Shown here: piece after piece, positions 1-64,000 of the stretch
Layout: every line of letters begins with the position of its first letter
Numbering within the stretch: position 1 is the stretch's first letter
From: Sulfolobales archaeon Acd1
GTDB lineage: Archaea; Thermoproteota; Thermoprotei_A; Sulfolobales; Sulfolobaceae
DNA length: 64,000 bases
Direction: 5' to 3'
Assembly: GCA_000389735.1 (NCBI GenBank)
Contig: APJY01000002.1
Location: forward strand, 248,001-312,000
Translations under genes and position numbers: made by a program
Notes under the pieces: generated by a model
Databases searched by the model: none
Seen by the model: the letters and a program-made list of their open reading frames with translations, nothing else
What the model was told of the DNA's origin: nothing

Positions 1-106
1 CTCGTCCGAAGTCTTGAACTACGCACTAGCGATAGTCTTCCTGGTCAAGTTCCCTGAGGGAGTCGCCTTAGCCTTATACATAGCGAAAAGGGTAAACATG
101 ATATGA
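1..106 (+). CDS. C-terminal end of an unidentified, probably membrane-associated protein
   Basis: A reading frame is open from the window edge to a TGA at 104-106. The 34 visible residues are strongly hydrophobic (a run rich in Ala, Leu, Ile, Val and Phe) and end with a short basic stretch, Lys-Arg-Val-Asn-Met-Ile, which looks like a last membrane helix with a cytosolic tail. Its stop overlaps the next gene's ATG as ATGA, so the two are probably co-transcribed and translationally coupled. The family cannot be named from so little; a transporter or other integral membrane protein is the likeliest reading. Confidence 0.6.
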   Translation, partial: SSEVLNYALAIVFLVKFPEGVALALYIAKRVNMI

Positions 107-819
107 AAGGGAAGGTAGTTTTAGTTGGGGCAGGGCCCGGTGACCCCGAGCTAATAACGGTCAAAGGCCTCAAAGCCCTCAGGCAGGCTGACGTGGTGGT
201 TTACGACAGGCTCGTTTCTCCGAGCCTACTGAACGAGTGCAAGCCGGGATGCGAGAGGATATACGTGGGCAAGGGTTACGGGGAGGCTGAGATTCAGGAA
301 GAGATCAACGAGTTACTAGTGAGAAAAGCCCGGGAGGGAAAAACGGTCGTCAGGCTGAAGGGTGGGGATCCGTACGTCTTCGGGCGCGGGGAGGAGGAGT
401 GCATTTACGTTATGGAGATGGGGATCGACTGCGAGGTGATCCCGGGGGTATCTAGCGTGACCTCAGGCCCTTTGCTGGCCGGAATCCCTCTGGCAGGTCG
501 GCTCTCCGAGCCCGCGTTTACGGCGTTCACCGCGACGAGGGCGGGAGGAGGGCTAATTGAACCGGAATACGTCCCCAGCAGGGGCAACATCGTCGTAGTG
601 ATGGGGGCCTCTAAGTTAAAGGAAATGTCCGATATCCTACTGGCGAGAAGGAGCCCCGACGAGAAGGTCGCGGTAATCAGGAACGCCTCCCTTCCCGACA
701 TGGAGGTCGTGGTCACTACCCTAGCCCAACTCCGTAACCTAGAGTCCGTGAAGCCTCCTGCACTTATAGTGGTAGGCAAGGCGGTCGACCTACGGGACAG
801 GCTATGGAAAGTGAAGTGA
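103..819 (+). CDS. cobA: Uroporphyrinogen-III C-methyltransferase (SUMT)
   Basis: Transfers methyl groups from S-adenosylmethionine to C2 and C7 of uroporphyrinogen III, giving precorrin-2 for siroheme, cobamides or heme by the alternative archaeal route. The 238-residue protein has the usual single-domain length and both signatures: VGAGPGDPELIT at residues 8-19 near the N-terminus and the RLKGGDPYVFGRG loop at about residues 84-96, followed by the PGVSS segment near residue 115. It overlaps the upstream membrane-protein gene by four bases. Precorrin-2 is also the route to the B12 coenzyme needed by the methylmalonyl-CoA mutase in this window, although no other cobalamin gene is visible here. 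Confidence 0.93.
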   Translation: MKGKVVLVGAGPGDPELITVKGLKALRQADVVVYDRLVSPSLLNECKPGCERIYVGKGYGEAEIQEEINELLVRKAREGKTVVRLKGGDPYVFGRGEEECIYVMEMGIDCEVIPGVSSVTSGPLLAGIPLAGRLSEPAFTAFTATRAGGGLIEPEYVPSRGNIVVVMGASKLKEMSDILLARRSPDEKVAVIRNASLPDMEVVVTTLAQLRNLESVKPPALIVVGKAVDLRDRLWKVK

Positions 820-869
820 AACGCTGAGCCTAAGCATAAGTAATAATATCCGGAATCGGAAAACGACTT

Positions 870-1703
870 GTGTACCCGCCCAAGTTCGGTTACGTTATCC
901 CTGACACCATCGATGAAGCCGTCTCCTTCCTGAAGGAGCACGAGGACGCTAAACCGTTGGCAGGGGGTCACAGCCTCATACCTATGCTGAAGCTCAGGAT
1001 CATAAGGCCGTCATATTTGGTCGAGATCAGACGGTTGAAGGAGCTTCAGTACGTCAGAAAAGAGGGAGGATATTACCAGATAGGGGCACTGACCACTCAT
1101 TACGACGTAGTGAAGGCAGGCATACCTTTACTGAGCGATACCGCGGCGAGAATAGCGGACCCTCAAGTCAGGAACGTAGGAACAATAGGGGGTAGCGTGG
1201 CGCACTCAGACCCTGCGGCGGACTATCAGGCCGCTCTCATCGTGATGGACTCGTCCGTCGTCGTTTACGGACCTAAAGGGAGCAGGACGGTAAACTTCGC
1301 CGATTTCGTTAAGGACGTCTTCACTCCTGATCTGAAGCAAGGCGAACTAATCACGGAGATCAAGGTGAGGGACTTCAGCGGTTATAGGTGGGCTTACAAG
1401 AAGCTGGAGAGGAAGGCGGGGGACTTCGCGATCGTCGGCGTGGCTGTGTTAGCTAAAAAGGACGGGGACAAGGTGACCGACTTAAGGATCGGCCTAACTG
1501 CCGTCTCGAACAAGGGGGTTAGGGCAATGGAAGCGGAGAAGGTGTTAATCGATAGGACGCCGACCGAGGACTTAATCGAGAGGGCAGCGGAGACCGTCAT
1601 GAAGTCCATAGAGCCCCCAAGCGATTTAAGGGCAAGCTCCGAGTACAGGAAGAGGGCCGCTAAGGTGTTAACTAGGAGGGCTCTCACGGAGCTGTTGAGG
1701 TGA
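870..1703 (+). CDS. Molybdenum hydroxylase medium (FAD) subunit, CutM/CoxM family
   Basis: A 277-residue FAD-binding subunit of an aldehyde oxidase, glyceraldehyde dehydrogenase or CO-dehydrogenase type molybdenum hydroxylase. The two FAD signatures are visible: [14 protein letters not shown] near residue 32 and [14 protein letters not shown] near residue 106. It starts with GTG and its TGA overlaps the start of the 2Fe-2S subunit gene. In Sulfolobus the related complex oxidises glyceraldehyde in the branched Entner-Doudoroff pathway, but substrate cannot be read from this subunit. The molybdopterin-binding large subunit is not in the window, so it must be encoded elsewhere or be shared. Confidence 0.9.
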
Positions 1704-2197
1704 TGAGGATGAAAGTCGTGGGACCCGAGGAGAAGGTCAAGATAACCTTGAAGGTCAACGGAAACGTTCATGAGGTGGAGGTAGAGCCGAGGAGGCTGCT
1801 AGTCCACGTACTGAGGGATTTAGGGTACAAGAGCGTGAGGGTTGGGTGCGACACGAGTCACTGCGGGGCCTGCACAGTAATGCTCAACGGTAGATCGGTG
1901 AAGTCCTGTACGGTTCTGGCGGTCGAGGCCGACGGCGCGGAGATCCTCACCCTCGAGGGTCTAACTAAGGACGGGAAGCTCCATCCTATCCAGGAGGCGT
2001 TCACAGAGCATCACGCCCTCCAGTGCGGTTACTGTACGTCAGGGATGATAATACAGGCGTACTGGCTCCTCAACGAGAACGCCAATCCCAGCGAGGAGGA
2101 GATTAGGGAAGGGATATCCGGCAACTTATGCAGGTGTACCGGCTACCAGAACATCGTGACCGCTATAAAGGCCGCCGCTCAGAAGATGAGAGCCTAG
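1700..2197 (+). CDS. Molybdenum hydroxylase small subunit with two 2Fe-2S clusters, CutS/CoxS family
   Basis: A 165-residue iron-sulfur subunit passing electrons from the molybdenum centre to FAD. The plant-type N-terminal cluster ligands are Cys50, Cys55, Cys58 and Cys70; the C-terminal cluster ligands are Cys109, Cys112, Cys144 and Cys146 in the family pattern CGYCTSGM and CRCTGY. Several starts cluster at 1700 (GTG), 1703 (ATG) and 1709 (ATG); any of them keeps the domains whole. The coding end overlaps the opposite-strand MocA-like gene by 35 bases. Forms an operon with the FAD subunit upstream. Confidence 0.93.
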
Positions 2198-2732
2198 CTA
2201 GGTCCTCTTCGGTATCAACGTCTATTAACACCTCAGGACCCGCTGGGACCTCGCAGGTGTTTGCCCTGTAAAGAACCTCCCTGAACCCGACGTCCCCCTT
2301 TAGTTCGTTGACTAACGTGAAGAGCTTTTTAGTCACTACTACAGGGTTGCCCCTCCTTCCCTCGTGGACGGGAACCACAGCGTCACACCCTTCCTTCATT
2401 CCCGACAAGATCACACTCACGGTCTCTTTAGTGACGAGGGGCATGTCAGCTAGATGGAAAAGCACAGCGTCGTAGTCAGCGAAGAACCTGAGGCCCAACC
2501 TCACGGAAGTGTTCAAACCCTCCCTCCACCAAGGGTTGTAGATCACGATTTCGTCTGGCAAGTAATCCAACAACTCCTTGGCGTAAGCACCAACTACGAC
2601 CGCCCTCTCGAGACCGTCCAAAGCCCTCAAGGACCTGACGATTATCGGGTCGCCCATAAAGCGTTTGATCAGCTTATTGCCGCCGAACCTTCTCCCCTCG
2701 CCTGCGGCCAGCAACACGGCTCCGATCCTCAA
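2163..2732 (-). CDS. MocA/MobA-like nucleotidyltransferase, probable molybdenum-cofactor cytidylyltransferase
   Basis: A 189-residue GT-A fold nucleotidyltransferase beginning with the NTP-binding signature [14 protein letters not shown] at residues 7-20, with a metal-binding Asp in the HLADMP motif near residue 95 and the RRGNPVV segment near residue 125. MocA converts molybdopterin to its cytosine dinucleotide form, the form used by xanthine-oxidase-family hydroxylases. Position facing the two hydroxylase subunit genes supports this role over a sugar nucleotidyltransferase. The substrate nucleotide (CTP or GTP) is not decided by what I can see. Confidence 0.82.
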
Positions 2733-2828
2733 GAGCCTCCTAATCAGTCGTAACGTCGACGAGCTAAAAGAACGTATTTCCGTTTGACGATATCAATTAA
2801 TTAATTCCTGGATCTCATTTCGAAGCGA

Positions 2829-3236
2829 ATGATTCACGGCAAGGTCTCAGGCTCTTTTCCGGTTCCCGACGAGGAAACGGCGCTACAGGTGGTCTCAAAC
2901 CCGGACACGCTGATAAACTGCATACCGGGAGCAACGAGGATCAACGACAAGGAGTTCAGGGTTCAAGCTAAGGTCACAATGATAGTCGTTACGTTAACTG
3001 GGGTCCTCACGAACTTCAAGGTCGAAGGCAGGCAGGTCTTAAGCGAGATTACGGTCAGGGGACCCGGCATAAGTGCGACCGTGCTTTCGAATCTGAAAGT
3101 CCATGACGGAAGCTTGGTTTACGACGTTGAATACAGAGGCGACGTGAGTCAGTTGCTCGAAAAGATAGCGAGGAGGGAGGTGGAAAGAGTAAGTAACGAA
3201 ATTATTGAATGTACGAGGAGAAAAGTTACTAGCTAG
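2829..3236 (+). CDS. CoxG-like SRPBCC-fold protein
   Basis: A 135-residue protein of the CO-dehydrogenase subunit G family, which has the START-like SRPBCC fold. Family traits are the opening pattern of a beta strand followed by DEETALQVVSNPDTLINCIPG and the later Lys-Val-Glu-Gly stretch. CoxG proteins accompany molybdenum hydroxylases and are thought to help membrane attachment or maturation; this gene lies just beyond the MocA-like gene and two hydroxylase subunits, which fits. Its last bases overlap the stop of the convergent GTPase gene by eight bases. The precise function of crenarchaeal members is unknown to me. Confidence 0.75.
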   Translation: MIHGKVSGSFPVPDEETALQVVSNPDTLINCIPGATRINDKEFRVQAKVTMIVVTLTGVLTNFKVEGRQVLSEITVRGPGISATVLSNLKVHDGSLVYDVEYRGDVSQLLEKIARREVERVSNEIIECTRRKVTS

Positions 3237-4800
3237 TATCAATTATTTCCTGCACTACCCCTACACCTCTAGTTCTGCCTTCCCTGAAGACGAACACGTC
3301 GCCGGGCTCCAAATACTCGGGTCTGTAAAGGAACTCGAGCGTTACCGCCGAAATGTCGCCAGTCCTCAAATAAGCCCTTTCCAGCTCGACGAATCTGGCG
3401 GCCTGCCTTATAGTCTTCAGATGGATGGTGGCTACGTAACCCTTCCTAATTGTGGTCGGGTGGTGAAGGACGAAAATTCTCGCCTTAAACGTCCTGGCGC
3501 TCCTCTTGGGCGTCCTCACGACGACCATCCCTTTCCTCAGCCTCTCCTTGGTCACACCCTGAATTGCCAACGTGGCGACGTTCCCAGCAACGGCTCTCTC
3601 GACGAACACCCTGTTGATCTGAATGCTCTTGATCTTTATCGGACGAAATCCGCCGTCCTCAAACGGCCCTATGTACACGTCATCGCCTTGGACGAGCTGA
3701 CCTCTCGTCACGGTCACCAGCACCACGGTTCCGGCTCCGGGAACGCTGTAAATCTCGTCGATGTATCCCAAGGGCTCCCCTTCGACGTTCTTCTTCTTCG
3801 GCGGTAGTGAAGCGAGGAACTTGATGAGCGTGTTCAAACCTTCGCCCGTGACGTTGGAGACCCTGAATATCGGCACGACCCTTTCAGTCCTCATAGCTAA
3901 TATGGCGGACACCACGTCCCTCTCATCCTTTACCTCGAAGGCGAGCTTATTGATGCCGGGAAGCCTCAAGATCCTCCTTATTTCGTTTATGACGTCCTCC
4001 GTCCTAGCGGTGGGTTTATCGACCTTAGTGACGACTACGAACATGGGTATCTTCAGGGTCGAGGCCAACGCCAGATGCTCCTTTCCCATGGTCAACAGAC
4101 CGTCGTCACTGGCGACGACTAGCATAGCGTAGTCGACCTCGTAACCCATTAGTCCCTTTAGGGTCGTCCTAAGGTACCTCTCGTGACCTCCTAAGTCTAT
4201 CAGCCTGATTATCTTCGAGCTGTTCCTCATCACATCGGCCTCACTAAGCGGATCCCTGAGCGACCAGTTCACGGGAATGTTTGACTTGGAGAATCCCAAG
4301 ACTCTCATGGTGACCGAGCTGGTCCTGCCGCTCACTACTTCGTGTAGGTACCTGGCGACCAAGTTCCTGAGAAGACCGTCTCCGTTGTCTAGCTTCCCCG
4401 TTAATATAGCTCCCGTAAGGGTGCTTTTTCCAGCGTTAACGTGGCCGAGGACCGCGACTTTAACCTCGATGGGGACGACCTTCTTCTCCTCCCTTATCAG
4501 TACTTCACCTACGTACTTCCCTTCGGAGACCTGCTCGATCCTCATGTCCACGATGGTGGCGCCGACGAGCTCCGTCACCACTTTCAGGTTGGCCATACTC
4601 TTCTCTAGTTTCTCCTTCGATAGGCCTAATACTGTCCCGTTATCAGCGACCCCGATGAAATAAAACGCCTCACCGTTCCCCTCTTCCAGCCTGAACTTCA
4701 GCTGGGTAGCCAGCTCTTGGAGTCTCTCCGGGTTCGTAGCGGTAATCTCGGTCTTGTACTCCACTGGTCCGTACTGAGGTTCATTAGGTAATTGGAGCAT
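3229..4800 (-). CDS. GTPBP1-type translational GTPase
   Basis: A 523-residue EF-Tu-related GTPase of the GTPBP1/GTPBP2 type. After an N-terminal extension of about 110 residues come the P-loop GHVNAGKS (119-126), the G3 motif DLGGH (202-206) and the G4 motif TKVD (258-261), then EF-Tu-like domains 2 and 3 starting near residue 340. Eukaryotic GTPBP1 acts in mRNA surveillance and can deliver aminoacyl-tRNA to ribosomes; archaeal function is not established. Note the DxxGH rather than DCPGH form of G3, usual for this branch. The 3' end overlaps the convergent CoxG-like gene slightly. Confidence 0.88.
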   Translation of the reverse strand: MLQLPNEPQYGPVEYKTEITATNPERLQELATQLKFRLEEGNGEAFYFIGVADNGTVLGLSKEKLEKSMANLKVVTELVGATIVDMRIEQVSEGKYVGEVLIREEKKVVPIEVKVAVLGHVNAGKSTLTGAILTGKLDNGDGLLRNLVARYLHEVVSGRTSSVTMRVLGFSKSNIPVNWSLRDPLSEADVMRNSSKIIRLIDLGGHERYLRTTLKGLMGYEVDYAMLVVASDDGLLTMGKEHLALASTLKIPMFVVVTKVDKPTARTEDVINEIRRILRLPGINKLAFEVKDERDVVSAILAMRTERVVPIFRVSNVTGEGLNTLIKFLASLPPKKKNVEGEPLGYIDEIYSVPGAGTVVLVTVTRGQLVQGDDVYIGPFEDGGFRPIKIKSIQINRVFVERAVAGNVATLAIQGVTKERLRKGMVVVRTPKRSARTFKARIFVLHHPTTIRKGYVATIHLKTIRQAARFVELERAYLRTGDISAVTLEFLYRPEYLEPGDVFVFREGRTRGVGVVQEIIDTS

Positions 4801-4878
4801 CGCCGACCTTTTGTGCTAAGTATCAGTCTTTCTTGTAGATAAGCATTTTAGATCCATTCCAGATCCGAAGGTGAGCCG

Positions 4879-5373
4879 TTGAACGAACCCCTTCTCCTTC
4901 ATGAGGAGACGCTCAAGTGCCCTGTTTGCGGCAACGAGACTTACAAGGTACAGCTTTACCTTTACGAAATTCCAGCCGAAGGGAAGATACTCATAATGGT
5001 AGGGGAGTGTTCCTCTTGCGGTTACAGGCATAGAGACGTCTTTCCCGCAGAATACAAGAGTCCCGTGAGGATTGAGCTCAAGGTGGAAACGGAGGAGGAC
5101 CTGGAGACCTTCGTCTTCAGGTCCTCAAGCGCTGACGTAGAGTTGCCGGAGCTGGGGATTGAGGTCATGGCGGGAGCCCTTTATCAAGGGGTCATCACGA
5201 CAGTGAGGGGGCTCTTGGAGACCTTCCTAACCGGGCTGGGGTCCAATTGCGGTCAGAAATGCGACGAAATAAAGGAGGCCATGGAGGGTAAGAAAAAGTT
5301 CACGTTGATAATCAAGGACCCTTCGGGACTTAGTTATGTGCTTAACAGGAAGGTCGCTGTTACTCCACTTTAA
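4879..5373 (+). CDS. ZPR1-like zinc protein
   Basis: A 164-residue archaeal ZPR1-family protein. A four-cysteine zinc site is formed by Cys14, Cys17, Cys44 and Cys47 (CPVC and CSSC knuckles), followed by the beta-barrel half of the ZPR1 domain with the conserved segment ALYQGVITTVRGLLE. Eukaryotic ZPR1 binds eEF1A and helps fold it; the archaeal single-domain form is about a third of that length, as here. The start is TTG, chosen because it leaves a complete zinc knuckle with a short leader. It ends inside the Hsp20 gene on the other strand by 14 bases. Confidence 0.85.
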   Translation: MNEPLLLHEETLKCPVCGNETYKVQLYLYEIPAEGKILIMVGECSSCGYRHRDVFPAEYKSPVRIELKVETEEDLETFVFRSSSADVELPELGIEVMAGALYQGVITTVRGLLETFLTGLGSNCGQKCDEIKEAMEGKKKFTLIIKDPSGLSYVLNRKVAVTPL

Positions 5374-5887
5374 TTTCGGTACCTTCCTCCTCGGTCTTCA
5401 CCTTCTTGAGAACTACCTCAAGGACGCCGTTCTTGTAGGAAGCCTTAGCGGACTTCTCATCTACCTTGGCTGGTAGCTCCACCTCCTTGTAGTACTTCCT
5501 GTCTTCGCCCGTGGCTTGTACGATTAACTTCTCGCCGTTGACTACCTTGACCTTTATGCTGTCCTTGTTAACGCCTGGCACCTCGGCGACGACCCTGATC
5601 TCGTCGCCCTTCTCCACTACGTCAACGAGTGGCTCCCTCTCTTCAGAGATCATGGGCTTCCCTTTCACCGTCTTCACGTTGCCGAACTCCTCCACGATGG
5701 GTTTACCGTCAGGACCTACCGTCACCCTGAAGCCGTAGACGTAGGGACCGTAGGTCTTCACTTTACCCGACTTCGCGAGCTCGTCGAACTCCCTCTCGAT
5801 TTCCCTGAACTCCCTGTCCATAATCTCTTGGATCTGCCTGAACATGTCTTCAAATACGTCGAATATGTCTCTATACTTGCGGCTCAT
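5360..5887 (-). CDS. Small heat-shock protein, Hsp20/alpha-crystallin family
   Basis: A 175-residue holdase chaperone. An N-terminal helical arm with many acidic and aromatic residues (1-45) and a linker precede an alpha-crystallin domain at about residues 80-165, which contains the family VVAEVPGV segment and the final GVLEVVLKK strand. The C-terminal tail ends Glu-Ile-Lys-Val-Glu, an I-x-V type dimer-docking motif used for oligomer assembly. A TATA-like element reading CTTTATT on this strand (5921-5927) lies about 34 bases upstream of the ATG, giving a short-leader transcript. Confidence 0.93.
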   Translation of the reverse strand: MSRKYRDIFDVFEDMFRQIQEIMDREFREIEREFDELAKSGKVKTYGPYVYGFRVTVGPDGKPIVEEFGNVKTVKGKPMISEEREPLVDVVEKGDEIRVVAEVPGVNKDSIKVKVVNGEKLIVQATGEDRKYYKEVELPAKVDEKSAKASYKNGVLEVVLKKVKTEEEGTEIKVE

Positions 5888-5920
5888 AGAGATCCAAATT
5901 AACTATAGCTTAGCTCAACT

Positions 5921-5927
5921 AATAAAG
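5921..5927 (-). promoter_or_regulatory. TATA-like box of the Hsp20 gene
   Basis: The minus-strand heptamer CTTTATT is centred about 37 bases from the Hsp20 start codon, in an AT-rich 62-base gap. Archaeal transcription usually begins about 26 bases downstream of the TATA box, which would give a leader of roughly ten bases. No experimental start is known. Confidence 0.45.
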
Positions 5928-5949
5928 TCAAAAAATGAGGTTGTCTGGC

Positions 5950-6375
5950 CTAATGGTGGGCCTCCTGTACCAGCTCCAGTAAGACGCCCATAACGCTCTT
6001 CGGGTGAACGAAAGCTACTAAGTGCCCCCTGGCACCGGGCCTCGGGGATTGATCCACGAGCTGGAGGCCTTTGACCTTAAGCTCATCCAACGCTCCTTTA
6101 ATGTCCTTTACCCTGATGGCCAGATGGTGAAGCCCTGGGCCCCTGTTCTTCAGGAACTTCGCTACGGTGTTGTTCATGTCCTCGTGGTTTAGGGGCTCAA
6201 GGAGCTCAACCGCCGCGGTGCCGTCCTGACCGGTTAGGAACGCTACTTTAAGTCCCCTATCCTGTAAGACCTCGTAATGAACCAACTTCATGTTGAAGTT
6301 TTCCTGATAAAATTTTATAGCTTGATCAATATTCTCAACCACCACGCCTATGTGGTCAATATCCTCCGTGTACAT
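5950..6375 (-). CDS. mce: Methylmalonyl-CoA epimerase
   Basis: A 141-residue vicinal-oxygen-chelate-fold enzyme that interconverts (S)- and (R)-methylmalonyl-CoA. The opening DHIGVVVENIDQAI supplies the first metal His, HHLAIRV near residue 90 the second, and the terminal VLLELVQ the metal Glu. It is divergently transcribed from the mutase large subunit, 95 bases apart, so the two successive steps of the 3-hydroxypropionate/4-hydroxybutyrate cycle, or of propionyl-CoA use, sit head to head. Length is standard for the family. Confidence 0.93.
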   Translation of the reverse strand: MYTEDIDHIGVVVENIDQAIKFYQENFNMKLVHYEVLQDRGLKVAFLTGQDGTAAVELLEPLNHEDMNNTVAKFLKNRGPGLHHLAIRVKDIKGALDELKVKGLQLVDQSPRPGARGHLVAFVHPKSVMGVLLELVQEAHH

Positions 6376-6399
6376 CGACGATCCTAAACACTCTGTTCA

Positions 6400-6445
6400 A
6401 ATAGGTTTAATAAGGTTTATGCCAGACGAAACATATTTATAAACT
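6400..6445. promoter_or_regulatory. Divergent promoters for epimerase and mutase genes
   Basis: The plus-strand octamer TTTATAAA at 6436-6443 is placed about 30 bases before the mutase ATG at 6471. On the minus strand an AT-rich CTTATTAAAC element near 6403-6412 lies about 30 bases before the epimerase start. Both would give leaderless or nearly leaderless messages. The shared 95-base gap allows joint regulation, but I see no clear operator. Confidence 0.5.
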
Positions 6446-6470
6446 GATTGAGAGTTAAACGCGGACAGCC

Positions 6471-8144
6471 ATGGATGTTGACGAGAGGATAAATGAGCAG
6501 GTTCAGCAGTGGGAGGAGAAAGTTTACAAGGCCTGGGTCTCCAAGAGGCCCGAAAGGAAGCAGAGGTTCTTAACTTATTCGGGCATAGAGTCGAAAGCCC
6601 TGTACACTCCGCTCGACGTCAAAGGTAGATACGATGAGAAGTTAGGGTTCCCAGGTCAGTACCCGTTCACGAGGGGAATCTATCCGAACATGTACAGAGG
6701 GAGGATCTGGACCATAAGGCAATACGCTGGCTACGGTTCAGCTGAGGACACTAACGAGAGGTTCAAGAAGCTGTTGGCCGCGGGCCAGACGGGGCTGAGC
6801 ATAGCCTTCGACCTGCCCACCCAGCTCGGCTTAGACCCCGATCACCCGCTCGCTTACACTGAAGTGGGCGTTGTCGGAGTCTCGATGTTCCACTGGAAGG
6901 AGATGGACATAATCATGAACAGCATCCCGATGGAGAAGGTGACCACTTCGATGACGATAAACGCCACCGCTATGGAAGTGCTGAGCTCCTACGTCGTGAC
7001 AGCATTAAGCAGAGGGGTACCGATGAACGTCCTGGACGGCACGGTTCAGAACGATATACTGAAGGAGTACATAGCCAGGAAGAACTTCATCTACCCCCCT
7101 GAACCTTCCATGAGGTACACGATCGATATAATCGAGTACGCGGCGAAGAACATCCCGAAATGGTACTCCATAAGCATAAGCGGTTACCACATTAGGGAAG
7201 CGGGGGCAGACGCGGTACTCGAGGTCGCTTTCACTCTGGCAGACGGCATAGAGTACGTGAGGAAGACCATGGAGAGAGGAATACCCGTAGACGAGTTCGC
7301 CCCCAAGCTCTCCTTCTTCTTCGCAGGTTATACTAACATTTTCGAGGAAGTGGCGAAGTTCAGGGCGGCCAGGAGGATGTGGGCCAAGATAATGAGGGAC
7401 TGGTTCGGGGCCAAGAAGCCTGAGTCAATGATGTTGAGGTTCCACACCCAGACCGGAGGGGCGGAGCTTACGGCCCAACAGCCCGAGATCAACATAATCA
7501 GGACGACGCTTCAGGCTTTGGCGGCGGTCCTTGGAGGTACGCAGAGCCTGCACGTCAACAGTTACGACGAGGCCCTCGCCCTGCCCAGTGAGAAGGCAGC
7601 GAAAATAGCCGTGAGGGTGCAACAAATTATAGCATATGAGAGCGGCGCAGCGGACGTCGTGGACCCGTTAGGAGGCTCCTACTACATCGAGTGGCTGACC
7701 GACGAGATAGAGGATAGGGCGTGGAAGATCATAGAGAGAATAGAGTCCATGGGCGGGATGATGAAGGCGATCGAGGCCGGATATCCTCAGGCTCAGATAG
7801 CGGAGTCCTCGTACAGGATACAGAAGAGGATCGAAGAAGGGGATTTGGCTAAGGTCGGAGTCAATATGTTCTACGAGCCCGATTGGATAGGCACGACCGA
7901 GATATTCAGGGTGAACCCCGCTGTGAGGGAGAGGGTACTCCAGAGGTTGAAGAAGTATAGGTCTGAGAGGGACGAGATGAAATGGAGGGACTCGCTCAAC
8001 GCCCTTAGAAAGGCTGCTGAAAACGAGAAGGAGAACCTGTTCCCGTACGTACTCGAGGCGGTGAAGGCTGGAGCCACGGTCGGCGAGATCAGCGGAGTGC
8101 TGAGGGAGGTCTGGGGAGAGTACAAGGAACCGATCATCTTCTAA
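6471..8144 (+). CDS. mcmA1: Methylmalonyl-CoA mutase, catalytic large subunit
   Basis: A 557-residue TIM-barrel subunit that rearranges methylmalonyl-CoA to succinyl-CoA with adenosylcobalamin. Family segments are YPFTRGIYPNMYRGR near residue 63, the GYGSAEDTNERFK stretch near residue 83, SISGYHIREAGADA near residue 235 and RFHTQTGGAELTAQQPE near residue 323. It ends without the B12-binding domain, as usual in Sulfolobales, where a separate small subunit supplies it; that gene is not in this window. Works with the divergent epimerase. The stop lies 11 bases inside the convergent phosphoribosyltransferase gene. Confidence 0.96.
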   Translation: MDVDERINEQVQQWEEKVYKAWVSKRPERKQRFLTYSGIESKALYTPLDVKGRYDEKLGFPGQYPFTRGIYPNMYRGRIWTIRQYAGYGSAEDTNERFKKLLAAGQTGLSIAFDLPTQLGLDPDHPLAYTEVGVVGVSMFHWKEMDIIMNSIPMEKVTTSMTINATAMEVLSSYVVTALSRGVPMNVLDGTVQNDILKEYIARKNFIYPPEPSMRYTIDIIEYAAKNIPKWYSISISGYHIREAGADAVLEVAFTLADGIEYVRKTMERGIPVDEFAPKLSFFFAGYTNIFEEVAKFRAARRMWAKIMRDWFGAKKPESMMLRFHTQTGGAELTAQQPEINIIRTTLQALAAVLGGTQSLHVNSYDEALALPSEKAAKIAVRVQQIIAYESGAADVVDPLGGSYYIEWLTDEIEDRAWKIIERIESMGGMMKAIEAGYPQAQIAESSYRIQKRIEEGDLAKVGVNMFYEPDWIGTTEIFRVNPAVRERVLQRLKKYRSERDEMKWRDSLNALRKAAENEKENLFPYVLEAVKAGATVGEISGVLREVWGEYKEPIIF

Positions 8145-8655
8145 TCGAGTTCTCGATCTCTTTATATTTTTCAACGTTTCTTAAAACGAGGTCCTTCCTC
8201 TCTCTGAAAACCTCCCACTTGTCCCAAGGAAACACGATCCATTTGTCGACGCTCCTGTAGTAGTATTCTGGGACCCTCTTGGTCCAGGGCTTAACGTAGA
8301 TGGTGGCCGACCTGATCTCCTTGGGCTTGAACGTTCTTAACACTGAGTCGGCGAGGATTAAGGTCTCGCCCGTATCCGAGACGTCGTCCAGAATCAGAAC
8401 CCTCCTCCCTACCAGGTCGCGGGAGTTCATGCCGTAAAGTATAGGTTCGGACTTTTCAGTGGCCCTATACGACCTTATGTCGAGGAACGAGAACTCCTTG
8501 ACGTTGAGTATGTCAGAGAGGAGCTTAGCAGGTATCATGCCTCCGGTCAGGATGACGGCTATAACGTCGGGCAGGAAGTTGTCTTTAACTAGCCTGCGTG
8601 CGATCTCGAGCAGACCGTCCTCGATCTCCTCCCAGTTGGGGACGTAATATTCCAA
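8134..8655 (-). CDS. Purine phosphoribosyltransferase (Gpt-1-like)
   Basis: A 173-residue type I phosphoribosyltransferase for purine base salvage. The PRPP loop is VLILDDVSDTGET at about residues 86-98, and the hood contains the aromatic FPWDKWEVF segment shared with archaeal guanine/hypoxanthine/xanthine enzymes. A second, diverged copy lies at 62876-63502 with the same architecture. Which base is preferred cannot be told. Start ATG with no internal alternative that keeps the first helix. Confidence 0.87.
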   Translation of the reverse strand: MEYYVPNWEEIEDGLLEIARRLVKDNFLPDVIAVILTGGMIPAKLLSDILNVKEFSFLDIRSYRATEKSEPILYGMNSRDLVGRRVLILDDVSDTGETLILADSVLRTFKPKEIRSATIYVKPWTKRVPEYYYRSVDKWIVFPWDKWEVFRERKDLVLRNVEKYKEIENSIRR

Positions 8656-8741
8656 GACGGTTCCCCTCTTCGCTTATTACAAATCGCAAATCCCTTTCAT
8701 TAATATTGAAATTGCTCTCGGGATTAAGGGCGTTAGAGTGC

Positions 8742-9854
8742 CTAGGAGTTGAGGACTAGTAGCGGTACCAACATCTCCTCCTCCGAGAGGCCGCCGTGAT
8801 GACCCTTCAGTTTGCCCGCTTCCCTCTGCTGTTTCTCCCTGTATGCGTAAACGTAAGCCGAGTCGTCGTTAGGCACCACCACGTAATCAGGTAGCTCAAC
8901 GGAGCTGTTGAGCCTTCCGAATAGTTTCAACATTTCGTCCTGAGTGCTGAATATAGACGACGAGGAGAACCTCGAGGCCAGGTAGTCCCTTATGTTCCTC
9001 CTGGTTCTCAGCAGAATCGCCCTTGAGTCGCCGAAAGGTGGGACCTCGAGAAGCCTTATCAGCTCGTCGTCGGGAGATATGGTCTGATCCTTACTCACGT
9101 TCACCAGACCGTGATCGGCTGTGACATAAAACGTGTAGTTCTTGAACTTATTGGCCAACCTCGTCACAGCCTCCCAGACCTCCCTAGCGGTGAGGGCGGT
9201 CGCTTCAGAATACGGCCCCGTCTTATGAGCTATGGCGTCTATGTCAGGAACGTACAAGTAGACGAAGTCGTAATCCTCGCTCAGTACTCGAGACGCCTCC
9301 TGATAAGCGTCCCAAACGTTAAGGTAAGTCCTCGTGACGGAAGTCCTACCGTGCGTGGCCAGCGTGAACTCCGTCTGCTCGATGCCTAAGGGCACAACTT
9401 CTGCAGTCTTCTTATCTTTGCTTATCTCGGTTAAATAACTTTTTACGTTAGGAAAAACTTTAGAAAATTCCACATAATCCTTCAAAGAGTCCCGTCCGGG
9501 GGAATATGGTGTTGAGAACCTCAGCGGATTCACTACGGATCCGAGGACCTTCACGTAGTTGTTATAGCCTAAAATTCCGTGCTCACCAGGAGCCGTGGCG
9601 GTGAACAACGTAGTTATTACGGTGGAGGTCGAAGAAGGAAAGACCGTCGTAACGCACTCCGCCTGGAACTTATCCAAAATCCCTGCGTATTTAAGGATGT
9701 TACATCCAGCTCCGTCCAGAACTACAAGCACGATTCTTTTACCGTTTATGTCTATCTTGCTTAGGCAGTCCCTTCTGACGCCGAGGAAGTCTGCGATTCC
9801 GCAGGCTAGACTATAAACGCTCTTTCCGTAATAATTAGGCGATACTTGTGTCAC
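8742..9854 (-). CDS. Alkaline-phosphatase-superfamily phosphodiesterase/nucleotide pyrophosphatase
   Basis: A 370-residue metal-dependent phosphoesterase. The metal sites read VVLDGAG (first Asp), TVFPSSTSTVITT (region of the catalytic Thr/Ser), PDIDAIAHKTGP (Asp and His), TADHGL (Asp-His) and a late GHHGG His, the order expected for type I phosphodiesterase/NPP proteins. No signal peptide or membrane helix is obvious, so it is probably cytosolic. Substrate is unknown. It starts within a few bases of a divergent small membrane-protein gene. Confidence 0.83.
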   Translation of the reverse strand: MTQVSPNYYGKSVYSLACGIADFLGVRRDCLSKIDINGKRIVLVVLDGAGCNILKYAGILDKFQAECVTTVFPSSTSTVITTLFTATAPGEHGILGYNNYVKVLGSVVNPLRFSTPYSPGRDSLKDYVEFSKVFPNVKSYLTEISKDKKTAEVVPLGIEQTEFTLATHGRTSVTRTYLNVWDAYQEASRVLSEDYDFVYLYVPDIDAIAHKTGPYSEATALTAREVWEAVTRLANKFKNYTFYVTADHGLVNVSKDQTISPDDELIRLLEVPPFGDSRAILLRTRRNIRDYLASRFSSSSIFSTQDEMLKLFGRLNSSVELPDYVVVPNDDSAYVYAYREKQQREAGKLKGHHGGLSEEEMLVPLLVLNS

Positions 9855-9896
9855 GCTAGGAGGAAGATTTTTCAGCCTTTAAGGCTCTGTTCATTC

Positions 9897-10103
9897 GTGT
9901 TCGACGTCTCGACGATAATCGCTAAGGCCTCGCAGGCAGGTAACGTAACTAACTCCACGACCACTACATTGATGACCAATACAAGTGCTGTACCTCCCTT
10001 CGGGGACTTAATGACAGCGTTTGCTATAGCTTCCGTCGTTATGTCGGCGGTCGCGGTCGGCCTAACTGTCCTGTTGATTCTAAGAAAGAGAAGAAAAGTT
10101 TGA
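9897..10103 (+). CDS. Small single-span membrane protein with three N-glycosylation sequons
   Basis: Unrecognised. From the GTG at 9897 it is 68 residues: a Ser/Thr/Asn-rich N-terminal third carrying Asn-Val-Thr, Asn-Ser-Thr and Asn-Thr-Ser sequons within about 13 residues, one long hydrophobic helix at about residues 38-60, and the basic end Arg-Lys-Arg-Arg-Lys-Val. This suggests an outside N-terminus and inside C-terminus. An upstream TTG at 9846 would add 17 residues but overlaps the divergent phosphodiesterase start. It is followed 99 bases later by a membrane-anchored AAA ATPase, which has its own promoter. A role as partner or substrate is only a guess. Confidence 0.6.
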   Translation: MFDVSTIIAKASQAGNVTNSTTTTLMTNTSAVPPFGDLMTAFAIASVVMSAVAVGLTVLLILRKRRKV

Positions 10104-10160
10104 TATACACATAAATTATATCAAGGGAGTATGGGCGGGTGACTAGGTAAATAGTTATTG

Positions 10161-10169
10161 TTTATATTA
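10161..10169 (+). promoter_or_regulatory. TATA box of the membrane AAA ATPase gene
   Basis: TTTATATTA is centred 38 bases before the ATG at 10203, predicting transcription from about 10190 with a leader near 12 bases. It shows that the ATPase can be expressed independently of the small membrane protein upstream. Confidence 0.5.
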
Positions 10170-10202
10170 AACCATTGACCAAGTATTACGTGCGAGTAAA
10201 CG

Positions 10203-12035
10203 ATGACGTTCCCGCTATTTAGCTATACGGTAATCATACTCATAGTCGCTCTGGCGGGGGGCGTCATACTCCTTTACCTTGTTACCAGGAAGCTGGCCGA
10301 TTCCGTTCTCAAGACAGATAAACCGGTGGAGGTCGTCAGACAGGCCGCGATAAAGAAGGCCTTAGAGAAACAGCCCAAGGAGGGCTCTGACAAAATTACG
10401 TGGGACATGATAGGAGGTTACGAAGAAATAAAGCGCGAGATAAGGGAGTACATCGAACTCCCGTTAAGGCGAAAGGACATAGCGGAAAAGTACGGCCTGA
10501 AACCGCCCAAGGGGATTCTGCTCTTCGGCCCGCCTGGCTGCGGTAAAACCATGATGATGAAGGCCCTGGCAAACGAGGCGAAGATAAACTTCATCTACGT
10601 CAGCGTACCGGAGATCATGAGCAAGTGGTACGGCGAGAGCGAGCAGAGGCTCAGAGAACTCTTCAACAACGCGAGGAAGATGGCTCCAGTTATATTGTTC
10701 TTCGATGAGATCGATACGATAGGGGTCAGGAGGGAGCACCATGTAGGAGATTCGGTAACCCCCAGGCTACTTTCCCTAATGCTCTCGGAGATGGACGGCC
10801 TGGCGAGTGAGGACGGGGTCATAGTCGTGGGATCCACAAACGTCCCTCATTTGCTTGACAAGGCGCTGTTGAGGCCCGGTAGGTTCGATAAGCTCATTTA
10901 CGTTGGCCTTCCTGACCTCAGGTCTAGGATCGAAATCTTCAAGATACACTGTAAGAACAAACCTCTGGCGGGCGACGTAGATTTCGAGGCTTTGGCTAAA
11001 ATGACGGAACGCTACACGGGGGCTGACATAGCCAACGTGTGCCAAGAGGTGGCGAGGAGGGTTGCGGCCGAGTCCCTGAATACTGGGGTAAACAGGGAAA
11101 TAAAGATGGAGGACTTTATAGAAGTTATAAAGAAATATAAACCGAGTGTTTCTCTCGAAACACTCGAACAATATGAGAAGTTTAAGATGGATTATGAAAG
11201 AAAGACAGGTACTGATATTCCTGTGACGGAACTAATCGAAAAGGTGACGCTCAACGACGTAGGCGGATACGATCAAATAAAAAAGGAACTGTTTGAATTT
11301 CTAGAAATACAATTCAAGTACTCTAACCTGATGGCCCAGATGAAGATACCGCCCATTAGGGGGATCCTGTTGTACGGTCCCCCAGGCGTAGGTAAGACGA
11401 TGATGGCCAAGGCCTTAGCTAACACTCTAGGAGTTAAGCTGATCATGCTCAGCGGTGCTGAGATCCTGTACAAGGGCTACGAAGGGGCAGTCGCCGCTGT
11501 TAAGGAGGTTTTCAACAGGGCGAGGGAGAACAAGCCCGCCATAATTTTGCTCGACGAGATAGACGCGATAGCCCCGAGAAGGGAAGCGTACAAGTCCGAG
11601 GGCAACAAGGTCGTCAACCAGCTCCTAACAGAGATGGACGGAATAAGGACGCTTAGGGACGTGGTCGTTATCGCCACCACTAACAGGATAGAGGACGTGG
11701 ACCCGGCGTTGCTTAGGCCCGGAAGGTTCGATAAGGTCGTGTTCATGCCGTTGCCCAATAGGGACGAGAGGAGAGACATATTCGAGAAGTATCTGGGTAA
11801 AGAGACGTGCTCCAAGGTGAACTGCGACGCTCTGGCCGCCCTTACTGAAGGTTACAGCGGCGCCGACTTGGCCTCCGTAACGCGCGAGGCCAAGCTGAAG
11901 GTCCTAAAGGAAATGATCAGAGGGAACGTGAACAGAGAACTGACTTACGAGGATCTGTTAGATGCTATAGCTATGGTGAAGCCTTCGGTACAGATTGAAG
12001 GAAAGTCGAAAGAAGCTCGTAATGAGGCGAGATAA
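10203..12035 (+). CDS. Membrane-anchored double-domain AAA ATPase
   Basis: A 610-residue protein with one N-terminal membrane helix (residues 8-28), a linker, and two AAA modules. D1 has Walker A GPPGCGKT (109-116) and Walker B ILFFDEID (164-171); D2 has GPPGVGKT (392-399) and IILLDEID (447-454). Both keep the ALLRPGRFD second-region-of-homology arginines, so both should hydrolyse ATP. It lacks the VAT/p97 N-domain and any protease domain, differing from both Cdc48 and FtsH. Membrane-bound AAA proteins special to Sulfolobus have been reported, as I recall. A helix-rich linker of about 40 residues joins the modules. Cellular role unknown; unfolding or extraction of membrane proteins is plausible. 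Confidence 0.9.
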
Positions 12036-12765
12036 TTACTTCCTTTACCTCATAAACGTCGTTTATCCCGATGTGATCAAGCGGTCTTCCGTTGACGTCT
12101 ATGGGCACGATTCCTAGCCTTTTACAGAAGTTGGAGCTCGCCGCGATGTCTATGTTCCTGAGCTTTCCCCGAACGTCCGCATAAAGGGCGGCCCTGCCAG
12201 TACAGACCTGGATCATGTCTAGTGACGCCGATCCGTAGCTTCTAAACTTGTACTCCCTGTCCAAAGACTTAACGAATTTCGAAACGTAATCGATCACACC
12301 CCTGTTGAAGTACAGGAGTATCACGTTCCGAAACCTATCCGGCCTCTTGACTGGCCTCCCGTTAATGTAGGCCAACCGGGCGTCGTAACTGTAGATCTCC
12401 CCGGTGAACACGTTAACAACGGCTCCGGTTACGCTTTCCAAAAAGCCATTGCCCCGCTCGTAAACGGCAATCGAAACGGAGCTCCAGGGAACTCCGCTAA
12501 TGAAGTTCGTGCTTCCGTCCAATGGGTCGATCAAGATCACGTAATCTTCTCCTTTCTCTATCGCCCCTGATTCCTCGGAGACGAAAGTAGCCTTGATCCC
12601 GTTTTCGAGGAACTCCTTGATAATGAAGTCCTCAGAGATCTTGTCTATGATCCTCGTCGAGTCGCTCCCATGATAGCCTATAACTTCGTCTATGCCTTCC
12701 TTCCCGAAGTTCTCCCTCAACGTCTTAGCGGCCTTTAAGGAAATCCTTTCGACCAGTTCCTTCAA
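11971..12765 (-). CDS. suhB: Inositol-monophosphatase-family phosphatase (FBPase/IMPase)
   Basis: A 264-residue lithium-sensitive-type sugar phosphatase. Metal ligands are in VSEESG (Glu), [11 protein letters not shown] (the two Asp of the signature, about residue 78) and the NIDIAA segment near residue 204. Archaeal members hydrolyse inositol-1-phosphate and often fructose-1,6-bisphosphate. The coding end runs 65 bases into the convergent AAA ATPase gene. It begins 8 bases after the thioredoxin-reductase-like gene on the same strand, so the two likely form an operon. Confidence 0.88.
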
Positions 12766-12772
12766 GGCCTCA

Positions 12773-13747
12773 TCAGACCTTCTTTGTCCTCTTCTCCACG
12801 ACGTACTTATAAGCTGAGTACGCCGCTACGGCTCCCTGCGCGGCGGCGGTTATCACTTGCCTGAACCCCTTGAGCTGAGCGATGCAGTCCCCAGCCGCGA
12901 AAACGCCCGGAATGTTAGTTCTCATCCATTCGTCCACCAAAATATAGCCTTCAGGATCCGATGCTAAACCTACGTTCTGGACCCAATCCTTAGCGGGTTC
13001 GTGACCTATTTCAATAAATATTCCGTCTACGTCCAGCGTCCTCAGCTCTCCGGTCTTTAGGTTCTGGACTACTACCTGTCTGACCACCTTGTCTCCCTTA
13101 ATCTCTTTGACGACGTGGCTGAGGAGGAATTCAACGTTGGGCTTCCCTTTTACGCTCATAACGTTGTAGGGTTGCGCCCTGAACTCGTCCCTCCTGTGGA
13201 CAAGGTAAACGTGGGTGGCGTACCTGGAGAGGATCTCAGCTCCCTCCACGGCTGAGTCGCCTCCGCCTACGACAACCACCCTCTTGTTCTTGAAGAGTGC
13301 GGCGTCACAAATCGCACAGTAACTCACCCCTCTTCCGGTGAACTCGGCCTCTCCGGGAACGCCCAGCTTCCTTCTCTTAACGCCTATCGCGACTATTATC
13401 GCGTCGGCGAAATACTCCCCTTTCCTCTTAGTTTTAACTACGAATTGGTCTCCCTCTTTTTTGAAATGTTCAACATGATCTATAAGTACGTGAACTCCAT
13501 ATTTTTCTACATGTCTGTTGAACAGCTTTATCGCATCCATAGCTTGAGTGCTAATCAGTCCCAAATAGTCGTCGAGCTCTCCAGCCTCAGTTAACTGACC
13601 GCCGGGGGTCTCCCCTATTACGAGAGTCTTTAGCACGTACCTAGCAGAGTATAGAGCGGCACTGTAACCTGCGGGACCCAGACCTACTATTATCACGTCG
13701 TACTTATCCCCTGGCTTCACGGGCGGCGACTTGGGCAGAAGGCTCAT
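12773..13747 (-). CDS. trxB: Thioredoxin-reductase-like flavoprotein
   Basis: Two Rossmann domains: FAD-binding GLGPAGYSA and a NAD(P)-binding [10 protein letters not shown], flanking the redox CAIC pair. The family reduces thioredoxin or related dithiol proteins; in Sulfolobus several paralogues exist and not all are active reductases. I prefer the ATG at 13747 because an AT-rich CTAAAATTA element ends about 26 bases upstream, giving a leaderless message; a GTG at 13768 would add seven residues. With that start the redox cysteines are near residues 144 and 147. Cofactor preference is not settled by sequence reading. Confidence 0.87.
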
Positions 13748-13793
13748 GAGGGTTTGTTGTAGAACCACATAATTTTAGCTTAACACTATATGG

Positions 13794-15314
13794 GTGCACT
13801 CGAAGAGGTTGAGGATTCTACTGATAACCGGGAAGCTGGCTTACGAACTGGCGAAAGACGTAGCCAGAGAGGTCGAGAAGAAGTTCAACGTCGCTGTGGA
13901 CGTATTGAGGCTTAACTATCCGGTGGCCGCACTCATGTCGACCCGTTACATTTCAGCCGAGCTGGCGAAACTCCCCAAGGAGGAGCTCTCGAAGTACGAC
14001 GTAATACTGGTCCCAGGTCTCGCTTGGGGTAACGCGGAGGAAATAGAGAGGGTCACCGGAGTAGCTACGTATAAGGGTACCAAGGACCTGCTCGACTTAC
14101 CCCAGGCAATTGAGGTCTTCATGAAAGGAGGAAAGTTAAGCAAGACTGAACCGGCAGATGCATTCGTTAAACGTGAACGCGACTACGATTCGAGGTCCAC
14201 GAATTATGAGATAGCGTTCGAGATAAACGGCGTTAAGGTGCCACTCAGATCTCCCCCTTTCTTGATCTTCCTGGAGCTAGACGCCACTAAGGACTACTCG
14301 GAAGTCCTTGACGAGGTCAAACGATACATAGACGTTCCTATACTGGGCTATCCCGCCGGGTTCAGCCAGGCGGAGAAGGTTAGGGCCGACGTGAGGCGTC
14401 TCGCTGATGAGTTCCCCGCGGTTGGGGTTGATGCGGATAATCCCAGGCTCCTAATAGAGGCGATCAAGTCGGGGGCTAACTTGGTCATGAACGTCACGGA
14501 GTACAACTGGAGGGAGTTGTTAGAGGTCAGAAAAGAAGGCGCCTTCGTCGTCGCTCCCGAAGATCCAGCCAACGCTTCGTCATTGCCACTCCTAGTCAAG
14601 CGTCTGGAATCGGAAGGTTTCTCCAAGCTAATAGTTGACCCCATCCTATCCCCTCCGCCTTTTGGCATGGCAAGGAGCATCGTGAATTACGTCCATCTAA
14701 CCGAGGAGATCCCCGACAAGCCGTTCATGATGGGTGTCCTGAACGTTACGGAGCTGATAGACGCTGACAGTCACGGCATAAACGCGGCCCTCACTGCTCT
14801 GGCGTTAGAGCTCGGTGTTTCCATCCTCCTGGTGAGGGAAGGGAACAAGACCAAATGGTCCTCGGCAGAGCTGAGGGTAGCTACGGAGATGGCGAGGAGG
14901 TCTGGCAGGAGGTCCTACATGAAGGACGTCGGAGTGGACCTGTTGGTTCTGAAGGACAAGACGAGGAAGTACGATGAGATTCCGAACTACGCTGTTCCGA
15001 TCGAAGAGTCTAAGCCTAAGATGGACAGGGGTTACGTCAGGATATACAAGGGGAGGACCGAGATAGCTGTAGAATGGATAGAGGGCCAAAAGAGGGTCGC
15101 AATGAGGGGACGTAACGGACTGTACTTGGCGAGAGAGCTGTGTAGGACCGTCAATCCCGAGCCGGAGCACGCGGCTTACATTGGCTACGAGTTGGCTAAG
15201 GCCGAAATAGCGCTAACCCTGGACAAAAATTATACTCAAGACTCACCTTTATTCGAGGATGTACGTTCGCGTGTCGATACCGGAGTTAATAGAGATACGA
15301 AACGACACTCATAG
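13794..15314 (+). CDS. Dihydropteroate-synthase-like protein of archaeal pterin synthesis
   Basis: A 506-residue archaeal protein made of an N-terminal domain (1-170) and a C-terminal TIM-barrel related to dihydropteroate synthase, with segments such as GYPAGFSQAEKVRADVRRLA and LIVDPILSPPPFGMARS. It is thought to join a pterin to an aromatic amine in methanopterin- or sulfopterin-like C1 carriers. The neighbours, a PTPS homologue and an MptE-like kinase, support that. GTG start. The last 19 residues, after the conserved YTQDSPLF ending, lie in DNA that also encodes the next gene and look unlike conserved protein, so the natural end is unusually extended. Confidence 0.78.
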   Translation: MHSKRLRILLITGKLAYELAKDVAREVEKKFNVAVDVLRLNYPVAALMSTRYISAELAKLPKEELSKYDVILVPGLAWGNAEEIERVTGVATYKGTKDLLDLPQAIEVFMKGGKLSKTEPADAFVKRERDYDSRSTNYEIAFEINGVKVPLRSPPFLIFLELDATKDYSEVLDEVKRYIDVPILGYPAGFSQAEKVRADVRRLADEFPAVGVDADNPRLLIEAIKSGANLVMNVTEYNWRELLEVRKEGAFVVAPEDPANASSLPLLVKRLESEGFSKLIVDPILSPPPFGMARSIVNYVHLTEEIPDKPFMMGVLNVTELIDADSHGINAALTALALELGVSILLVREGNKTKWSSAELRVATEMARRSGRRSYMKDVGVDLLVLKDKTRKYDEIPNYAVPIEESKPKMDRGYVRIYKGRTEIAVEWIEGQKRVAMRGRNGLYLARELCRTVNPEPEHAAYIGYELAKAEIALTLDKNYTQDSPLFEDVRSRVDTGVNRDTKRHS

Positions 15315-15684
15315 GGTCTTAGTGAGCCTTTCTCAGCCCCTCAGGGTAGTGGAACTGAGGGAACTCTTGCCCGTTACGGCGCTACTAACGAAAGTCACGG
15401 GACTCGAGGAGTGCGATTTCGCGAAATGCTACGCTTACCTCTACGGCGGCCTAGTTGTTTCACGCGGGAGGGAAGTTGTCAGGAGAGAGGTTGAGGGCTA
15501 TATCGGTCTCTCACGCGGGACGGAGTGTCAGGGTTCGAGCATCATCGAGTTGATCAGCTTCATAGATAGGGGCCTCCCCGAGTGGTGCGTTAAGTTGGGA
15601 GAGGTTAGGCTAAGTTTCTCTAAGTCGAAAAAGGAAGGCTACAGGTGGGTCGATAACATCGGCATTAGGGTTCTAGTTTACTGA
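15259..15684 (+). CDS. Unrecognised 141-residue protein in the pterin cluster
   Basis: I do not recognise this family. The protein is globular, mixed alpha/beta, with four cysteines: Cys in the EECDFAKC segment (two), one near residue 95 and one near residue 112. The ATG at 15259 overlaps the preceding gene by 56 bases in another frame; the start is kept because the first 20 residues have a regular strand-helix pattern. A GTG at 15322 would shorten it by 21 residues. Its place between dihydropteroate-synthase-like and PTPS-like genes makes a pterin role possible, for instance a missing aldolase or reductase step, but nothing in the sequence proves it. Confidence 0.65.
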   Translation: MYVRVSIPELIEIRNDTHRVLVSLSQPLRVVELRELLPVTALLTKVTGLEECDFAKCYAYLYGGLVVSRGREVVRREVEGYIGLSRGTECQGSSIIELISFIDRGLPEWCVKLGEVRLSFSKSKKEGYRWVDNIGIRVLVY

Positions 15685-15717
15685 GCCTGGGCCTTCAAAA
15701 CGAGCCCATCATAACCT

Positions 15718-16134
15718 TTATGGGTACTCTATTACGGCGTACGAGTCAAGGCCCTCGTAGATTTTGACGGTTATCTTGAATTTTCCGTTGAGGCTCTCAT
15801 ATATCTCTTTGGCCAGCTCTAGCCCTATGTATTCCACCGTCGGGTAAGGGGCGTTTATGTACATTATTTCCGACCTAAAGGGCCCCGTGAGCCTAACCTT
15901 GTCCTTGTCAGAGGCTGGAACAATGAGCTTGTGATCCCATCTCCTGAGTATCTCCTTAACGACCCTCCTCAACTCGTCGAAGTCCATGACGAACCCAGTG
16001 GCGGGATTCACCTCGCCCTCTATCTCAACGTTGATCCTGTACGTATGACCGTGTATTTGGCTGTTAGGCTCCGAGGAAAGGGTGTAGTGGGCAGAGTCAA
16101 CCGTGAAGTTCTCGATTCCTATCCTCAGCCTCAT
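15718..16134 (-). CDS. 6-pyruvoyl-tetrahydropterin synthase/QueD-family protein
   Basis: A 138-residue T-fold enzyme. Zinc ligands are His17 (in DSAHYT) and the HGH pair at 29 and 31; the WDHK motif near residue 91 supplies the catalytic His-Asp region and a late Glu anchors the pterin. The catalytic Cys that sits four residues before HGH in QueD and classical PTPS is Asn here, with a Glu six residues before. This suggests one of the non-canonical archaeal subtypes rather than a queuosine enzyme. Context with DHPS-like and MptE-like genes points to pterin cofactor synthesis. Confidence 0.82.
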   Translation of the reverse strand: MRLRIGIENFTVDSAHYTLSSEPNSQIHGHTYRINVEIEGEVNPATGFVMDFDELRRVVKEILRRWDHKLIVPASDKDKVRLTGPFRSEIMYINAPYPTVEYIGLELAKEIYESLNGKFKITVKIYEGLDSYAVIEYP

Positions 16135-16618
16135 TCAGCACCCTCCTGACGTTCTTGTCGAAATGCGTCCAAAGGGACTCGGTTAAAACGTCGATCTCGT
16201 CGCACAACGACCTCACGTTCTCATCCTTTAGGATAGCCTCAATCTTCTTAAGCAGCTCGTAATTCCTCTCGAAGGAACCGGAGCTCAGCACCAAGTTGCC
16301 GTAAGTCAGGGCGCTACCTAGTACGAACTTGTTGCCCTCCTTCCTCGACCAATAAATCGAGTAGGCCACTTTCTCTAATTCGACGCTCTCATCGTTGAGT
16401 CTCGCCCTCACTTCTCTCACTAGCTCGTTCGCCTTCTCTTCGATTAACATCTTAAGGTATGTTATGGCCTCAAGGCTCTCTTGAACGCCGGCAATTTTCA
16501 GGACGTCAGCGAATTCGGTAGCTTGGAGGCATTCAGCGTCACAGGGTACTTCAAGGCGTAGGAACGTTATCCTCTCCTTGGGAGGGTCGCTCAAGTACCT
16601 CTCAATTAAATGGTTCAC
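16097..16618 (-). CDS. Unrecognised 173-residue helical protein upstream of the PTPS-like gene
   Basis: No family recognised. From a GTG at 16618 the protein is 173 residues, mostly helical and charged, with four cysteines (a close pair in the PCDAECLQ segment near residue 25). An upstream extension to 16705 is open but would overlap the divergent gene; a TATA-like TTTATTA on this strand (near 16640-16648) lies about 26 bases before 16618 and favours the shorter form. It overlaps the start of the PTPS-like gene by 38 bases, so the two are translated as a unit and may work together. Confidence 0.65.
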   Translation of the reverse strand: MNHLIERYLSDPPKERITFLRLEVPCDAECLQATEFADVLKIAGVQESLEAITYLKMLIEEKANELVREVRARLNDESVELEKVAYSIYWSRKEGNKFVLGSALTYGNLVLSSGSFERNYELLKKIEAILKDENVRSLCDEIDVLTESLWTHFDKNVRRVLNEAEDRNRELHG

Positions 16619-16650
16619 ATTATAATCCGAACAGCCCGAGTAATAAACGG
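16619..16650. promoter_or_regulatory. Interlocked divergent promoters
   Basis: Only 33 bases separate the two proposed start codons. Plus-strand TTATAAT (16619-16625) is about 29 bases before the TTG at 16652; minus-strand TTTATTA (16640-16648) is about 26 bases before the GTG at 16618. Each TATA box lies next to the other gene's expected transcription start, so initiation in the two directions could compete. Confidence 0.4.
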
Positions 16651-16651
16651 C

Positions 16652-17107
16652 TTGACGCTGATCCTTCGTTTGGCCGGTGAGCTCTCCATTATATTGCTTA
16701 AACATTACGGGCCTAGACTGAAGGGCTTGGCCGTCTCCGGCGATTTGAGCAACGACTTGGGCAGCGTTTACCTGATTCCGGTCTTCGAGAACTTCGAGAA
16801 GGTTTCCTTTTTCTCAAGGGGGGAGCTTAACTCCTACTTCCTAAGCAGGTTGGCCATGACCGAGCTCTACTCCCTTTACGTAAGCCGATATGGCAAGGAG
16901 CCGTCCCTTCACTTAGTACCCTTGGACGTGAAGGAAACCCGATACGGCATACCTTTCGTGGCTAACCTCCTCCTAAGGGCGAGGATCCTTTACGACCCTA
17001 AGGGTTATCTGAAGAAGGCCGTGGAGTTCTTAGCTAAGCACCTGATAATCACGCCCTACGGTTTCAGCATGAGCATAAGCGGGAAAGGGGAGGTGAAGGA
17101 GGTCTGA
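16652..17107 (+). CDS. Degenerate MNT-like nucleotidyltransferase-fold protein
   Basis: A 151-residue protein that resembles minimal nucleotidyltransferases in layout: a first helix, a strand-turn SGDLSND then GSVYLIPVF, and a C-terminal YGIPFVANLLLRARILYD stretch like the typical MNT ending. The catalytic Gly-Ser and Asp-x-Asp residues are replaced (Gly-Asp, and Ser/Tyr at the Asp positions), so it is probably not an active transferase. The next gene, 11 bases on, encodes a HEPN-like helical protein, recalling MNT/HEPN pairs. Start TTG 16652 is inferred from a promoter; TTG 16670 is an alternative. Family assignment is tentative. Confidence 0.5.
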   Translation: MTLILRLAGELSIILLKHYGPRLKGLAVSGDLSNDLGSVYLIPVFENFEKVSFFSRGELNSYFLSRLAMTELYSLYVSRYGKEPSLHLVPLDVKETRYGIPFVANLLLRARILYDPKGYLKKAVEFLAKHLIITPYGFSMSISGKGEVKEV

Positions 17108-17118
17108 ACAACAGCCAC

Positions 17119-17505
17119 ATGGCTTCGGAGAAGCTGCTTCAGGCTATGAGGTTAGTCGAGGAAGCCTCTAGAGCCTATGAGGAGGGGGACAACTTCGGGG
17201 TCGTCATAAGGGCCTATAGGATCGTCGAGACGTTATCTCAGTTCCTGCTTTACTTGACCGGGCATTACGTTGAGGCTAACGACGTGCCGAATTATCTCGT
17301 TTTGGTCAAGGGCTGGCAGAAGACCGAGGCCTTCGCCAGGAAGCTGGTCAATCTGTATAGAAAGCTTTACCTGGCCTACAAAGTCGAAGAATCATCGTTA
17401 ATAGGCTCGGTTAACATAAGGGGCACCGAAGCGAAGCAGTTAAAGGAGGGGCTGAGGTCACTTGTCGAGGAGGCGTACCAGATTTACGACGAATATCATA
17501 ATTGA
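17119..17505 (+). CDS. HEPN-like helical protein
   Basis: A 128-residue all-helical protein. The pattern of an N-terminal helix with LLQAMRLVEEASRAYEEGD, then a helix RAYRIVETLSQFLLYLTGH, resembles the four-helix HEPN fold, in which helices two and three carry sensor residues. The RNase motif Arg-x4-6-His of toxic HEPN proteins is not present in the last helices, so it is not expected to be a ribonuclease. It follows the MNT-like gene closely and precedes two pterin-region genes in the same direction. Function unknown. Confidence 0.5.
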   Translation: MASEKLLQAMRLVEEASRAYEEGDNFGVVIRAYRIVETLSQFLLYLTGHYVEANDVPNYLVLVKGWQKTEAFARKLVNLYRKLYLAYKVEESSLIGSVNIRGTEAKQLKEGLRSLVEEAYQIYDEYHN

Positions 17506-17677
17506 CCTCGATTCGGTGACCTGTTCATCTGAACCCGAAGAGGCCGTCGGCTTCTCCGAGACAGGCACGATATTCAAGGTCAGTAAGGACAACCCCTTCT
17601 TGGAGTTGCTTAGGGCCAGGAGAGACGTCAGACTCCTTAAGGATGAGGGGGATGTGCTTTACTTCGTGAAACTCTAG
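17462..17677 (+). CDS. Small unrecognised protein
   Basis: A frame of up to 71 residues from TTG 17462, or 53 from GTG 17516. It has a strand-like segment NIIIDLDSVTC, a charged middle and a closing strand DVLYFVKL, which reads as genuine protein rather than noise. The longer form overlaps the HEPN-like gene by 44 bases. It sits directly before the MptE-like gene in the same direction. I cannot assign a family; a role together with the neighbours is inference. Confidence 0.4.
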   Translation: MSRRRTRFTTNIIIDLDSVTCSSEPEEAVGFSETGTIFKVSKDNPFLELLRARRDVRLLKDEGDVLYFVKL

Positions 17678-17691
17678 CCCTATTACACTTA

Positions 17692-18294
17692 ATTGAGCTC
17701 GTTAGGGAGGACTTAAGGTACGACCCTAAGAGGGACTGGAAGGCGACCGAGCTAGCCCTCATGATGGCGAGGGCTAGGGCGAGCTACCTGGACGAATTGA
17801 CTGAGAGAATTAGGGGAAAGGACGTTAAGGTCGTGTTCCCCGCGAGCAGAATGCCCAACACTAGCGATCTGAAGGACGGCACTCTTATAGCAGTTGACGG
17901 GGCTGCAAATTGGTTTTACGAGAACGGGCTTGTACCCGACGTGGTGGTCACCGACTTGGACGGCTTGGAAGTCTTCCTGAAGGAACCGATATACGTGGTT
18001 CTCCTGCATGGCGATAACCTGGGCAAATTATACAAAGTCTACAGCATGGATAAAGTGGTCTTCAGCACTCAGGTCTTCCCATCTGGGGATCTGTTGTTCA
18101 CAGGAGGCTTTACGGATGGGGACAGAGCTGTGGCGTTAGCTTATCGTCTAGGGGCCAGGTCGGTTCGGTTGATGAACTTCGATACAGAAGGGATAGGGAA
18201 GTACTCGAAGCCTAAGAATTACCCCGTGTTGTCCGCAATGAAGATGAGGAAGCTGAAATGGGCCCAGTGGATGCTTGAAATGATGGCCTACTGA
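17692..18294 (+). CDS. MptE-like 6-hydroxymethyl-dihydropterin pyrophosphokinase (DUF115)
   Basis: Transfers pyrophosphate from ATP to 6-hydroxymethyl-7,8-dihydropterin, preparing it for the dihydropteroate-synthase-like step. DUF115 features are VDGAANWFYENGLVPDVVVTDLDG and the GGFTDGDRAV motif. The first ordinary start, ATG 17761, would remove an N-terminal segment (Asp-Pro-Lys-Arg-Asp...Ala-Thr-Glu-Leu) that looks conserved in the family. The frame is open back to 17647 without ATG, GTG or TTG, so I place the start at the ATT of 17692 with low certainty. From 17761 the product has 177 residues. Confidence 0.75.
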   Translation: MELVREDLRYDPKRDWKATELALMMARARASYLDELTERIRGKDVKVVFPASRMPNTSDLKDGTLIAVDGAANWFYENGLVPDVVVTDLDGLEVFLKEPIYVVLLHGDNLGKLYKVYSMDKVVFSTQVFPSGDLLFTGGFTDGDRAVALAYRLGARSVRLMNFDTEGIGKYSKPKNYPVLSAMKMRKLKWAQWMLEMMAY

Positions 18295-18325
18295 CGTTCT
18301 CTTACAGGATGAGAGCGATACCGAA

Positions 18326-18336
18326 AATATTAATAA
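18326..18336 (+). promoter_or_regulatory. TATA box of the LeuA-family synthase gene
   Basis: An AT-rich AAATATTAATA element is followed about 26 bases later by the region 18355-18363, where an ATG lies at 18363. This predicts a leaderless message beginning at that ATG, which matters because that ATG is out of frame with the enzyme. Confidence 0.5.
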
Positions 18337-18362
18337 ATCCTAGTTGGGACAAATACTTCGGG

Positions 18363-19527
18363 ATGCGTTTTCTTCGTTGAGCAGAAAAACCCTGGAGCTA
18401 AGATAAGGATATTCGACACGACGTTAAGGGACGGAGAGCAGGCCCCAGGCATAGACTTAACCGTTGAGCAGAAGCTTAAGATAGCTAGACAGTTAGCGAA
18501 GTTGGGCGTCGACGTAATCGAGGCGGGTTTCCCGGCCTCTTCCGAAGGCGAGTTCGAGGCAACCAAGAAAATACTAGCTGAAGTCGGTGACCAGGTGGAA
18601 GTAATCGGGTTGTCGAGGTCGGTTAAGCAGGACGTAGACAAAACAATCGACTCGGGCTTATCAAGCATTCACCTCTTCATAGCGACCTCCGACATACACC
18701 TCAAGTACAAGCTGAAGATGACGAGGGAGCAAGTGCTGGATAGAATATACGAATCCGTGAGGTACGCCAAGGACCACGGCATGATTGTCGAGTTCTCCCC
18801 AGAGGACGCCACAAGGACCGAGGAGGACTTCCTTTTAACCGCTGTGAGGACGGCAATAGAGGCGGGAGCCGATAGGATTAACATCCCGGACACGGTTGGA
18901 GTGATGCATCCGTTCAAGTTCTACGACTTGGTGTCGAAGGTAGTTTCGGTCGCCGGTAGCAGGATAGTCAGCGTTCACTGTCACAACGACTTCGGCTTGG
19001 CCACGGCCAACAGCATCGCAGGAGTTTACGCCGGGGCAAGGCAAGTCCACGTAACGGTTAACGGTGTAGGCGAGAGGGCGGGTAACGCGTCGCTCGAGGA
19101 GGTGGTTATGGCGTTGAAGAAACTCATGGGATACGAAGTGAACGTGAAGACCTACTTGCTTTACGAAACGAGCAGGCTGGTCTCTGAGCTCACCGGAGTC
19201 CCGGTGCCGTACTTCAAGCCCATTGTGGGCGACAACGCGTTCGGCCACGAGTCAGGAATACACGTGCACGGCGTGCTGGAAAACCCGTTCACGTATGAGC
19301 CAATGAGTCCCGAGGAGGTCGGCAACTTCAGGAGGATCGCCCTAGGTAAGCACAGCGGGATTCACGGGCTCAAGAGAATTCTAGAGGATCAGGGGATATT
19401 CCTGAGCGAAGCTGAGCTGAGGGAAGTCCTTAACCAGTTAAAGAGGATGGCCGACAGCGGTAAGAAGATCACTCCTGAGGACGCCAAGGAAGTAGCGTTA
19501 AAAGTAATGGCCAAGCACACGGCCTGA
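18363..19527 (+). CDS. 2-isopropylmalate/homocitrate synthase family enzyme, 5' frame disrupted
   Basis: Condenses acetyl-CoA with a 2-oxoacid. Family motifs are [13 protein letters not shown] near the N-terminus, [12 protein letters not shown] in the middle and [14 protein letters not shown], then [10 protein letters not shown]. It ends near 387 residues without the LeuA regulatory domain, as in AksA, citramalate or Sulfolobus-type synthases; which oxoacid is used is open. The frame encoding the DGEQ motif has no ATG, GTG or TTG before 18502. ATG 18363 is in another frame and stops after five codons. Dropping one T from the T4 run at 18368-18371 would join it to the enzyme as Met-Arg-Phe-Phe-Val-Glu. 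Either a sequencing indel or a real frameshift. Confidence 0.83.
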
Positions 19528-19534
19528 AGAGTTC

Positions 19535-20143
19535 ATGATAAGGTATTTCTTGCACTCCGCCCTCCTCATAGATGAGAAGATTCTAATCGATCCGCATGAC
19601 GGTGTGAGTGTCGGGCTTCCACCGATCGATGCAAAACCGGAAGTCGTCCTCGTTACTCACGATCACTACGACCATAACGCCTGCGAACTATTCGACGCAA
19701 CGTGCTATAAGGAGGTTCCTTCTTTAGACTACAAAGGCTATAACGTGGTAGGGATTCGTACATACCACGACAAGAGGAAGGGAAAGGAAAGAGGTAGAAA
19801 CACGATCTATATCATGACGACTCCTGACGGCAGGAAGATAGTTCATCTGGGTGACTTAGGTCACACACTGAGCGAGGAACAGATTGAAAGGATAGAGGGA
19901 GCGGATCTTCTCGCGGTGCCCGTGGGCGGCGTGATAACTATTAACTACAGGGAAGCGATAGAGCTGATAAATAGGACAAAACCGAAGAACGTACTACCGA
20001 TACATTACTGGATTAGGGGGCATTACATGCCCCTGGATCCGTTGGACGGTTTCGTGAATACTCTAGGAGGATGGAAAACCGTTTACCTTAAAAACGAGCC
20101 TGTTGACGAAAAAACCTTCAGTAACGCCGTCTTCATAGTTTGA
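19535..20143 (+). CDS. Metallo-beta-lactamase-fold hydrolase
   Basis: A 202-residue beta-lactamase-superfamily protein with the metal signature THDHYDHNA (about residues 45-53), a later His in RTYHDKR, an Asp in HLGDLGHT and a final His in LPIHYW. It resembles the UPF0173/UlaG-like branch, which are predicted hydrolases of unknown substrate. It starts eight bases after the LeuA-family gene stop, so is likely in the same transcript. Its end overlaps by 11 bases a small regulator gene on the opposite strand. Confidence 0.8.
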
Positions 20144-20309
20144 TTTTCTCGATTTTAGCTACTGGAACCACTTCCTTATCCAGTTCATCCTTCACGAGGT
20201 TTTCAATCGCCCTCCTTATAGCCTCGCTCCTGTTCAAGTTGTGTTTTATGGCGTATCTGTCCAGTAACTCGAGCAAGTCCTCCTCTACTTTAAACGTGAC
20301 CACCCTCAT
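20133..20309 (-). CDS. Ribbon-helix-helix (CopG-type) DNA-binding protein
   Basis: A 58-residue protein from an ATG at 20309. The first strand [11 protein letters not shown] is the beta ribbon, followed by helices [13 protein letters not shown] and the turn [15 protein letters not shown], the classical RHH arrangement with Asn-Arg-Ser-Glu-Ala before the second helix. A polar C-terminal tail of about 15 residues ends in a lysine-rich strand. RHH dimers bind short inverted repeats, and one with eight perfect base pairs lies at 20366-20385 just upstream. It is divergent from a second RHH gene at 20466, which suggests cross-regulation. Confidence 0.8.
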
Positions 20310-20344
20310 GCTTATTCGGATAATATTCTTCCCTCGGGAACGCT

Positions 20345-20355
20345 TAAATATAATC
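20345..20355 (+). promoter_or_regulatory. TATA-like element in the divergent regulator gap
   Basis: AAATATAAT follows a CTT in the gap between the two RHH genes and is the strongest TATA-like sequence on the plus strand there, about 15 bases before the inverted repeat at 20366. The reverse strand of the same region (ATTATATTTAAG) would suit the minus-strand gene, 36 bases from its ATG. Direction is therefore uncertain. Confidence 0.4.
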
Positions 20356-20365
20356 GGGAGCGGTA

Positions 20366-20385
20366 TTTCAGTATTCCTACTGAAA
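20366..20385. promoter_or_regulatory. Perfect inverted repeat, candidate RHH operator
   Basis: TTTCAGTA, four bases (TTCC), then TACTGAAA: eight perfectly paired positions. It lies between divergent RHH genes, 57 bases from the first start and 81 from the second. A partial copy of the half-site follows (AGTAGTATTGAA). Size and spacing suit a ribbon-helix-helix dimer or tetramer. As RNA it could form a short hairpin, so a structural role cannot be excluded. Confidence 0.55.
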
Positions 20386-20417
20386 GAGTAGTATTGAAGG
20401 AGAAATCCGAGAGAAAC

Positions 20418-20428
20418 CTAAATATAGG
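20418..20428 (+). promoter_or_regulatory. TATA box of the second RHH gene
   Basis: CCTAAATATAG is centred about 43 bases before the ATG at 20466, predicting initiation near 20450 and a leader of about 16 bases that falls within the dyad at 20438-20465. Confidence 0.45.
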
Positions 20429-20437
20429 CCCTCTTCC

Positions 20438-20465
20438 CTGTATTTCTTGTCGAAAGGGAATACAG
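20438..20465. promoter_or_regulatory. Dyad next to the start codon, candidate autoregulatory site
   Basis: CTGTATT and AATACAG are perfect complements separated by 14 bases, with an inner TTTC/GAAA pairing. The dyad spans the expected transcription start and stops at the base before the ATG of the second RHH gene. It could be bound as DNA by the regulator or form a hairpin in the leader that hides the start codon. Confidence 0.5.
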
Positions 20466-20753
20466 ATGCCGACAGTACATCTCTCCCTGCCTGAGTCGCT
20501 TTACGAGCAACTGAAGGAGATAGCCGAAAGTATGGGGATTCAAGTAACCGACTTGATCAAGATTTACATTAGGCAGGGGCTTCAAGGTTCTGTACAGTCT
20601 TCCGGAAACAAAGACATGGAGAGGAGGATAGAGGTCATTGAGGAGAACATCCTTTTCCTCATGGCTATGTATAATCAGTTGAGCGCTCTCGTTTCCGAGA
20701 CGTTCAAGAAGCTGAAGGAGCCCGAGATCGAAAAGATTGAAATTTCCGAATGA
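20466..20753 (+). CDS. Ribbon-helix-helix protein with C-terminal coiled-coil-like extension
   Basis: A 95-residue protein. The ribbon is MPTVHLSLPESL, helix one YEQLKEIAESMG and helix two VTDLIKIYIRQGLQ, the standard RHH layout. The rest, from about residue 50, is a helix with heptad-like spacing (MERRIEVIEENILFLMAMYNQ) that may mediate oligomerisation. The ATG at 20466 is preferred over a TTG at 20394 because it begins exactly at the ribbon strand and follows a TATA box and dyad. Likely an autoregulated transcription factor; its targets are unknown. Confidence 0.8.
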   Translation: MPTVHLSLPESLYEQLKEIAESMGIQVTDLIKIYIRQGLQGSVQSSGNKDMERRIEVIEENILFLMAMYNQLSALVSETFKKLKEPEIEKIEISE

Positions 20754-20857
20754 GAATTAGCAGATAAAGGCCTGCACGAATCCCTAGCGTCCCTAGGGTT
20801 GATGAATGCAGGTGGGTCCCCCGGTTACGTTTAAAATGGTTCTAGAGACCTAGTGAA

Positions 20858-20897
20858 TCAACCTGTCTGACGTGTGATGTCGCAGGGACGTACTGAA
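20858..20897 (+). ncRNA. Possible C/D box-like small RNA (weak)
   Basis: In the 225-base gap after the RHH gene, a CTGA (20867-20870) is followed three bases later by GTGATGT (20874-20880, C'-box-like), then exactly 12 bases and another CTGA (20893-20896). This D'-C'-guide-D spacing is typical of archaeal C/D RNAs. A TTTAAAA element at about 20830-20836 could start transcription near 20858. The expected first C box is poor (GTGAATC), which keeps this speculative. Confidence 0.22.
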
Positions 20898-20978
20898 TAT
20901 GGAAACTTAGAATTCTTCGTGATGATGACGGTTATCTAAAATATTAAATTTTAAAGAAAAAAGAACCTTGGATATCGC

Positions 20979-21212
20979 TTACGTCTGCATGGAGATCAGT
21001 GTGACCGTCCTGAGTATGTTCGGATTCCTTCTTATCTCACTTATCACCTTATTCGTTTGCTCTAGGTTATCTGTGACTATTTCCGCCACGACGTCGTACT
21101 CCCCGTACACGGGGCTCGCTTCTATCACGCCTTTTATAGTCTTAAGGGTTTGGGCTACATCCTGTTCCTTCCCGACCACAGTTACGAGTAAGACGTAGGC
21201 TTTCACGGGCAT
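20979..21212 (-). CDS. Stand-alone Lrp/AsnC effector-binding (RAM) domain protein
   Basis: A 77-residue protein equal to the C-terminal ligand-binding half of Lrp/AsnC regulators: a beta strand, helix [11 protein letters not shown], strands [20 protein letters not shown] and helix [20 protein letters not shown]. It has no DNA-binding domain. Such proteins form rings and bind amino acids or other small molecules, and may modulate full-length Lrp proteins such as that at 58907. It is a monocistronic gene followed closely by the ABC transporter operon on the same strand. Confidence 0.85.
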
Positions 21213-21254
21213 TGATAAAGTGTATAGAAATTGTAGAATAAAAACTATTCGCGT

Positions 21255-22427
21255 TCATTTGAGGAGAAGCCTTTCGGACGAGAACCTCGATGCTACGAGT
21301 ACCAGTAGTAGTAGCGTAATCAAAACGCTAGCACTGAATATGGTCACGCCTTCCAGGGGATTCCCAGCCACGTAAACCATCAGGGAGGCCGAGAATTGGA
21401 CGAAGGGCATCAAGAGGCTCAAGGTTTCGGGGAAGCTCAGGAAGCTGGGGGAGAAGGCGAGTGCGTAGAAGGACGCTAACAGGCCGAAGGTAGTCACAAC
21501 TAAGCTGATGAGCTGAAACGACTTAGACGATCCCCCTAGCACGTACATGAAGATGAGGGTTAGAAGAGACGCCACGAGTAAGTTCCCTATAGTTATTCCA
21601 ATTATGAAAGCCACCAGCGTTACTGCCTGAGCGAGGGGGACGCTCGAGTAGAGGCCGAGGCTTAACAGCAATAGCGATACGCCAACAAGGTCTCCAAGTG
21701 AGGACAGGAAGCCTATTAACAGGGAGACCAATAGCTTCGAGTAGATTATGGCTGAGACCTTAGTCGGCGTCGATAACAAGGCCTCCAGGGTCCTCCTCTC
21801 CCTCTCGCCGATGAGTCCTTCCACGACGTAGAACACGACCGGGGTCGACCCAGGGAAGAGGAGAAAAGCGATCAACCTGGCCACGTCAACTAATAACGCG
21901 GAGTACGCCTGGGTCGGTTTGGACTGTATCGTTAAGTAGCCTCTCTCTACTTTCAAGGGGCTCCATATTAAGCTAGGGTTCACGGTCACGTTGGCTTTAG
22001 TAGCCAGTTCGTTAATCCTTTGGTAAGCGATCGTCAAGGTCAGGTTGTAAAGGGCGTCATCTAGTATTTGGTTCGCCTTGGCGTTGGCTGAAACGGAAGT
22101 CTCCACCCTAACCGTCACCGGCGAGCTCAGGTTCGAGACGTTGGTCGCGAATCCGCGTGGAAAGATGATCAAAACTTGAGCCGCTGTGTCGTTGTTAGGG
22201 ACTACCTCTCCGCCCTCCCGTTGAATGACGCCCTCCAACATTTTGGCGTAGGGTTCAGCGTGGGGATCCAGCACTAAGACGGAGAAGACGGGGGTGCTGA
22301 GCTGACTGGCGAAAACGACGACGCCTAATATCGGAAATATGATCAACGGTAAAACAACGCTTCCAATGAGGACTTTCTTATCCCTTTTCAGCTCCGTGAA
22401 CTCCTTCCAGAGGAACGTCTTAAACAA
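21255..22427 (-). CDS. ABC-2 type transporter permease
   Basis: A 390-residue membrane subunit. A first helix near residues 23-42 is followed by a large outside domain (about 45-180) that includes many Asn/Ser/Thr and several N-x-S/T sequons, then five or six helices in the C-terminal half. The motif [18 protein letters not shown] near residue 210 is the coupling segment typical of ABC-2 exporters. Its start overlaps the ATPase gene by eight bases, so the pair forms one exporter of unknown substrate. Confidence 0.87.
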
Positions 22428-23175
22428 CGTTAGTCACCTTAATGAAAGCCTCCTCCAAGTTCCTGGTCTGTGTCGCCTCAACTATCTCCTTGGGGGTGCC
22501 CTGTATCACCGTCTGCCCCGAGTTGATGAGGGCCACCCTATCGCACATGAAGTCGACCTCCAGCATGTTGTGGGACGAGAGCAGGATGGTAGCGTTTTCT
22601 TTCTTAGCGAACGTCTTAATCGTCTCCCTTATCTTCACGGCCGAGATGACGTCCAGGGCTGAGGTCGGCTCATCGAGGATCGCGAGCCTCGGCTTGACCA
22701 TTAAGGTTCTGGCGATCATGAGTCTCCTCTTCATACCCCTACTGTAACTCGAGGCCTTTTCGTTGATTTTATCGCCAAGATCCGCTATCTTAATACCGCG
22801 TTCCAGGTACTCCTCAGCGAGCTTCTTATCGCCCTTAGCGTAGATCATAGCGAAGAACCAGAGGTTCTCTACGCCGGTTAGCCTCTCGTATGGGAAGGAG
22901 TCCTCCGGCATGTATGACATAAGTCCCTTGAGCTTGGCCTCCGAAGGTGTGAGCCCGAAGATCTTGACGTCCCCCTCGTACTCCGTGATTATCCCTGAAA
23001 GTATCCTGAGGGTAGTCGTCTTACCTGCTCCGTTTGGGCCTATAATACCGAAGACTTCACCCTCCCTTACGTTGAACGTGACCTCACGAAGAACCATCTT
23101 ACCCTTGAACGATTTCCTGAGGTTCCTAACACTGACCGCCAGGCCGTCCGTGGTGTTACCCTGGATATCTTTCAT
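22420..23175 (-). CDS. ABC transporter ATP-binding protein
   Basis: A 251-residue ATPase with Walker [10 protein letters not shown] (about residues 44-52), Q-loop region [14 protein letters not shown], signature YSRGMKRR near residue 143, Walker [13 protein letters not shown] near residue 164 and the switch His in LLSSHNM. Partner of the ABC-2 permease immediately downstream. Similarity is to drug- or lipid-export and daunorubicin-resistance type systems. The signature has Tyr-Ser-Arg-Gly in place of Leu-Ser-Gly-Gly, a common variant in this class. Confidence 0.92.
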
Positions 23176-23209
23176 TCCCGATAAATCAGACTACCGTTTT
23201 CTAATTAAT

Positions 23210-23875
23210 GTGGATATCGCTAAAGCGAGGCTCGCCGAGTTCCTGCTCAAGTACGGCGAGAAGGCCAGGGCCCTTATAGAGGCGATTAGGGAGGCCTCCT
23301 TGAGGAACGACAACCCTGACGCTGGCGACTTTAGTTATAAACAGATAATGGAATTCTTGGACTCTAGGGGCTACGCCTTCGACCCAAAAAACTTACTCAG
23401 GATACTTGAGAAAGAATACGGTCTCATAGAGACCTCTTTCAGGACGTCCTCCCAGCACTGGTGGAGGGTGAAGGCTAGGGAGATCCTCTCGGGGGATGAA
23501 GGTGCGGATGACCTCCAGGATCCCAGGGTGGCGGCTATCAAGATAAAAGCGGCCTCCCTCGAGTTACAGGCCATAAGGAGGAAGCTCGAGTACTTCCTAA
23601 GGAAGCCTGTCCTCACGGAACTCGACAAAAGGGAGTTCAGGAGGTTCTCGTTCAACGAGTTGAACGATATCGTGACGCTCTTGGAGGAGGCCGCTCAATA
23701 CGAGGAGACTTCAGACGTCGCCAACGAGTTGAAAAGCATAATTAGCTTGGCTTATGAAGTGGGGAAGCGAATTGCCAGGAAAGCTAACAATAAGGGACTT
23801 CACGAAGCTAAAGGGCATGAAGAAAATAGTCATGATAACGTCCTACGACTACCCGACGGCGAAGATAGTGTCTGA
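23210..23875 (+). CDS. Unrecognised helical protein before panB, with a long overlap
   Basis: From a GTG at 23210 it is 221 residues, mostly helical and highly charged, with no known motif seen. The first 100 residues include a winged-helix-like alternation ([31 protein letters not shown] then [13 protein letters not shown], as in DNA- or RNA-binding domains). The last 40 residues share DNA with panB in another frame and are rich in Lys, His, Asn and Glu, unlike the rest, so the ancestral end may have been near 23780. It is divergent from the ABC ATPase gene and upstream of panB. Confidence 0.6.
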
Positions 23876-24578
23876 AGTGGAAGAAGTCGACGCGATTCTC
23901 GTCGGCGACTCCTTAGGGATGGTCGTTTACGGCCTTCCTAACACTTTAGGAGTTACCATGGAGATGATGGTGAGACACACCCAGGCCGTGGCTAGGGCTA
24001 ACCCTAAGCAGCTGATAGTGAGCGACATGCCTTTCATGAGTTACGAACCTGGGATTAGAGACGCAGTAATTAACGCTGGAGAGCTGGTGAGGGCTGGGGC
24101 CGACGCAGTTAAGCTGGAGGGGGGCGAGGAGATGAGCGATGTGGTCAAGGCAATTGTGAGGGCCGGTATTCCAGTGATGGGTCACATAGGTATGACGCCT
24201 CAGAGGTTCCTTAGATTAGGGGGTTTCAGGACGGTGGGTAAGAGGGAGGGGGAGAGAGAGCGACTCCTTAAGGACGCTGAGGCCCTTGAGGACGCTGGGG
24301 TCTTCTCCATAGTCATAGAAAACGCCTATTCGGAGATAGCTAAGGAGATAACCGAGAAGGTCTCGGTACCGGTGATTTGTATCGGTTCAGGACCACACTG
24401 CGACGGTCAGGTTCTGGTGATTCACGACGTTTTAGGCCTAGGGGACTTCAAGCCTTACTTCGCGAAAAGCTACGTCGACTTAAAAAGGGTCATCGGCGAC
24501 GCGGTCAGGCAGTACGCAAGGGAAGTGTTAAGCGGTGCCTTCCCCAGTAAGGAGCACTACAAGTCCTTGGAGAGCTGA
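23754..24578 (+). CDS. panB: 3-methyl-2-oxobutanoate hydroxymethyltransferase (ketopantoate synthase)
   Basis: Transfers a hydroxymethyl group from the tetrahydropterin C1 carrier to 3-methyl-2-oxobutanoate, the first step to pantoate. Signatures are [34 protein letters not shown] and KLEGGEEM; the catalytic Glu lies in the VIENA region near residue 185. ATG 23754 adds about 10 residues before the conserved start; TTG 23772 (in ELPG) is an alternative that reduces the overlap with the upstream gene. Works with the convergent pantoate kinase and phosphopantothenate synthetase. Confidence 0.94.
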
Positions 24579-25315
24579 ACCAACCTATCCGATATGAACC
24601 TAAGGGCCTCACCCAAGTTCTTCCTATTGTCAAAACTCTTCCAAACGTTCTCCAGCTCCTGTCTGTTTAACTTCGAGAGCTCATCCGCCAAACTTAACAT
24701 CCTTGGGAACACTCTCGTTAAGTTATCTACAATAGTGATGTTGGCCTTCTGGGCCGTTCTGGAGAGAGGGTTTAGGTCTATCGCTATGACGAACTTCCCG
24801 AGCCTGACTAGGGCTTCCGTACGGTCCCCGTCCTCTAGCCCCAGAAGTACGGTGTCCGCCTTAAGTATACCCCTCGGGCTGACCCTTCGTCTCTCGCTGA
24901 AGAGCTCTGGAATGGTGGCGCTCGCGTCATCCCCTACGCCCAGGACTTCCTTGGCCCCGGCTTCGTATAAGAGCTCCGCGACCGCCTTTTCCCTCTCGTA
25001 GCTCCTGTAGAACAGGTTCACCTCGATCTTGGCCCCCACTTTCTCCGCGAAGGCTACTATGTCCTTAGCCGCCAGGGCCGCCATGTTGCCGTTAACCGAG
25101 ATCACTGGGTACTCGGATGTAAGGATCCTCGCGACCGTCGCCCTCATGGCCCTCTCGGCAAACCCTTGAGTGGCCTCACCTATCAGGTAGTCGAAGCACT
25201 CTCCCCTCCCATGAGCTATCAGACCTTGAGGTACTACAGCCCCTCGCTCCATCAACTCGACTAGCCGTTCTCTAATCAGAAGGCTCTGCCTTCTGGGATG
25301 ATTCTCTGGGATCAA
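24557..25315 (-). CDS. Archaeal phosphopantothenate synthetase (4-phosphopantoate--beta-alanine ligase)
   Basis: Joins 4-phosphopantoate to beta-alanine using ATP, the archaeal replacement for pantothenate synthetase. The N-terminal [16 protein letters not shown] and [17 protein letters not shown] segments are diagnostic of this DUF137 family. I choose the TTG at 25315, which overlaps the pantoate kinase stop as TTGA and gives 252 residues; an upstream TTG-type start at 25357 would add 14 non-conserved residues inside the kinase gene. The gene end overlaps the convergent panB by 22 bases. Confidence 0.9.
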
Positions 25316-26058
25316 CGAACGTAAGCTCCAAACTTCGCTATTTCGTGCCTTATCCATCCGTCCTCGCAGTTGTCCAAGGATAGAATTAAGCCTTTCTTCC
25401 TGAACCTTAGGCCCTCGAATCTCTCGAATCCGAACGTAGTTGAGAACTCTTTCGAAACTGAGAAGAAGTTGGCTAGCGTAGGGTTCTCCAAGAACTTCTC
25501 TATTAGTTGTAAAGCGATGTCATGAGCGACTATAATCCTGGAGGTGGGCATGGTCTCAAGGGGCCTAGAACACACTATACCCTCAACTGGAAAAGTCCTG
25601 ATCCTAGCTATAGTGGGCGATCCAGGTGTCTCGCGGTACACGATCCCTCCACCCACGTACTCAGAGGCCACGTCCCCAAGGCCGGTGCCGTTCACGACCT
25701 CAGCCACGTGGGCGGTGTTGATCGCTTCGTTCACTGGGGTTCCGTGAATCGCAACGGAACCTAAGGCGTAGGCAAGCGAAATCGCCCCGCTCATCCCGTA
25801 ACCGTAACCTAAGCCCACTGCGGCTTCAACGCTCAGTTTGAGGTGACCTAACTTCTTCAGCGTTGTTAAGTGCGGCAGCTCGTAACCTCTTCCGTTAAGC
25901 TCGATTGAAGGTTCTGCGGAGGAACAAGCTTCAGCGATAACAGGAGGGTTTAAGGTTACGCTAAGGCCAATGGATCCTGATCTAATCGGGTCCTCAGTGA
26001 TCACGGGGTACCACACTCCGGAGACGTTGAGAGGTACAACGACTTCTACGCAGGTCAA
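25312..26058 (-). CDS. Pantoate kinase
   Basis: Phosphorylates pantoate with ATP in the archaeal coenzyme A route. It is a 248-residue GHMP-family kinase whose ATP loop reads GLGYGYGMSGAISLAYALG near residue 80, following the archaeal pantoate kinase pattern. The start is TTG, 25 bases downstream of a palindromic ACATTAATGT element that could act as TATA box. Its stop is fused with the next gene's start (TTGA). Together with panB only ketopantoate reductase is missing to reach phosphopantothenate. Confidence 0.9.
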   Translation of the reverse strand: MTCVEVVVPLNVSGVWYPVITEDPIRSGSIGLSVTLNPPVIAEACSSAEPSIELNGRGYELPHLTTLKKLGHLKLSVEAAVGLGYGYGMSGAISLAYALGSVAIHGTPVNEAINTAHVAEVVNGTGLGDVASEYVGGGIVYRETPGSPTIARIRTFPVEGIVCSRPLETMPTSRIIVAHDIALQLIEKFLENPTLANFFSVSKEFSTTFGFERFEGLRFRKKGLILSLDNCEDGWIRHEIAKFGAYVR

Positions 26059-26082
26059 CCCACGATAATTGGAATACTACAG

Positions 26083-26092
26083 ACATTAATGT
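26083..26092 (-). promoter_or_regulatory. Palindromic TATA-like element upstream of pantoate kinase
   Basis: ACATTAATGT is a perfect ten-base palindrome about 30 bases before the kinase TTG, suitable as a TATA box on the minus strand; being symmetric it could also act in the other direction. Confidence 0.4.
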
Positions 26093-26249
26093 TAGAGAGT
26101 CGAACCAAAGCGAGGACGTCTAATTCTCAGTAGTGCTATCTCCATTCATATTTTAGAATATTAACACGAATAGCTACATACTGTTCAAAGTCAGCTAAAC
26201 ACGTGATCCTAATGAGTTTTTTTAAAGACAAGCATTGTTAATTAAACCC

Positions 26250-28565
26250 ATGCAGATGCTGGACGCGTCACCGTTCTCTAGGGCCTTATGGTATATGGAT
26301 CTCGCACCCCTGTCCAAGCTCACCGAGAACAAGCCAGAGATCGTTGTAGGCAGGGCAACCAATTTGGACGGTTATCTAGTTGAGGTTAACACACAAAAGG
26401 TGGTCCAAAGCCCTTCTAAACTGCCTGATAACAAGGAAGTCGAGTTAGTCGAGTCGAAGAAGCTTTACGCGACATATAGGGTCGCGCCTGGAATAACTTT
26501 CGAAATGCTCTTAGAGCTCCTTAAGGGGGAAGGAGTGTACCCGGCGCTCATGCCGACCTACCTGAAGGGCACGGTAGGAGGCTTCGTCGCGTCTAACGGG
26601 TCTGGAATAGGGAGTTATAAGTTCGGTTTCGTGAGGTACCTGAAAACCGTTCACCTCCTGAACGGTAGCACGGAAGTCCTCTTAAAGACCGTGAAGGGGG
26701 AGCGTTTGATCGAACTGTCTACAGAAATCCCGCTCTCTTGGCACGGCGAGCTTAAGGATGGCTCATGGGCTTATTACGTCCCGGAGAGTTACGAGGATCT
26801 GGTAAGCAAGGAGGCAATAGGGAAAGTAAACGCGTACGATCTTATAGGCGAGATCCATAGAAAGGTCTCCTCTTTGCTGAGTCCTGATCACTTCATCGTG
26901 CCCCTGAGGATTCCGTTTGACCGTTTCACTACGATAATTGACCAGGTGAAATTTATTGAAAATTATTATGCCTATTTGATCAACTTCAACTCGACCTCAA
27001 AACAGGTTGCCTTGATAGGCTCGATAAAAAGAGACGATCTGGATAGTTACTTCGAATTGCTGAGAAAGAATCCTGAAATCAAACCGTTCTTATCCCTGAG
27101 AGAGGTGTCACCTTTCCAAAGCGAAATAGTAAAAAGATTCACTAAAAGTACAAAGCTAAGAGTTCCGAAGCAGTATGGTGTTTACTCTAGTTTCTATTTA
27201 GAGGCGAGCAAATGTATAAATTGCAGTTATTGTATAGATAGATGTAAAGCTTTTTCTATAACTAAAAACATTATTTATAGCCCTCCAGGAAAGTTCTCAA
27301 GGATATTAACGCTGGATCAGCTGGAGGCCTGTTTCGCCTGCGTGCCCGACCAAGAGGCCTGTCCGTTAGGAGTGAAAATTAGCGACGTCATGATTGAGAT
27401 GGTGAACCCAATATCGAAACAGGATTTAGCCAGGGTCGATGTGGCTCCTCTACCTCCTGCGATGAAGGCGGTAGAGAAAAGACTCGACGAGAAATACAAG
27501 CATTTACCGCGGTACATCCTCTTCGTGGGGTGCGCGTTCAAATACGACCCGAGAGGTGTAGAAAACCTAATTAGGTTCTTCTTGGAAGAGGGTGAGAGCC
27601 TTCAGGGGTACTCACCTAGGGTTAAAATATTGGACGGAATGTGTTGCGGCTTCAGGGATTTCATCAGAGGGGATTTCGACGCCGCCAAGAGGAGTGCACA
27701 AGAAATAATGAGACAGAAAGAAATCAACGGGGCGGTAGGGGTTTACTTCTTCTGTCCAGAAGGCCTGTACGTTTACAGAAGGTTCGGAGGAAAGGACGGA
27801 GTTCTTCTATTCGAAGTGGTAAAGGACTTCGTTAAAGTTGAGAATGACAAACTGCACGTGGGTTGTTGGTCCAAGAAGTTGGGAATCGAAGGAAACGTGC
27901 AGGAGTGCGCGGGGTTAGGCACGCCAAGTTACGCTCAAGCGTTGGTTCCGAGCGAACACAGGGACTTAATCACCGTCTGTCCCTTAGCTACTTGGAGGTT
28001 CCTAACGGACTCTGTGTATTCCTTACTGAGAACCAGTGGGCAGGCGCTAGAGTTCGAGGAGGTCGAGCGGCCTCAGGTAGCCACCGGCGAGCTCATGAGC
28101 AGGACTGCTACGGCGATTGCAGAGGCTTTTCAGACCACGATGCTGAGCTTAGGAAACGTTATAGCGTCTTCGGTTCCGTCCATCGCCTCAGGTGGATATG
28201 AGTTCTTCGCGGTAATAATCACGCCTTTATTGACCAGCAACATCGTGAAGGAGGTACCGAAGGCTTTAGCGAAAAGACCCGATTACGGCGAGATCGTCTC
28301 GTTCGTAAAGAACGTCATAAAGGACTTCGCGACATTCACGAGCTTGGTATCTCTCGTCAAATCGTCCTTGACCTCGATAAACATCGACGCCCTCGCGAAC
28401 TCGCTCAGGTCTTCTCTACTCAATTCGCCCAGGCTCGACTACAACTACAAGAGTTACGTCGAAAGCGATAAGATGCTCGTCACCTTAAAGAATGTAATTA
28501 AAAACATAATAACAGAAAAATTATCAGAAGCGATATTGAGACAAATTTCTTCCGAAGCAATTTAA
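26250..28565 (+). CDS. Fused FAD-dependent oxidoreductase with Fe-S and CCG domains
   Basis: A protein of about 771 residues. Residues 25-300 form a D-lactate-dehydrogenase/GlcD-type FAD domain (segment PTYLKGTVGGFVASNGSGIG near 105-125). Residues 320-375 hold ferredoxin motifs CINCSYCIDRC and CFACVPDQEAC. Residues 420-615 form a GlcF/CCG-like domain with VGCAF, GMCCGF and later VGCWS cysteine groups, as in heterodisulfide reductase HdrB. The final 150 residues are an extra, mostly helical part with no known match. It joins GlcD and GlcF functions in one chain. Substrate unknown (a 2-hydroxyacid is plausible). ATG 26250 chosen over TTG 26235 because a T-rich TATA-like element ends near 26225. 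Confidence 0.83.
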   Translation: MQMLDASPFSRALWYMDLAPLSKLTENKPEIVVGRATNLDGYLVEVNTQKVVQSPSKLPDNKEVELVESKKLYATYRVAPGITFEMLLELLKGEGVYPALMPTYLKGTVGGFVASNGSGIGSYKFGFVRYLKTVHLLNGSTEVLLKTVKGERLIELSTEIPLSWHGELKDGSWAYYVPESYEDLVSKEAIGKVNAYDLIGEIHRKVSSLLSPDHFIVPLRIPFDRFTTIIDQVKFIENYYAYLINFNSTSKQVALIGSIKRDDLDSYFELLRKNPEIKPFLSLREVSPFQSEIVKRFTKSTKLRVPKQYGVYSSFYLEASKCINCSYCIDRCKAFSITKNIIYSPPGKFSRILTLDQLEACFACVPDQEACPLGVKISDVMIEMVNPISKQDLARVDVAPLPPAMKAVEKRLDEKYKHLPRYILFVGCAFKYDPRGVENLIRFFLEEGESLQGYSPRVKILDGMCCGFRDFIRGDFDAAKRSAQEIMRQKEINGAVGVYFFCPEGLYVYRRFGGKDGVLLFEVVKDFVKVENDKLHVGCWSKKLGIEGNVQECAGLGTPSYAQALVPSEHRDLITVCPLATWRFLTDSVYSLLRTSGQALEFEEVERPQVATGELMSRTATAIAEAFQTTMLSLGNVIASSVPSIASGGYEFFAVIITPLLTSNIVKEVPKALAKRPDYGEIVSFVKNVIKDFATFTSLVSLVKSSLTSINIDALANSLRSSLLNSPRLDYNYKSYVESDKMLVTLKNVIKNIITEKLSEAILRQISSEAI

Positions 28566-29011
28566 ATCAATTCAAATTTTTTAGTATTAGCATCATAATA
28601 TACTATGCCCTCCCTCTTCATAAAGAGGAAAATACTCTTCAGATGATTCGGTAATGCCCTCATCAGCTTCTCTTCATCCCTGCTAAGTTCGAAGTGCATC
28701 TTTAACGAACCTAGTGTGTCCTTGTGTAATACCAAGTAACGGGTGTCCGACAGAGGTATAGAAACCAACATAGGTCTCGTTTTAGCGACGTCTCCCCTCG
28801 CTATGACGTACGCCTTGTTCAACAACTCGTTACAAAGTGCGTCTTGCCTTCCACTTTCGTCCTTTTTTACTTCGCTGAGCAGTTCTGTAAGCAAGGATTT
28901 AATATCACGAAGCTCGTTCAATACCTGGTCATGGCGGTACTCCGGCTTTACGTTTCGGTCTTTAAATAACTCTTCGAGCAGATCGGTCACATAACACACT
29001 CGATTGATCAA
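28562..29011 (-). CDS. Unrecognised 149-residue protein
   Basis: No family recognised. The N-terminal half is helical with a possible coiled coil (VLNELRDIKSLLTELLSEVKK), and the C-terminal half has a winged-helix-like pattern, ending with a beta hairpin GIVYYDANTKKFEL. This arrangement suggests a DNA-binding regulator, but without signature residues. TTG 29011, GTG 28999 and GTG 28990 are all possible starts. It lies head-to-head with the molybdopterin synthase gene (14-base gap) and tail-to-tail with the oxidoreductase gene, with stops overlapping by four bases. Confidence 0.6.
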   Translation of the reverse strand: MINRVCYVTDLLEELFKDRNVKPEYRHDQVLNELRDIKSLLTELLSEVKKDESGRQDALCNELLNKAYVIARGDVAKTRPMLVSIPLSDTRYLVLHKDTLGSLKMHFELSRDEEKLMRALPNHLKSIFLFMKREGIVYYDANTKKFELI

Positions 29012-29025
29012 GGAGGGACAGGGGC

Positions 29026-29715
29026 TTGAAAGTTAGGGTCAGGTACTTCGCGTTCGTTAAGGACGTGACCGGCGTGCCTGAGGAATGGGTTCAGACGGAC
29101 TGCGCGGACGTGAATTGTCTCATCGAGCAGCTCACTCAAAAATACGGCAAGCGTTTTCGCGAGTTGATCGTTAATGGAAAGGGAGGAGTGAGGGTCGTAA
29201 TTCTAGTCGACGGCTCCACGGAGTCTAAGCACCTTAAGGACGGATCGGAGGTAGCTATTTTCCCGCCTCCCGCCGGAGGCGAAATAGTCGAAGACGAGTT
29301 AGACCTGATCAGGATAATTCAGGAGTTCCTCTCTAGGAGGACTAACGAGGTCGGCTCGTTCGTTCTCTATACTGGCATCGTTAAAGGCGAAGTTGAAGGT
29401 CATGAAGTGTACGAACTGAAGTACGAAGCATACAAAGAGTACACATTGAGGAGGTTTTCGGAAATTAAGGAGTATCTAAAGAAGAAATATCCCGGTCTCG
29501 TGGACATCGAAATATATCATGGGATATCTTCGTTCAGGCCGGGACAAATCGTTTTAGCCGTTTTAGCCTTAAGCAAAGGGAGGAAGGACGGAATCGAAGC
29601 CGTGAAGGAAGCGGTGGAATTAGTAAAGCATACCTCGGGGATTTGGAAGCTGGAGGTCAGGGACGACGGTGAGTACTGGGTCGTCGCCGGCGACACTAGG
29701 GTGAAAAGGGAGTGA
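29026..29715 (+). CDS. Fused molybdopterin synthase, MoaD-MoaE
   Basis: Inserts two sulfurs into precursor Z to make molybdopterin. Residues 1-85 are MoaD (ubiquitin-like; ends PPPAGG with Gly84-Gly85) and residues 86-229 are MoaE (with the FRPGQIVLAVLALSKGR region). In the separate enzyme the MoaD C-terminal Gly carries the thiocarboxylate, so here the Gly-Gly is internal and must be exposed by cleavage, as known for mycobacterial MoaX. TTG start. The stop overlaps the ThiD-ThiN start as GTGA. Supplies cofactor to the molybdenum hydroxylase at 870-2197. Confidence 0.9.
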   Translation: MKVRVRYFAFVKDVTGVPEEWVQTDCADVNCLIEQLTQKYGKRFRELIVNGKGGVRVVILVDGSTESKHLKDGSEVAIFPPPAGGEIVEDELDLIRIIQEFLSRRTNEVGSFVLYTGIVKGEVEGHEVYELKYEAYKEYTLRRFSEIKEYLKKKYPGLVDIEIYHGISSFRPGQIVLAVLALSKGRKDGIEAVKEAVELVKHTSGIWKLEVRDDGEYWVVAGDTRVKRE

Positions 29716-31058
29716 AGCCGCCCGTTGTACTCGCCATAGGCGGGATAGACACGGGAAACGGGGCTGGGGTGGAGAGCGACGCCAGGGCGATGGCGTCCCT
29801 GGGGGTTCACGCCGTTCTCGCCCCCACAGCGTTGACGATTCAAACTACCTCTGGAATAAGGAAGGTAGTTCCGGTGGAACCATCGATCCTTAGGGAAACT
29901 ATTGGGGAGCTCTACGAGGACTTCCGTTTCAACCTCATAAAGTCCGGGATGATATGGGAGGGTCAAGCGGAGATCGTAGCGGAATTCGTGAGGAGCCACG
30001 ACGTTAGACTGATAGTAGATCCCGTAATGAGGGCGAAGGACGGTACGGTACTCATACCGGACCTCGAGGGCTTGAAGTCCCTGGTTGGACTATCTTACGC
30101 CGTAACGCCCAACGTCCCAGAAGCGGAGGTGCTAATCGGTAGAAGGATAGAGAGCCTGAAGGATCAGGTCGACGCATGCAAGGAGTTATCGTCCAAACAC
30201 GAAGTCGAGAACGTGATAGTCAAAGGGGGTCACCTAGGAGGTTACGACGTTGGGTGCTTCTCTGGAGAGGTCGTGATAGTCAAGGGGGAAAGAATAGAGA
30301 GGAGAAGCACTCATGGGACTGGGAGCGCTTTTGCCAGCTATTTCACCGCCCTAATCGCCTTAGGTATGAATCCGATTAGGGCTTTCGAGGCGGCCGTTAA
30401 GCTCGTCAAGGACTCGATAAGGTGGTCGCTTGAAGTAGGCAAAGGGATAGGCCCAGTTAACGTCCTTGCGAAACTTCACGTTGATGCCGAAAAGTACAGG
30501 GTGGTTCAAGAGATGACGAGGGTCGGAGACTTCATCTCCAAGGCGGAAGGCTTTCACCACCTGATACCCGAGGTTCAGATGAACGTCGCACACTCAGTGA
30601 ACCCAGAAATGGTCGATGGACTGGGCGAGATCGCGACCTTCAGGGACAGGATAACGAAGACCTGGAACAACGAGGTTAGGGTAGGCTATCCCATAGTGTT
30701 CGGGAAACCCACTCACACAGCCAGGCTACTTCTAGCTGCGATTAAGGAGGGTTCCGACTATACGTTCGTCGTTAACATAAGGTACTCAGAGGTAGTTGTG
30801 AGGGCTCTCAGGGCTTACTATGACGACGTAGTTGAGATAGACAGGCTTGAAGAGCCGAAGGAGATCAGTGAGATTGAAGGTAGGTCGATGGAGTGGGTGA
30901 TAAGGAAGGCCAAGAGCGAGTTCTCGAGAGTGCCGCACGTTATATACGATAAGGGTGCAATAGGTAAGGAACCCATGGTGAGGCTCCTTACTGAAAACGC
31001 TGACGAACTTCTTTCTGTCTTCGAGCATTTGTTAGGAAGAGTTAAAGGGAAAGGCTAG
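29712..31058 (+). CDS. Bifunctional ThiD-ThiN, hydroxymethylpyrimidine (phosphate) kinase and thiamine phosphate synthase
   Basis: A 448-residue fusion. Residues 1-255 are ThiD, a ribokinase-fold kinase with GGIDTGNGAGVESDARAM at the start and THGTGSAFAS anion hole near residue 199. Residues 265-445 are ThiN, the archaeal replacement for ThiE, with NVAHSVNPEMVDGLGEIATF-like signature and a terminal ValGlyArg-type motif. GTG start overlaps MoaD-MoaE by four bases. It makes thiamine phosphate from pyrimidine and thiazole phosphates. The pairing with molybdopterin synthase is probably only operonic. Confidence 0.92.
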   Translation: MKPPVVLAIGGIDTGNGAGVESDARAMASLGVHAVLAPTALTIQTTSGIRKVVPVEPSILRETIGELYEDFRFNLIKSGMIWEGQAEIVAEFVRSHDVRLIVDPVMRAKDGTVLIPDLEGLKSLVGLSYAVTPNVPEAEVLIGRRIESLKDQVDACKELSSKHEVENVIVKGGHLGGYDVGCFSGEVVIVKGERIERRSTHGTGSAFASYFTALIALGMNPIRAFEAAVKLVKDSIRWSLEVGKGIGPVNVLAKLHVDAEKYRVVQEMTRVGDFISKAEGFHHLIPEVQMNVAHSVNPEMVDGLGEIATFRDRITKTWNNEVRVGYPIVFGKPTHTARLLLAAIKEGSDYTFVVNIRYSEVVVRALRAYYDDVVEIDRLEEPKEISEIEGRSMEWVIRKAKSEFSRVPHVIYDKGAIGKEPMVRLLTENADELLSVFEHLLGRVKGKG

Positions 31059-31069
31059 GCCTAAACGGT

Positions 31070-31597
31070 ATGGAAGTAGTCCGAATAACCACCGCCCTTA
31101 AGGCCCTAGTGAGAACGGGATGGATGCAAAGGGGGATCCCTCCTTCAATGGGAGAGACAGTGGCGGCTCACCTCTTCGAGTCGGCGGTACTCGCGTACTA
31201 CCTGGCCAGCAGGTTGGCCAGCAAAGGGCGTAAGGTCGACCCCAACAGGGCTGCCGTACTCGCCCTGTTTCACGACGCGGGAGAGGCGATACTCGGGGAT
31301 CTCCCCAAGTGGGCGACCGACAACCTCGGCGAGAACAAGCGAAGCGCCGAGCTTAAGGCAAACCGAGAGCTGGGCACGGACAGATTATTCATGGAGTATA
31401 AGGCCCAGAACACCGTAGAGGCTAAGGTCGCGAGGCTCAGCGATCGGCTTTCCACGGTGCTTCAGGGGTTAAGGTACGAGAGGATGGGGTTCGACGTTCG
31501 TGAGATAATCCACGGATACATGAGGGAGATAGAGGTTCTTCTGAACGAGCTTCCTGAACTACGAGAGGACGTGGATAGGCTAATGAAAAGCTTATGA
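31070..31597 (+). CDS. HD-domain phosphohydrolase
   Basis: A 175-residue YfbR/HDDC2-like metal-dependent phosphohydrolase. The metal residues are His34, His68-Asp69 (in LFHDAGEAILGDLP) and Asp125 (in RLSDRLS). The Glu-Ala-Ile-Leu-Gly-Asp-Leu-Pro segment is typical of 5'-deoxynucleotidases. Likely a nucleotidase, substrate not known. Starts 11 bases after the thiamine gene and precedes inorganic pyrophosphatase by 30 bases, all on the plus strand. Confidence 0.85.
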   Translation: MEVVRITTALKALVRTGWMQRGIPPSMGETVAAHLFESAVLAYYLASRLASKGRKVDPNRAAVLALFHDAGEAILGDLPKWATDNLGENKRSAELKANRELGTDRLFMEYKAQNTVEAKVARLSDRLSTVLQGLRYERMGFDVREIIHGYMREIEVLLNELPELREDVDRLMKSL

Positions 31598-31627
31598 CTC
31601 CTCAGCTGATATACAGGCTGACCCGAT

Positions 31628-32152
31628 ATGGCGTTAGGTCCCGGTAAGAAGGCCCCAGACCAAGTGAACGTGCTCGTAGAGATTCCTCAGGGATCTAACG
31701 TGAAGTACGAATATGACGAGGAGAAGAACGTAATCAAGGTCGACAGGATCCTATACACAGCCATGTTCTATCCTTTCAACTACGGCTTCATCCCTGGAAC
31801 CCTTGAGGAGGACGGCGACCCCCTGGACGTCCTAGTGGTCTCGAACTATCCGCTAATGCCTGGTAGCGTCATAGAAGTGAGGCCCGTGGGAATGCTCTTC
31901 ATGAGGGATGAGGAAGGCGAGGACGCTAAGATTATAGCAGTGCCAATAGACAAAATAGATCCGACGTTCTCGAATATTAAGGACATTAACGACGTTCCTG
32001 ATGCGATAAAGAACAAGATAACGCACTTCTTCGAGCACTACAAGGAGCTGGAGCCGGGCAAGTGGGTGAAGGTTTCAGGCTGGGGCAACGCGAGTCAGGC
32101 CAAGGAGAGGATAAGCAAAGCTATCGAAAGAGTCAAAAGCGGCAAACAGTGA
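31628..32152 (+). CDS. ppa: Inorganic pyrophosphatase
   Basis: A 174-residue family I soluble pyrophosphatase. The metal site is in [11 protein letters not shown] (the D-x-D-P-x-D signature, near residues 61-71), with YNYGFIPGT-type and KWVKVSGW segments as expected. It removes pyrophosphate from biosynthesis and exists as a hexamer in Sulfolobus. ATG follows a purine-rich stretch. It closes the plus-strand run started at 29026; a tandem repeat and a T-rich terminator follow. Confidence 0.95.
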
Positions 32153-32171
32153 GTTCAATATAGTTCAATAT
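32152..32171 (+). repeat. Tandem ten-base repeat
   Basis: AGTTCAATAT occurs twice head to tail. The first copy begins with the last base of the pyrophosphatase stop codon. Two perfect copies only, so it could be a chance duplication. Confidence 0.6.
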
Positions 32172-32172
32172 A

Positions 32173-32200
32173 TAGGATTTTTGGTTTTGATTTTTGAATA
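32173..32200 (+). terminator. T-rich transcription terminator after ppa
   Basis: Three runs of four to five T (ATTTTT, TTTTG, ATTTTTG) lie within 28 bases after the pyrophosphatase stop and before the convergent pilus ATPase gene. T-rich tracts without hairpins are the usual archaeal terminator. Confidence 0.5.
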
Positions 32201-32253
32201 ATTTCATGGAAAATGAATTTGGATTAGGATAACGAACGAATTTCAGTATAAGG

Positions 32254-34071
32254 TCAGACTACGGTCGTGCCAGCGAGGTACTCCAACTCTTTGATCGCCT
32301 CCTCGGGCTTAATGGTGTACTTAATTATGTACTTCTTAAGGAGCTTGTAGCTCTCTGGGCTCTGAACGATGCTCTTCGAAGAGGCCATCAGCTTCAGGTA
32401 CATAGCCCTCCTCTCTAGCTCTGCCCTGACCTCGTCGAGACTCTTGCCTGCTTCCTCCACCCTCTCCTTGAGAACCCTAGCAGCGTTGAGATCGAAGACG
32501 TGAGCGTCGTTCGCCGGAGACCATCTCACAGTCCTTCTCAAGTCGTTGTAGCTTACTACCTCATCTATCGCGACGATCCTTCTCCTCAAGACGACCTTAT
32601 CACCAACGTAAACCGGCAACCTCCTTATGGTAATAATGAGGTTCATCATGGGGATCCATTCGCTTGGAATGTTTAGGGGCTCGTTCATCAGCCTCCTTAT
32701 CGCGCTTTCGCTATCGTAGGCGTGGAAGGTCGTCGCGCCTCCGTGACCTGTGGATATGGCCTGGAATAGGACATAGGCTTCCTCACCCCTTATCTCTCCC
32801 ACCACTATTATGTCCGGCCTGTACCTGAGCGAAAGCTTTAGGAGGTCCATCAGTGAAATCTCCTTAGCTCCTTCTCCGTAGGCGGGCCTCGCGCTTAGGG
32901 CGACCCAGTTATCATGAGCGAGCTTGATCTCTGGAATGTCCTCTATCGAGACTATCTTCATGTTCTCCCTCACAAGGTTCAGGATTGATGACATGACGGT
33001 AGTCTTGCCAGCGCCGGTTACCCCAATTGCCATGAATGACAGCCTTAGGTCTATGGCGTACCACAAATACGCAGCGACCTCTGGGCTGAGGACTCCACTA
33101 TTAATCAGGTCCAGGATGGTGATCGGGCTCTCTGCGAACTTCCTTATCACGAACGAGGAGCCAGCCGGCGATACCTCTCTCCTGTACGTTGCAGCGATCC
33201 TATCGCCATTAGGTAACATTCCGTCTGCAATCGGGTTCGCAAGGGATATCGTCCTGTTCGCAAGCGATATGAACCTCAACACTAGCTCATCGAGTATTGC
33301 GTCACCTGAAACGGAGTAGTCCAGGATCCTCATTTCGGGCTTCAACACCAGGTTAGTTGGCATGTACTCGAAATCCTTGTGATAGATGTAAACGGGAAGG
33401 TTAAGCCCAGAGACCGAGATGTCCTCGATTTTAGGATCTAGGAGAAATGGAGTTATTACATTGTAGCCGAACATGTTTCTGATTAAGTAGTACAGGGCAA
33501 CTTTAGTATCGACGGTGAGCTCCTTTAGACCTGCCCTCTCGCCGCCGAAGATCGGTAAGTCCCTATAAACTCTGCTTAAGTTAATCAAAATAGATCCTAG
33601 GTCTATATCCTGCGCACCCGTCATCAGATAACGCTCGATCTCGTCTATCAGTGCCAGATAGATGATCAGCTTAGTTCTATCAATAGGAGGTTCCGTGAGC
33701 ACGTACCGGTAGACGCCCTTTTCATCGTCGTATACGACCATCACTTGCGGATTGGGTACGTTGAATATGATTCCAGCCCTGTTGAAGCTCTCCTTGATGG
33801 TGGAGGGTGCATAATCTAGTAGGTTAATCTCATAGTTAGAGAAAATCTCACCTTGGACTAAGACGAACTCAGTCGATACAGGTAATAGGGACACGGAGAG
33901 GTCTTGTAAGCGTTGGAGCAATGTGGTTGATTGGTCCTCCGTTTTGCCCAGAGGTAACTTCACTTTGGGGACGTTTAAGGACTTCACTCGATCTAACGGA
34001 AGCTTCATACGTAACTTGTGTAGAATCTTGGGATTTGTTGATTTATTACGCTTTCGGTGTTCGCTTTTCAT
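32254..34071 (-). CDS. Type IV pilus/type II secretion-type ATPase (GspE/TadA family)
   Basis: A 605-residue assembly ATPase. Walker A is GVTGAGKTT near residue 351, the Asp box SIEDIPEI follows, and the Walker B-like VVGEIRGEEAYVLFQAISTGHGG near residue 424 includes the His box. The first 60 residues are very basic. It powers pilin subunit insertion or removal by rotating in a hexamer. It is followed upstream by a TadC-like membrane protein. No prepilin, peptidase or archaellin gene is nearby, so the fibre, if any, is encoded elsewhere. Sulfolobus has several such systems (archaellum, Ups, Aap, Bas); which this corresponds to is unclear. Confidence 0.9.
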   Translation of the reverse strand: MKSEHRKRNKSTNPKILHKLRMKLPLDRVKSLNVPKVKLPLGKTEDQSTTLLQRLQDLSVSLLPVSTEFVLVQGEIFSNYEINLLDYAPSTIKESFNRAGIIFNVPNPQVMVVYDDEKGVYRYVLTEPPIDRTKLIIYLALIDEIERYLMTGAQDIDLGSILINLSRVYRDLPIFGGERAGLKELTVDTKVALYYLIRNMFGYNVITPFLLDPKIEDISVSGLNLPVYIYHKDFEYMPTNLVLKPEMRILDYSVSGDAILDELVLRFISLANRTISLANPIADGMLPNGDRIAATYRREVSPAGSSFVIRKFAESPITILDLINSGVLSPEVAAYLWYAIDLRLSFMAIGVTGAGKTTVMSSILNLVRENMKIVSIEDIPEIKLAHDNWVALSARPAYGEGAKEISLMDLLKLSLRYRPDIIVVGEIRGEEAYVLFQAISTGHGGATTFHAYDSESAIRRLMNEPLNIPSEWIPMMNLIITIRRLPVYVGDKVVLRRRIVAIDEVVSYNDLRRTVRWSPANDAHVFDLNAARVLKERVEEAGKSLDEVRAELERRAMYLKLMASSKSIVQSPESYKLLKKYIIKYTIKPEEAIKELEYLAGTTVV

Positions 34072-34130
34072 CAGGCGAAGGCAGTGACGTTTTGTAGCAT
34101 TTCCGAATTAGGAAAAATTCGAATGATATG

Positions 34131-36050
34131 TTACAGCTGATAATTCCCGAGTCCTCCGAAGTGAAGATGTACGCTTACCGACGCTATTACCATGACATAT
34201 GTGATGATCAAGAGGATTGCAGTATGTAGAAAGCCCGCAGCGATTTTGCCCGTTTGCAATTTGCCTACCAGAAGGCCAGCCGTGATCGCGTTGAACAAAG
34301 CGCTGACCGAAATTAGGTAGATTGCCTTAGGGACTAGAACGACGGCCTCAGCTATAGGTCCGTATAGTGCACCGCTGGAGGAGGTCAGGATGGACTCAAT
34401 GGATATAGACATTAGAATTGTGGCCACTACGGCTAAGATCACGCCTACGTACGGCATTACTACGAGGATCTTAATCTTGCTGTAATAATCCCTCCGTACT
34501 TTTATCTGTAGATCTATCATATCGGCGAGGGTTCGTATTGACTCGGGAGTCAAATTGCCGATCTCTACCATGTCGGCCAGAGTGGTGAAGGCTACCCTGG
34601 ACGTGAAGTCGATAATCTTATCAGACGCTTTTCTCAGGGCGTCCTTAAGCGGAGCTCCAAGGCGCAAATAGGCGTCCGCAACCCTTAGTATAAGCGTGAG
34701 TTTGCCCAGCTCCTTTGAGTCCTTCAGGCTCCTGATCACGGTCTCCGGGGTGAGGCCCGACTTCACTCCTTCAGCCAGCGAGTTCAGGAACTTTACAACA
34801 TAAACGTCGTAACCCGTACCCTCGCTTAGCTCTTTCCTAGCCAACAGATACGGCGGAATGGACGCGATAACGAAGGCTAAGGTTATCGCCGTGGCCGTGG
34901 GAACCACTTGAGGAACTCCACCGCTCACGGTGAATAAATAGTAAAGTAATGAAACGGGCGTTGGGGCTATCGATGGATTAATCCTGTTTTCTACAACGCC
35001 AGCTATGAGTAGAAGCACTACCATCAGGACGAAACCTAGAGCTATCATTATAGTTCCCAACTTGTTAGCTTTCAGTTGTCTTTCGGGGAACTTCATTTGC
35101 GTCTGTTCCACCATTAACGCGAAGACCAGGTTCATGACAGGTACGAAGACTAGCGCGAGTAGGTACACCATGCCCATCGGCATGCTAACCAGGGACGGGA
35201 AAACGGCGGCCAGAATGATCATCAAGAAAATGGTTATGAAACCTGAGGCTAACCAGACCACGTAGGTCTCCCCTATCCCACTGAGCCTATCGGCCGCGGT
35301 GTTAGCCTTCAGTCTGAAAAGATCAAATAGATCTATCATTTTAGTTCTGACGGCGTCGACCACCGGAGCCCCTGTCCTCACGGCTGTGACGTAGGTGCTC
35401 ATGAGGTCGGAAAAGAGGTCAGACGGAACGGTATCTAGAGCCTTCAGTAGAGCCATTTCTACGCTCTCCCCGAAGTACTTCATACGTCCCGAAACGTAAC
35501 TCGCGAACTCCGCTATGTACTCGAACGCTCTAACTCTGCTAACCTCCTCGAATAGCGCTCTAGGCGAGAATCCCGTCCTTAAATATATCAGGAACATCGC
35601 GGAGAACGGAAGAGTTTCCGCATCGAATCCAACACGTCTCCTCTCGATCTCATTAGAGTAGTTGAGGTTGAACAAAATATGCGTTATAACCGGCGTAAGT
35701 CCCCCGAACAAAATACCGAAAATCCCTAAAACTAAGAACCCTGAAACTCTAGAACTTAGGAACTTTTCTATTCCTAATATTCCTAATATTATTAGCAATG
35801 CCGCGACCACTAAGCTTATGACCATAATAGACAAGTAATAGCTGGTGACGAGAAGCGGATTCCTAGGGTTTCCCGATTGTTTTAGTTTCTTCCCCATCGA
35901 TCTCGCTCGGTTAGTAACTAATCTACCAATGAATTTGCCAATGAATTTGCCTCTGAACCTCAAGAAGAACGTCTCAAGGGGGCTAGGCTCTCTCAAGAAC
36001 TCTCGTAATTTTCTCTCACTTTTGCTGTTCACGACGGGTTTATTGAACAA
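34131..36050 (-). CDS. TadC-like integral membrane assembly protein
   Basis: A 639-residue polytopic platform protein. Nine or more hydrophobic segments are visible, in two groups: about 70-130, 265-350 and 380-410, then 520-635. Two cytosolic loops with the conserved ARAFEYIAEF-type and GVKSGLTPETVIRSLKD-type helices are the GspF/TadC domains, present twice, as in archaeal FlaJ and UpsF relatives. Forms the membrane partner of the ATPase at 32254. A very basic N-terminal 65 residues precedes the first helix. Confidence 0.88.
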   Translation of the reverse strand: MFNKPVVNSKSERKLREFLREPSPLETFFLRFRGKFIGKFIGRLVTNRARSMGKKLKQSGNPRNPLLVTSYYLSIMVISLVVAALLIILGILGIEKFLSSRVSGFLVLGIFGILFGGLTPVITHILFNLNYSNEIERRRVGFDAETLPFSAMFLIYLRTGFSPRALFEEVSRVRAFEYIAEFASYVSGRMKYFGESVEMALLKALDTVPSDLFSDLMSTYVTAVRTGAPVVDAVRTKMIDLFDLFRLKANTAADRLSGIGETYVVWLASGFITIFLMIILAAVFPSLVSMPMGMVYLLALVFVPVMNLVFALMVEQTQMKFPERQLKANKLGTIMIALGFVLMVVLLLIAGVVENRINPSIAPTPVSLLYYLFTVSGGVPQVVPTATAITLAFVIASIPPYLLARKELSEGTGYDVYVVKFLNSLAEGVKSGLTPETVIRSLKDSKELGKLTLILRVADAYLRLGAPLKDALRKASDKIIDFTSRVAFTTLADMVEIGNLTPESIRTLADMIDLQIKVRRDYYSKIKILVVMPYVGVILAVVATILMSISIESILTSSSGALYGPIAEAVVLVPKAIYLISVSALFNAITAGLLVGKLQTGKIAAGFLHTAILLIITYVMVIASVSVHLHFGGLGNYQL

Positions 36051-36128
36051 GTTGAGACTTAAATGAGTTACGGTGCACTGAACTATTTCGCATAGCTAAC
36101 AATAATTTTTGTGAATTCGACAATCATT

Positions 36129-37205
36129 CTACTTAACTCTGATTTCAACGACGTCCTTATCCTCCAGGACGTGATCCATGCCGACTTTCTCCCCTGGATA
36201 ATTGACGCTCTTTCCCCAGACTCTGGCGTACTTAAAGTTCTCAGCCAGCTCGTTGTGCAATTTCCTAGCCACATCTAGAACGGTGGAGCCTCGTTTCAGT
36301 ATGAGGGGCTCGCTGGAGGGCTTCTCCCCCGGCTCCTTTGTGTAGACTCTTATCACGTCCAGCGCCCTGAAGCATTCTCCCTTTATTCTCTCCAGTTGCT
36401 CAGGCTTTATGGAAGGAACTCCGTTGAACTCGAAATCCTCCAGGCTAACTATTATCGGCGTTCTGTAGACTACTGACTCGAATATCGATTTCTCGACGTC
36501 GTCCAAAGTAACCTCGCCGTAGATCTTAACGGTCCCCGACTTAATCCCGTAGCTTTTCAGGAACTCCCTGAGCTCTCTTTCGTCGCTTCCTATTAGTTTC
36601 CCCATTATCACCAGGTTCAAAGTCGAACCGTACCTGTTCTTCTCGATCACGACCCGACCTTTAGGCTTCCTGAGGAGGACGTTATTACTCTCAAACAACT
36701 CTACCAATTTCTGGAACTCCTCCTTAGTTCTGACAGCGAACAGTATGGCGTCGGCGTTCCTAGCTAACGCTATTAGCCTCGTACTCCAAGTCTTTGACTC
36801 GAGGCTGAAGGGCGGAGGGTTAACGAGCTGTATCGGGACGTCCTCGTAATACATCATCCCTGGCACCGGTGCGGTTTCAGGCTCCTGGGTGACCCCGGTG
36901 AGCTTAACCATGAGCTCTCGTCTAAGCTCGTAATCCCCCACTAGTAGGACTTGCCCCGCACCCTCCTTCTCTATTATGAACTGCTGGCCCCTTCCAGCAG
37001 CCCTCGACTTCCTCTTTTGTAATTCCGCCTCCTCCTTCAGCTCGGCCAGCCTTCTCTTGGCCCAGTAAACCAAGTTCTCTGTGCCCTTGTGCTTAGGTAC
37101 GGCGCTCAGGAACTCCTCCAAGGCCTTAATCTTATCCTCAGTCGTCTTGGCCTCCATGTATTTCAGCCACTTGGCCTTGGCCTCCGCAGGAAGGTTAGTA
37201 ACCAA
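36129..37205 (-). CDS. TGS-domain protein with a degenerate DRG-type GTPase domain
   Basis: A 358-residue relative of the DRG GTPases. Region 1-75 is a helical segment with a basic end; region 84-290 corresponds to the G domain; residues 295-358 form the TGS domain (ILKRGSTVLDVARKLH and VGMDHVLEDKDVVEIRV). The P-loop GxxxxGKS is replaced by GDYELRRE at residues 90-97, and the DxPG of G3 by Asn-Pro-Pro-Pro at 129-132. Nucleotide binding by the usual mechanism is therefore unlikely. DRG and TGS proteins bind ribosomes or RNA; that role may persist. It starts seven bases after rnhB. Confidence 0.83.
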   Translation of the reverse strand: MVTNLPAEAKAKWLKYMEAKTTEDKIKALEEFLSAVPKHKGTENLVYWAKRRLAELKEEAELQKRKSRAAGRGQQFIIEKEGAGQVLLVGDYELRRELMVKLTGVTQEPETAPVPGMMYYEDVPIQLVNPPPFSLESKTWSTRLIALARNADAILFAVRTKEEFQKLVELFESNNVLLRKPKGRVVIEKNRYGSTLNLVIMGKLIGSDERELREFLKSYGIKSGTVKIYGEVTLDDVEKSIFESVVYRTPIIVSLEDFEFNGVPSIKPEQLERIKGECFRALDVIRVYTKEPGEKPSSEPLILKRGSTVLDVARKLHNELAENFKYARVWGKSVNYPGEKVGMDHVLEDKDVVEIRVK

Positions 37206-37211
37206 GTAGTT

Positions 37212-37844
37212 TCACCTTTTCTTCCTGAACTCGGAAGGGGCCAGGTCCTTCAGGGATTTCCAGGATTTCCTTACTATGGGGGGCAAATAACCGTTAAGCC
37301 TATAATATTCGACAACCCAACTCTTGGTCCTTTCGTCAGAAGGGTAGCCGGAGCCGAAGTCGCCGTAAGAGGCCTTTAACCCCTCTACGATCGAGTCCCT
37401 CAGAACCTTGGCCACTATGCTGGCCGCGCCGACGGAGACGTACTTCGAGTCGGCCTTCTCTTCGATCACTACCTCCTTTATGCCTAACCAATACCTGAAG
37501 TACGTGACTAGGGGAGAGGACTCCCCCACCTTGTCTATGAAGATCGACTCCACCGCGTTAAGCCTGGCCAGTCCGGAGACCATGCTCTCTAAAGCCTGGT
37601 AAGTCAGGGAGTTCAGGTTATAACGATCGAGGACTTCGGGTGGTATGAAAGTCACCGCCGAGGCCTCGGCCAACTCCAAGATCTGGGGGAAGAGCTCCGC
37701 CCTCTTGTTAGGGGTGAGCTGTTTGCTGTCCTTGACGCCTAGCTCCTCAAGCGTTTTCAAAACGTCTATCCTGAAGCCGACGCAGGCTATCACGAGAGGG
37801 CCAATTAGTGGGCCCCTACCTGCCTCGTCGCAGCCCACGATCAT
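37212..37844 (-). CDS. rnhB: Ribonuclease HII
   Basis: Cuts the RNA strand of RNA-DNA hybrids and single ribonucleotides in DNA. The 210-residue protein has the first acidic pair in GCDEAGRGPLIGPLV (Asp6 and Glu7), the SKQLTPNKR motif near residue 40, a mid-chain Asp in IFIDKVGES (near residue 99) and a late Asp in the FGSGYPSDERT motif. The stop is seven bases before the TGS gene. The start overlaps the Nmd3 gene by four bases (ATGA). Confidence 0.95.
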   Translation of the reverse strand: MIVGCDEAGRGPLIGPLVIACVGFRIDVLKTLEELGVKDSKQLTPNKRAELFPQILELAEASAVTFIPPEVLDRYNLNSLTYQALESMVSGLARLNAVESIFIDKVGESSPLVTYFRYWLGIKEVVIEEKADSKYVSVGAASIVAKVLRDSIVEGLKASYGDFGSGYPSDERTKSWVVEYYRLNGYLPPIVRKSWKSLKDLAPSEFRKKR

Positions 37845-38557
37845 AGCCTGACCGAAATCACCAGTTTCGCCATTCTCTTCCCGTCCTTGACCTTTTCCGA
37901 CTCGAACGTTTCCTTTACCTCAGCCCCGCTGTAGTGCGCCAGGAAGCTCGCTATGAGGTTTTTCGCAGCGCTCTTCGAGGCGAAGTAGTAGTCCACACCT
38001 TCCTTGCCCTCTATAACGTTGGTCAAGGCCCCCGTGTATTGACCTGTAATGAAGGACTCGAAGAACGCCCTCTTGTCCTCGTCAAGCCTCTTCTCCTTGA
38101 ACCTCAGCTGGACTTTGGCCTCGTAGTAACCTGTCTTCTTGTTCATACACTCGTTGCACAACGTTTTTGATATATCCAGGAGGACGTCTTTCCTCACCTC
38201 GAACCTGTGACCCTCGAGATCTCCCGTAAGCAATATTACTGCGTGCGTCCTGTTGCCCGCGTCCCTCCAGAGCCTCTCCACGGAGATCTCGTAGGTCTTA
38301 ACAAGCCTATCTACAGTCGTTCTGGGTGCGACGAGCTTCCATATGTACTCCCTCAGCGGGTCCTCTGTCTCGGGCTTGATCCACTTGCCGGATATCCACA
38401 TAGACCCGCAGAGCTTACACATCTTGCCCTTAACTTCACTGGGGGTTTCCACGACAAGCCTATGCTTTACGTAACACTCCGCACAAAGTCTCCCGTCAAC
38501 GAGGGGGACGTCAGTTTTACCACAAAGCACGCAGAATTTGCTCGCCATCTCAATCAC
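37841..38557 (-). CDS. Nmd3-like zinc protein
   Basis: A 238-residue archaeal Nmd3 relative. Zinc knuckles come from Cys9/Cys12, Cys25/Cys28, Cys47/Cys50 and a later CNEC pair near residue 130. In eukaryotes Nmd3 binds the large ribosomal subunit and exports it; archaeal forms keep the zinc region and an OB-like core. ATG at 38557 or 38545 (the latter starts MASKFC). It is part of an operon of rnhB, Nmd3, DUF424 and aIF2-beta genes joined by four-base overlaps. Confidence 0.85.
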   Translation of the reverse strand: MIEMASKFCVLCGKTDVPLVDGRLCAECYVKHRLVVETPSEVKGKMCKLCGSMWISGKWIKPETEDPLREYIWKLVAPRTTVDRLVKTYEISVERLWRDAGNRTHAVILLTGDLEGHRFEVRKDVLLDISKTLCNECMNKKTGYYEAKVQLRFKEKRLDEDKRAFFESFITGQYTGALTNVIEGKEGVDYYFASKSAAKNLIASFLAHYSGAEVKETFESEKVKDGKRMAKLVISVRL

Positions 38558-38844
38558 ATGTTGAACATTTGAGCGAACTTCACTCCTTCTACCTCATCGT
38601 AAGCAGCTATTAACCCCTGTTCGAGAGCTTCCTCCACAACGGTGTTACCAATGAGCGTCGCTACGGTGGCCGTTCGCGCCTCGTCCAGAGCCACGTTGAG
38701 GTCGACCTGCTCGCCCGAGTAGAAATCCTCGCTTACGTCCAGAACCTTGTTCCCGCTCCTGTAAACCTTCCCTAACAGGGCTGGCTCAACTACCCCAACT
38801 ATCTTGACGTTCTCGATCCTCCTGACGCTCAGGAGGACTATCAT
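38554..38844 (-). CDS. DUF424 protein
   Basis: A 96-residue archaeal conserved protein. The start at 38844 overlaps the aIF2-beta stop as ATGA; it gives MIVLLSVRRIENVKIV, the usual beginning of the family. Its gene is regularly adjacent to aIF2-beta in archaea, so a role in translation initiation or ribosome biogenesis is inferred. A predicted all-strand and helix mix with the DLNVALDEARTAT segment. Upstream extension to 38895 would overlap more and add residues not expected. Confidence 0.85.
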   Translation of the reverse strand: MIVLLSVRRIENVKIVGVVEPALLGKVYRSGNKVLDVSEDFYSGEQVDLNVALDEARTATVATLIGNTVVEEALEQGLIAAYDEVEGVKFAQMFNM

Positions 38845-39263
38845 ATCGGCTTCACCGGGGTTTGCGCTCCGCAAGCTAGGCAGGAGACGTACCACACCTT
38901 GCCTTCTTTCTTAAGCACGGTGTCGTAAGAGCCGCAGGTGCTACACCTGACGTAAATCTTTAGGAACCGGTCCATGAGCGTGTTAATGGAGGACGAGGAG
39001 AACTTGCCCTGAATCACCAGTTGGCCGCTCTCATTGACTGATCCAGGGGCTCCCAGCTCCTTCAGTAAGTACTTCATGACGAGCCTTTCCTCCCTCCTTA
39101 TCCTGTCACAGTACTCCCTGAAGTTCTTAATGACCGTGTTGGGCCCCACGTTGAAGATCACTAAGTTAGGTATGACCTGGTTACCGACAACCTTAGCTTT
39201 TTGGGGAATTTCCTCGAACGCCCTGTCCAGGAGCTTCAGGTACTCCTCTTCCGTTTGTGCCAC
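38841..39263 (-). CDS. eif2b: Translation initiation factor aIF2 subunit beta
   Basis: A 140-residue beta subunit of the factor that brings initiator Met-tRNA to the small ribosomal subunit. N-terminal helix, central alpha/beta core with NTVIKNFREYCDRIRRE, and a C-terminal zinc ribbon of Cys107, Cys110, Cys128 and Cys131. Starts with GTG. First gene of the four-gene minus-strand operon reaching rnhB and divergent from a tRNA methylthiotransferase gene. Confidence 0.95.
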   Translation of the reverse strand: MAQTEEEYLKLLDRAFEEIPQKAKVVGNQVIPNLVIFNVGPNTVIKNFREYCDRIRREERLVMKYLLKELGAPGSVNESGQLVIQGKFSSSSINTLMDRFLKIYVRCSTCGSYDTVLKKEGKVWYVSCLACGAQTPVKPI

Positions 39264-39306
39264 GTCTACGTCTTTTTAGATTCCGCTAATATATGCTTCC
39301 GTCGAA

Positions 39307-40569
39307 ATGAGGGTCTACATCGAGACCTACGGCTGTGCCCTTAACAGGGGAGACAGCGCGATAATGGCGACCGTGCTTTCGGAACGGGGGCACGAGATAA
39401 CGGAGAACCTGAACGAAGCCCAGGTAGCGATCATCAACACGTGTGCTGTGAGGCTTGAGACCGAGGAGAGGATGAAGCAGAGGATAAGGGAGCTGAGGAG
39501 GACGGGTAAGAGGCTAGTCGTCGCCGGTTGTCTCGCCGGAGCCCTGCCGGCTACCGTTTCGGCCCTGGCGCCTGAGGCCTCCATACTGGGCCCTCAGGCC
39601 GTCGAAAGGATAGCGGAGGTCGTCGAGTCGCCGGAAAGGCAGGTGATCCTCGAGGGGACTAAAGCGGTTAAAGTGCCCAGAGTGTTCGAGGGTAAGATCT
39701 TCATCGTCCCGATTGCCGACGGTTGCGCGGGCGAGTGCTCGTTCTGCATAACTAAACTCGCCAGGAGGAAGCTAAGGAGTTATCCAATGAGAGAGATCGT
39801 GGAGGCCGTGAAGGAGGCCGTCGCTAAAGGGGCCGTAGAGGTAGAGCTCACAGCTCAGGACACGGCAGCTTATGGCCTAGACCTAGGCGGGGAGGTGAGG
39901 CTACCCGACCTGGTGGAAGAAGTCGCGGAGATTGAGGGGAACTTCATGGTTAGGGTGGGTATGATGACTCCAGAACAGGCCATGAGTACAGTGGACGGCC
40001 TGGTTGAAGCGCTAAACATGGAGAAGGTGTACAAGTTCGTTCATTTACCCGTGCAGTCGGGAAGCGACAAGGTGTTGAAGCTCATGAACAGGAAGTACAC
40101 GATCGACGAGTACAAGCGATTAGTAAAGGAGCTGAGGTCGAAAGTCCCAGGTCTGAGCGTGGCCACCGACATAATCGTGGGCCACCCAGGGGAGGACGAG
40201 GAGGACTTCCAGCAGACCTTGGATCTCATGAAGGAGCTGAGGTTCGAGAGGATCCACTTAGCCATGTACTCAATAAGACCGAACACCGTGAGCGCTGGGC
40301 TCCCACAGGTCCCGGACAGCGTTAAGAAGGAGAGGATGAAAACCGCTATGGGCCTCTACGAGTCGATAGCCTATGATATCCACAGCGAGTACGTGGGCAA
40401 GACCGTAGAGGTCCTAACGACTGAGCTGGGTAGGAAGGGCTCGGTCATAGGCAGGTTAAGGAATTACATTCCCGTCGTCGTAAAGAACGAGAGCTCTTTG
40501 GGCAATTGGGTGAAAGTCGTGATAGAAGAGGCGTCCTTTTACGATTTAAGAGGGTATAAGCTGAATTAA
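39307..40569 (+). CDS. tRNA t6A methylthiotransferase (e-MtaB/CDKAL1 type)
   Basis: Converts t6A37 to ms2t6A in tRNAs reading ANN codons. The 420-residue enzyme has the N-terminal UPF0004 domain with cluster ligands Cys10, Cys46 and Cys75, the radical-SAM motif Cys140-x3-Cys144-x2-Cys147, and a C-terminal TRAM domain at about residues 355-420. The archaeal/eukaryotic subfamily is indicated by GDSAIM near the beginning (MiaB has different residues). Promoter is a T-rich TATA-like box near 39275-39280. Confidence 0.92.
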   Translation: MRVYIETYGCALNRGDSAIMATVLSERGHEITENLNEAQVAIINTCAVRLETEERMKQRIRELRRTGKRLVVAGCLAGALPATVSALAPEASILGPQAVERIAEVVESPERQVILEGTKAVKVPRVFEGKIFIVPIADGCAGECSFCITKLARRKLRSYPMREIVEAVKEAVAKGAVEVELTAQDTAAYGLDLGGEVRLPDLVEEVAEIEGNFMVRVGMMTPEQAMSTVDGLVEALNMEKVYKFVHLPVQSGSDKVLKLMNRKYTIDEYKRLVKELRSKVPGLSVATDIIVGHPGEDEEDFQQTLDLMKELRFERIHLAMYSIRPNTVSAGLPQVPDSVKKERMKTAMGLYESIAYDIHSEYVGKTVEVLTTELGRKGSVIGRLRNYIPVVVKNESSLGNWVKVVIEEASFYDLRGYKLN

Positions 40570-40582
40570 ACGTCATTAAACG
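40565..40582. repeat. Direct repeat of ATTAAACG one helical turn apart
   Basis: ATTAAACG occurs at 40565-40572 and 40575-40582, start to start ten bases, so both face the same side of the helix. The first copy includes the stop codon of the methylthiotransferase gene. Flanks CTGAA and TTCAG are complementary. The site is about 14 bases before a TTATTTT TATA-like box for the thiolase gene. Confidence 0.45.
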
Positions 40583-40624
40583 CGTTCAGAAAAGCTTATT
40601 TTGAATCCTCTCCCATGTCGCCCC

Positions 40625-41812
40625 GTGGACGTTTATATAGTCTCGGCAGTCAGGACCCCCATCGGTAAGTTCGGGGGGTCCCTCAAGGACGTCAACCCCG
40701 CGGATTTAGGGGCTTTGGTGATAAGGGAGGCCTTGAAGAGGTCTAACGTACCCCCTGAGAAGATCGACATAACGATTATGGGGAACATCCTCAGGGCGGG
40801 CTACGGCCAGGACTTAGCTAAGCAGGCGGCGGTAAAGGCTGGAATCCCGATGGATGTGGATGGTTACTGCGTGGATATGGTGTGTTCTAGCGGTATGATG
40901 AGCGTGATTAACGCTACTCAGATGATCAAGAGCGGTGACGCCGACGTGATTGTTGCCGGAGGAATGGAGAGCATGAGCAGGGCCAGGTTGGCGGTCGACC
41001 CCGACGTGAGATGGGGAGTTAAGATGTTGTTCGGTAAAAGCCTGAACTTCATCGACACGATGCTAATGGACGGCCTCACGGACCCGTTCAACTTGAAGCT
41101 CATGGGCATGGAGGCCGATATGATAGCCAAGGCCCACGGCATAACCAGGAAGGAGCTGGACGAGGTGGCTTACATGAGTCACAAGAGGGCCGCGGAGGCG
41201 ACGGACAAAGGGTATTTCGCGAAGGAAATAGTGCCCGTCCCCCTGCCCGACGGCAAGGTTTTCAGCGCCGATGAGGGTATAAGGAGGGACACGTCACCCG
41301 AGAAGCTGGCCGCCCTCAAGCCCGCCTTCTCACCCGACGGCTACCACACTCCGGGGAACTCCTCCCAGATTTCCGACGGCGCGGCCGCGCTAGTCCTGAT
41401 GAGTGAGAAAGCCGTTAAAGAATACGGGGTCGAGCCTATAGCGAGGATTATGGGCTACAGCTGGGCTGGGATAGAGAGCTGGAGGTTCACTGAGGCTCCT
41501 GTTCCTGCCATAAAGAAACTATTGGAGAGGCTTAACCTGACGGTCGAGAAGGTGGATTTCTTCGAGAACAACGAAGCGTTCGCGGTGAACAGCGTTCTGG
41601 TGAACAGGTATCTCGGCATTCCCTATGATAAGTTGAACGTGTTCGGGGGAGCGATAGCTCTTGGTCACCCGATAGGCGCCACTGGGGCAAGGATAATCGT
41701 CACCCTGCTCAACGTGCTGTCGACGATGAAAGGTAGGATCGGAATAGCCAGCTTGTGTCACGGTACCGGCGGGGCTACAGCTGTCGCCGTGGAGCTACTC
41801 AGGCCTCTCTAG
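40625..41812 (+). CDS. Acetyl-CoA acetyltransferase (thiolase)
   Basis: Cleaves or forms acetoacetyl-CoA; in Sulfolobales it closes the 3-hydroxypropionate/4-hydroxybutyrate cycle and supplies mevalonate synthesis. Signatures: active-site Cys in VCSSGM near residue 88, NNEAFAV, GGAIALGHPIGATGAR and the CHGTGG general-base Cys near the end. GTG 40625 is chosen because the TATA-like TTATTTT at about 40596 predicts a start near 40622 and the protein would begin directly at VDVYIVSAVRTP; a TTG eight codons earlier is weaker. Length 395 residues, standard for the family. Confidence 0.92.
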   Translation: MDVYIVSAVRTPIGKFGGSLKDVNPADLGALVIREALKRSNVPPEKIDITIMGNILRAGYGQDLAKQAAVKAGIPMDVDGYCVDMVCSSGMMSVINATQMIKSGDADVIVAGGMESMSRARLAVDPDVRWGVKMLFGKSLNFIDTMLMDGLTDPFNLKLMGMEADMIAKAHGITRKELDEVAYMSHKRAAEATDKGYFAKEIVPVPLPDGKVFSADEGIRRDTSPEKLAALKPAFSPDGYHTPGNSSQISDGAAALVLMSEKAVKEYGVEPIARIMGYSWAGIESWRFTEAPVPAIKKLLERLNLTVEKVDFFENNEAFAVNSVLVNRYLGIPYDKLNVFGGAIALGHPIGATGARIIVTLLNVLSTMKGRIGIASLCHGTGGATAVAVELLRPL

Positions 41813-41823
41813 CTTTTTTAGCT
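41811..41823 (+). terminator. T6 terminator flanked by AGCT arms
   Basis: The thiolase stop TAG runs into AGC, six T, then AGCT: a short AGC/GCT symmetry around a T6 run. It precedes the aIF1A gene start by about 40 bases. Confidence 0.45.
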
Positions 41824-41861
41824 GAACAACTGAAGAAGAAAGCAACACGGTGATGGATTAG

Positions 41862-42185
41862 GTGACAAAGAAGAGAGCGGAGCAAAGCCAAGTTAAGGAG
41901 CTGAGAAAGCCTGAGCCTTACGAGGTGATCTGCGTAGTCAAGAAGCTTTTAGGGGCGGAGCACGTCCAGGTCCTTTGCTTGGACGGCAAGGAGAGGATGG
42001 GAAGAATACCGGGTAAATACAAGAAGAGGATGTGGATCAAGGAGGGCGACGTGGTCATTGTCCAGCCTTGGGACTTCCAGCCTAACAAGTGCGACGTAGT
42101 TTACAGATACGAAGACTCCGAGCTAAGGAAGCTGGTTGAAGAGGGCATCGTGGATAAGGATCTACTTGAGCAATTAAGAGGATAA
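41862..42185 (+). CDS. eif1a: Translation initiation factor aIF1A
   Basis: An S1/OB-fold factor of 107 residues that stabilises initiator tRNA binding to the small subunit. Typical segment [40 protein letters not shown] covers the OB barrel. Starts with GTG. Five bases separate its stop from the next gene (Rio1), and the KH protein follows four bases after that, giving an operon devoted to small-subunit maturation and initiation. Confidence 0.95.
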
Positions 42186-42189
42186 GGTT

Positions 42190-42954
42190 TTGAAGAAGGT
42201 AGGAAAAGAAGAGAAAAGAAGAAAGGACGAGGACCTTTTTAAGGTAGTTGACAGCACGATAGATACGAGGACTTATCTAAATATCATAAAGATCTCGAGA
42301 AGACTTAATTTAAAGAAAATTTTCGGGGCGATTTCTTCTGGTAAGGAAGCTAAGGTTTATCCTGCCGTGACTTACGACGGTAGCTGGGTCGCACTGAAGA
42401 TATACTACGTGAGCACGGCCCAGAGCAAGAGAGCGATAGAGAAGTACATGTTCAGCGACCCAAGGTTCGAGGGAGCAAAGGCAACCAGCTCTAGGAAGCT
42501 CCTCACGCTATGGGCGAGGAAGGAATACGGCAACCTAGAGCAAATGTACAACAACGGAGTTAGGGTCCCGAGGCCTATCGCGGTCTTGGAGAACATCCTG
42601 GCCATGGAGTTCATCGGTGAGGAAGGGACGAGGGCGCCGATGCTTTACGAGCTTCCGGAGGACGAGATAACGGCCGATCTGTACGCCGACGTGATGTTAC
42701 AAATAGAGAGCATGGTAACTAGAGCTAAGTTAATTCACGGCGATCTGAGCGAGTACAACGTCATGGTCTATCAGGGCAAATGTTACATAATAGATGTAGG
42801 GCAAGCGGTGCCAATCACCCACGAGAACGCTGAGGAGCTCCTAATGAGGGATCTAAAGAACGTTTCCAGGTTCTTTGAGTCCCACGGAATCGAGGTAAGG
42901 GATCCTGAAAGAGTTTTTTACGAACTATGGGAAGAGGTGAAGCCAGGGACTTAG
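42190..42954 (+). CDS. Rio1-type atypical serine kinase/ATPase
   Basis: A 254-residue RIO kinase. ATP loop SSGKEAKVYPA near residue 48, catalytic LIHGDLSEYNVMV near residue 180 and metal-binding IIDVGQAV near residue 200 are all present. RIO1 releases maturation factors from the small ribosomal subunit precursor. TTG start just after aIF1A. The N-terminal 30 residues are highly basic. Confidence 0.94.
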   Translation: MKKVGKEEKRRKDEDLFKVVDSTIDTRTYLNIIKISRRLNLKKIFGAISSGKEAKVYPAVTYDGSWVALKIYYVSTAQSKRAIEKYMFSDPRFEGAKATSSRKLLTLWARKEYGNLEQMYNNGVRVPRPIAVLENILAMEFIGEEGTRAPMLYELPEDEITADLYADVMLQIESMVTRAKLIHGDLSEYNVMVYQGKCYIIDVGQAVPITHENAEELLMRDLKNVSRFFESHGIEVRDPERVFYELWEEVKPGT

Positions 42955-42957
42955 GCT

Positions 42958-43473
42958 TTGTTTTACGTTTCAGTTCCCGACGATAAGCTCGAGCTTGCCA
43001 AACGCGTGGCTGAGGTTTTAGAGAAGAGGTTAGGGATCAAGGTCGTGATCGACGAGGCTAACAAGGCAATAAGGATCATGCCGGGCGAGGCGGACTCTTA
43101 TATCGCCTTCAAGGCGGTGAACGTGTTTAAGGCTATAGCTGTGGGCTACTCCGAGCACGACGCTCTGAAGCTGATATCCGATGACTACGCCCTACACGTG
43201 ATCGAGCTGAAGGATTACGCTAAATCACCCGAGGACGCGAAGAGGTTGAAAGGTAGGGTTATAGGTGAGAAAGGCAAGACGAAGAGGATTATCCAGGAGT
43301 ACACGGGCGTCAACGTTCTGGTGGGCGACTGGTACATAGCGGTTCTGGGGAGGGCAGATCAGGCGGACATAGCCAAAAACGCCGTAGAGATGCTCCTGGA
43401 AGGGAAGGAGCACAAGACGGTTTATAACTACCTCAACAAGGCGGAGTTAAATTACAAAAGCCGTTCTTGGTAG
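42958..43473 (+). CDS. KH-domain ribosome biogenesis protein (Dim2/Pno1-like)
   Basis: A 171-residue protein with two KH domains; the second includes the RNA-gripping loop GRVIGEKGKTKRIIQEYTG near residue 97. Dim2/Pno1 guides 3' processing of small-subunit rRNA and works with Rio kinases, matching the neighbour. TTG start, four bases from the Rio1 stop. Its end overlaps the convergent nuclease-like gene by 22 bases. Confidence 0.9.
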   Translation: MFYVSVPDDKLELAKRVAEVLEKRLGIKVVIDEANKAIRIMPGEADSYIAFKAVNVFKAIAVGYSEHDALKLISDDYALHVIELKDYAKSPEDAKRLKGRVIGEKGKTKRIIQEYTGVNVLVGDWYIAVLGRADQADIAKNAVEMLLEGKEHKTVYNYLNKAELNYKSRSW

Positions 43474-43985
43474 TTCATGACCTCGTCCAAGCTAATCTTA
43501 TACTGCTGCAAAACCCTTCTGTACTGAGAGAGGACCTCCACGGCCTTCTCGTCGGACAGTAACGCCCTTAATCCGTCGTAGTCCTTCTTGTAGAGTTCCT
43601 TGAAGAACCTGAAGAGTATCCTCTTCGGCTCGCTCAGGATCTCCTCAGTAACGAAAAGCTTCGGTTCGGGCTTCATCACCAGGGTGGCGTGAATGCCATC
43701 GAGGGACGCGATCATGGCCAGCTTGAACGCGCTGTACTCCTTGGTGGGCGACTTCCTAGTGGCTTTCACCTCAATGTAGTACTTCTCATCGTCTTTCAAT
43801 GCTTCGAAGTCGTGGGTGGGCTTATCCACGAACTTAACGTCCTTGAAGTCCAGACTCATGAGCACCCTGAAGGCCTTATGCTCCATGGCGTAGCCTAGGA
43901 GAATTCCCTTGGCTCTCTCTAGGGCGAAGTCTATGTCCTCCTGCGTAAGCATGTACTCTTTCATTAGTTCTTCAAGGATTCCCAA
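43452..43985 (-). CDS. Predicted PD-(D/E)XK nuclease-like protein
   Basis: Unrecognised family, but with a nuclease-like core. The sequence has Glu35 in a helix (GYAMEHKAF), then a strand pair with Asp59 (THDFEAL) and Glu72-Val-Lys74 (YYIEVKATR), the pattern of Asp, then Glu-x-Lys used by PD-(D/E)XK enzymes. A helical C-terminal region follows. Length 177 residues. The active-site prediction rests on pattern only, since the fold cannot be computed here. It is monocistronic and convergent with the KH gene. Confidence 0.5.
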   Translation of the reverse strand: MGILEELMKEYMLTQEDIDFALERAKGILLGYAMEHKAFRVLMSLDFKDVKFVDKPTHDFEALKDDEKYYIEVKATRKSPTKEYSAFKLAMIASLDGIHATLVMKPEPKLFVTEEILSEPKRILFRFFKELYKKDYDGLRALLSDEKAVEVLSQYRRVLQQYKISLDEVMNYQERLL

Positions 43986-44040
43986 ACCTAGCTCTACTAG
44001 GCTAAATGAGTTTAAAGAAATTGTTTTATGGATTAGGGTA

Positions 44041-45051
44041 TTAACACGGGAGCCTTACCGCTCCCAGCCTCTTCCTGGCCTCCTTTCTGACTGTGTTGGC
44101 GTCGGCATAACTCGCCCTCTTCTTCCCGTGATTAGTCAATTTGTACAGCTCCATCTCCAAGTCGTACTCCGTGAACACGCCGACCTCGTTCATTTTGGCC
44201 CTTATCTCCTCGAGTGTCCTAGCGCCCTCTATCGCATGATAGAGGGGTGACGTCTGAGCCACCACTCCTGGTCTCATCAGGAAGGCGATAGAGGTCAAGG
44301 GGCTAACCTCAACTTTCCTGAGGCCTCCTCTCAGCTGGTAATCGCCAAACAGACCCTTGAACGCCATCCACGGTATGCGTGACGCCTCCGTTTCTACGTA
44401 CTCCAGCGCCTTAGAAACCGTGTTGTAGCTCTCCAGATCGTATCCCTTGATGTCCACCAAGCCGTCTTTGGAGGCGATCTCAGCAACCCTTTTCAATAGA
44501 TAGCCAACCTCAAGTTCCCCGTCGCTCCCGAGGCCCATCACCGCCAACAGCGTGTTGACTTCCTTCTCCAGCTTCGTGAGAGTAGAGAGCATCGTGAAGT
44601 CTATTAATGGACTGGAAAGACCGGGTTCACAACCCTTGGCCAGAACGTCGCCGCCCGCGTCTACTCCGATCACTACGTCAACCTTCAAGTCGTTAACGAA
44701 GTCCCTCAGTTCCTTGGCCAGCGTTTCGGGGGCGTCCCTTATGCAAATGCCCACGCCTCTTTCCTTAATCGCGCTCAACACGTTGGAGAGCTGGGGCCTA
44801 ACGATGAAGGGCCTCTCTCCCCTCAGGGCTTCGGTCCTCTCGTTTACCCAGTAAATGGAGCTAGCGAAAGGAACGAAGTTTGTCAGGTCCTCGGCGCATA
44901 TCGGTCCAGGAACAGGGTCCACAACGAACCTCTCCCACAGTACTGCCCCTAGGACCGTCTCGTAGCTCAATTTCTCGTAGTAGCTCTTGATAACCAGAGC
45001 GGAGACGGCGTCGCCTCCGCCTCCTATTCCGATCACCAATGCCCTTCTCAT
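44041..45051 (-). CDS. DUF1152 protein
   Basis: A 336-residue archaeal protein with a Rossmann-like start VIGIGGGGDAVSALVIKSYYE, the family beginning. It has conserved GVDAGGDVL and GLGSDGELE segments, which look like a nucleotide- or metal-binding core. Function is unknown. It stands alone in a minus-strand position, with its promoter in the 127-base gap shared with the next plus-strand gene. Confidence 0.8.
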   Translation of the reverse strand: MRRALVIGIGGGGDAVSALVIKSYYEKLSYETVLGAVLWERFVVDPVPGPICAEDLTNFVPFASSIYWVNERTEALRGERPFIVRPQLSNVLSAIKERGVGICIRDAPETLAKELRDFVNDLKVDVVIGVDAGGDVLAKGCEPGLSSPLIDFTMLSTLTKLEKEVNTLLAVMGLGSDGELEVGYLLKRVAEIASKDGLVDIKGYDLESYNTVSKALEYVETEASRIPWMAFKGLFGDYQLRGGLRKVEVSPLTSIAFLMRPGVVAQTSPLYHAIEGARTLEEIRAKMNEVGVFTEYDLEMELYKLTNHGKKRASYADANTVRKEARKRLGAVRLPC

Positions 45052-45109
45052 AAGGTTCTTAACCGTTCTTACTCCTAATGTTCTGGGGTCTTAGGTTTAC
45101 ACTCAGGCT

Positions 45110-45127
45110 AGGGTGTTACGGTTCACC
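45110..45127. other. Short hairpin in the DUF1152/zinc-finger gap
   Basis: GGGTG and CACCC are perfect complements around eight bases (TTACGGTT). Its place is between divergent genes (starts at 45051 and about 45179), so it could act as an operator. Five base pairs can occur by chance. Confidence 0.3.
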
Positions 45128-45178
45128 CGCGTAGTATTACATACCTGGCTAGTTTAAGAAAATCACTCAATAGCCTAA

Positions 45179-45691
45179 TTGCTGATGGATTGGATAGAGG
45201 AGTTCACTGAGAACACCGAGACTCAGGAGGAAATTCAAGAGAGCATATCTTACGGCACTGCCTTGGCCGAGATCGTTTCTATGTCATCCGTCCTGAAAGG
45301 TCTCGGCGAATTGGACGACGACGTTAAAGCGGTCATGCTGAGGCGGTTCGACCAGTGGTTAGACGCCATATCGCCTGTGATATACTCCCCTGGTCTGGCC
45401 GAAGTCTTAGGAGACAAGATCAAGAACGGTTTTGAGGCCATATTCGATGAGATGACCGAGGAGGAGTTCGCGGAGTTCTTGGATAGACTCATTGAGCTTA
45501 AGGAGTCAGGGAACGTTAGTCTTAATGACGTGAAGGAAGTCTTCTTCTGGACGGCGAAGCTCCTGAACTCCTTGGGAGTTGACATAGCGGAGCTCTCGGA
45601 GTTCGTCGATCTCTCCGATTCTAGGACCGCCCTATCGAACCTCGCCGCCTTGACTGCGATAACTCTCGCCATAACCCTCTCGAGGGGATGA
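45179..45691 (+). CDS. Unrecognised acidic helical protein
   Basis: Up to 170 residues, entirely helical and strongly acidic (many Glu and Asp), with no recognised motif. Segment LGDKIKNGFEAIFDEMTEEEFAEFLDRLIELKE reads like an amphipathic bundle. The start is TTG 45179 or ATG 45185; a TTTAAG element near 45153 favours 45179 for a leaderless message. The stop overlaps the start of the C2H2 gene as ATGA, so the two are translationally coupled. Confidence 0.65.
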   Translation: MLMDWIEEFTENTETQEEIQESISYGTALAEIVSMSSVLKGLGELDDDVKAVMLRRFDQWLDAISPVIYSPGLAEVLGDKIKNGFEAIFDEMTEEEFAEFLDRLIELKESGNVSLNDVKEVFFWTAKLLNSLGVDIAELSEFVDLSDSRTALSNLAALTAITLAITLSRG

Positions 45692-46014
45692 AACTGCTGT
45701 CCTCCGTTTCCGTAACCGCGGAGAAACTGATAGAGATAACGGCGAAGCTCGCTTCCAGGATGCACGTTGAGGACGAGGAGTTCGAGAAGGTTGTGAGTTT
45801 AGGAATGCTGGAAATCGCTAAGGCTACCGCCACGGCGGTGGCGACGCACATATCGCGTGAAGCCAACGGGCTCATTTACTGTAATCTGTGCAGTAAGGGC
45901 CCTTTTACCAAGAAGGGAATGTTCCTTCACATAACAAGGGTTCACAGGGACGAAGTTAAGGCGCTTTTAGAGGAAGAACTTAGGGCGAGGCTTAAGGGGC
46001 TCAAATCGACCTGA
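45688..46014 (+). CDS. C2H2 zinc-finger protein
   Basis: A 108-residue protein: a helical region of about 58 residues, then a classical zinc finger with Cys65, Cys68, His81 and His86 (spacing C-x2-C-x12-H-x4-H) and a basic helical tail. The finger reads YCNLCSKGPFTKKGMFLHI before the second His. C2H2 fingers occur in some archaeal regulators and viral proteins. The partner gene upstream is co-translated, suggesting the acidic protein binds or modulates this putative DNA-binding protein. Confidence 0.8.
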   Translation: MKLLSSVSVTAEKLIEITAKLASRMHVEDEEFEKVVSLGMLEIAKATATAVATHISREANGLIYCNLCSKGPFTKKGMFLHITRVHRDEVKALLEEELRARLKGLKST

Positions 46015-47137
46015 GGGCGTTGTCAAGGTCCTCTATTAGGTCGTTCTGGTCCTCTATACCTACGGAAAGCCTGATCAGGGACTCGCTTATCATCGCCATT
46101 TGCGCCTCATCCTTGGTCAAAGTCCTGTGGGACATGGTTAAGGGGTGGGATATGGTAGAGTTCACCCCACCTATGGTCTGAGCCCTCAGGATAACCTTCA
46201 GGTTATTCATTAGCCTGTATGCCTCCTCCTTCCCTCCCTTTATCTCGAAGCTCAGGACACCTCCGTACCCCTTGAGGAGTCTCTTCGCCACACCGTGAGT
46301 CTCGTGGGAGGGCAGGCCAGGATAGTAGACCTTCTTGACCTTCGGATGCTCCGCCAGGAACTCTGCCAACGCCATGGCGTTCCTCTCTATCGCCTCCATC
46401 CTTACCTTCAAAGTCTTGAATCCCCTAATCACCAGGAACGCCGCGTGCGGGTCTAGAGACGTACCCAAAGTTCTCCTTGTCTGGTCTATCCTCTCCATGA
46501 GTTCCCTCTTACCTGCGGCTAAGCCCGCTATCACGTCGTTATGACCGGAGATGAACTTTGAAGCGCTGTGGATCACCACGTGGGCCCCATAGACGGAGGG
46601 GTTCAGGTTCGTTGGTGTGGCGAACGTATTATCGACGACTAAAATGACGTTAGATTCCCTCGCTGTTTTCCCTATGGTCTCAAGGTCCATGACGTTAAGC
46701 ACGGGATTCGAAATGGACTCTACGAAAGCGAGGTCGAATTTTCCTGAGCCCAGGGCCTCCACGAACTTCTCGTTTCCTGGCGGCGTGACGACCGTCTCGA
46801 CCCCGAACCTGCCCATAAGGTCCTTGAAGAACCTCAAGGTGCGGGCGAAGACGTCGACGTGTATCAGGACCCTGCTTCCAGGCCTCAGTAACGCGAAGGC
46901 AGTAGAAGATATGGAACCCATCCCCGAAGAGAACGATACGCCCATCTCGGTGCGTTCGGCCTCTGCTATTTTCCTGTTGAGCTCCTCTACCGTGGGGTTC
47001 AGCTCTCTGGAATACCTGTATTTCTCGCCCTGAGGGAAGTCGAAGGCCGCGGTCTGATAGATCGGTGTAGTTATCGCACCGGTCTTCTCGTCGACCGTTT
47101 CCCTAACGTAATTAGTCGCTTCCCTCAACTCTCGCAC
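46001..47137 (-). CDS. metB: Cystathionine gamma-synthase/lyase-type PLP enzyme
   Basis: A 378-residue Cys/Met-metabolism pyridoxal-phosphate enzyme. The cofactor Lys is in HSASKFISGHNDV near residue 190, with SSGMGSISSTAFALL near residue 68 and the closing SHPLTMSH segment near residue 335. It makes or breaks cystathionine in methionine/cysteine synthesis. Next to homoserine kinase on the same strand (26-base overlap), consistent with phosphohomoserine as substrate source. Synthase versus lyase cannot be told. Confidence 0.88.
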   Translation of the reverse strand: MRELREATNYVRETVDEKTGAITTPIYQTAAFDFPQGEKYRYSRELNPTVEELNRKIAEAERTEMGVSFSSGMGSISSTAFALLRPGSRVLIHVDVFARTLRFFKDLMGRFGVETVVTPPGNEKFVEALGSGKFDLAFVESISNPVLNVMDLETIGKTARESNVILVVDNTFATPTNLNPSVYGAHVVIHSASKFISGHNDVIAGLAAGKRELMERIDQTRRTLGTSLDPHAAFLVIRGFKTLKVRMEAIERNAMALAEFLAEHPKVKKVYYPGLPSHETHGVAKRLLKGYGGVLSFEIKGGKEEAYRLMNNLKVILRAQTIGGVNSTISHPLTMSHRTLTKDEAQMAMISESLIRLSVGIEDQNDLIEDLDNALRSI

Positions 47138-48032
47138 CTTCAGAGACTTTCGACATTTTAATTTTGCACCTTAAGCCGTACGCTTCACAAACGCTCAAAC
47201 CCTCCCTCTTCAGGGACTCCACGTCGGTCCTCTCGTCCACGAAGACTAGCACGCTAGGGCCCGCGCCGCTCACACAGGCCCCAATCGCGTTGTACTTCAA
47301 CGCCACCTCCTTGAGCTTGGGATAATACGGGAACATGGGCTCCCTAGATTTCTCCACTATCTCGTCGTTCAACCCTAGCCTTAACAGGTCCCTGTCTCCT
47401 TTCTGTAAGCCGAGTAGCAGGGCGGTGACGAACCTTAGGTTGCCGACGTACTTTGACGTGGCTATTTCCTTGGGCACGAGCTCTCTGGCCTTCTTAGTTT
47501 TCTCGGTTATGGTGACCTCTGGGATGAAGAGCATGAAGCTGAAATCGTAATTATGTGGGATTCTAACCACCTTCAGCGGGTTTTGGCTGACGACGGCCAC
47601 GAAGCCTCCCACCACGCTTGCCGCCACGTTATCTGGATGGGCGGAGCCTGCAGCTGCCTCCTCGCCGTAAGAGCTGAACCTCACTAAATCGTCGGGACTC
47701 AGACCGAGCTTCAGGGCCTCGTTCAGCGCCACAACTGCGGCGGCAGCCGACGCTCCGCTTGACCCCAGGCCTAAGCCTGGAGGAACCCCCTTTATGAGCT
47801 TAATCCTCACCCTGTACTTGAGGTTCATCTCGTCGAGCGTCCTCATGACGGCGTAGGAAGCGCTGTTCTTTTGGGGGTCCGAAGGCGTCCCTTCGGCTAC
47901 TATTTCGACCTTAGCCTCGGTGGATGGCGTCGCCTGAAGCTCAACAGTATCGTAAAACGCGTCGTGAGCGACCGCTAAGACGTCATAGCCCGAGCCGAGG
48001 TTAGCGGAACTCGAGGGAGCCTTAACTCTCAT
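47112..48032 (-). CDS. thrB: Homoserine kinase
   Basis: Phosphorylates homoserine for threonine (and in many archaea methionine) synthesis. A 306-residue GHMP kinase with the ATP loop GVPPGLGLGSSGASAAAA near residue 85 and the N-terminal PSSSANLGSGYDVL substrate segment. Upstream of metB with overlap, so both amino-acid branches may be controlled together. Confidence 0.92.
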   Translation of the reverse strand: MRVKAPSSSANLGSGYDVLAVAHDAFYDTVELQATPSTEAKVEIVAEGTPSDPQKNSASYAVMRTLDEMNLKYRVRIKLIKGVPPGLGLGSSGASAAAAVVALNEALKLGLSPDDLVRFSSYGEEAAAGSAHPDNVAASVVGGFVAVVSQNPLKVVRIPHNYDFSFMLFIPEVTITEKTKKARELVPKEIATSKYVGNLRFVTALLLGLQKGDRDLLRLGLNDEIVEKSREPMFPYYPKLKEVALKYNAIGACVSGAGPSVLVFVDERTDVESLKREGLSVCEAYGLRCKIKMSKVSEGARVEGSD

Positions 48033-48108
48033 TTACAGGCGTGAGGGTACGAGAGTTCAAGTAAAAATTTACCTATCCCTTGTCGTGTTTTCCTCGCGGC
48101 TTTTCCCT

Positions 48109-48390
48109 TTATATTACGATCAATTCGGCCTTGCTTAACTCCTCTAAGATCTGAGTTATTGGTCCGCTCACTTCCGCCTCGCTGAGGTTCGCCGCCTTGC
48201 TTATCTCGCCCACAATGTCTTGAACAGTCTTCGTTCCGTCGCACATCTCCCATACGTAATATGCTATCGAGGCTACTTGGAAGATCTTATTCTCGTCCAG
48301 CTGTATCACGTAACTGTCCTGGTCTTCCAGCACGTCTACGACCTTGCCCCTCTTTTGGGGCTTGGCGCCCTTGATCTCCTCGTAGTTCAT
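48109..48390 (-). CDS. PqqD-like small protein
   Basis: A 93-residue PqqD-family domain: a strand VIQLDENKIFQVASIAYYVWEMCDG then TKTVQDIVGEIS, the RiPP-recognition-element-like winged helix that in bacteria carries precursor peptides to radical-SAM enzymes. No radical-SAM peptide maturase or precursor is next to it, and its start overlaps the SSB gene (ATGA), so in Sulfolobales it may have another role, possibly in peptide or protein binding linked to DNA repair. Function inferred only. Confidence 0.75.
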   Translation of the reverse strand: MNYEEIKGAKPQKRGKVVDVLEDQDSYVIQLDENKIFQVASIAYYVWEMCDGTKTVQDIVGEISKAANLSEAEVSGPITQILEELSKAELIVI

Positions 48391-48824
48391 TCCTCTTCCT
48401 CCTCGAACTCTCGCCTACGACCTCCGAACCCCTTGGAGTAGTTCCTCCTACCGTAACTCCTTCTTTGAGGCACATAGGGAGCTTCCGGCTCGTTCGTCGG
48501 TATTTGGTCAGCCGGAGGGACTTCTCCGTCGTTTGCTTCGTTGATCTTAGACCTGTTGCCCGCGTTGAGCTGGACTTTCCCCTTGTACACCGAAGTCCAA
48601 GCGTTTTCGATCTTCACAACCATCCCATCTTTGACCTTGCCCGCCAAGTTACCCCACAGGGTCAGTTTCACTCTACCCGTTTCGTCGCCGACGACCGCTT
48701 CACTTATAGTCCTCGGGCCGTTCTTGGTTTGGATCGTCCTGGGCTCGGAGGTTTCTAAAACCCTTACGGTTACGTTCACGTTTTCTTGGTTCGGTTTTAG
48801 ATTACCTACCTTCTCTTCCGACAT
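48387..48824 (-). CDS. ssb: Single-stranded DNA-binding protein (single OB fold)
   Basis: A 145-residue Sulfolobus-type SSB. Residues 1-112 form the OB fold, with aromatic DNA-stacking residues in LTLWGN and ENAWTSVYKGKVQLN. A Gly/Arg-rich linker and an acidic tail ending in several Glu residues follow, the site used for partner recruitment in Sulfolobus. Its message leader of about 26 bases contains repeated CGATTCG. Joined with the PqqD-like gene by ATGA. Confidence 0.95.
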   Translation of the reverse strand: MSEEKVGNLKPNQENVNVTVRVLETSEPRTIQTKNGPRTISEAVVGDETGRVKLTLWGNLAGKVKDGMVVKIENAWTSVYKGKVQLNAGNRSKINEANDGEVPPADQIPTNEPEAPYVPQRRSYGRRNYSKGFGGRRREFEEEEE

Positions 48825-48843
48825 TTCGATTCGACTCGATTCG
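48825..48843 (-). repeat. CGATTCG repeats in the ssb leader
   Basis: TTCGATTCGACTCGATTCG contains CGATTCG twice, 11 bases apart, in the space between the predicted transcription start and the ssb ATG. Could be a regulatory site or just low complexity. Confidence 0.35.
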
Positions 48844-48871
48844 TTTGTCCACTTCAGCTCGAACCCGTAGT

Positions 48872-48879
48872 ATTTAAAT
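48872..48879 (-). promoter_or_regulatory. TATA box of ssb
   Basis: The palindrome ATTTAAAT lies about 50 bases before the ssb start, predicting a transcript beginning near 48850 with a 26-base leader. Confidence 0.45.
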
Positions 48880-48995
48880 TAAGATGAAATGACGTAGCTT
48901 GGCACTTTCTAAGGGCGGATCGCGCTAGTTTCCGAGGGGGTGTCGAATTAACGCGTATTTATTAAGTTGACTCGAGACTTCTTATCAGGACGGCG

Positions 48996-50147
48996 TTGGT
49001 CGAGGAGAGTAGAATTCTTTCCCTTCCTAAGAATTTCGTTGAGGCCCTATCGAACCCTTTCGTGGGGAGAGAGGAGGAGGCCAAAATCGTGACGCTAGCC
49101 CTCATGACGAAGGAGCACGCTATCCTCATAGGAGAGCCTGGAACCGCTAAGTCCGCGATAGTGAGGAGAGCAGCCGACCTGCTCAATGCCAAATTCTTCA
49201 TGTACCTGCTGACGAAATACACCGAGCCGGCTGAGCTCTTCGGAGCCCTGGATATAAACGCGTTGAAGCAAGGGATTTACAAGAGGATAACGAAAGATAA
49301 ACTTCCCGAAAGCGAGATAGCATTTCTGGATGAGATATTCAACGCTAACTCCGCGATCCTCAACGCGTTACTGTCACTGCTAAACGAGAGGGTCATATAT
49401 GACGGTTATAACGTGATCAAGACCCCGTTAAGGACGCTCATAGCCGCCAGCAACAGGGTACCCGACGAGCCGGAGCTGGAAGCCCTTTACGATAGGATAC
49501 TCCTCAGGCACTTCACAAAACCCGTGGGGGAGGACAAGTGGGGCGAACTGGTTCAGGCCGCGTGGGAGCTGGAGTTCACGAGCAAATGGGTGGTCAAGGA
49601 ACCCATAATGACCATAGAAGACTTGGACCTGATTTACTCCTACCTTCCAAAGGTGGATTACTCCCCCATAAGGAGTAAGCTTCTTAGGCTCTTCATGATG
49701 TTAGAGGAGAAGGGAATACACCTCAGCGACAGGAGAAAAGGGAAGGTCACAAAGTTAGCTGCGGCCCACGCCCTGTTGAACGGCAGACTGAAGACCGAGG
49801 AGGAGGACCTCATAGTCATTAAGTACATAGCTCCGAGAGAACAGGACGACTACGAGAAGGTTTCGGCTCTGCTATCCGAGGAGCTGAAGACCCCATTGAG
49901 GTACATGAAGGAGCTGAACGATATCCTGACAAACGTCAAGGAGACCCAGAAGTTCGTGGAAACGGCCCCAGAGAACGACCCGAGGTTGATAGAGCTGATC
50001 AGGAGCTTCAAGATGGCGAGGGACAGGGTCATCTCTTTAGGCAGGGAGTCCGGCGATGAGAAGGTGGAGAAGTACGCCAGGGAGGTGGTGGCGGAAATAG
50101 ACACGTTGTTGGAGAAAATAGCGAAGAAGCTAGGGATTTACACATGA
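48996..50147 (+). CDS. MoxR/RavA-type AAA ATPase
   Basis: A 383-residue AAA ATPase of the MoxR class, with Walker A GEPGTAKS (46-53), Walker B IAFLDEIF (108-115), sensor 1 Asn153 and the arginine-finger region YDRILLRHF near residue 165. A C-terminal helical section (after residue 270) corresponds to the lid and LARA-like domain of RavA. MoxR ATPases act as chaperones to mature metal enzymes with VWA partners. TTG start. Overlaps the VWA gene by four bases (ATGA). Confidence 0.92.
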
Positions 50148-51499
50148 CCGGCTCTTTAAGAGGAGTCGACTACTTTGACCCCATCATAGTTTATAGAGGT
50201 GAAAGAATAAGATCCATTCTTTCCCGCGTTATGGGGAGAGAAGTAAAGGTAAAGACTACCCTCCTCACCGACACCTATTACGTTCACTACTTACCCTTTC
50301 CGATCCTGAAGCTGAAGGACGATATCTCTCCAGACGAAGGGATGGAGTATTCCTTAATCGAGTCAATGATAACGAGCGAAACCGTAGAAAGAAGCAGGAA
50401 CTTCACCATCGCGAACTCCACGGTAAGTTTAGCCTTCACCGTCAGCTACGTTCAGAACTTAATAGAGGAGCTGGAAAGGGTCTCTAAGACCTCTCAGTCG
50501 AGGGAGGAGAGGGAGGCGGCGGAGCAAATCCTGAGGGAGCTAAAGGAAGGGGAAGGCACGACGTCAGGGAACTCCGAGAAACAGTCGCAAAGGTTCTCGG
50601 AGTCCGTGAAGAGGGTCCTAAAGCAGGCTCACGAGAAGGCCATGGCCAAGGCCGTTGAGGACGCTAGCGCTGTCAAGAACTTGGAGAGGATCCTCGGAGG
50701 CCAATCGGCGGGAACTGGGTCAGTCTTCGCTGCTGACTCGGACGTTTACGAGGTTCTCAAGCTGGCCAGGAACAGCGACATGAGGAAGATCCTGGAGTTC
50801 CTGAGCGGGATACCGAAGATCGGGATGACGACTAAGAAAAGGCGCACTAGATACGTCAGAGGGGAGCTTTACGGGTACGAGAGGGGAATAGATTTAGAGA
50901 GGATAGTCCCTAGCGAGTTGGCGCTCCCTGAGGAGCTGTTCTACGTGAAGTTCGCCGAAGGGGAGCTGTTGCTTTATCAGAAGGAAGTCAAGGAGGCCAT
51001 GGGACCCATATACCTCCTGCTAGACAAGTCAGGGAGCATGGACGGGGAGAAAATCCTGTGGGCCAAGGCCGTCGCATTAGCGCTTTATAACAGGGCCAGA
51101 AAGGAGAATAGGGACTTCTACCTCAGGTTCTTCGACAACATCCCCTACCCTCTGGTTAAGGTTTCCAAGAACGCCAAATCCAGGGACGCGATGAAGATGG
51201 TCGAGTACCTGAGCAAGGTTAGGGGAGGAGGCGGAACGGATATCAGCAGGGCAATAATAGCCGCGTGTGAGGACATCAAGGAAGGTCACGTTAAGGGTGT
51301 CAGTGAGGTAATAATTCTGACCGACGGTGAGGACAAGATAGCTGAGACTACGGTGAGGAGATCTCTGAAGGAGGCCAATTCAACCTTGATAAGCGTGATG
51401 ATAAGGGGGGAGAACGCCGACCTGAAGCGTGTTTCCGACGTATATCTGGCTGTATATAAGCTCGACCAGGCCGACTTGCTTAGAGTAATAGAGGCATAG
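50144..51499 (+). CDS. VWA-domain protein, partner of MoxR
   Basis: A 451-residue protein (CoxE/ViaA-like). N-terminal helical part of 280 residues with a low-complexity Gln/Ser/Glu stretch (about 105-165), then a von Willebrand A domain at about 285-450 with a metal-ion-dependent adhesion site: LDKSGSM (Asp-x-Ser-x-Ser pattern), GGTDIS and ILTDGED. Works with the MoxR ATPase next to it, probably inserting metals or remodelling a complex. Possible client in the window is the molybdenum hydroxylase, but that is a guess. Confidence 0.9.
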
Positions 51500-51556
51500 G
51501 GAGGTCCCAGCCTCATCCTCCCAACGGCGTGGGCGTCAGCTGGGCATGGCCGCCGT
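51499..51556. other. Two GC-rich hairpins between convergent genes
   Basis: GGGAGG (51499-51504) pairs with CCTCCC (51517-51522) over a 12-base loop; ACGGCG (51524-51529) pairs perfectly with CGCCGT (51551-51556) over 21 bases containing the palindrome CAGCTG. Both lie in the 81-base gap between the VWA gene end and the HAD gene end. They might be a transcription-termination or mRNA-protection structure for both, or a small structured RNA. There is no T-rich run. Confidence 0.45.
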
Positions 51557-51580
51557 CAATGAAACTCTTAGATTTGGTAA

Positions 51581-52378
51581 TCATAAAAGCTCTTTCAGCG
51601 TGTTGACGGCGTAAGTGGGCCTTATGCCCAACCTCTCAATGTCCTCCCTCTTCGAGATCCCCGTCAGGACCAGGACGGTATCATAGCCGTTCTCGTTGCC
51701 CATCCTTATGTCAGTCTCGAGTTGATCCCCTATCACCACAGCCCTCTTAATCTCGGGGATCCTGGCTACCCTCTTAGCTACCTCGAGTATCCACCCGTTA
51801 GGTTTCCCCGCAACGAAGTCCGGCTCCCTTCTCAACGCGTACATTATCGCGGAGGCGAGCGATCCCGCCCCCAGTCTCAGGCCGTCGTTCGACGGCCATA
51901 GTCTGTCCATGTTCGTGACCACGAACAGGGCCCCTTTGTGGATACACATCATCGCTGTCGATAATTTATCGTAAGTAGCTAGCCTGTCCAGGCCTAACAC
52001 CACAGCGTCGGGGGTTTCCTTCTCCGCTTCCCACTGGGTGACGACCTGAAACCCGTTCATCCTTAGCTCCTCCATAAGCCCCTCTTCGCCCACCACGAAC
52101 ACTCTCCTTACGTCTGTTCTTTCCTTGAGGTATTGGACTGCGGCGACCCCGCTAGTCACTATATCGTCGGGGTTCACGTCCAGGCCCAAGTACCTGAGTT
52201 GGCGCGAAAGGAGGAGCCTACTGAAGCCGGAATTGTTCGTGATGAAGATTATTCTCTTGCCTTTTCGCTTCAGTTCCCTTAGCGCCTCAAGGTTATCCCT
52301 AATGGGGACGTCCTCTCTTAGTACGACGCCGTCAATGTCACTGATAATAAGGTCGTAATTTTCCAGTGGAGAGGTCAT
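51581..52378 (-). CDS. HAD-family phosphatase (NagD/4-nitrophenylphosphatase type)
   Basis: A 265-residue HAD hydrolase with motif 1 SDIDGVVL (Asp nucleophile near residue 14), motif 2 TNNSGFS, the Lys of motif 3 in FVAGKPNGW and motif 4 VIGDQLETD. The C2 cap between them is of the NagD class. Substrate is unknown; phosphoglycolate or nucleotide phosphates are candidates. Start overlaps the small upstream protein gene by 41 bases. Confidence 0.9.
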   Translation of the reverse strand: MTSPLENYDLIISDIDGVVLREDVPIRDNLEALRELKRKGKRIIFITNNSGFSRLLLSRQLRYLGLDVNPDDIVTSGVAAVQYLKERTDVRRVFVVGEEGLMEELRMNGFQVVTQWEAEKETPDAVVLGLDRLATYDKLSTAMMCIHKGALFVVTNMDRLWPSNDGLRLGAGSLASAIMYALRREPDFVAGKPNGWILEVAKRVARIPEIKRAVVIGDQLETDIRMGNENGYDTVLVLTGISKREDIERLGIRPTYAVNTLKELL

Positions 52379-52643
52379 AAAGCTTCATAAGCTTTGACCT
52401 TATCTCGCCTTTAAGCTTCTCGTAATCCTCCGCGAAGGCGAACAGACCCTCGGGCTGATATAGGATCCACTCACAGTCCCACTCGCCAGAGTAGGGTAAC
52501 GAGATCTTCGCGTAATAGCCCTTCCTTCCCCTGTATATCGCTATGAGGAAGTCGTTATTACCTATTTCAGCTACATAGAACTCACAGTCCCCTAAGTCCC
52601 TGCGGATTAATTTATCAGCTCCCAAATCCTCCTTGCTCAGCAA
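52338..52643 (-). CDS. Unrecognised 101-residue protein
   Basis: Family unknown. It is an alpha/beta protein with an antiparallel-strand start (CEFYVAEIGNNDFLIAIYRGR), a Tyr-rich middle and helices at the end. It begins 35 bases from the divergent DUF2070 gene, and its end overlaps the HAD gene start by 41 bases, so it is probably expressed with that phosphatase. Confidence 0.6.
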   Translation of the reverse strand: MLSKEDLGADKLIRRDLGDCEFYVAEIGNNDFLIAIYRGRKGYYAKISLPYSGEWDCEWILYQPEGLFAFAEDYEKLKGEIRSKLMKLYDLSTGKLRPYYQ

Positions 52644-52678
52644 GCCGATTAGTGAAGTCTCGTTGGAGGTAAATAATT

Positions 52679-54277
52679 GTGAGGAGCAAGGAGGAGCTGG
52701 TGAGGGAGTATTACTCGAAGCTGAAGAGACTTCCGGCCTTCCGGCTGATAGCCGGCTTAGGTGTCGCTGAGACCTTGATGGTGTGGATAAGGAGTATAGC
52801 CTTAGGAACGGAGTTCCTGGAGGCCGCGTTACTCTACTTAGCTCTGGGTATCGCGCTTTATTTCAAGCAGGTGAAGTTCGCCGTCTTCGCTTACGACGCC
52901 TCGATGTTTTTCTATCTGATCATATCGTTAACTCCTCTACAGCCGATCTACGCGTTAGGAATCCTGCTCCCCCTCATCGGCTACGTTGTGGTCGCTTACT
53001 ATAAGGAGTGGTACACATACTTCGTCATGCTAGTTCAAGGCGGTTTACCGTCTATCTTCTACGGTTTCATGCCTGAATACATTGCCTATATCGCGTTAAT
53101 AACAGCGTCTTTTGCGGCTTATATTCATCTCGTTAACTTGAAGGCCCTGAGTTTCCATGGCTTCAAGAGTTTAGAGCTGTTGAGGCCGTTCTTGACCGGC
53201 TCAATTCATAAGGACTATCGCCTGGTGGACTCCTTCCTTAGCCTTTCTGGCGTTAAGACTGACGTGATAGTGGCGCTCTTAAAGCTCGGAGATAAGGTCC
53301 TAGTAGTGCCTAAGCTCCACTTCGGACTGTTCGGGGAAGCGGGGAGCAGCAGGTTCCTCTACGATCTAGAGGAGATGTGTAACGATTGCACCGCTTTTCA
53401 CGGCCCAGGAAGCCATGAGTTAGACGCGGTGAGCAGGAGCGAGTCCCTCAAGGTCGTCAACAGCGTAGTTGACTTCATTAGGGGAGGCGAGTGGAAGGAG
53501 GAAAAGTTCTACGGTGTGAAGTTCTGGCAGAAGGGGAGGATGAGCGGGATCACCCTACTCTTTCAGGGCAAGTCGCTTACATTCCTTGCGAGACCTGGGT
53601 TCGGAATAGATGACCTCCCTGAAAGCCTTTGGAACTACAGTTACGGCACGGGGAACTATCTCATAGACACGCACAGTGAGGTGCTGAAGGTCGATATTGA
53701 CCGGAAAGACGTAGAGGACGTGAAGGAGGGGCTAAGCTCCTTGAAACGAGAGAGCGAGAGGCCCCTGTACTTCGCCTATAAGGAGGCGGCCTTACCCGAT
53801 TCTGAGGACTGTCCCGGGCTGTGCAACAGAAAGGTTAAGGTGTTCGCCGTTTCCGATGCGGAGAAGAAGGTAGGAATAGTTTACGTGTACGCCAACAACT
53901 CCCACGAATGTCTCGCCAAGGCGATAAGCCAGGTGGAGGGTTACGATAGGGTGATCCTGGTGACTCCAGACGACCACACGTGCACGGGGACTTTTCTAGG
54001 TTCGCTCTATGAGCCGGCTAAAAGCTGTAGGGTCCTGATAGAAGAGTCTAGGAGGTTACTGAAGGAAGCTCTCGCCGAACTAAGGCCGGTAAAGGCTTAC
54101 TCGGGAGTAGTTAAGGTAGGTGACGTAAAGGTCTTGGGCGATTTCGTATCGCAAATGATGAGTTCCCTAGAGTTCGTGGGTTCCTTCGTGAAGAAAACCT
54201 ATTGGATCCCCTTAGTAGTACCTTACTTGGCGTTAATTACCTTAGTGCTATTTCAAACCTTTCGATTAGTTCCTTAA
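52679..54277 (+). CDS. DUF2070 membrane protein
   Basis: A 532-residue archaeal integral membrane protein. A GTG start is followed by five or six hydrophobic helices in residues 20-165, a large soluble part of about 340 residues with conserved Asp/His/Cys residues ([29 protein letters not shown]), and a last helix near the C-terminus. His/Asp pattern in the soluble part suggests metal binding. Function unknown. Convergent with the geranylgeranyl reductase gene, overlapping 41 bases. Confidence 0.82.
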
Positions 54278-55592
54278 CTTCGGCTTTCCACCTCTCCAGA
54301 CCTTCGGGAGTTGCGGGATACCTCTTGTATAATGATTTCATCTGGCCCATGAAGTCAGCCACTGACTTCAACTTGAACAGGAGGCTGGGCCTACCCAAGC
54401 CAGCCAGGATCCTCATCGCCTTATCAGCGACGGATAGATGTAGATCCCCGGAAACGCTCGCGTCCAACAGGTCTTCCTCTCTTATGACCCTCTTCTCCAT
54501 TCCGTAGTTTATGTCGGCGTCACTCAGCTTCTGAAGGAACCTCCTGAAAATCTCGAGGCTGGCCTGCTTAGCACCGTACATCTCCAAGTAGCACCTGTTC
54601 GCGTCCCAAAGGGTTCTCGCGTCGAAAGACCCTACCTCGAAGGCGTTAAGGATGGCCCTCGCAGCACAGTAGCCTGAAATCATAGCGGAACCTTTACCTC
54701 CGCCGTGAACCGGGTTCACGGTGAAGGCCGAGTCGCCTACCACTAACATCCCGTTCCACACCAGCGTCGATATGGGCCTCCTGGTCGGGACTAACGCGCC
54801 TCCCCTGATCTTGACCTCCTTGAGGTCTGGAGCGTAAACGCTCAAGTACTTCCTGTAGTACTCGTGGACGCTACCGTAGTTCATACCACCCTGAATGCCT
54901 AGCCCCACGTTCACCTTGTCCTTACCCTTCGGGAAGTACCACCAATACCCTCCAGGGCTGGCCTGCTGGGTAATGAAAATTCTCAGGTACTCTGGTTCCT
55001 CTATGTTGGCCGAGGTGTACCCGACCTCCCTATAGGCGATGTCCGTGTCCTTGTCGTCCAAGGGCTCGGCTAGGATGTGGCCAGGGGGCAGCTTAGATCT
55101 GACGCTCATGCTATAGCCCGTGGCCTCAACCACGACCTTCGCCTTGACCTCGTACTCCCTGTTAGTCCTCCTATCCACGAGGACCGCCCCCCTGACGAAT
55201 CCGTCTGAAAATACGGGCCTAGCGGCCGTGGTCATGTCCCTTATCTCCACCCCTCCCTTCTCGGCCTCCCTAAGGATCCTCTGGTTGTATGCAGGTGCGT
55301 TGAGTTCGAATCCCTCGCCCTTTACGGTCCAAACGGTCTTCATATCGGGGCTGTAGATCTTGATCCCCTCGATCTTCTGTTCCAGCTCCTTTCCCTCGGG
55401 ATAAGGCATCCCGAGCCTGTCGAAGTGCTCCTTGCTCACGGCGTCCCCGCAGGGCTTGTCTCCTATCCTCTCCCAGGGCTTGCTGTCGATCAAAAGAACC
55501 TTAAGGCCCTTCTTGGCTAAGTTGTACGCGGTTGAAGCGCCCGCGAAGCCTCCACCGATGATGAGGACGTCGAAACTCTCGACTGAACTCAT
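54237..55592 (-). CDS. Digeranylgeranylglycerophospholipid reductase (geranylgeranyl reductase)
   Basis: Saturates the isoprenoid chains of archaeal membrane lipids using FAD. The 451-residue enzyme begins with the FAD motif GGGFAGAS and has Cys48 in DKPCGDAV, important in the characterised Sulfolobus acidocaldarius enzyme. The [17 protein letters not shown] segment near residue 220 is the substrate-binding PxxYxWxFP-like family motif. Nearest homologue of the second reductase at 57910. It is the last gene of a minus-strand run with an asparaginase-like enzyme. Confidence 0.93.
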
Positions 55593-55624
55593 GCGACTCT
55601 ACTCCTCTTGACTTAATTTAAACG

Positions 55625-55996
55625 CTAGCGTTCTCCCTTACATAGATACTTCTCGACCTTCACCTTTATCTCGTTAGGTAGCTCGTTCGTGACCTTATCC
55701 TGCCTATAGGTCTCATCGCAGATCACTAGGACTTTACAGTTCTCGAGCTTCGGAAAGCCTCCTTTCTTCCAGGAGTATATGGTGAGCGATATGTCCAAGT
55801 TGTCTTGGATGGCGGACCTGAACGCCTCGAAGACCTTGGCGGAGTCCAAAGGTTTTATGACGAAAACACTGAGTCTCTTGTCGCCTGACTTCCTGGCGTA
55901 ATGGAGGGCCTCCCTGAGCAGTTCAGAGGCGAGAGAGCCCCCTTCGTCTCGTTCGAATAAGGACTCGTCGCTGAGGTACAGTAGCGCGCAAATCAC
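55625..55996 (-). CDS. Unrecognised 123-residue protein
   Basis: No family recognised. It has a Rossmann-like alternation of strands and helices (VFVIKPLDS, LTIYSWKKGG, VLVICDET), as in a small nucleotide- or universal-stress-like protein. GTG start, five bases after the phosphoesterase-like gene stop, and 32 bases before the reductase gene, so part of one transcript. Confidence 0.6.
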   Translation of the reverse strand: MICALLYLSDESLFERDEGGSLASELLREALHYARKSGDKRLSVFVIKPLDSAKVFEAFRSAIQDNLDISLTIYSWKKGGFPKLENCKVLVICDETYRQDKVTNELPNEIKVKVEKYLCKGER

Positions 55997-56001
55997 GGGA
56001 C

Positions 56002-56541
56002 TTACCTTAGGGATCTAATGTAAAAAGATGTCTCATCAATGACTACGTAACCCCTCGCCTCTGGTGGGAAGTCCCTCGTTATTCCTCCTGAGTAGATGAT
56101 CCTGGCAAGCCTGTCGACCTCTAGTTTCTTATACTGACCGAGAACTATCCAGTCCCACGGGCCGGCGTTCAGACTCTTCCTTATGTTGTCGAGCTCGTAC
56201 TGATGGCCGTGAAGAACGAAGTATTTCGTCGACGAGACTTCCATGACGTAAACGGATGTAGCGGTTATTTCCTCCCTGTACCTCGGCTCTGATGTTATAC
56301 ACTTAGGGGCGTGAGGATCGAGGTCTCCCTGAACGTAAACTATGTGAGCCCAGGGTGCTAGGCTCCTAATTACGTATAGCACGTCTATTACCCTTGGGCA
56401 CTCGTAGTCCCAGAAGCACTGGGTAGTATCGCCGTTAAGAACTATCACTTCAGGCTCCTCCTTTTTGATGATGATTGACAGGTAACTCTCCACGTGAGGT
56501 TCTGGGAAGCGGACGTTGCTCAATATAAGCGTCTTCGTCAA
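56002..56541 (-). CDS. Calcineurin-like phosphoesterase with an eroded metal site
   Basis: A 179-residue protein with the calcineurin-like layout: an opening strand [23 protein letters not shown] and LHGHQY. In active enzymes these positions carry Asp-x-His, Gly-Asp, Gly-Asn-His-Asp and Gly-His-x-His; here the first is Asn-x-Arg, the third Gly-Asp-Leu-Asp, and the last Gly-His-x-Tyr. Only part of the metal ligands survive, so it may not be catalytic. The start overlaps the asparaginase-like gene by four bases. Confidence 0.75.
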
Positions 56542-57338
56542 GGTCCCTCCACCAGCGTCCTAACGGAGTCCTTTAAGCCCCTCGGCATCGCTCTGGTGTT
56601 AAATGCGTATCCGAAGTTACCGTATTTATCTAATACTATAATTCCGAAGGTGTTGTCACCGAATAGCCTCGTCATTTTTCGCGTGACGGCCAAAGCGGCT
56701 GACTCCGCGTCGAAGCCCATGGAGATGAGTATGTCGACCTCCTTAGCTGGAAGCACCCTCATTATGTACTCCCCTACGCCGGTACAAGAGGAGGCGCTCT
56801 CGTAAGTGGCGTAGAACCCGGCACCTGGGATAGGGGAGTCGCCTATTCTCCCCTCCCTTTTACCAGCTATCCCCCCGGTGCTGGTAGCCGCGGCGAGCGT
56901 GCCGTCCTTGTCTAGCGCAACGGCCCCGACGGTGTCGAAGACGCCCTGACTCGGGCTACCCGAGACCTCTTCGGCGCCTTCCGAGACTATCAACACGTGC
57001 CTCCCCTCCTGCAACACCCTCAACGCTGCCCTAATGGGGTTCTTTAACCTGGTGTTCCCAACGGCTCCCACCTTTAATCCAGGTCCTAGCATAACGCCAG
57101 CGTCTGTCCTCCTGGTGCCCCTTTCAGTCGGAACCGCCCCCACCCCCGCGTTGAAGACGCCCGAATCCTCCATGTAAGCGACTGCCTCAACAACCGCTTC
57201 TAGCGAAGAACCCCTCCTGAACTCCTCGTACCCTCTCTCCAGGGCCTTGGCCAGCTCCAGCTTGGCCTTCTCTAACATCTCCTCGCTCCAGTTACCTGCC
57301 CCTCCGTGAACCGCTAGAACGGGTGGATTCGTCCTCAA
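56538..57338 (-). CDS. Isoaspartyl peptidase/L-asparaginase (Ntn hydrolase)
   Basis: A 266-residue Ntn-hydrolase made as a precursor, cut itself before Thr136 (context FDTVGAVAL), which then becomes the N-terminal nucleophile of the small subunit. Other motifs are VHGGAGNW near residue 10, GDSPIPGAG near residue 167 and a CTGVGE segment. It removes isoaspartyl bonds or hydrolyses asparagine. It begins the minus-strand run leading to the geranylgeranyl reductase. Confidence 0.92.
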
Positions 57339-57380
57339 GCGTAACCCGTCTCGCTTAGATTTTTAACGAAAAATTAAGAC

Positions 57381-57908
57381 TTGACAAAAGGCTTGGTGAA
57401 CCTCGGAAGGAACGCGACTGTAGGGCTCACGATAGTGATGTTGCTCTTAGGTGTAGTGCCAGCGTACGTTAACAGTATAGTGGGCTTCGCGGTGGGAATA
57501 GGGTTAGGGCTTGTAATAACGGCGTACATAATCTACGATCAGAAAACCCTGTCTAGGGACCTGAAGGCCAACGTCGTCGGCCTGTACTTCAGCGGTGTGT
57601 TAGCCCTTTCTGCCGGCTTAGGGATATTAATGGCCTTACCCTATAGGGAGAAGCTCTACTCGGTAATAGGAGTCGTCGCGCTTCTGCCTTTGCTGGCTCA
57701 TCTAGTGAGGGTGTTACCTCCCATCTTAAGGAACGTTAAGGTCAAGGAGTTCCTGTCCTTGGGCAACGGTATGGTCGCCTTTTTGCTAACCGTGCTTATA
57801 GGGAGTCTGATAGGCAGGGCGCTCAGCAACTTCTACGAGCTGTTGATCCTTTACACCGGCTTCGTAGTTTTGGGCGTTCTGGCCATGATGTACTTCAGGG
57901 AGAAATAG
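57381..57908 (+). CDS. Unrecognised integral membrane protein
   Basis: A 175-residue protein with about five or six hydrophobic helices (near 12-33, 36-53, 65-85, 92-110, 125-147, 152-170) joined by short loops and ending Tyr-Phe-Arg-Glu-Lys. TTG 57381 or GTG 57396 are the starts. It is one base from the next reductase gene, with which it is probably co-transcribed, so a role in lipid handling is possible. No family was recognised. Confidence 0.65.
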
Positions 57909-57909
57909 C

Positions 57910-58926
57910 ATGAGGGTCGCGATAATCGGCGCGGGACCCGCGGGGCTAAGCCTGGCCTACTTCCTAAAGAGAAGCGGGATAGAGGCCGAAGTCTTCGAGA
58001 GCCTGAACAGGCCAGGACTGAAACCCTGCGCTTGGGGCTTAATAACGGGAATCGAGGACCTAGTACCGTTAAGGAAAGAGTCAATAATCTCGGAAATCAA
58101 GGGCTTCAGGATCTACCTCAACGGGAAGCTAGTGTTCGACGTTAGGGGAGACAGGAAGCTAGGTTATATCATAGACAAGCCCAGGTTCCTGGAGGACATC
58201 GCCTCCGAGGTGGAGGTCAGGTACAACTCCCACGTCATCGAGAGAGGTGGCGAATACAGACTTCAGGACGGTAGCCCCTTGAAGGGCTACGATAGGGTGA
58301 TTGAGGCCACGGGTCATTACAGCCTTGGTAAGGAGCACGCGATTCCCGCAATTCAGTATATAACGGATTACCAGCAGGATCCCGAGATCGTGGAGTTCTA
58401 CTTCTACTCCGGGCTGCTCGGCTATGCCTGGGTATTCCCTGACCGCAATGGGGCCAAGATCGGTATAGGGGGCTGGGCTACAGTAGATGCTCTGAAGGAG
58501 TTGGTCAAGGGAGTTTTGAAGGGTAGGGTTTTATCGTTCCATGGGGCGAAGGTTGCCGACGTCGGTATAATCGAGGAGAGGCTGAAGCAGGGGAACTACA
58601 TAGGCGAGGCTTTAGGAACGGTGCTCCCGCTCACTGGCGAGGGCATAAGGCCATCCATCCTATCCGCGTGGGCCATGGCTGAGGCTATAAAGGAAGGCAA
58701 GCCCTTCGAGAAGGTCTTCAAATCTATGAAGATCTATTCAGCAATACAATACCAAGCTAAGATAATCAAGGGGGCAAAGGAGGGCAAGATATGGACCGGA
58801 GGCCTCTCGAGGGTTCTGACGTCCTCGGACCCCGATTTAGTTTTTAAGATAGCTATCGGTGAATTCAGCAAACTCGACTTGCTAAAGCTCGTAGGAAGGG
58901 CTCTGTATGACGTACTCTTTAGATAG
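57910..58926 (+). CDS. Geranylgeranyl-reductase-family flavoprotein (second copy)
   Basis: A 338-residue FAD enzyme with [11 protein letters not shown] at the start, a LKPCAWG segment where the lipid reductase has DKPCGDA, and a [20 protein letters not shown] motif near residue 178. It is shorter than the reductase at 54237 by over 100 residues and likely acts on another isoprenoid (for example a quinone or free prenyl diphosphate). It is followed by an Lrp regulator that overlaps its end by 20 bases. Confidence 0.85.
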
Positions 58927-59368
58927 CTTGGATAAGGAGATACTTAAGATCCTGCAGGAGGACGGAAGGATTTCGTACTCTAAAATCGCCCAAACGCTCA
59001 ACATGAGTGAGTCGACTATACACATGAGGATTAGGAGGCTCAGGGAGCTAGGGATACTCAGGGGGTTCTACGCAGACATCGACATGGAGAAGATAGGACT
59101 CAAGGTGCTCGCTTTCGTTCAGCTGAAGGCCGACCCCAAGAAGTACGAACAGGTTCTCAACGTCCTTAAGGAAATGAAAGAGGTGGCTGAGATCTACGAC
59201 GTCACGGGCGAGTACTACGCTCTAGTCAAAGTAGTGGTTCCCTCCAACGAGGACTTGGCCAAGGTGCTCGATGCTATAGGCAAGCTAGATGGGGTGACGG
59301 ACACTTACACCATGATGGTGCTGAGGGTAATCAAGGAGGGTAAGAAGGTCAACCTGGACTTGGTGTAA
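58907..59368 (+). CDS. Lrp/AsnC family transcriptional regulator
   Basis: A 153-residue regulator with an N-terminal winged helix-turn-helix ([24 protein letters not shown] at about residues 20-45) and a C-terminal RAM effector domain from about residue 65. Starts ATG 58907 within the end of the reductase gene. Such regulators sense amino acids or other metabolites; being co-transcribed with a reductase and membrane protein suggests control of lipid or quinone metabolism, not proven. A stand-alone RAM protein is encoded at 20979. Confidence 0.92.
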
Positions 59369-59421
59369 GTCCCAGATCAGGCTGAGAGCTCCTCGTCATC
59401 ATTCAGGCGGTTTGCTTCTCC

Positions 59422-60303
59422 TCATCGCTTCAACGCGTTTAGCATGTACTTCACCAGCCTTTCCGCCACGTCTATTCCCGTGGCGGCCTTAAATCCTTTC
59501 CACAAAGGGGAGGCGTTGACCTCTAGTAGGAGATATCCCCTATCGCTCTCAACCAGGTCTATCCCGGCGTAATCTAACTCCAAAACCTCCTTGGCCTTAA
59601 ACACTATCTCCTTTATTTGACTATCGAGTTGGGCCACCTGCGTAACGGCTCCTTGGGCTACGTTGGTCTTCCACGAGGTCTTATTGATCCTATAAACCCC
59701 ACCGAGAATCTCGTCACCCACCAACACTACTCTTATGTCCCTGTCGGGCTTCTTTACGTACTCCTGTACGTACACCGGGCTCCCGAAAGAGACTATCGTT
59801 TTGGCTATCCTGTAGCCTATGTCCGGATCGCTTACCTTTACCGAGCCCAAACCAAGACTGCCCATGATCGGTTTTATAACGACTTCTCCCCTTCTCTCAA
59901 CGATCCTCATGACCTCTATCGGGTCCTCCGTGACTACGGTTTCCGGTACAGGCACTTCAGCCTGGGAGAGAAGCATTAGGCTCACCAGTTTGTCCTTCGA
60001 CTTCTCTATCGCATAGGAGTTGTTGACCAACCTTACCCCTTGATATTCTAGAGCCCTGAAGGTGGATATCCTCTTGCTGAAGAGCTCGGCTGAAACGTAG
60101 CTCCCCAGGCCCCTAGGGAAGGCCCCGTCCAAACAGACTTTACCCTTCCTTGATGAAACGCGAATTTCTCCCGTTGAGATGTCCACGTTTAGGCTCGATA
60201 TCCTGATGTAAAGGGCCTCGTGACCAGCGTTCTTAATATGCATCAGTATCTCCTTGGAATGCTCGGTGACCCTGGGGGTCTCGTGTATTACGGCGATCCG
60301 CAT
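59422..60303 (-). CDS. RimK-like ATP-grasp ligase
   Basis: A 293-residue ATP-grasp enzyme. The fold is shown by DKLVSLMLLSQAEVPVPETV near residue 103, the loop PIMGSLGLGSVKV near residue 144, VQEYVKKPDRDIRVV near residue 189 and the metal site VEVNASP near residue 266. Relatives add glutamate to ribosomal protein S6, to lysine-carrier protein LysW, or to cofactors (MptN/CofF). Given the window's pterin cluster, a cofactor glutamylase is a fair option. No LysW neighbour is seen, which argues against LysX. Confidence 0.82.
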   Translation of the reverse strand: MRIAVIHETPRVTEHSKEILMHIKNAGHEALYIRISSLNVDISTGEIRVSSRKGKVCLDGAFPRGLGSYVSAELFSKRISTFRALEYQGVRLVNNSYAIEKSKDKLVSLMLLSQAEVPVPETVVTEDPIEVMRIVERRGEVVIKPIMGSLGLGSVKVSDPDIGYRIAKTIVSFGSPVYVQEYVKKPDRDIRVVLVGDEILGGVYRINKTSWKTNVAQGAVTQVAQLDSQIKEIVFKAKEVLELDYAGIDLVESDRGYLLLEVNASPLWKGFKAATGIDVAERLVKYMLNALKR

Positions 60304-60382
60304 TTATCCGAAATGAGGGCTCGTGCTTAGTTATTTATGATTTCTACCGTTCTGAACGCCCTTAGGCAGGAAGGCCGTTCCC

Positions 60383-61237
60383 TCAAAGGGAGTCCAGACC
60401 CGCCTCAGCCAGTAGGCCTGACATGAGGAAAGAAGGTAACGTGATAATCCCGTCCACGAATTCCTCGCGGATCTTCAGCGACTTAACGCCCTCAAGGTAT
60501 GCGTGGGTGCTCTCTTCGGTCACGGAAATCACGTACTCCCTGACCTTCTCTCCCGCTAGCTCCTTCAACTGTTTCGCGCTACCCTCAGGCTCGCCCTTCT
60601 TTCCCGCCTTATAGAGAACTATGTCTATGTAATCGTCAACCACCTGATATATCGTGCCCAAGTGTTTGCCCAACTCGAGCATCACGTCCTTAAGCTCTGG
60701 CTTCCCCGCCGCGAAGGCTGAGAGTGCCGTGGACACCATGAAGAGGCTCCCGGTCTTGTACTCTACGGTCTTGATGTAATCGGTCGGCTTACCGAAGCTG
60801 TCGAGAAGAGCCCCTACACTCGTCTTTTTCCATAGCTCCACGCTGACCTTCAAGGCCCCGTCGCCGTAGGCGTTAGCTATTATCTGCAAGGCGTAGGGGA
60901 CGAGGAAGTTGGAGACGTAAATCACCCTCCTGTTGCCGAAGACCTTCCAGGCTGAGTCCCTCCCTCTCCTCTCCAGGTCGTAATCCACTATGTCATCTAG
61001 GGCCAACGATGAGGAGTGGAGGATCTCCACCGCCAGAGCCCCGTCGTAAGCGTTCCTCCTCTCCCCTCCTAAGGCCTCAGTGAAGAACATGGCCAGCGTT
61101 CCCCTGAACCGCTTCCCTCCCTCCAGGATGTACTTGCTCACTTGAAGCACTTCCCACTCCTTGATGGACTCAAGGAACTTACTGACCAGGCTATCTATCT
61201 CCGCCTTAGCCTCCAGCCAGTAAGACAGTAAGTCCAA
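60383..61237 (-). CDS. Trans-polyprenyl diphosphate synthase (probably hexaprenyl)
   Basis: A 284-residue prenyl synthase with first Asp-rich motif DDIVD (81-85) and second DDYID (201-205). The residue five before the first motif is Ser76, small rather than the bulky aromatic used by C20 enzymes, so a longer product such as hexaprenyl diphosphate for a quinone tail is predicted. Length matches Sulfolobus hexaprenyl synthase (about 281). The gene begins 13 bases after the stop of the unknown gene upstream on the strand. Confidence 0.85.
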   Translation of the reverse strand: MDLLSYWLEAKAEIDSLVSKFLESIKEWEVLQVSKYILEGGKRFRGTLAMFFTEALGGERRNAYDGALAVEILHSSSLALDDIVDYDLERRGRDSAWKVFGNRRVIYVSNFLVPYALQIIANAYGDGALKVSVELWKKTSVGALLDSFGKPTDYIKTVEYKTGSLFMVSTALSAFAAGKPELKDVMLELGKHLGTIYQVVDDYIDIVLYKAGKKGEPEGSAKQLKELAGEKVREYVISVTEESTHAYLEGVKSLKIREEFVDGIITLPSFLMSGLLAEAGLDSL

Positions 61238-61249
61238 GGCTTCCGTTTC

Positions 61250-61984
61250 TTACAGGTACAGAAAAAGTAAATAAATTGGCGATATTGCGGGGTCTACGTT
61301 GATCATGACCTCCTTAACGTCGTATCCCGACCTCCTCAGCTCGAGGGCCCTTTTCCTTACCGTAATCACGTCGGCCTCGTTGGTCAGGATAGCGACGCTC
61401 CTCGAGTTGGGCTCCTCGAAGGCGGTCTTTATCCCCAGGTACTCGTTAGCAGGGTAGAAGACCTGGCTCACGAGCGGCTCCCTGTCCCCTATTTCCTCCT
61501 TCTTTTTCGTTAAATACTCCTCTATTCCCTCGGTATCTAAGGACTGTTCGATAGCCTCAACCCTTTTGTTGTCCTTAAACCTCTCGACGATCGCCTTCAG
61601 GGTGGATATCAGGCTGGTCAGCTGGTATGCGTCATCGAACTGGTGATTAGATTTAACGCCCTTAGGGCCAAAGGTCTCAGCCTCGAGGCCTAGTGCTGTA
61701 ACGAGGTGGTTCAGCCTTAACAGGTCGTCGCTATTATCCACGAAGGCCCATACCCTCCTGATTTCGACGTACGGAGCAACGAAGAGGCTGAACTCGTTTA
61801 GGCTTATCGGAAACACGTAGGAGTTCGTCAACGACGTTAGAACCCTCGATAGAACGGTGGCCTGAAGCTTGGAGTTCCTCGAGTAAACTAATGCCTGGGG
61901 CAGCTCTCCTAAGGGCTGAATTGGCCCGATGGAAAGAAGGGCCTTCAGACTAAGGCCGTTTCTAGGCTTCTGCAGCAGGAGCAT
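61250..61984 (-). CDS. Unrecognised protein with a SIS-like pattern
   Basis: A 244-residue alpha/beta protein. The alternation of [37 protein letters not shown] and [19 protein letters not shown] is like phosphosugar-isomerase (SIS) domains, but no decisive signature is seen. The ATG overlaps the methylthioadenosine phosphorylase gene by 40 bases; a later start would also be possible. It is between phosphorylase and prenyl synthase genes, in the same strand, as in other Sulfolobales. Confidence 0.6.
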
Positions 61985-62757
61985 AGTCCTTCCTCGGGCT
62001 TCTCCGGGAGTCGTTTAATCACTTCATAGAGTAGCCTCTTTACCTTCTCCGTGTTCTCCGCCATTACCCTAGTGACTTCCTCCGCGGTGACCGGAATTTC
62101 CGCGAACACGTCGTAGTCTGTGACCATGGCTATAGTCGCGTAACACAACTGAGCCTCACAGGCCAAATTCACTTCAGGCACTAGGGTCATCCCTATGATG
62201 TCGGCTTTGAACACCTCCTTCCAGACTCTGCTCTCAGCCCTCGTGGAGAACCTGGGGCCCTCTATGCATATGTAAGTCCCCCTATCATGGGTGGTTATGT
62301 TCAAATCCTTCGAGGCGCTTATGATCACTTTCCTTAAGCTCTCACAGAAAGGCTCAGCCATGGAGACGTGGGCGACAACAGGACCGTCGAAGAACGTGTA
62401 ATCCCTCTTTTTCGTCATGTCGATGAACTGGTCCGGAACGACGAAGTCCCCCGGTTTGTAATCTAGCCTCAAGCTTCCCACGGCGCTAACGCTTATCAGG
62501 AACTTCACGCCCAGCTCCTTCATGGCCCATATGTTGGCCCTGTAGTTTATCTTATGTGGCGGTATTCTGTGCCCCCTACCATGCCTCGGTAGGAAGGCGA
62601 CGCTCCTACCTTCGACCTTTCCCACTATTATGTAATCGCTCGGCTCCCCGTAGGGGGTGTAGACCTTAACTTCCTGCGCGTCCTTTATTATTCCTGGGTC
62701 GTAGAGGCCGGAGCCGCCTATGATACCGATCTCCGCCTTTACTTTGGGGGATATCAA
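61945..62757 (-). CDS. mtnP: 5'-methylthioadenosine phosphorylase (MTAP II type)
   Basis: Cleaves methylthioadenosine with phosphate to recycle methionine and adenine. The 270-residue enzyme has [23 protein letters not shown] (phosphate site) and [15 protein letters not shown] motifs. It ends with Cys259-Ser-Cys261-Cys262, the CXC and neighbouring Cys that give the Sulfolobus solfataricus MTAPII disulfides and extreme heat stability. The gene overlaps the downstream unknown gene by 40 bases. Confidence 0.96.
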
Positions 62758-62875
62758 GAGGGCTCAGGAGAATCCACGAATACCCGTTTAAATCGGCTTA
62801 TTGCCCTGAAGAGGGCCCTAAGAGGATCAAAAAATTGATAATTCGAGTCTTACCGATCTAACGGGGGCCCTCGAA

Positions 62876-63502
62876 ATGCCGAAAATCCCAGTTAGGGTCG
62901 TGAGTTGGCAGGAAATAGTCGACTGGAGCTACGGGCTGGCGGAAAGGATCATCGATAGCGGTTACAGGGTCGACGTGATAATCGCCATAGCCAGGGGAGG
63001 CCTCGTCCCCTCGAGGATACTGGCCGACAGGCTCGGTGTGGTAGACGTGATATCCCTAAAGGTAGAGCACTGGGTACAGACGGCCTCCAGGAACCCAGAA
63101 GCCAGGATAAAGTATCCTTACTCGGTCGACCTATCGGGGAAGAACGTCTTAATAGTCGACGATATCGCTGACACCGGTGACAGCCTAATCCTGGCGAAGG
63201 ACTACGCTAAGAGGAACTTCAACCCCAAGGAGATCAGGACGGCCACCCTCCAAGTAATCACCCAGACAACGAAGTACGTGCCCGACTACTATTATTTGGA
63301 GGTGAAAGATTGGGCCTGGTTCATGTATCCGTGGAACTACTGGGAGGACGTGATAAACCTAGTGAAGAAGTTGAAGGACAGTGGAGTCAACATCAAGAAC
63401 TTGGAAGAGCTGAAAAGGGCTTACGTGGACAGCTACGGCTCTCACCCTCCGATCGACCTGAATATCATAATTGATGAGATGAAAAGGAGAGGGGAGTTCT
63501 AA
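62876..63502 (+). CDS. Purine phosphoribosyltransferase (Gpt-2-like)
   Basis: A 208-residue type I phosphoribosyltransferase. The PRPP loop is [13 protein letters not shown] near residues 91-103, and the hood [11 protein letters not shown] matches the FPWDKWEVF segment of the copy at 8134. It has about 35 extra residues at the C-terminus. Neighbour to methylthioadenosine phosphorylase, so it may use the released adenine or its products. It is the paralogue of the first enzyme. Confidence 0.88.
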
Positions 63503-64000
63503 CTTATCTTAAACCTTAACTTTCCTATGGCACCTCCGAAGGTCTTCTTCACCCACTCTGCCTCGGGGACTTCGTCCCCCACGAGGAACACCTTGGTTCC
63601 GAACTTCTCAGCTTCCTGGGCTAAACTCTCCAGCTTCGGGTCCCCGTCGTCGTAAACTATTAGAGAGTCCACGGCTCCCATTTCAATGGCCCTCTTGATT
63701 TCCTCCAGGCCATAAACTACCAGACCGTCGTCCTTGGCCAAGTGGAACTTGATCTCCTCGATGAGCTTGCTTACCTCTATGTACTTATGGTTCTTTAATA
63801 CGTCCTCGGCCTTAAGCACCATCTCCCTGAGCCCCGCCTCACCTTGATAGGCCACGTCTATCAGAGGCGTTAACACCAGCTTCTTTAGCCTGTAGTCCAT
63901 GTAGTCCCCGTCGACGAAGTCCTTCTTGGCGTAGCCTGGGCCTCCCACAAGGACGCCCTTCAGCTTGCCAGTCTCAACGTAGGGGAGCAAGAGGGTGTTG
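63499..64000 (-). CDS. prf1: Peptide chain release factor aRF1, C-terminal part (partial)
   Basis: The frame is open to the window end; 166 residues of the C-terminus are seen. It contains the domain 2 to 3 stretch of class-I release factors: [51 protein letters not shown] and the [10 protein letters not shown] strand. The GGQ loop and decoding NIKS motif lie beyond the edge. aRF1 ends translation at all three stop codons. The stop overlaps the end of the phosphoribosyltransferase gene by four bases. Confidence 0.92.

Follow-up and report, generated by a model that had tools for sequence, protein, structure and literature searches.

Introduction

GTPases of the DRG type occur in archaea and eukaryotes and are thought to help stalled ribosomes. 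In yeast, their contacts with the ribosome have been described domain by domain: the TGS domain touches the small subunit (h5/15), the HTH and G domains touch the stalk base, the sarcin-ricin loop and H89, and the S5D2L domain touches the A-site tRNA (PMC8040806). Rbg1 is inactivated by deletion of either the HTH or the TGS (PMC3510508), GTPase-inactive Rbg1 fails to rescue yeast, and a mutant in the GTPase domain binds ribosomes less well (PMC8629797). Outside this family, a GTPase-like protein of the ribosome system, Tsr1, has been described as mimicking translational GTPases while being inactive itself (PMC4895721).

For archaea, a review of the DRG family proposes that only one DRG may be present and includes in its tree a Crenarchaeota archaeon; motif loss goes unmentioned in the passages of that review on which we draw (PMC8629797). 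A search of the open-access literature, which does not amount to proof of novelty, found no report of motif loss in the DRG of Sulfolobaceae, and none of six words sought in the main text of the Sulfolobus islandicus essential-gene paper occurs there (PMC6249222). What appears to be novel here is a DRG orthologue which, as judged from its sequence, fails the motifs that define a GTPase. It is encoded in the window, by which we mean the whole stretch of 64,000 nucleotides analysed from the genome of Sulfolobales archaeon Acd1.

Results

Domain organization and predicted structure

The DRG-type open reading frame (36129-37205, minus strand, as for all features of this locus given below) begins with TTG and encodes 358 amino acids. 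Sequence and predicted model together assign to it the architecture HTH, G domain with S5D2L insert, and TGS. The N-terminal HTH (residues 1-66, 37008-37205), whose border was drawn from the predicted model, has the apex PKHKGT. It is followed by a degenerate N-terminal half of the G domain (residues 74-173, 36687-36986) and an S5D2L-like insert (residues 174-240, 36486-36686), both with borders set by us, and the chain ends in the TGS domain (residues 284-358, 36132-36356). In a Pfam scan the TGS domain is intact, as the original prediction had claimed (PF02824, 1.5e-19, residues 285-355), while the insert yields a partial match to PF16897 (MMR_HSR1_Xtn; 2.1e-5, 24.9 bits), under the cut-off of 35.2 for that profile. 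The GTPase domain (PF01926) has no match in the protein at E<=1, and a genome-wide search likewise left it unmatched at the locus. A same-order orthologue subjected to the same kind of scan matches PF16897 (3.6e-19), the TGS profile (3.9e-17) and PF01926 (5.8e-17).

When compared by phmmer with the sequences of solved structures, the protein aligns over nearly its full length with yeast Rbg2 (2.2e-28, residues 24-355) and Rbg1 (2.5e-26, residues 19-356), which confirms the homology to DRG GTPases that had originally been read from sequence patterns. Taken with the lack of a Pfam GTPase match, these alignments establish the protein as a DRG whose G domain has become invisible to profiles. Homology to GTPases, which a profile alignment might have denied, is instead supported by both phmmer and structural comparison, and on the same grounds we rejected a chance resemblance.

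An AlphaFold2 model of the protein (pLDDT 89.4, pTM 0.69) found as its best solved matches by Foldseek Rbg1 (6.6e-22), ribosome-bound Rbg1 and ribosome-bound Rbg2. Over the whole chain, the Foldseek TM-score is at most 0.58 and the rmsd near 13, indicating either a different arrangement of the domains or one that is uncertain. A VIA comparison with Rbg1 gave a Z of 20.6 and an rmsd of 5.6 over 286 aligned residues, in a range that begins at residue 68, such that the HTH is assigned from sequence and model. Compared with Era carrying GDP-AlF4 (7c1o), the model scores a Z of 12.3 over 130 residues, against 19.4 over 163 for the model of a canonical orthologue; in the model of the window protein a helix begins two residues past Gly90, and it lacks the helix and strand by which NKxD is followed in the canonical model. 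The predicted fold is nevertheless DRG-like.

Genomic context and orthology

The gene was originally described as lying beside rnhB and ribosome-related genes, which holds: six bases separate its reading frame from the end of rnhB (RNase HII; 37212-37844; PF01351, 4e-44), beyond which are a homologue of NMD3 (37841-38557; PF04981, 4.2e-42) and aIF2-beta (38841-39263; PF01873, 4.7e-33). A gene for a DUF424 protein (38554-38895; PF04242, 1.2e-12) stands between aIF2-beta and NMD3 and, with longest-ORF starts, overlaps both. Taking the family labelled f1 in our sampling as Sulfolobaceae (31 genomes in 11 genera, that of the window included), we found the order NMD3-rnhB-DRG, with rnhB directly upstream of the DRG gene, to be constant in 31/31 genomes, and aIF2-beta to be located upstream in all six of the longer family loci. 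Among 96 canonical DRG loci, some of which share a genome, rnhB is directly upstream in 39, was not found in 45, has another arrangement in seven and could not be placed in five with too little sequence.

A canonical DRG query recovered this gene as the only full DRG in each of the 31 Sulfolobaceae genomes, with the gene split into two pieces of one frame in the matches of three of them. Remaining matches are partial, with E-values of 7e-8 or weaker, and include a YchF-like gene. We therefore rejected the notion that the window gene is a paralogue residing beside an intact DRG, there being no second full DRG in the 31 genomes at E<=0.001. A single full DRG per genome, shared adjacency to rnhB, and the placement of the family inside its order on a quick tree identify the window gene as the positional orthologue of archaeal DRG, no other DRG having been detected in Sulfolobaceae. 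This revises the original prediction, which had regarded it as an ancient DRG relative; the loss appears instead to fall on the stem of Sulfolobaceae.

Loss of nucleotide-binding motifs within Sulfolobaceae

None of the 31 family members retains the nucleotide-binding motifs G1 to G5. The P-loop signature GK[ST] is present in 0/31 family rows versus 84/84 distinct same-order rows outside the family, and [NTS]KxD in 0/31 versus 82/84. The replacement of GxxxxGKS by GDYELRRE (residues 90-97, 36915-36938), noted in the original prediction, therefore extends to the entire family as far as the loss of GKS is concerned, but amounts to more than substitution and to less than a complete loss: the column reads G-(gap)-DYELRR, with a one-residue deletion on top of the substitutions, and the position of the Walker lysine is still basic in 31/31 rows (Arg in 19 and Lys in 12, in this alignment). 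Similarly, the change from DxPG to NPPP holds for its aspartate, which has become asparagine in 31/31 rows (Asn129 in the remnant LVNPPP, residues 127-132, 36810-36827), while the rest is less distinctive, given that relatives already read DTPP, EAPA and similar, leaving only the asparagine as family-specific; one row of family f35 likewise has Asn.

Two further losses were missing from the original prediction. The stretch from LTN to PGM, comprising switch I, measures 11 residues in 31/31 family members and 17 in 23/23 same-order loci (one of which enters twice), with the site of the six-residue shortening, which also concerns G2, at residues 105-112 (36870-36893). The stretch that holds G4 and G5 is reduced to 33-40 residues, compared with 56-61, and at the corresponding site (residues 254-268, 36402-36446) NKxD, the next helix and strand, and G5 are absent. 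Alignments A2 and A3 cover 68 of 80 loci, the 12 omitted not having been selected by motif. An equal shortening of switch I by six residues throughout the family points to a single event on the family stem, and losses common to 31/31 genomes can be put down neither to chance nor to sequencing error. A sequencing or frameshift artefact was accordingly rejected.

Domain conservation and selection

The HTH and the TGS, both of which touch the ribosome in yeast, are the best-kept parts of the protein in Sulfolobaceae. Between genera of the family, identity averages 81% for the HTH, the most conserved domain, 69% for TGS, 57% for S5D2L, and 50% and 31% for the two G halves. Comparing the family with canonical orthologues, identity in the G halves drops to 34% and 16% (49% and 33% among the canonical proteins themselves), that of the HTH is unchanged (69% versus 70%), and slight decreases are seen for TGS (55% versus 63%) and S5D2L (42% versus 48%). 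Within the G domain, every family member has Q85, G90, T103, D122, Q126, P131 and N150, each of which is also kept in at least 90% of the 84 same-order rows.

Whole-gene dN/dS was 0.01-0.17 in 11 of 14 pairs from the family and undefined in the other three; for the N-terminal G half, defined in 10 of the 14 pairs, it was 0.00-0.15, and for the C-terminal G half a single pair with small counts reached 1.00. The gene has no internal stops in any of the 31 genomes. The low ratios show purifying selection on the window DRG.

Distribution of DRG and of motif loss in sampled Thermoproteota

Our search among relatives gave a match in 60/60 genomes and a DRG in 59, and sampling across the class gave a DRG in 116/117; the miss is in both cases G037, from the same order and with a listed completeness of 99%, where the search found no DRG but a weak, TGS-sized partial match that resembles another GTPase. 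Across the phylum, a DRG was detected at E<=1e-15 in 193/200 genomes, six of the seven misses being without any match at 1e-6 and the seventh being G037. Sequences from outside the class were examined from 80 of 168 genomes.

The motif table comprises 200 distinct rows from 219, following removal of four other GTPases (L276, L278, L279 and L284), a second gene piece (L277), a row truncated where its contig ends (L125) and 13 rows whose cores were identical. GK[ST] is retained in 148 rows, 14 have GRS, with the lysine replaced by arginine, and in 38 the motif is absent: 31 from Sulfolobaceae, three from f20, two from f28, and one each from f47 and f35. DRG-like proteins that have no P-loop are thus also encountered beyond Sulfolobaceae (L270, L271 and L273 in f20; L274 and L275 in f28; L269 in f47; L177 in f35), and for L270 the TGS is the sole Pfam match. 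The GRS proteins are distributed over nine families (e.g. L066, L073, L145, L165). In families f23 and f31 the G3 aspartate has become lysine in 16/16 rows (e.g. VKAPS, VKLPS) with GK[ST] retained. The glycine of DxxG is absent in 163 of the 169 rows outside Sulfolobaceae and present in six, four of them from f17, whose motifs are canonical, suggesting that hydrolysis may have changed before the P-loop was lost.

On a tree built without the motif columns, Sulfolobaceae form one clade (SH-aLRT 99) within their order, adjoining family f6 (support 81), and P-loop loss is best placed, on these sequences, on the Sulfolobaceae stem. The tree was made by a quick method with SH-aLRT support only, from 92 of the 200 rows (11 of the 31 Sulfolobaceae, the seven other losses, the 14 GRS rows and 60 of the 148 GK rows, 20 hand-picked and 40 random), and on it P-loop loss in sampled Thermoproteota requires a minimum of three changes. 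L269 is long-branched and may be grouped falsely with f20 and f28, so this count could shift in either direction.

DRGs are said to be absent from bacteria (PMC8629797). We also observed a DRG-type protein encoded on the Paraburkholderia hospita plasmid pmHSR1_P (NZ_CP024940.1), a bacterial megaplasmid, where its gene closely follows, on the downstream side, one for EF-P (L300:3238-3846); this protein (L300:3905-5020) has TGS (4.1e-14) and PF01926 (2e-10) matches and the motifs GPPGAGKSS, DLPP and NKTD.

Discussion

We consider it fairly probable that the DRG orthologue of Sulfolobaceae is a pseudo-GTPase, converted on the stem of the family, which binds to ribosomes with no GTP switch; the loss of GTP binding and hydrolysis, and ribosome binding of a constitutive kind, are what we infer from the motif losses and the retained domains. 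In such a scheme, as in yeast Rbg1 and Rbg2, a platform of HTH and G domain would sit at the factor site of the large subunit, with S5D2L bracing the A-site tRNA and TGS contacting the small subunit. Once docked, the protein may aid peptide-bond formation on slow or stalled ribosomes, and its release would be governed by competition with elongation factors or by the binding equilibrium rather than by GTP hydrolysis. That a motif-less DRG is tightly conserved as the sole copy detected suggests that this helper can work without a GTP switch. However, the failure of GTPase-inactive Rbg1 in yeast means that loss of the switch could entail loss of the ribosome function, and both the basic residue conserved at the Walker-lysine column and the somewhat lower identity of TGS and S5D2L to canonical rows speak against our reading, as does the apparent lack of any DRG in the same-order genome G037. 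Furthermore, a DFRP partner (PF16543), as known for eukaryotic DRGs, scored over cut-off in 0/41 genomes, a weak test given that 0/14 controls did so; if no such partner exists, recruitment may differ from that in yeast.

The same basic residue could alternatively be a sign of unorthodox nucleotide binding, in which a phosphate or some other ligand is held by the conserved Lys or Arg together with further conserved residues of the G domain. Its retention in every family member and the invariance of several G-domain residues are consistent with such a role, but those residues fit roles in the fold or in ribosome contact equally well. We regard this reading as improbable: the phosphate loop has lost the glycine that precedes the lysine, switch I is shorter, the G3 aspartate is an asparagine, and NKxD with the ensuing helix and strand is missing, in 31/31 by sequence and in the single predicted model. 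Somewhat unlikely in our estimation is a DRG homologue that has left the ribosome to serve as an RNA- or protein-binding scaffold in a different role, such as one alongside RNase HII or NMD3 from its operon. The constancy of the NMD3-rnhB neighbourhood would suit this possibility, as would descriptions of TGS as RNA-binding (PMC1779556) and of the S5D2L fold as typical of RNA- and DNA-binding proteins (PMC8629797). Against it, canonical DRG also adjoins rnhB, and the two most conserved parts, HTH and TGS, are ones that touch the yeast ribosome, with the HTH unshifted between canonical and pseudo members. We hold it very improbable that the gene is a functionless relic in decay: the catalytic motifs are lost and one small-count pair yields a dN/dS of unity in the C-terminal G half, yet the gene is found uninterrupted throughout the family, and the low dN/dS of the whole gene and of the N-terminal G half led us to reject a decaying pseudogene.

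Docking without a GTP switch may extend beyond this family. We tentatively propose, at a little under even chances, that the DRG of Thermoproteota gave up GTP control repeatedly, through loss of the DxxG glycine in nearly all sampled lineages outside f17 and then through loss of the P-loop some three times (in Sulfolobaceae, in f20/f28/f47 and in one f35 member) or replacement of its lysine by arginine, with the ribosome-facing HTH and TGS kept. What DRG chiefly does on the archaeal ribosome would then be to dock independently of nucleotide. As a whole archaeal family in which a motif-less DRG is the only one found, Sulfolobaceae provide a natural experiment in which docking is set apart from GTP switching, and some of their members are genetically tractable. 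A GTP-binding annotation carried over from DRG homologues would need care in this family.

Among known systems, the protein shares its domain order, predicted fold, near-full-length homology and, for archaea, gene position with the DRG GTPases (yeast Rbg1 and Rbg2, human DRG1 and DRG2, and archaeal DRG), from which it differs in having no G1, G2, G3 aspartate, G4 or G5, and in being approximately 30 residues shorter than same-order DRG orthologues. With YchF/OLA1 it has in common an Obg-family G domain and a C-terminal TGS; that protein, however, is without the HTH and S5D2L, which are called unique to DRG (PMC8629797). The YchF-related model PRK09602 was not reached by the window protein (24.4 bits versus a cut-off of 387, over residues 278-355 only, corresponding to the TGS part), and the genome of the window has a separate YchF-like gene (L284) with GKTNVGKS, DVAG and TNKAD. 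Tsr1 belongs to an EF-Tu/SelB-like family, is eukaryotic, acts in subunit assembly and has a solved structure, in all of which it differs from the window protein. Like Tsr1, the window protein combines a GTPase fold, here a predicted one, of the ribosome system with the absence of all guanine-nucleotide motifs, and Tsr1 offers the nearest functional analogy to it.
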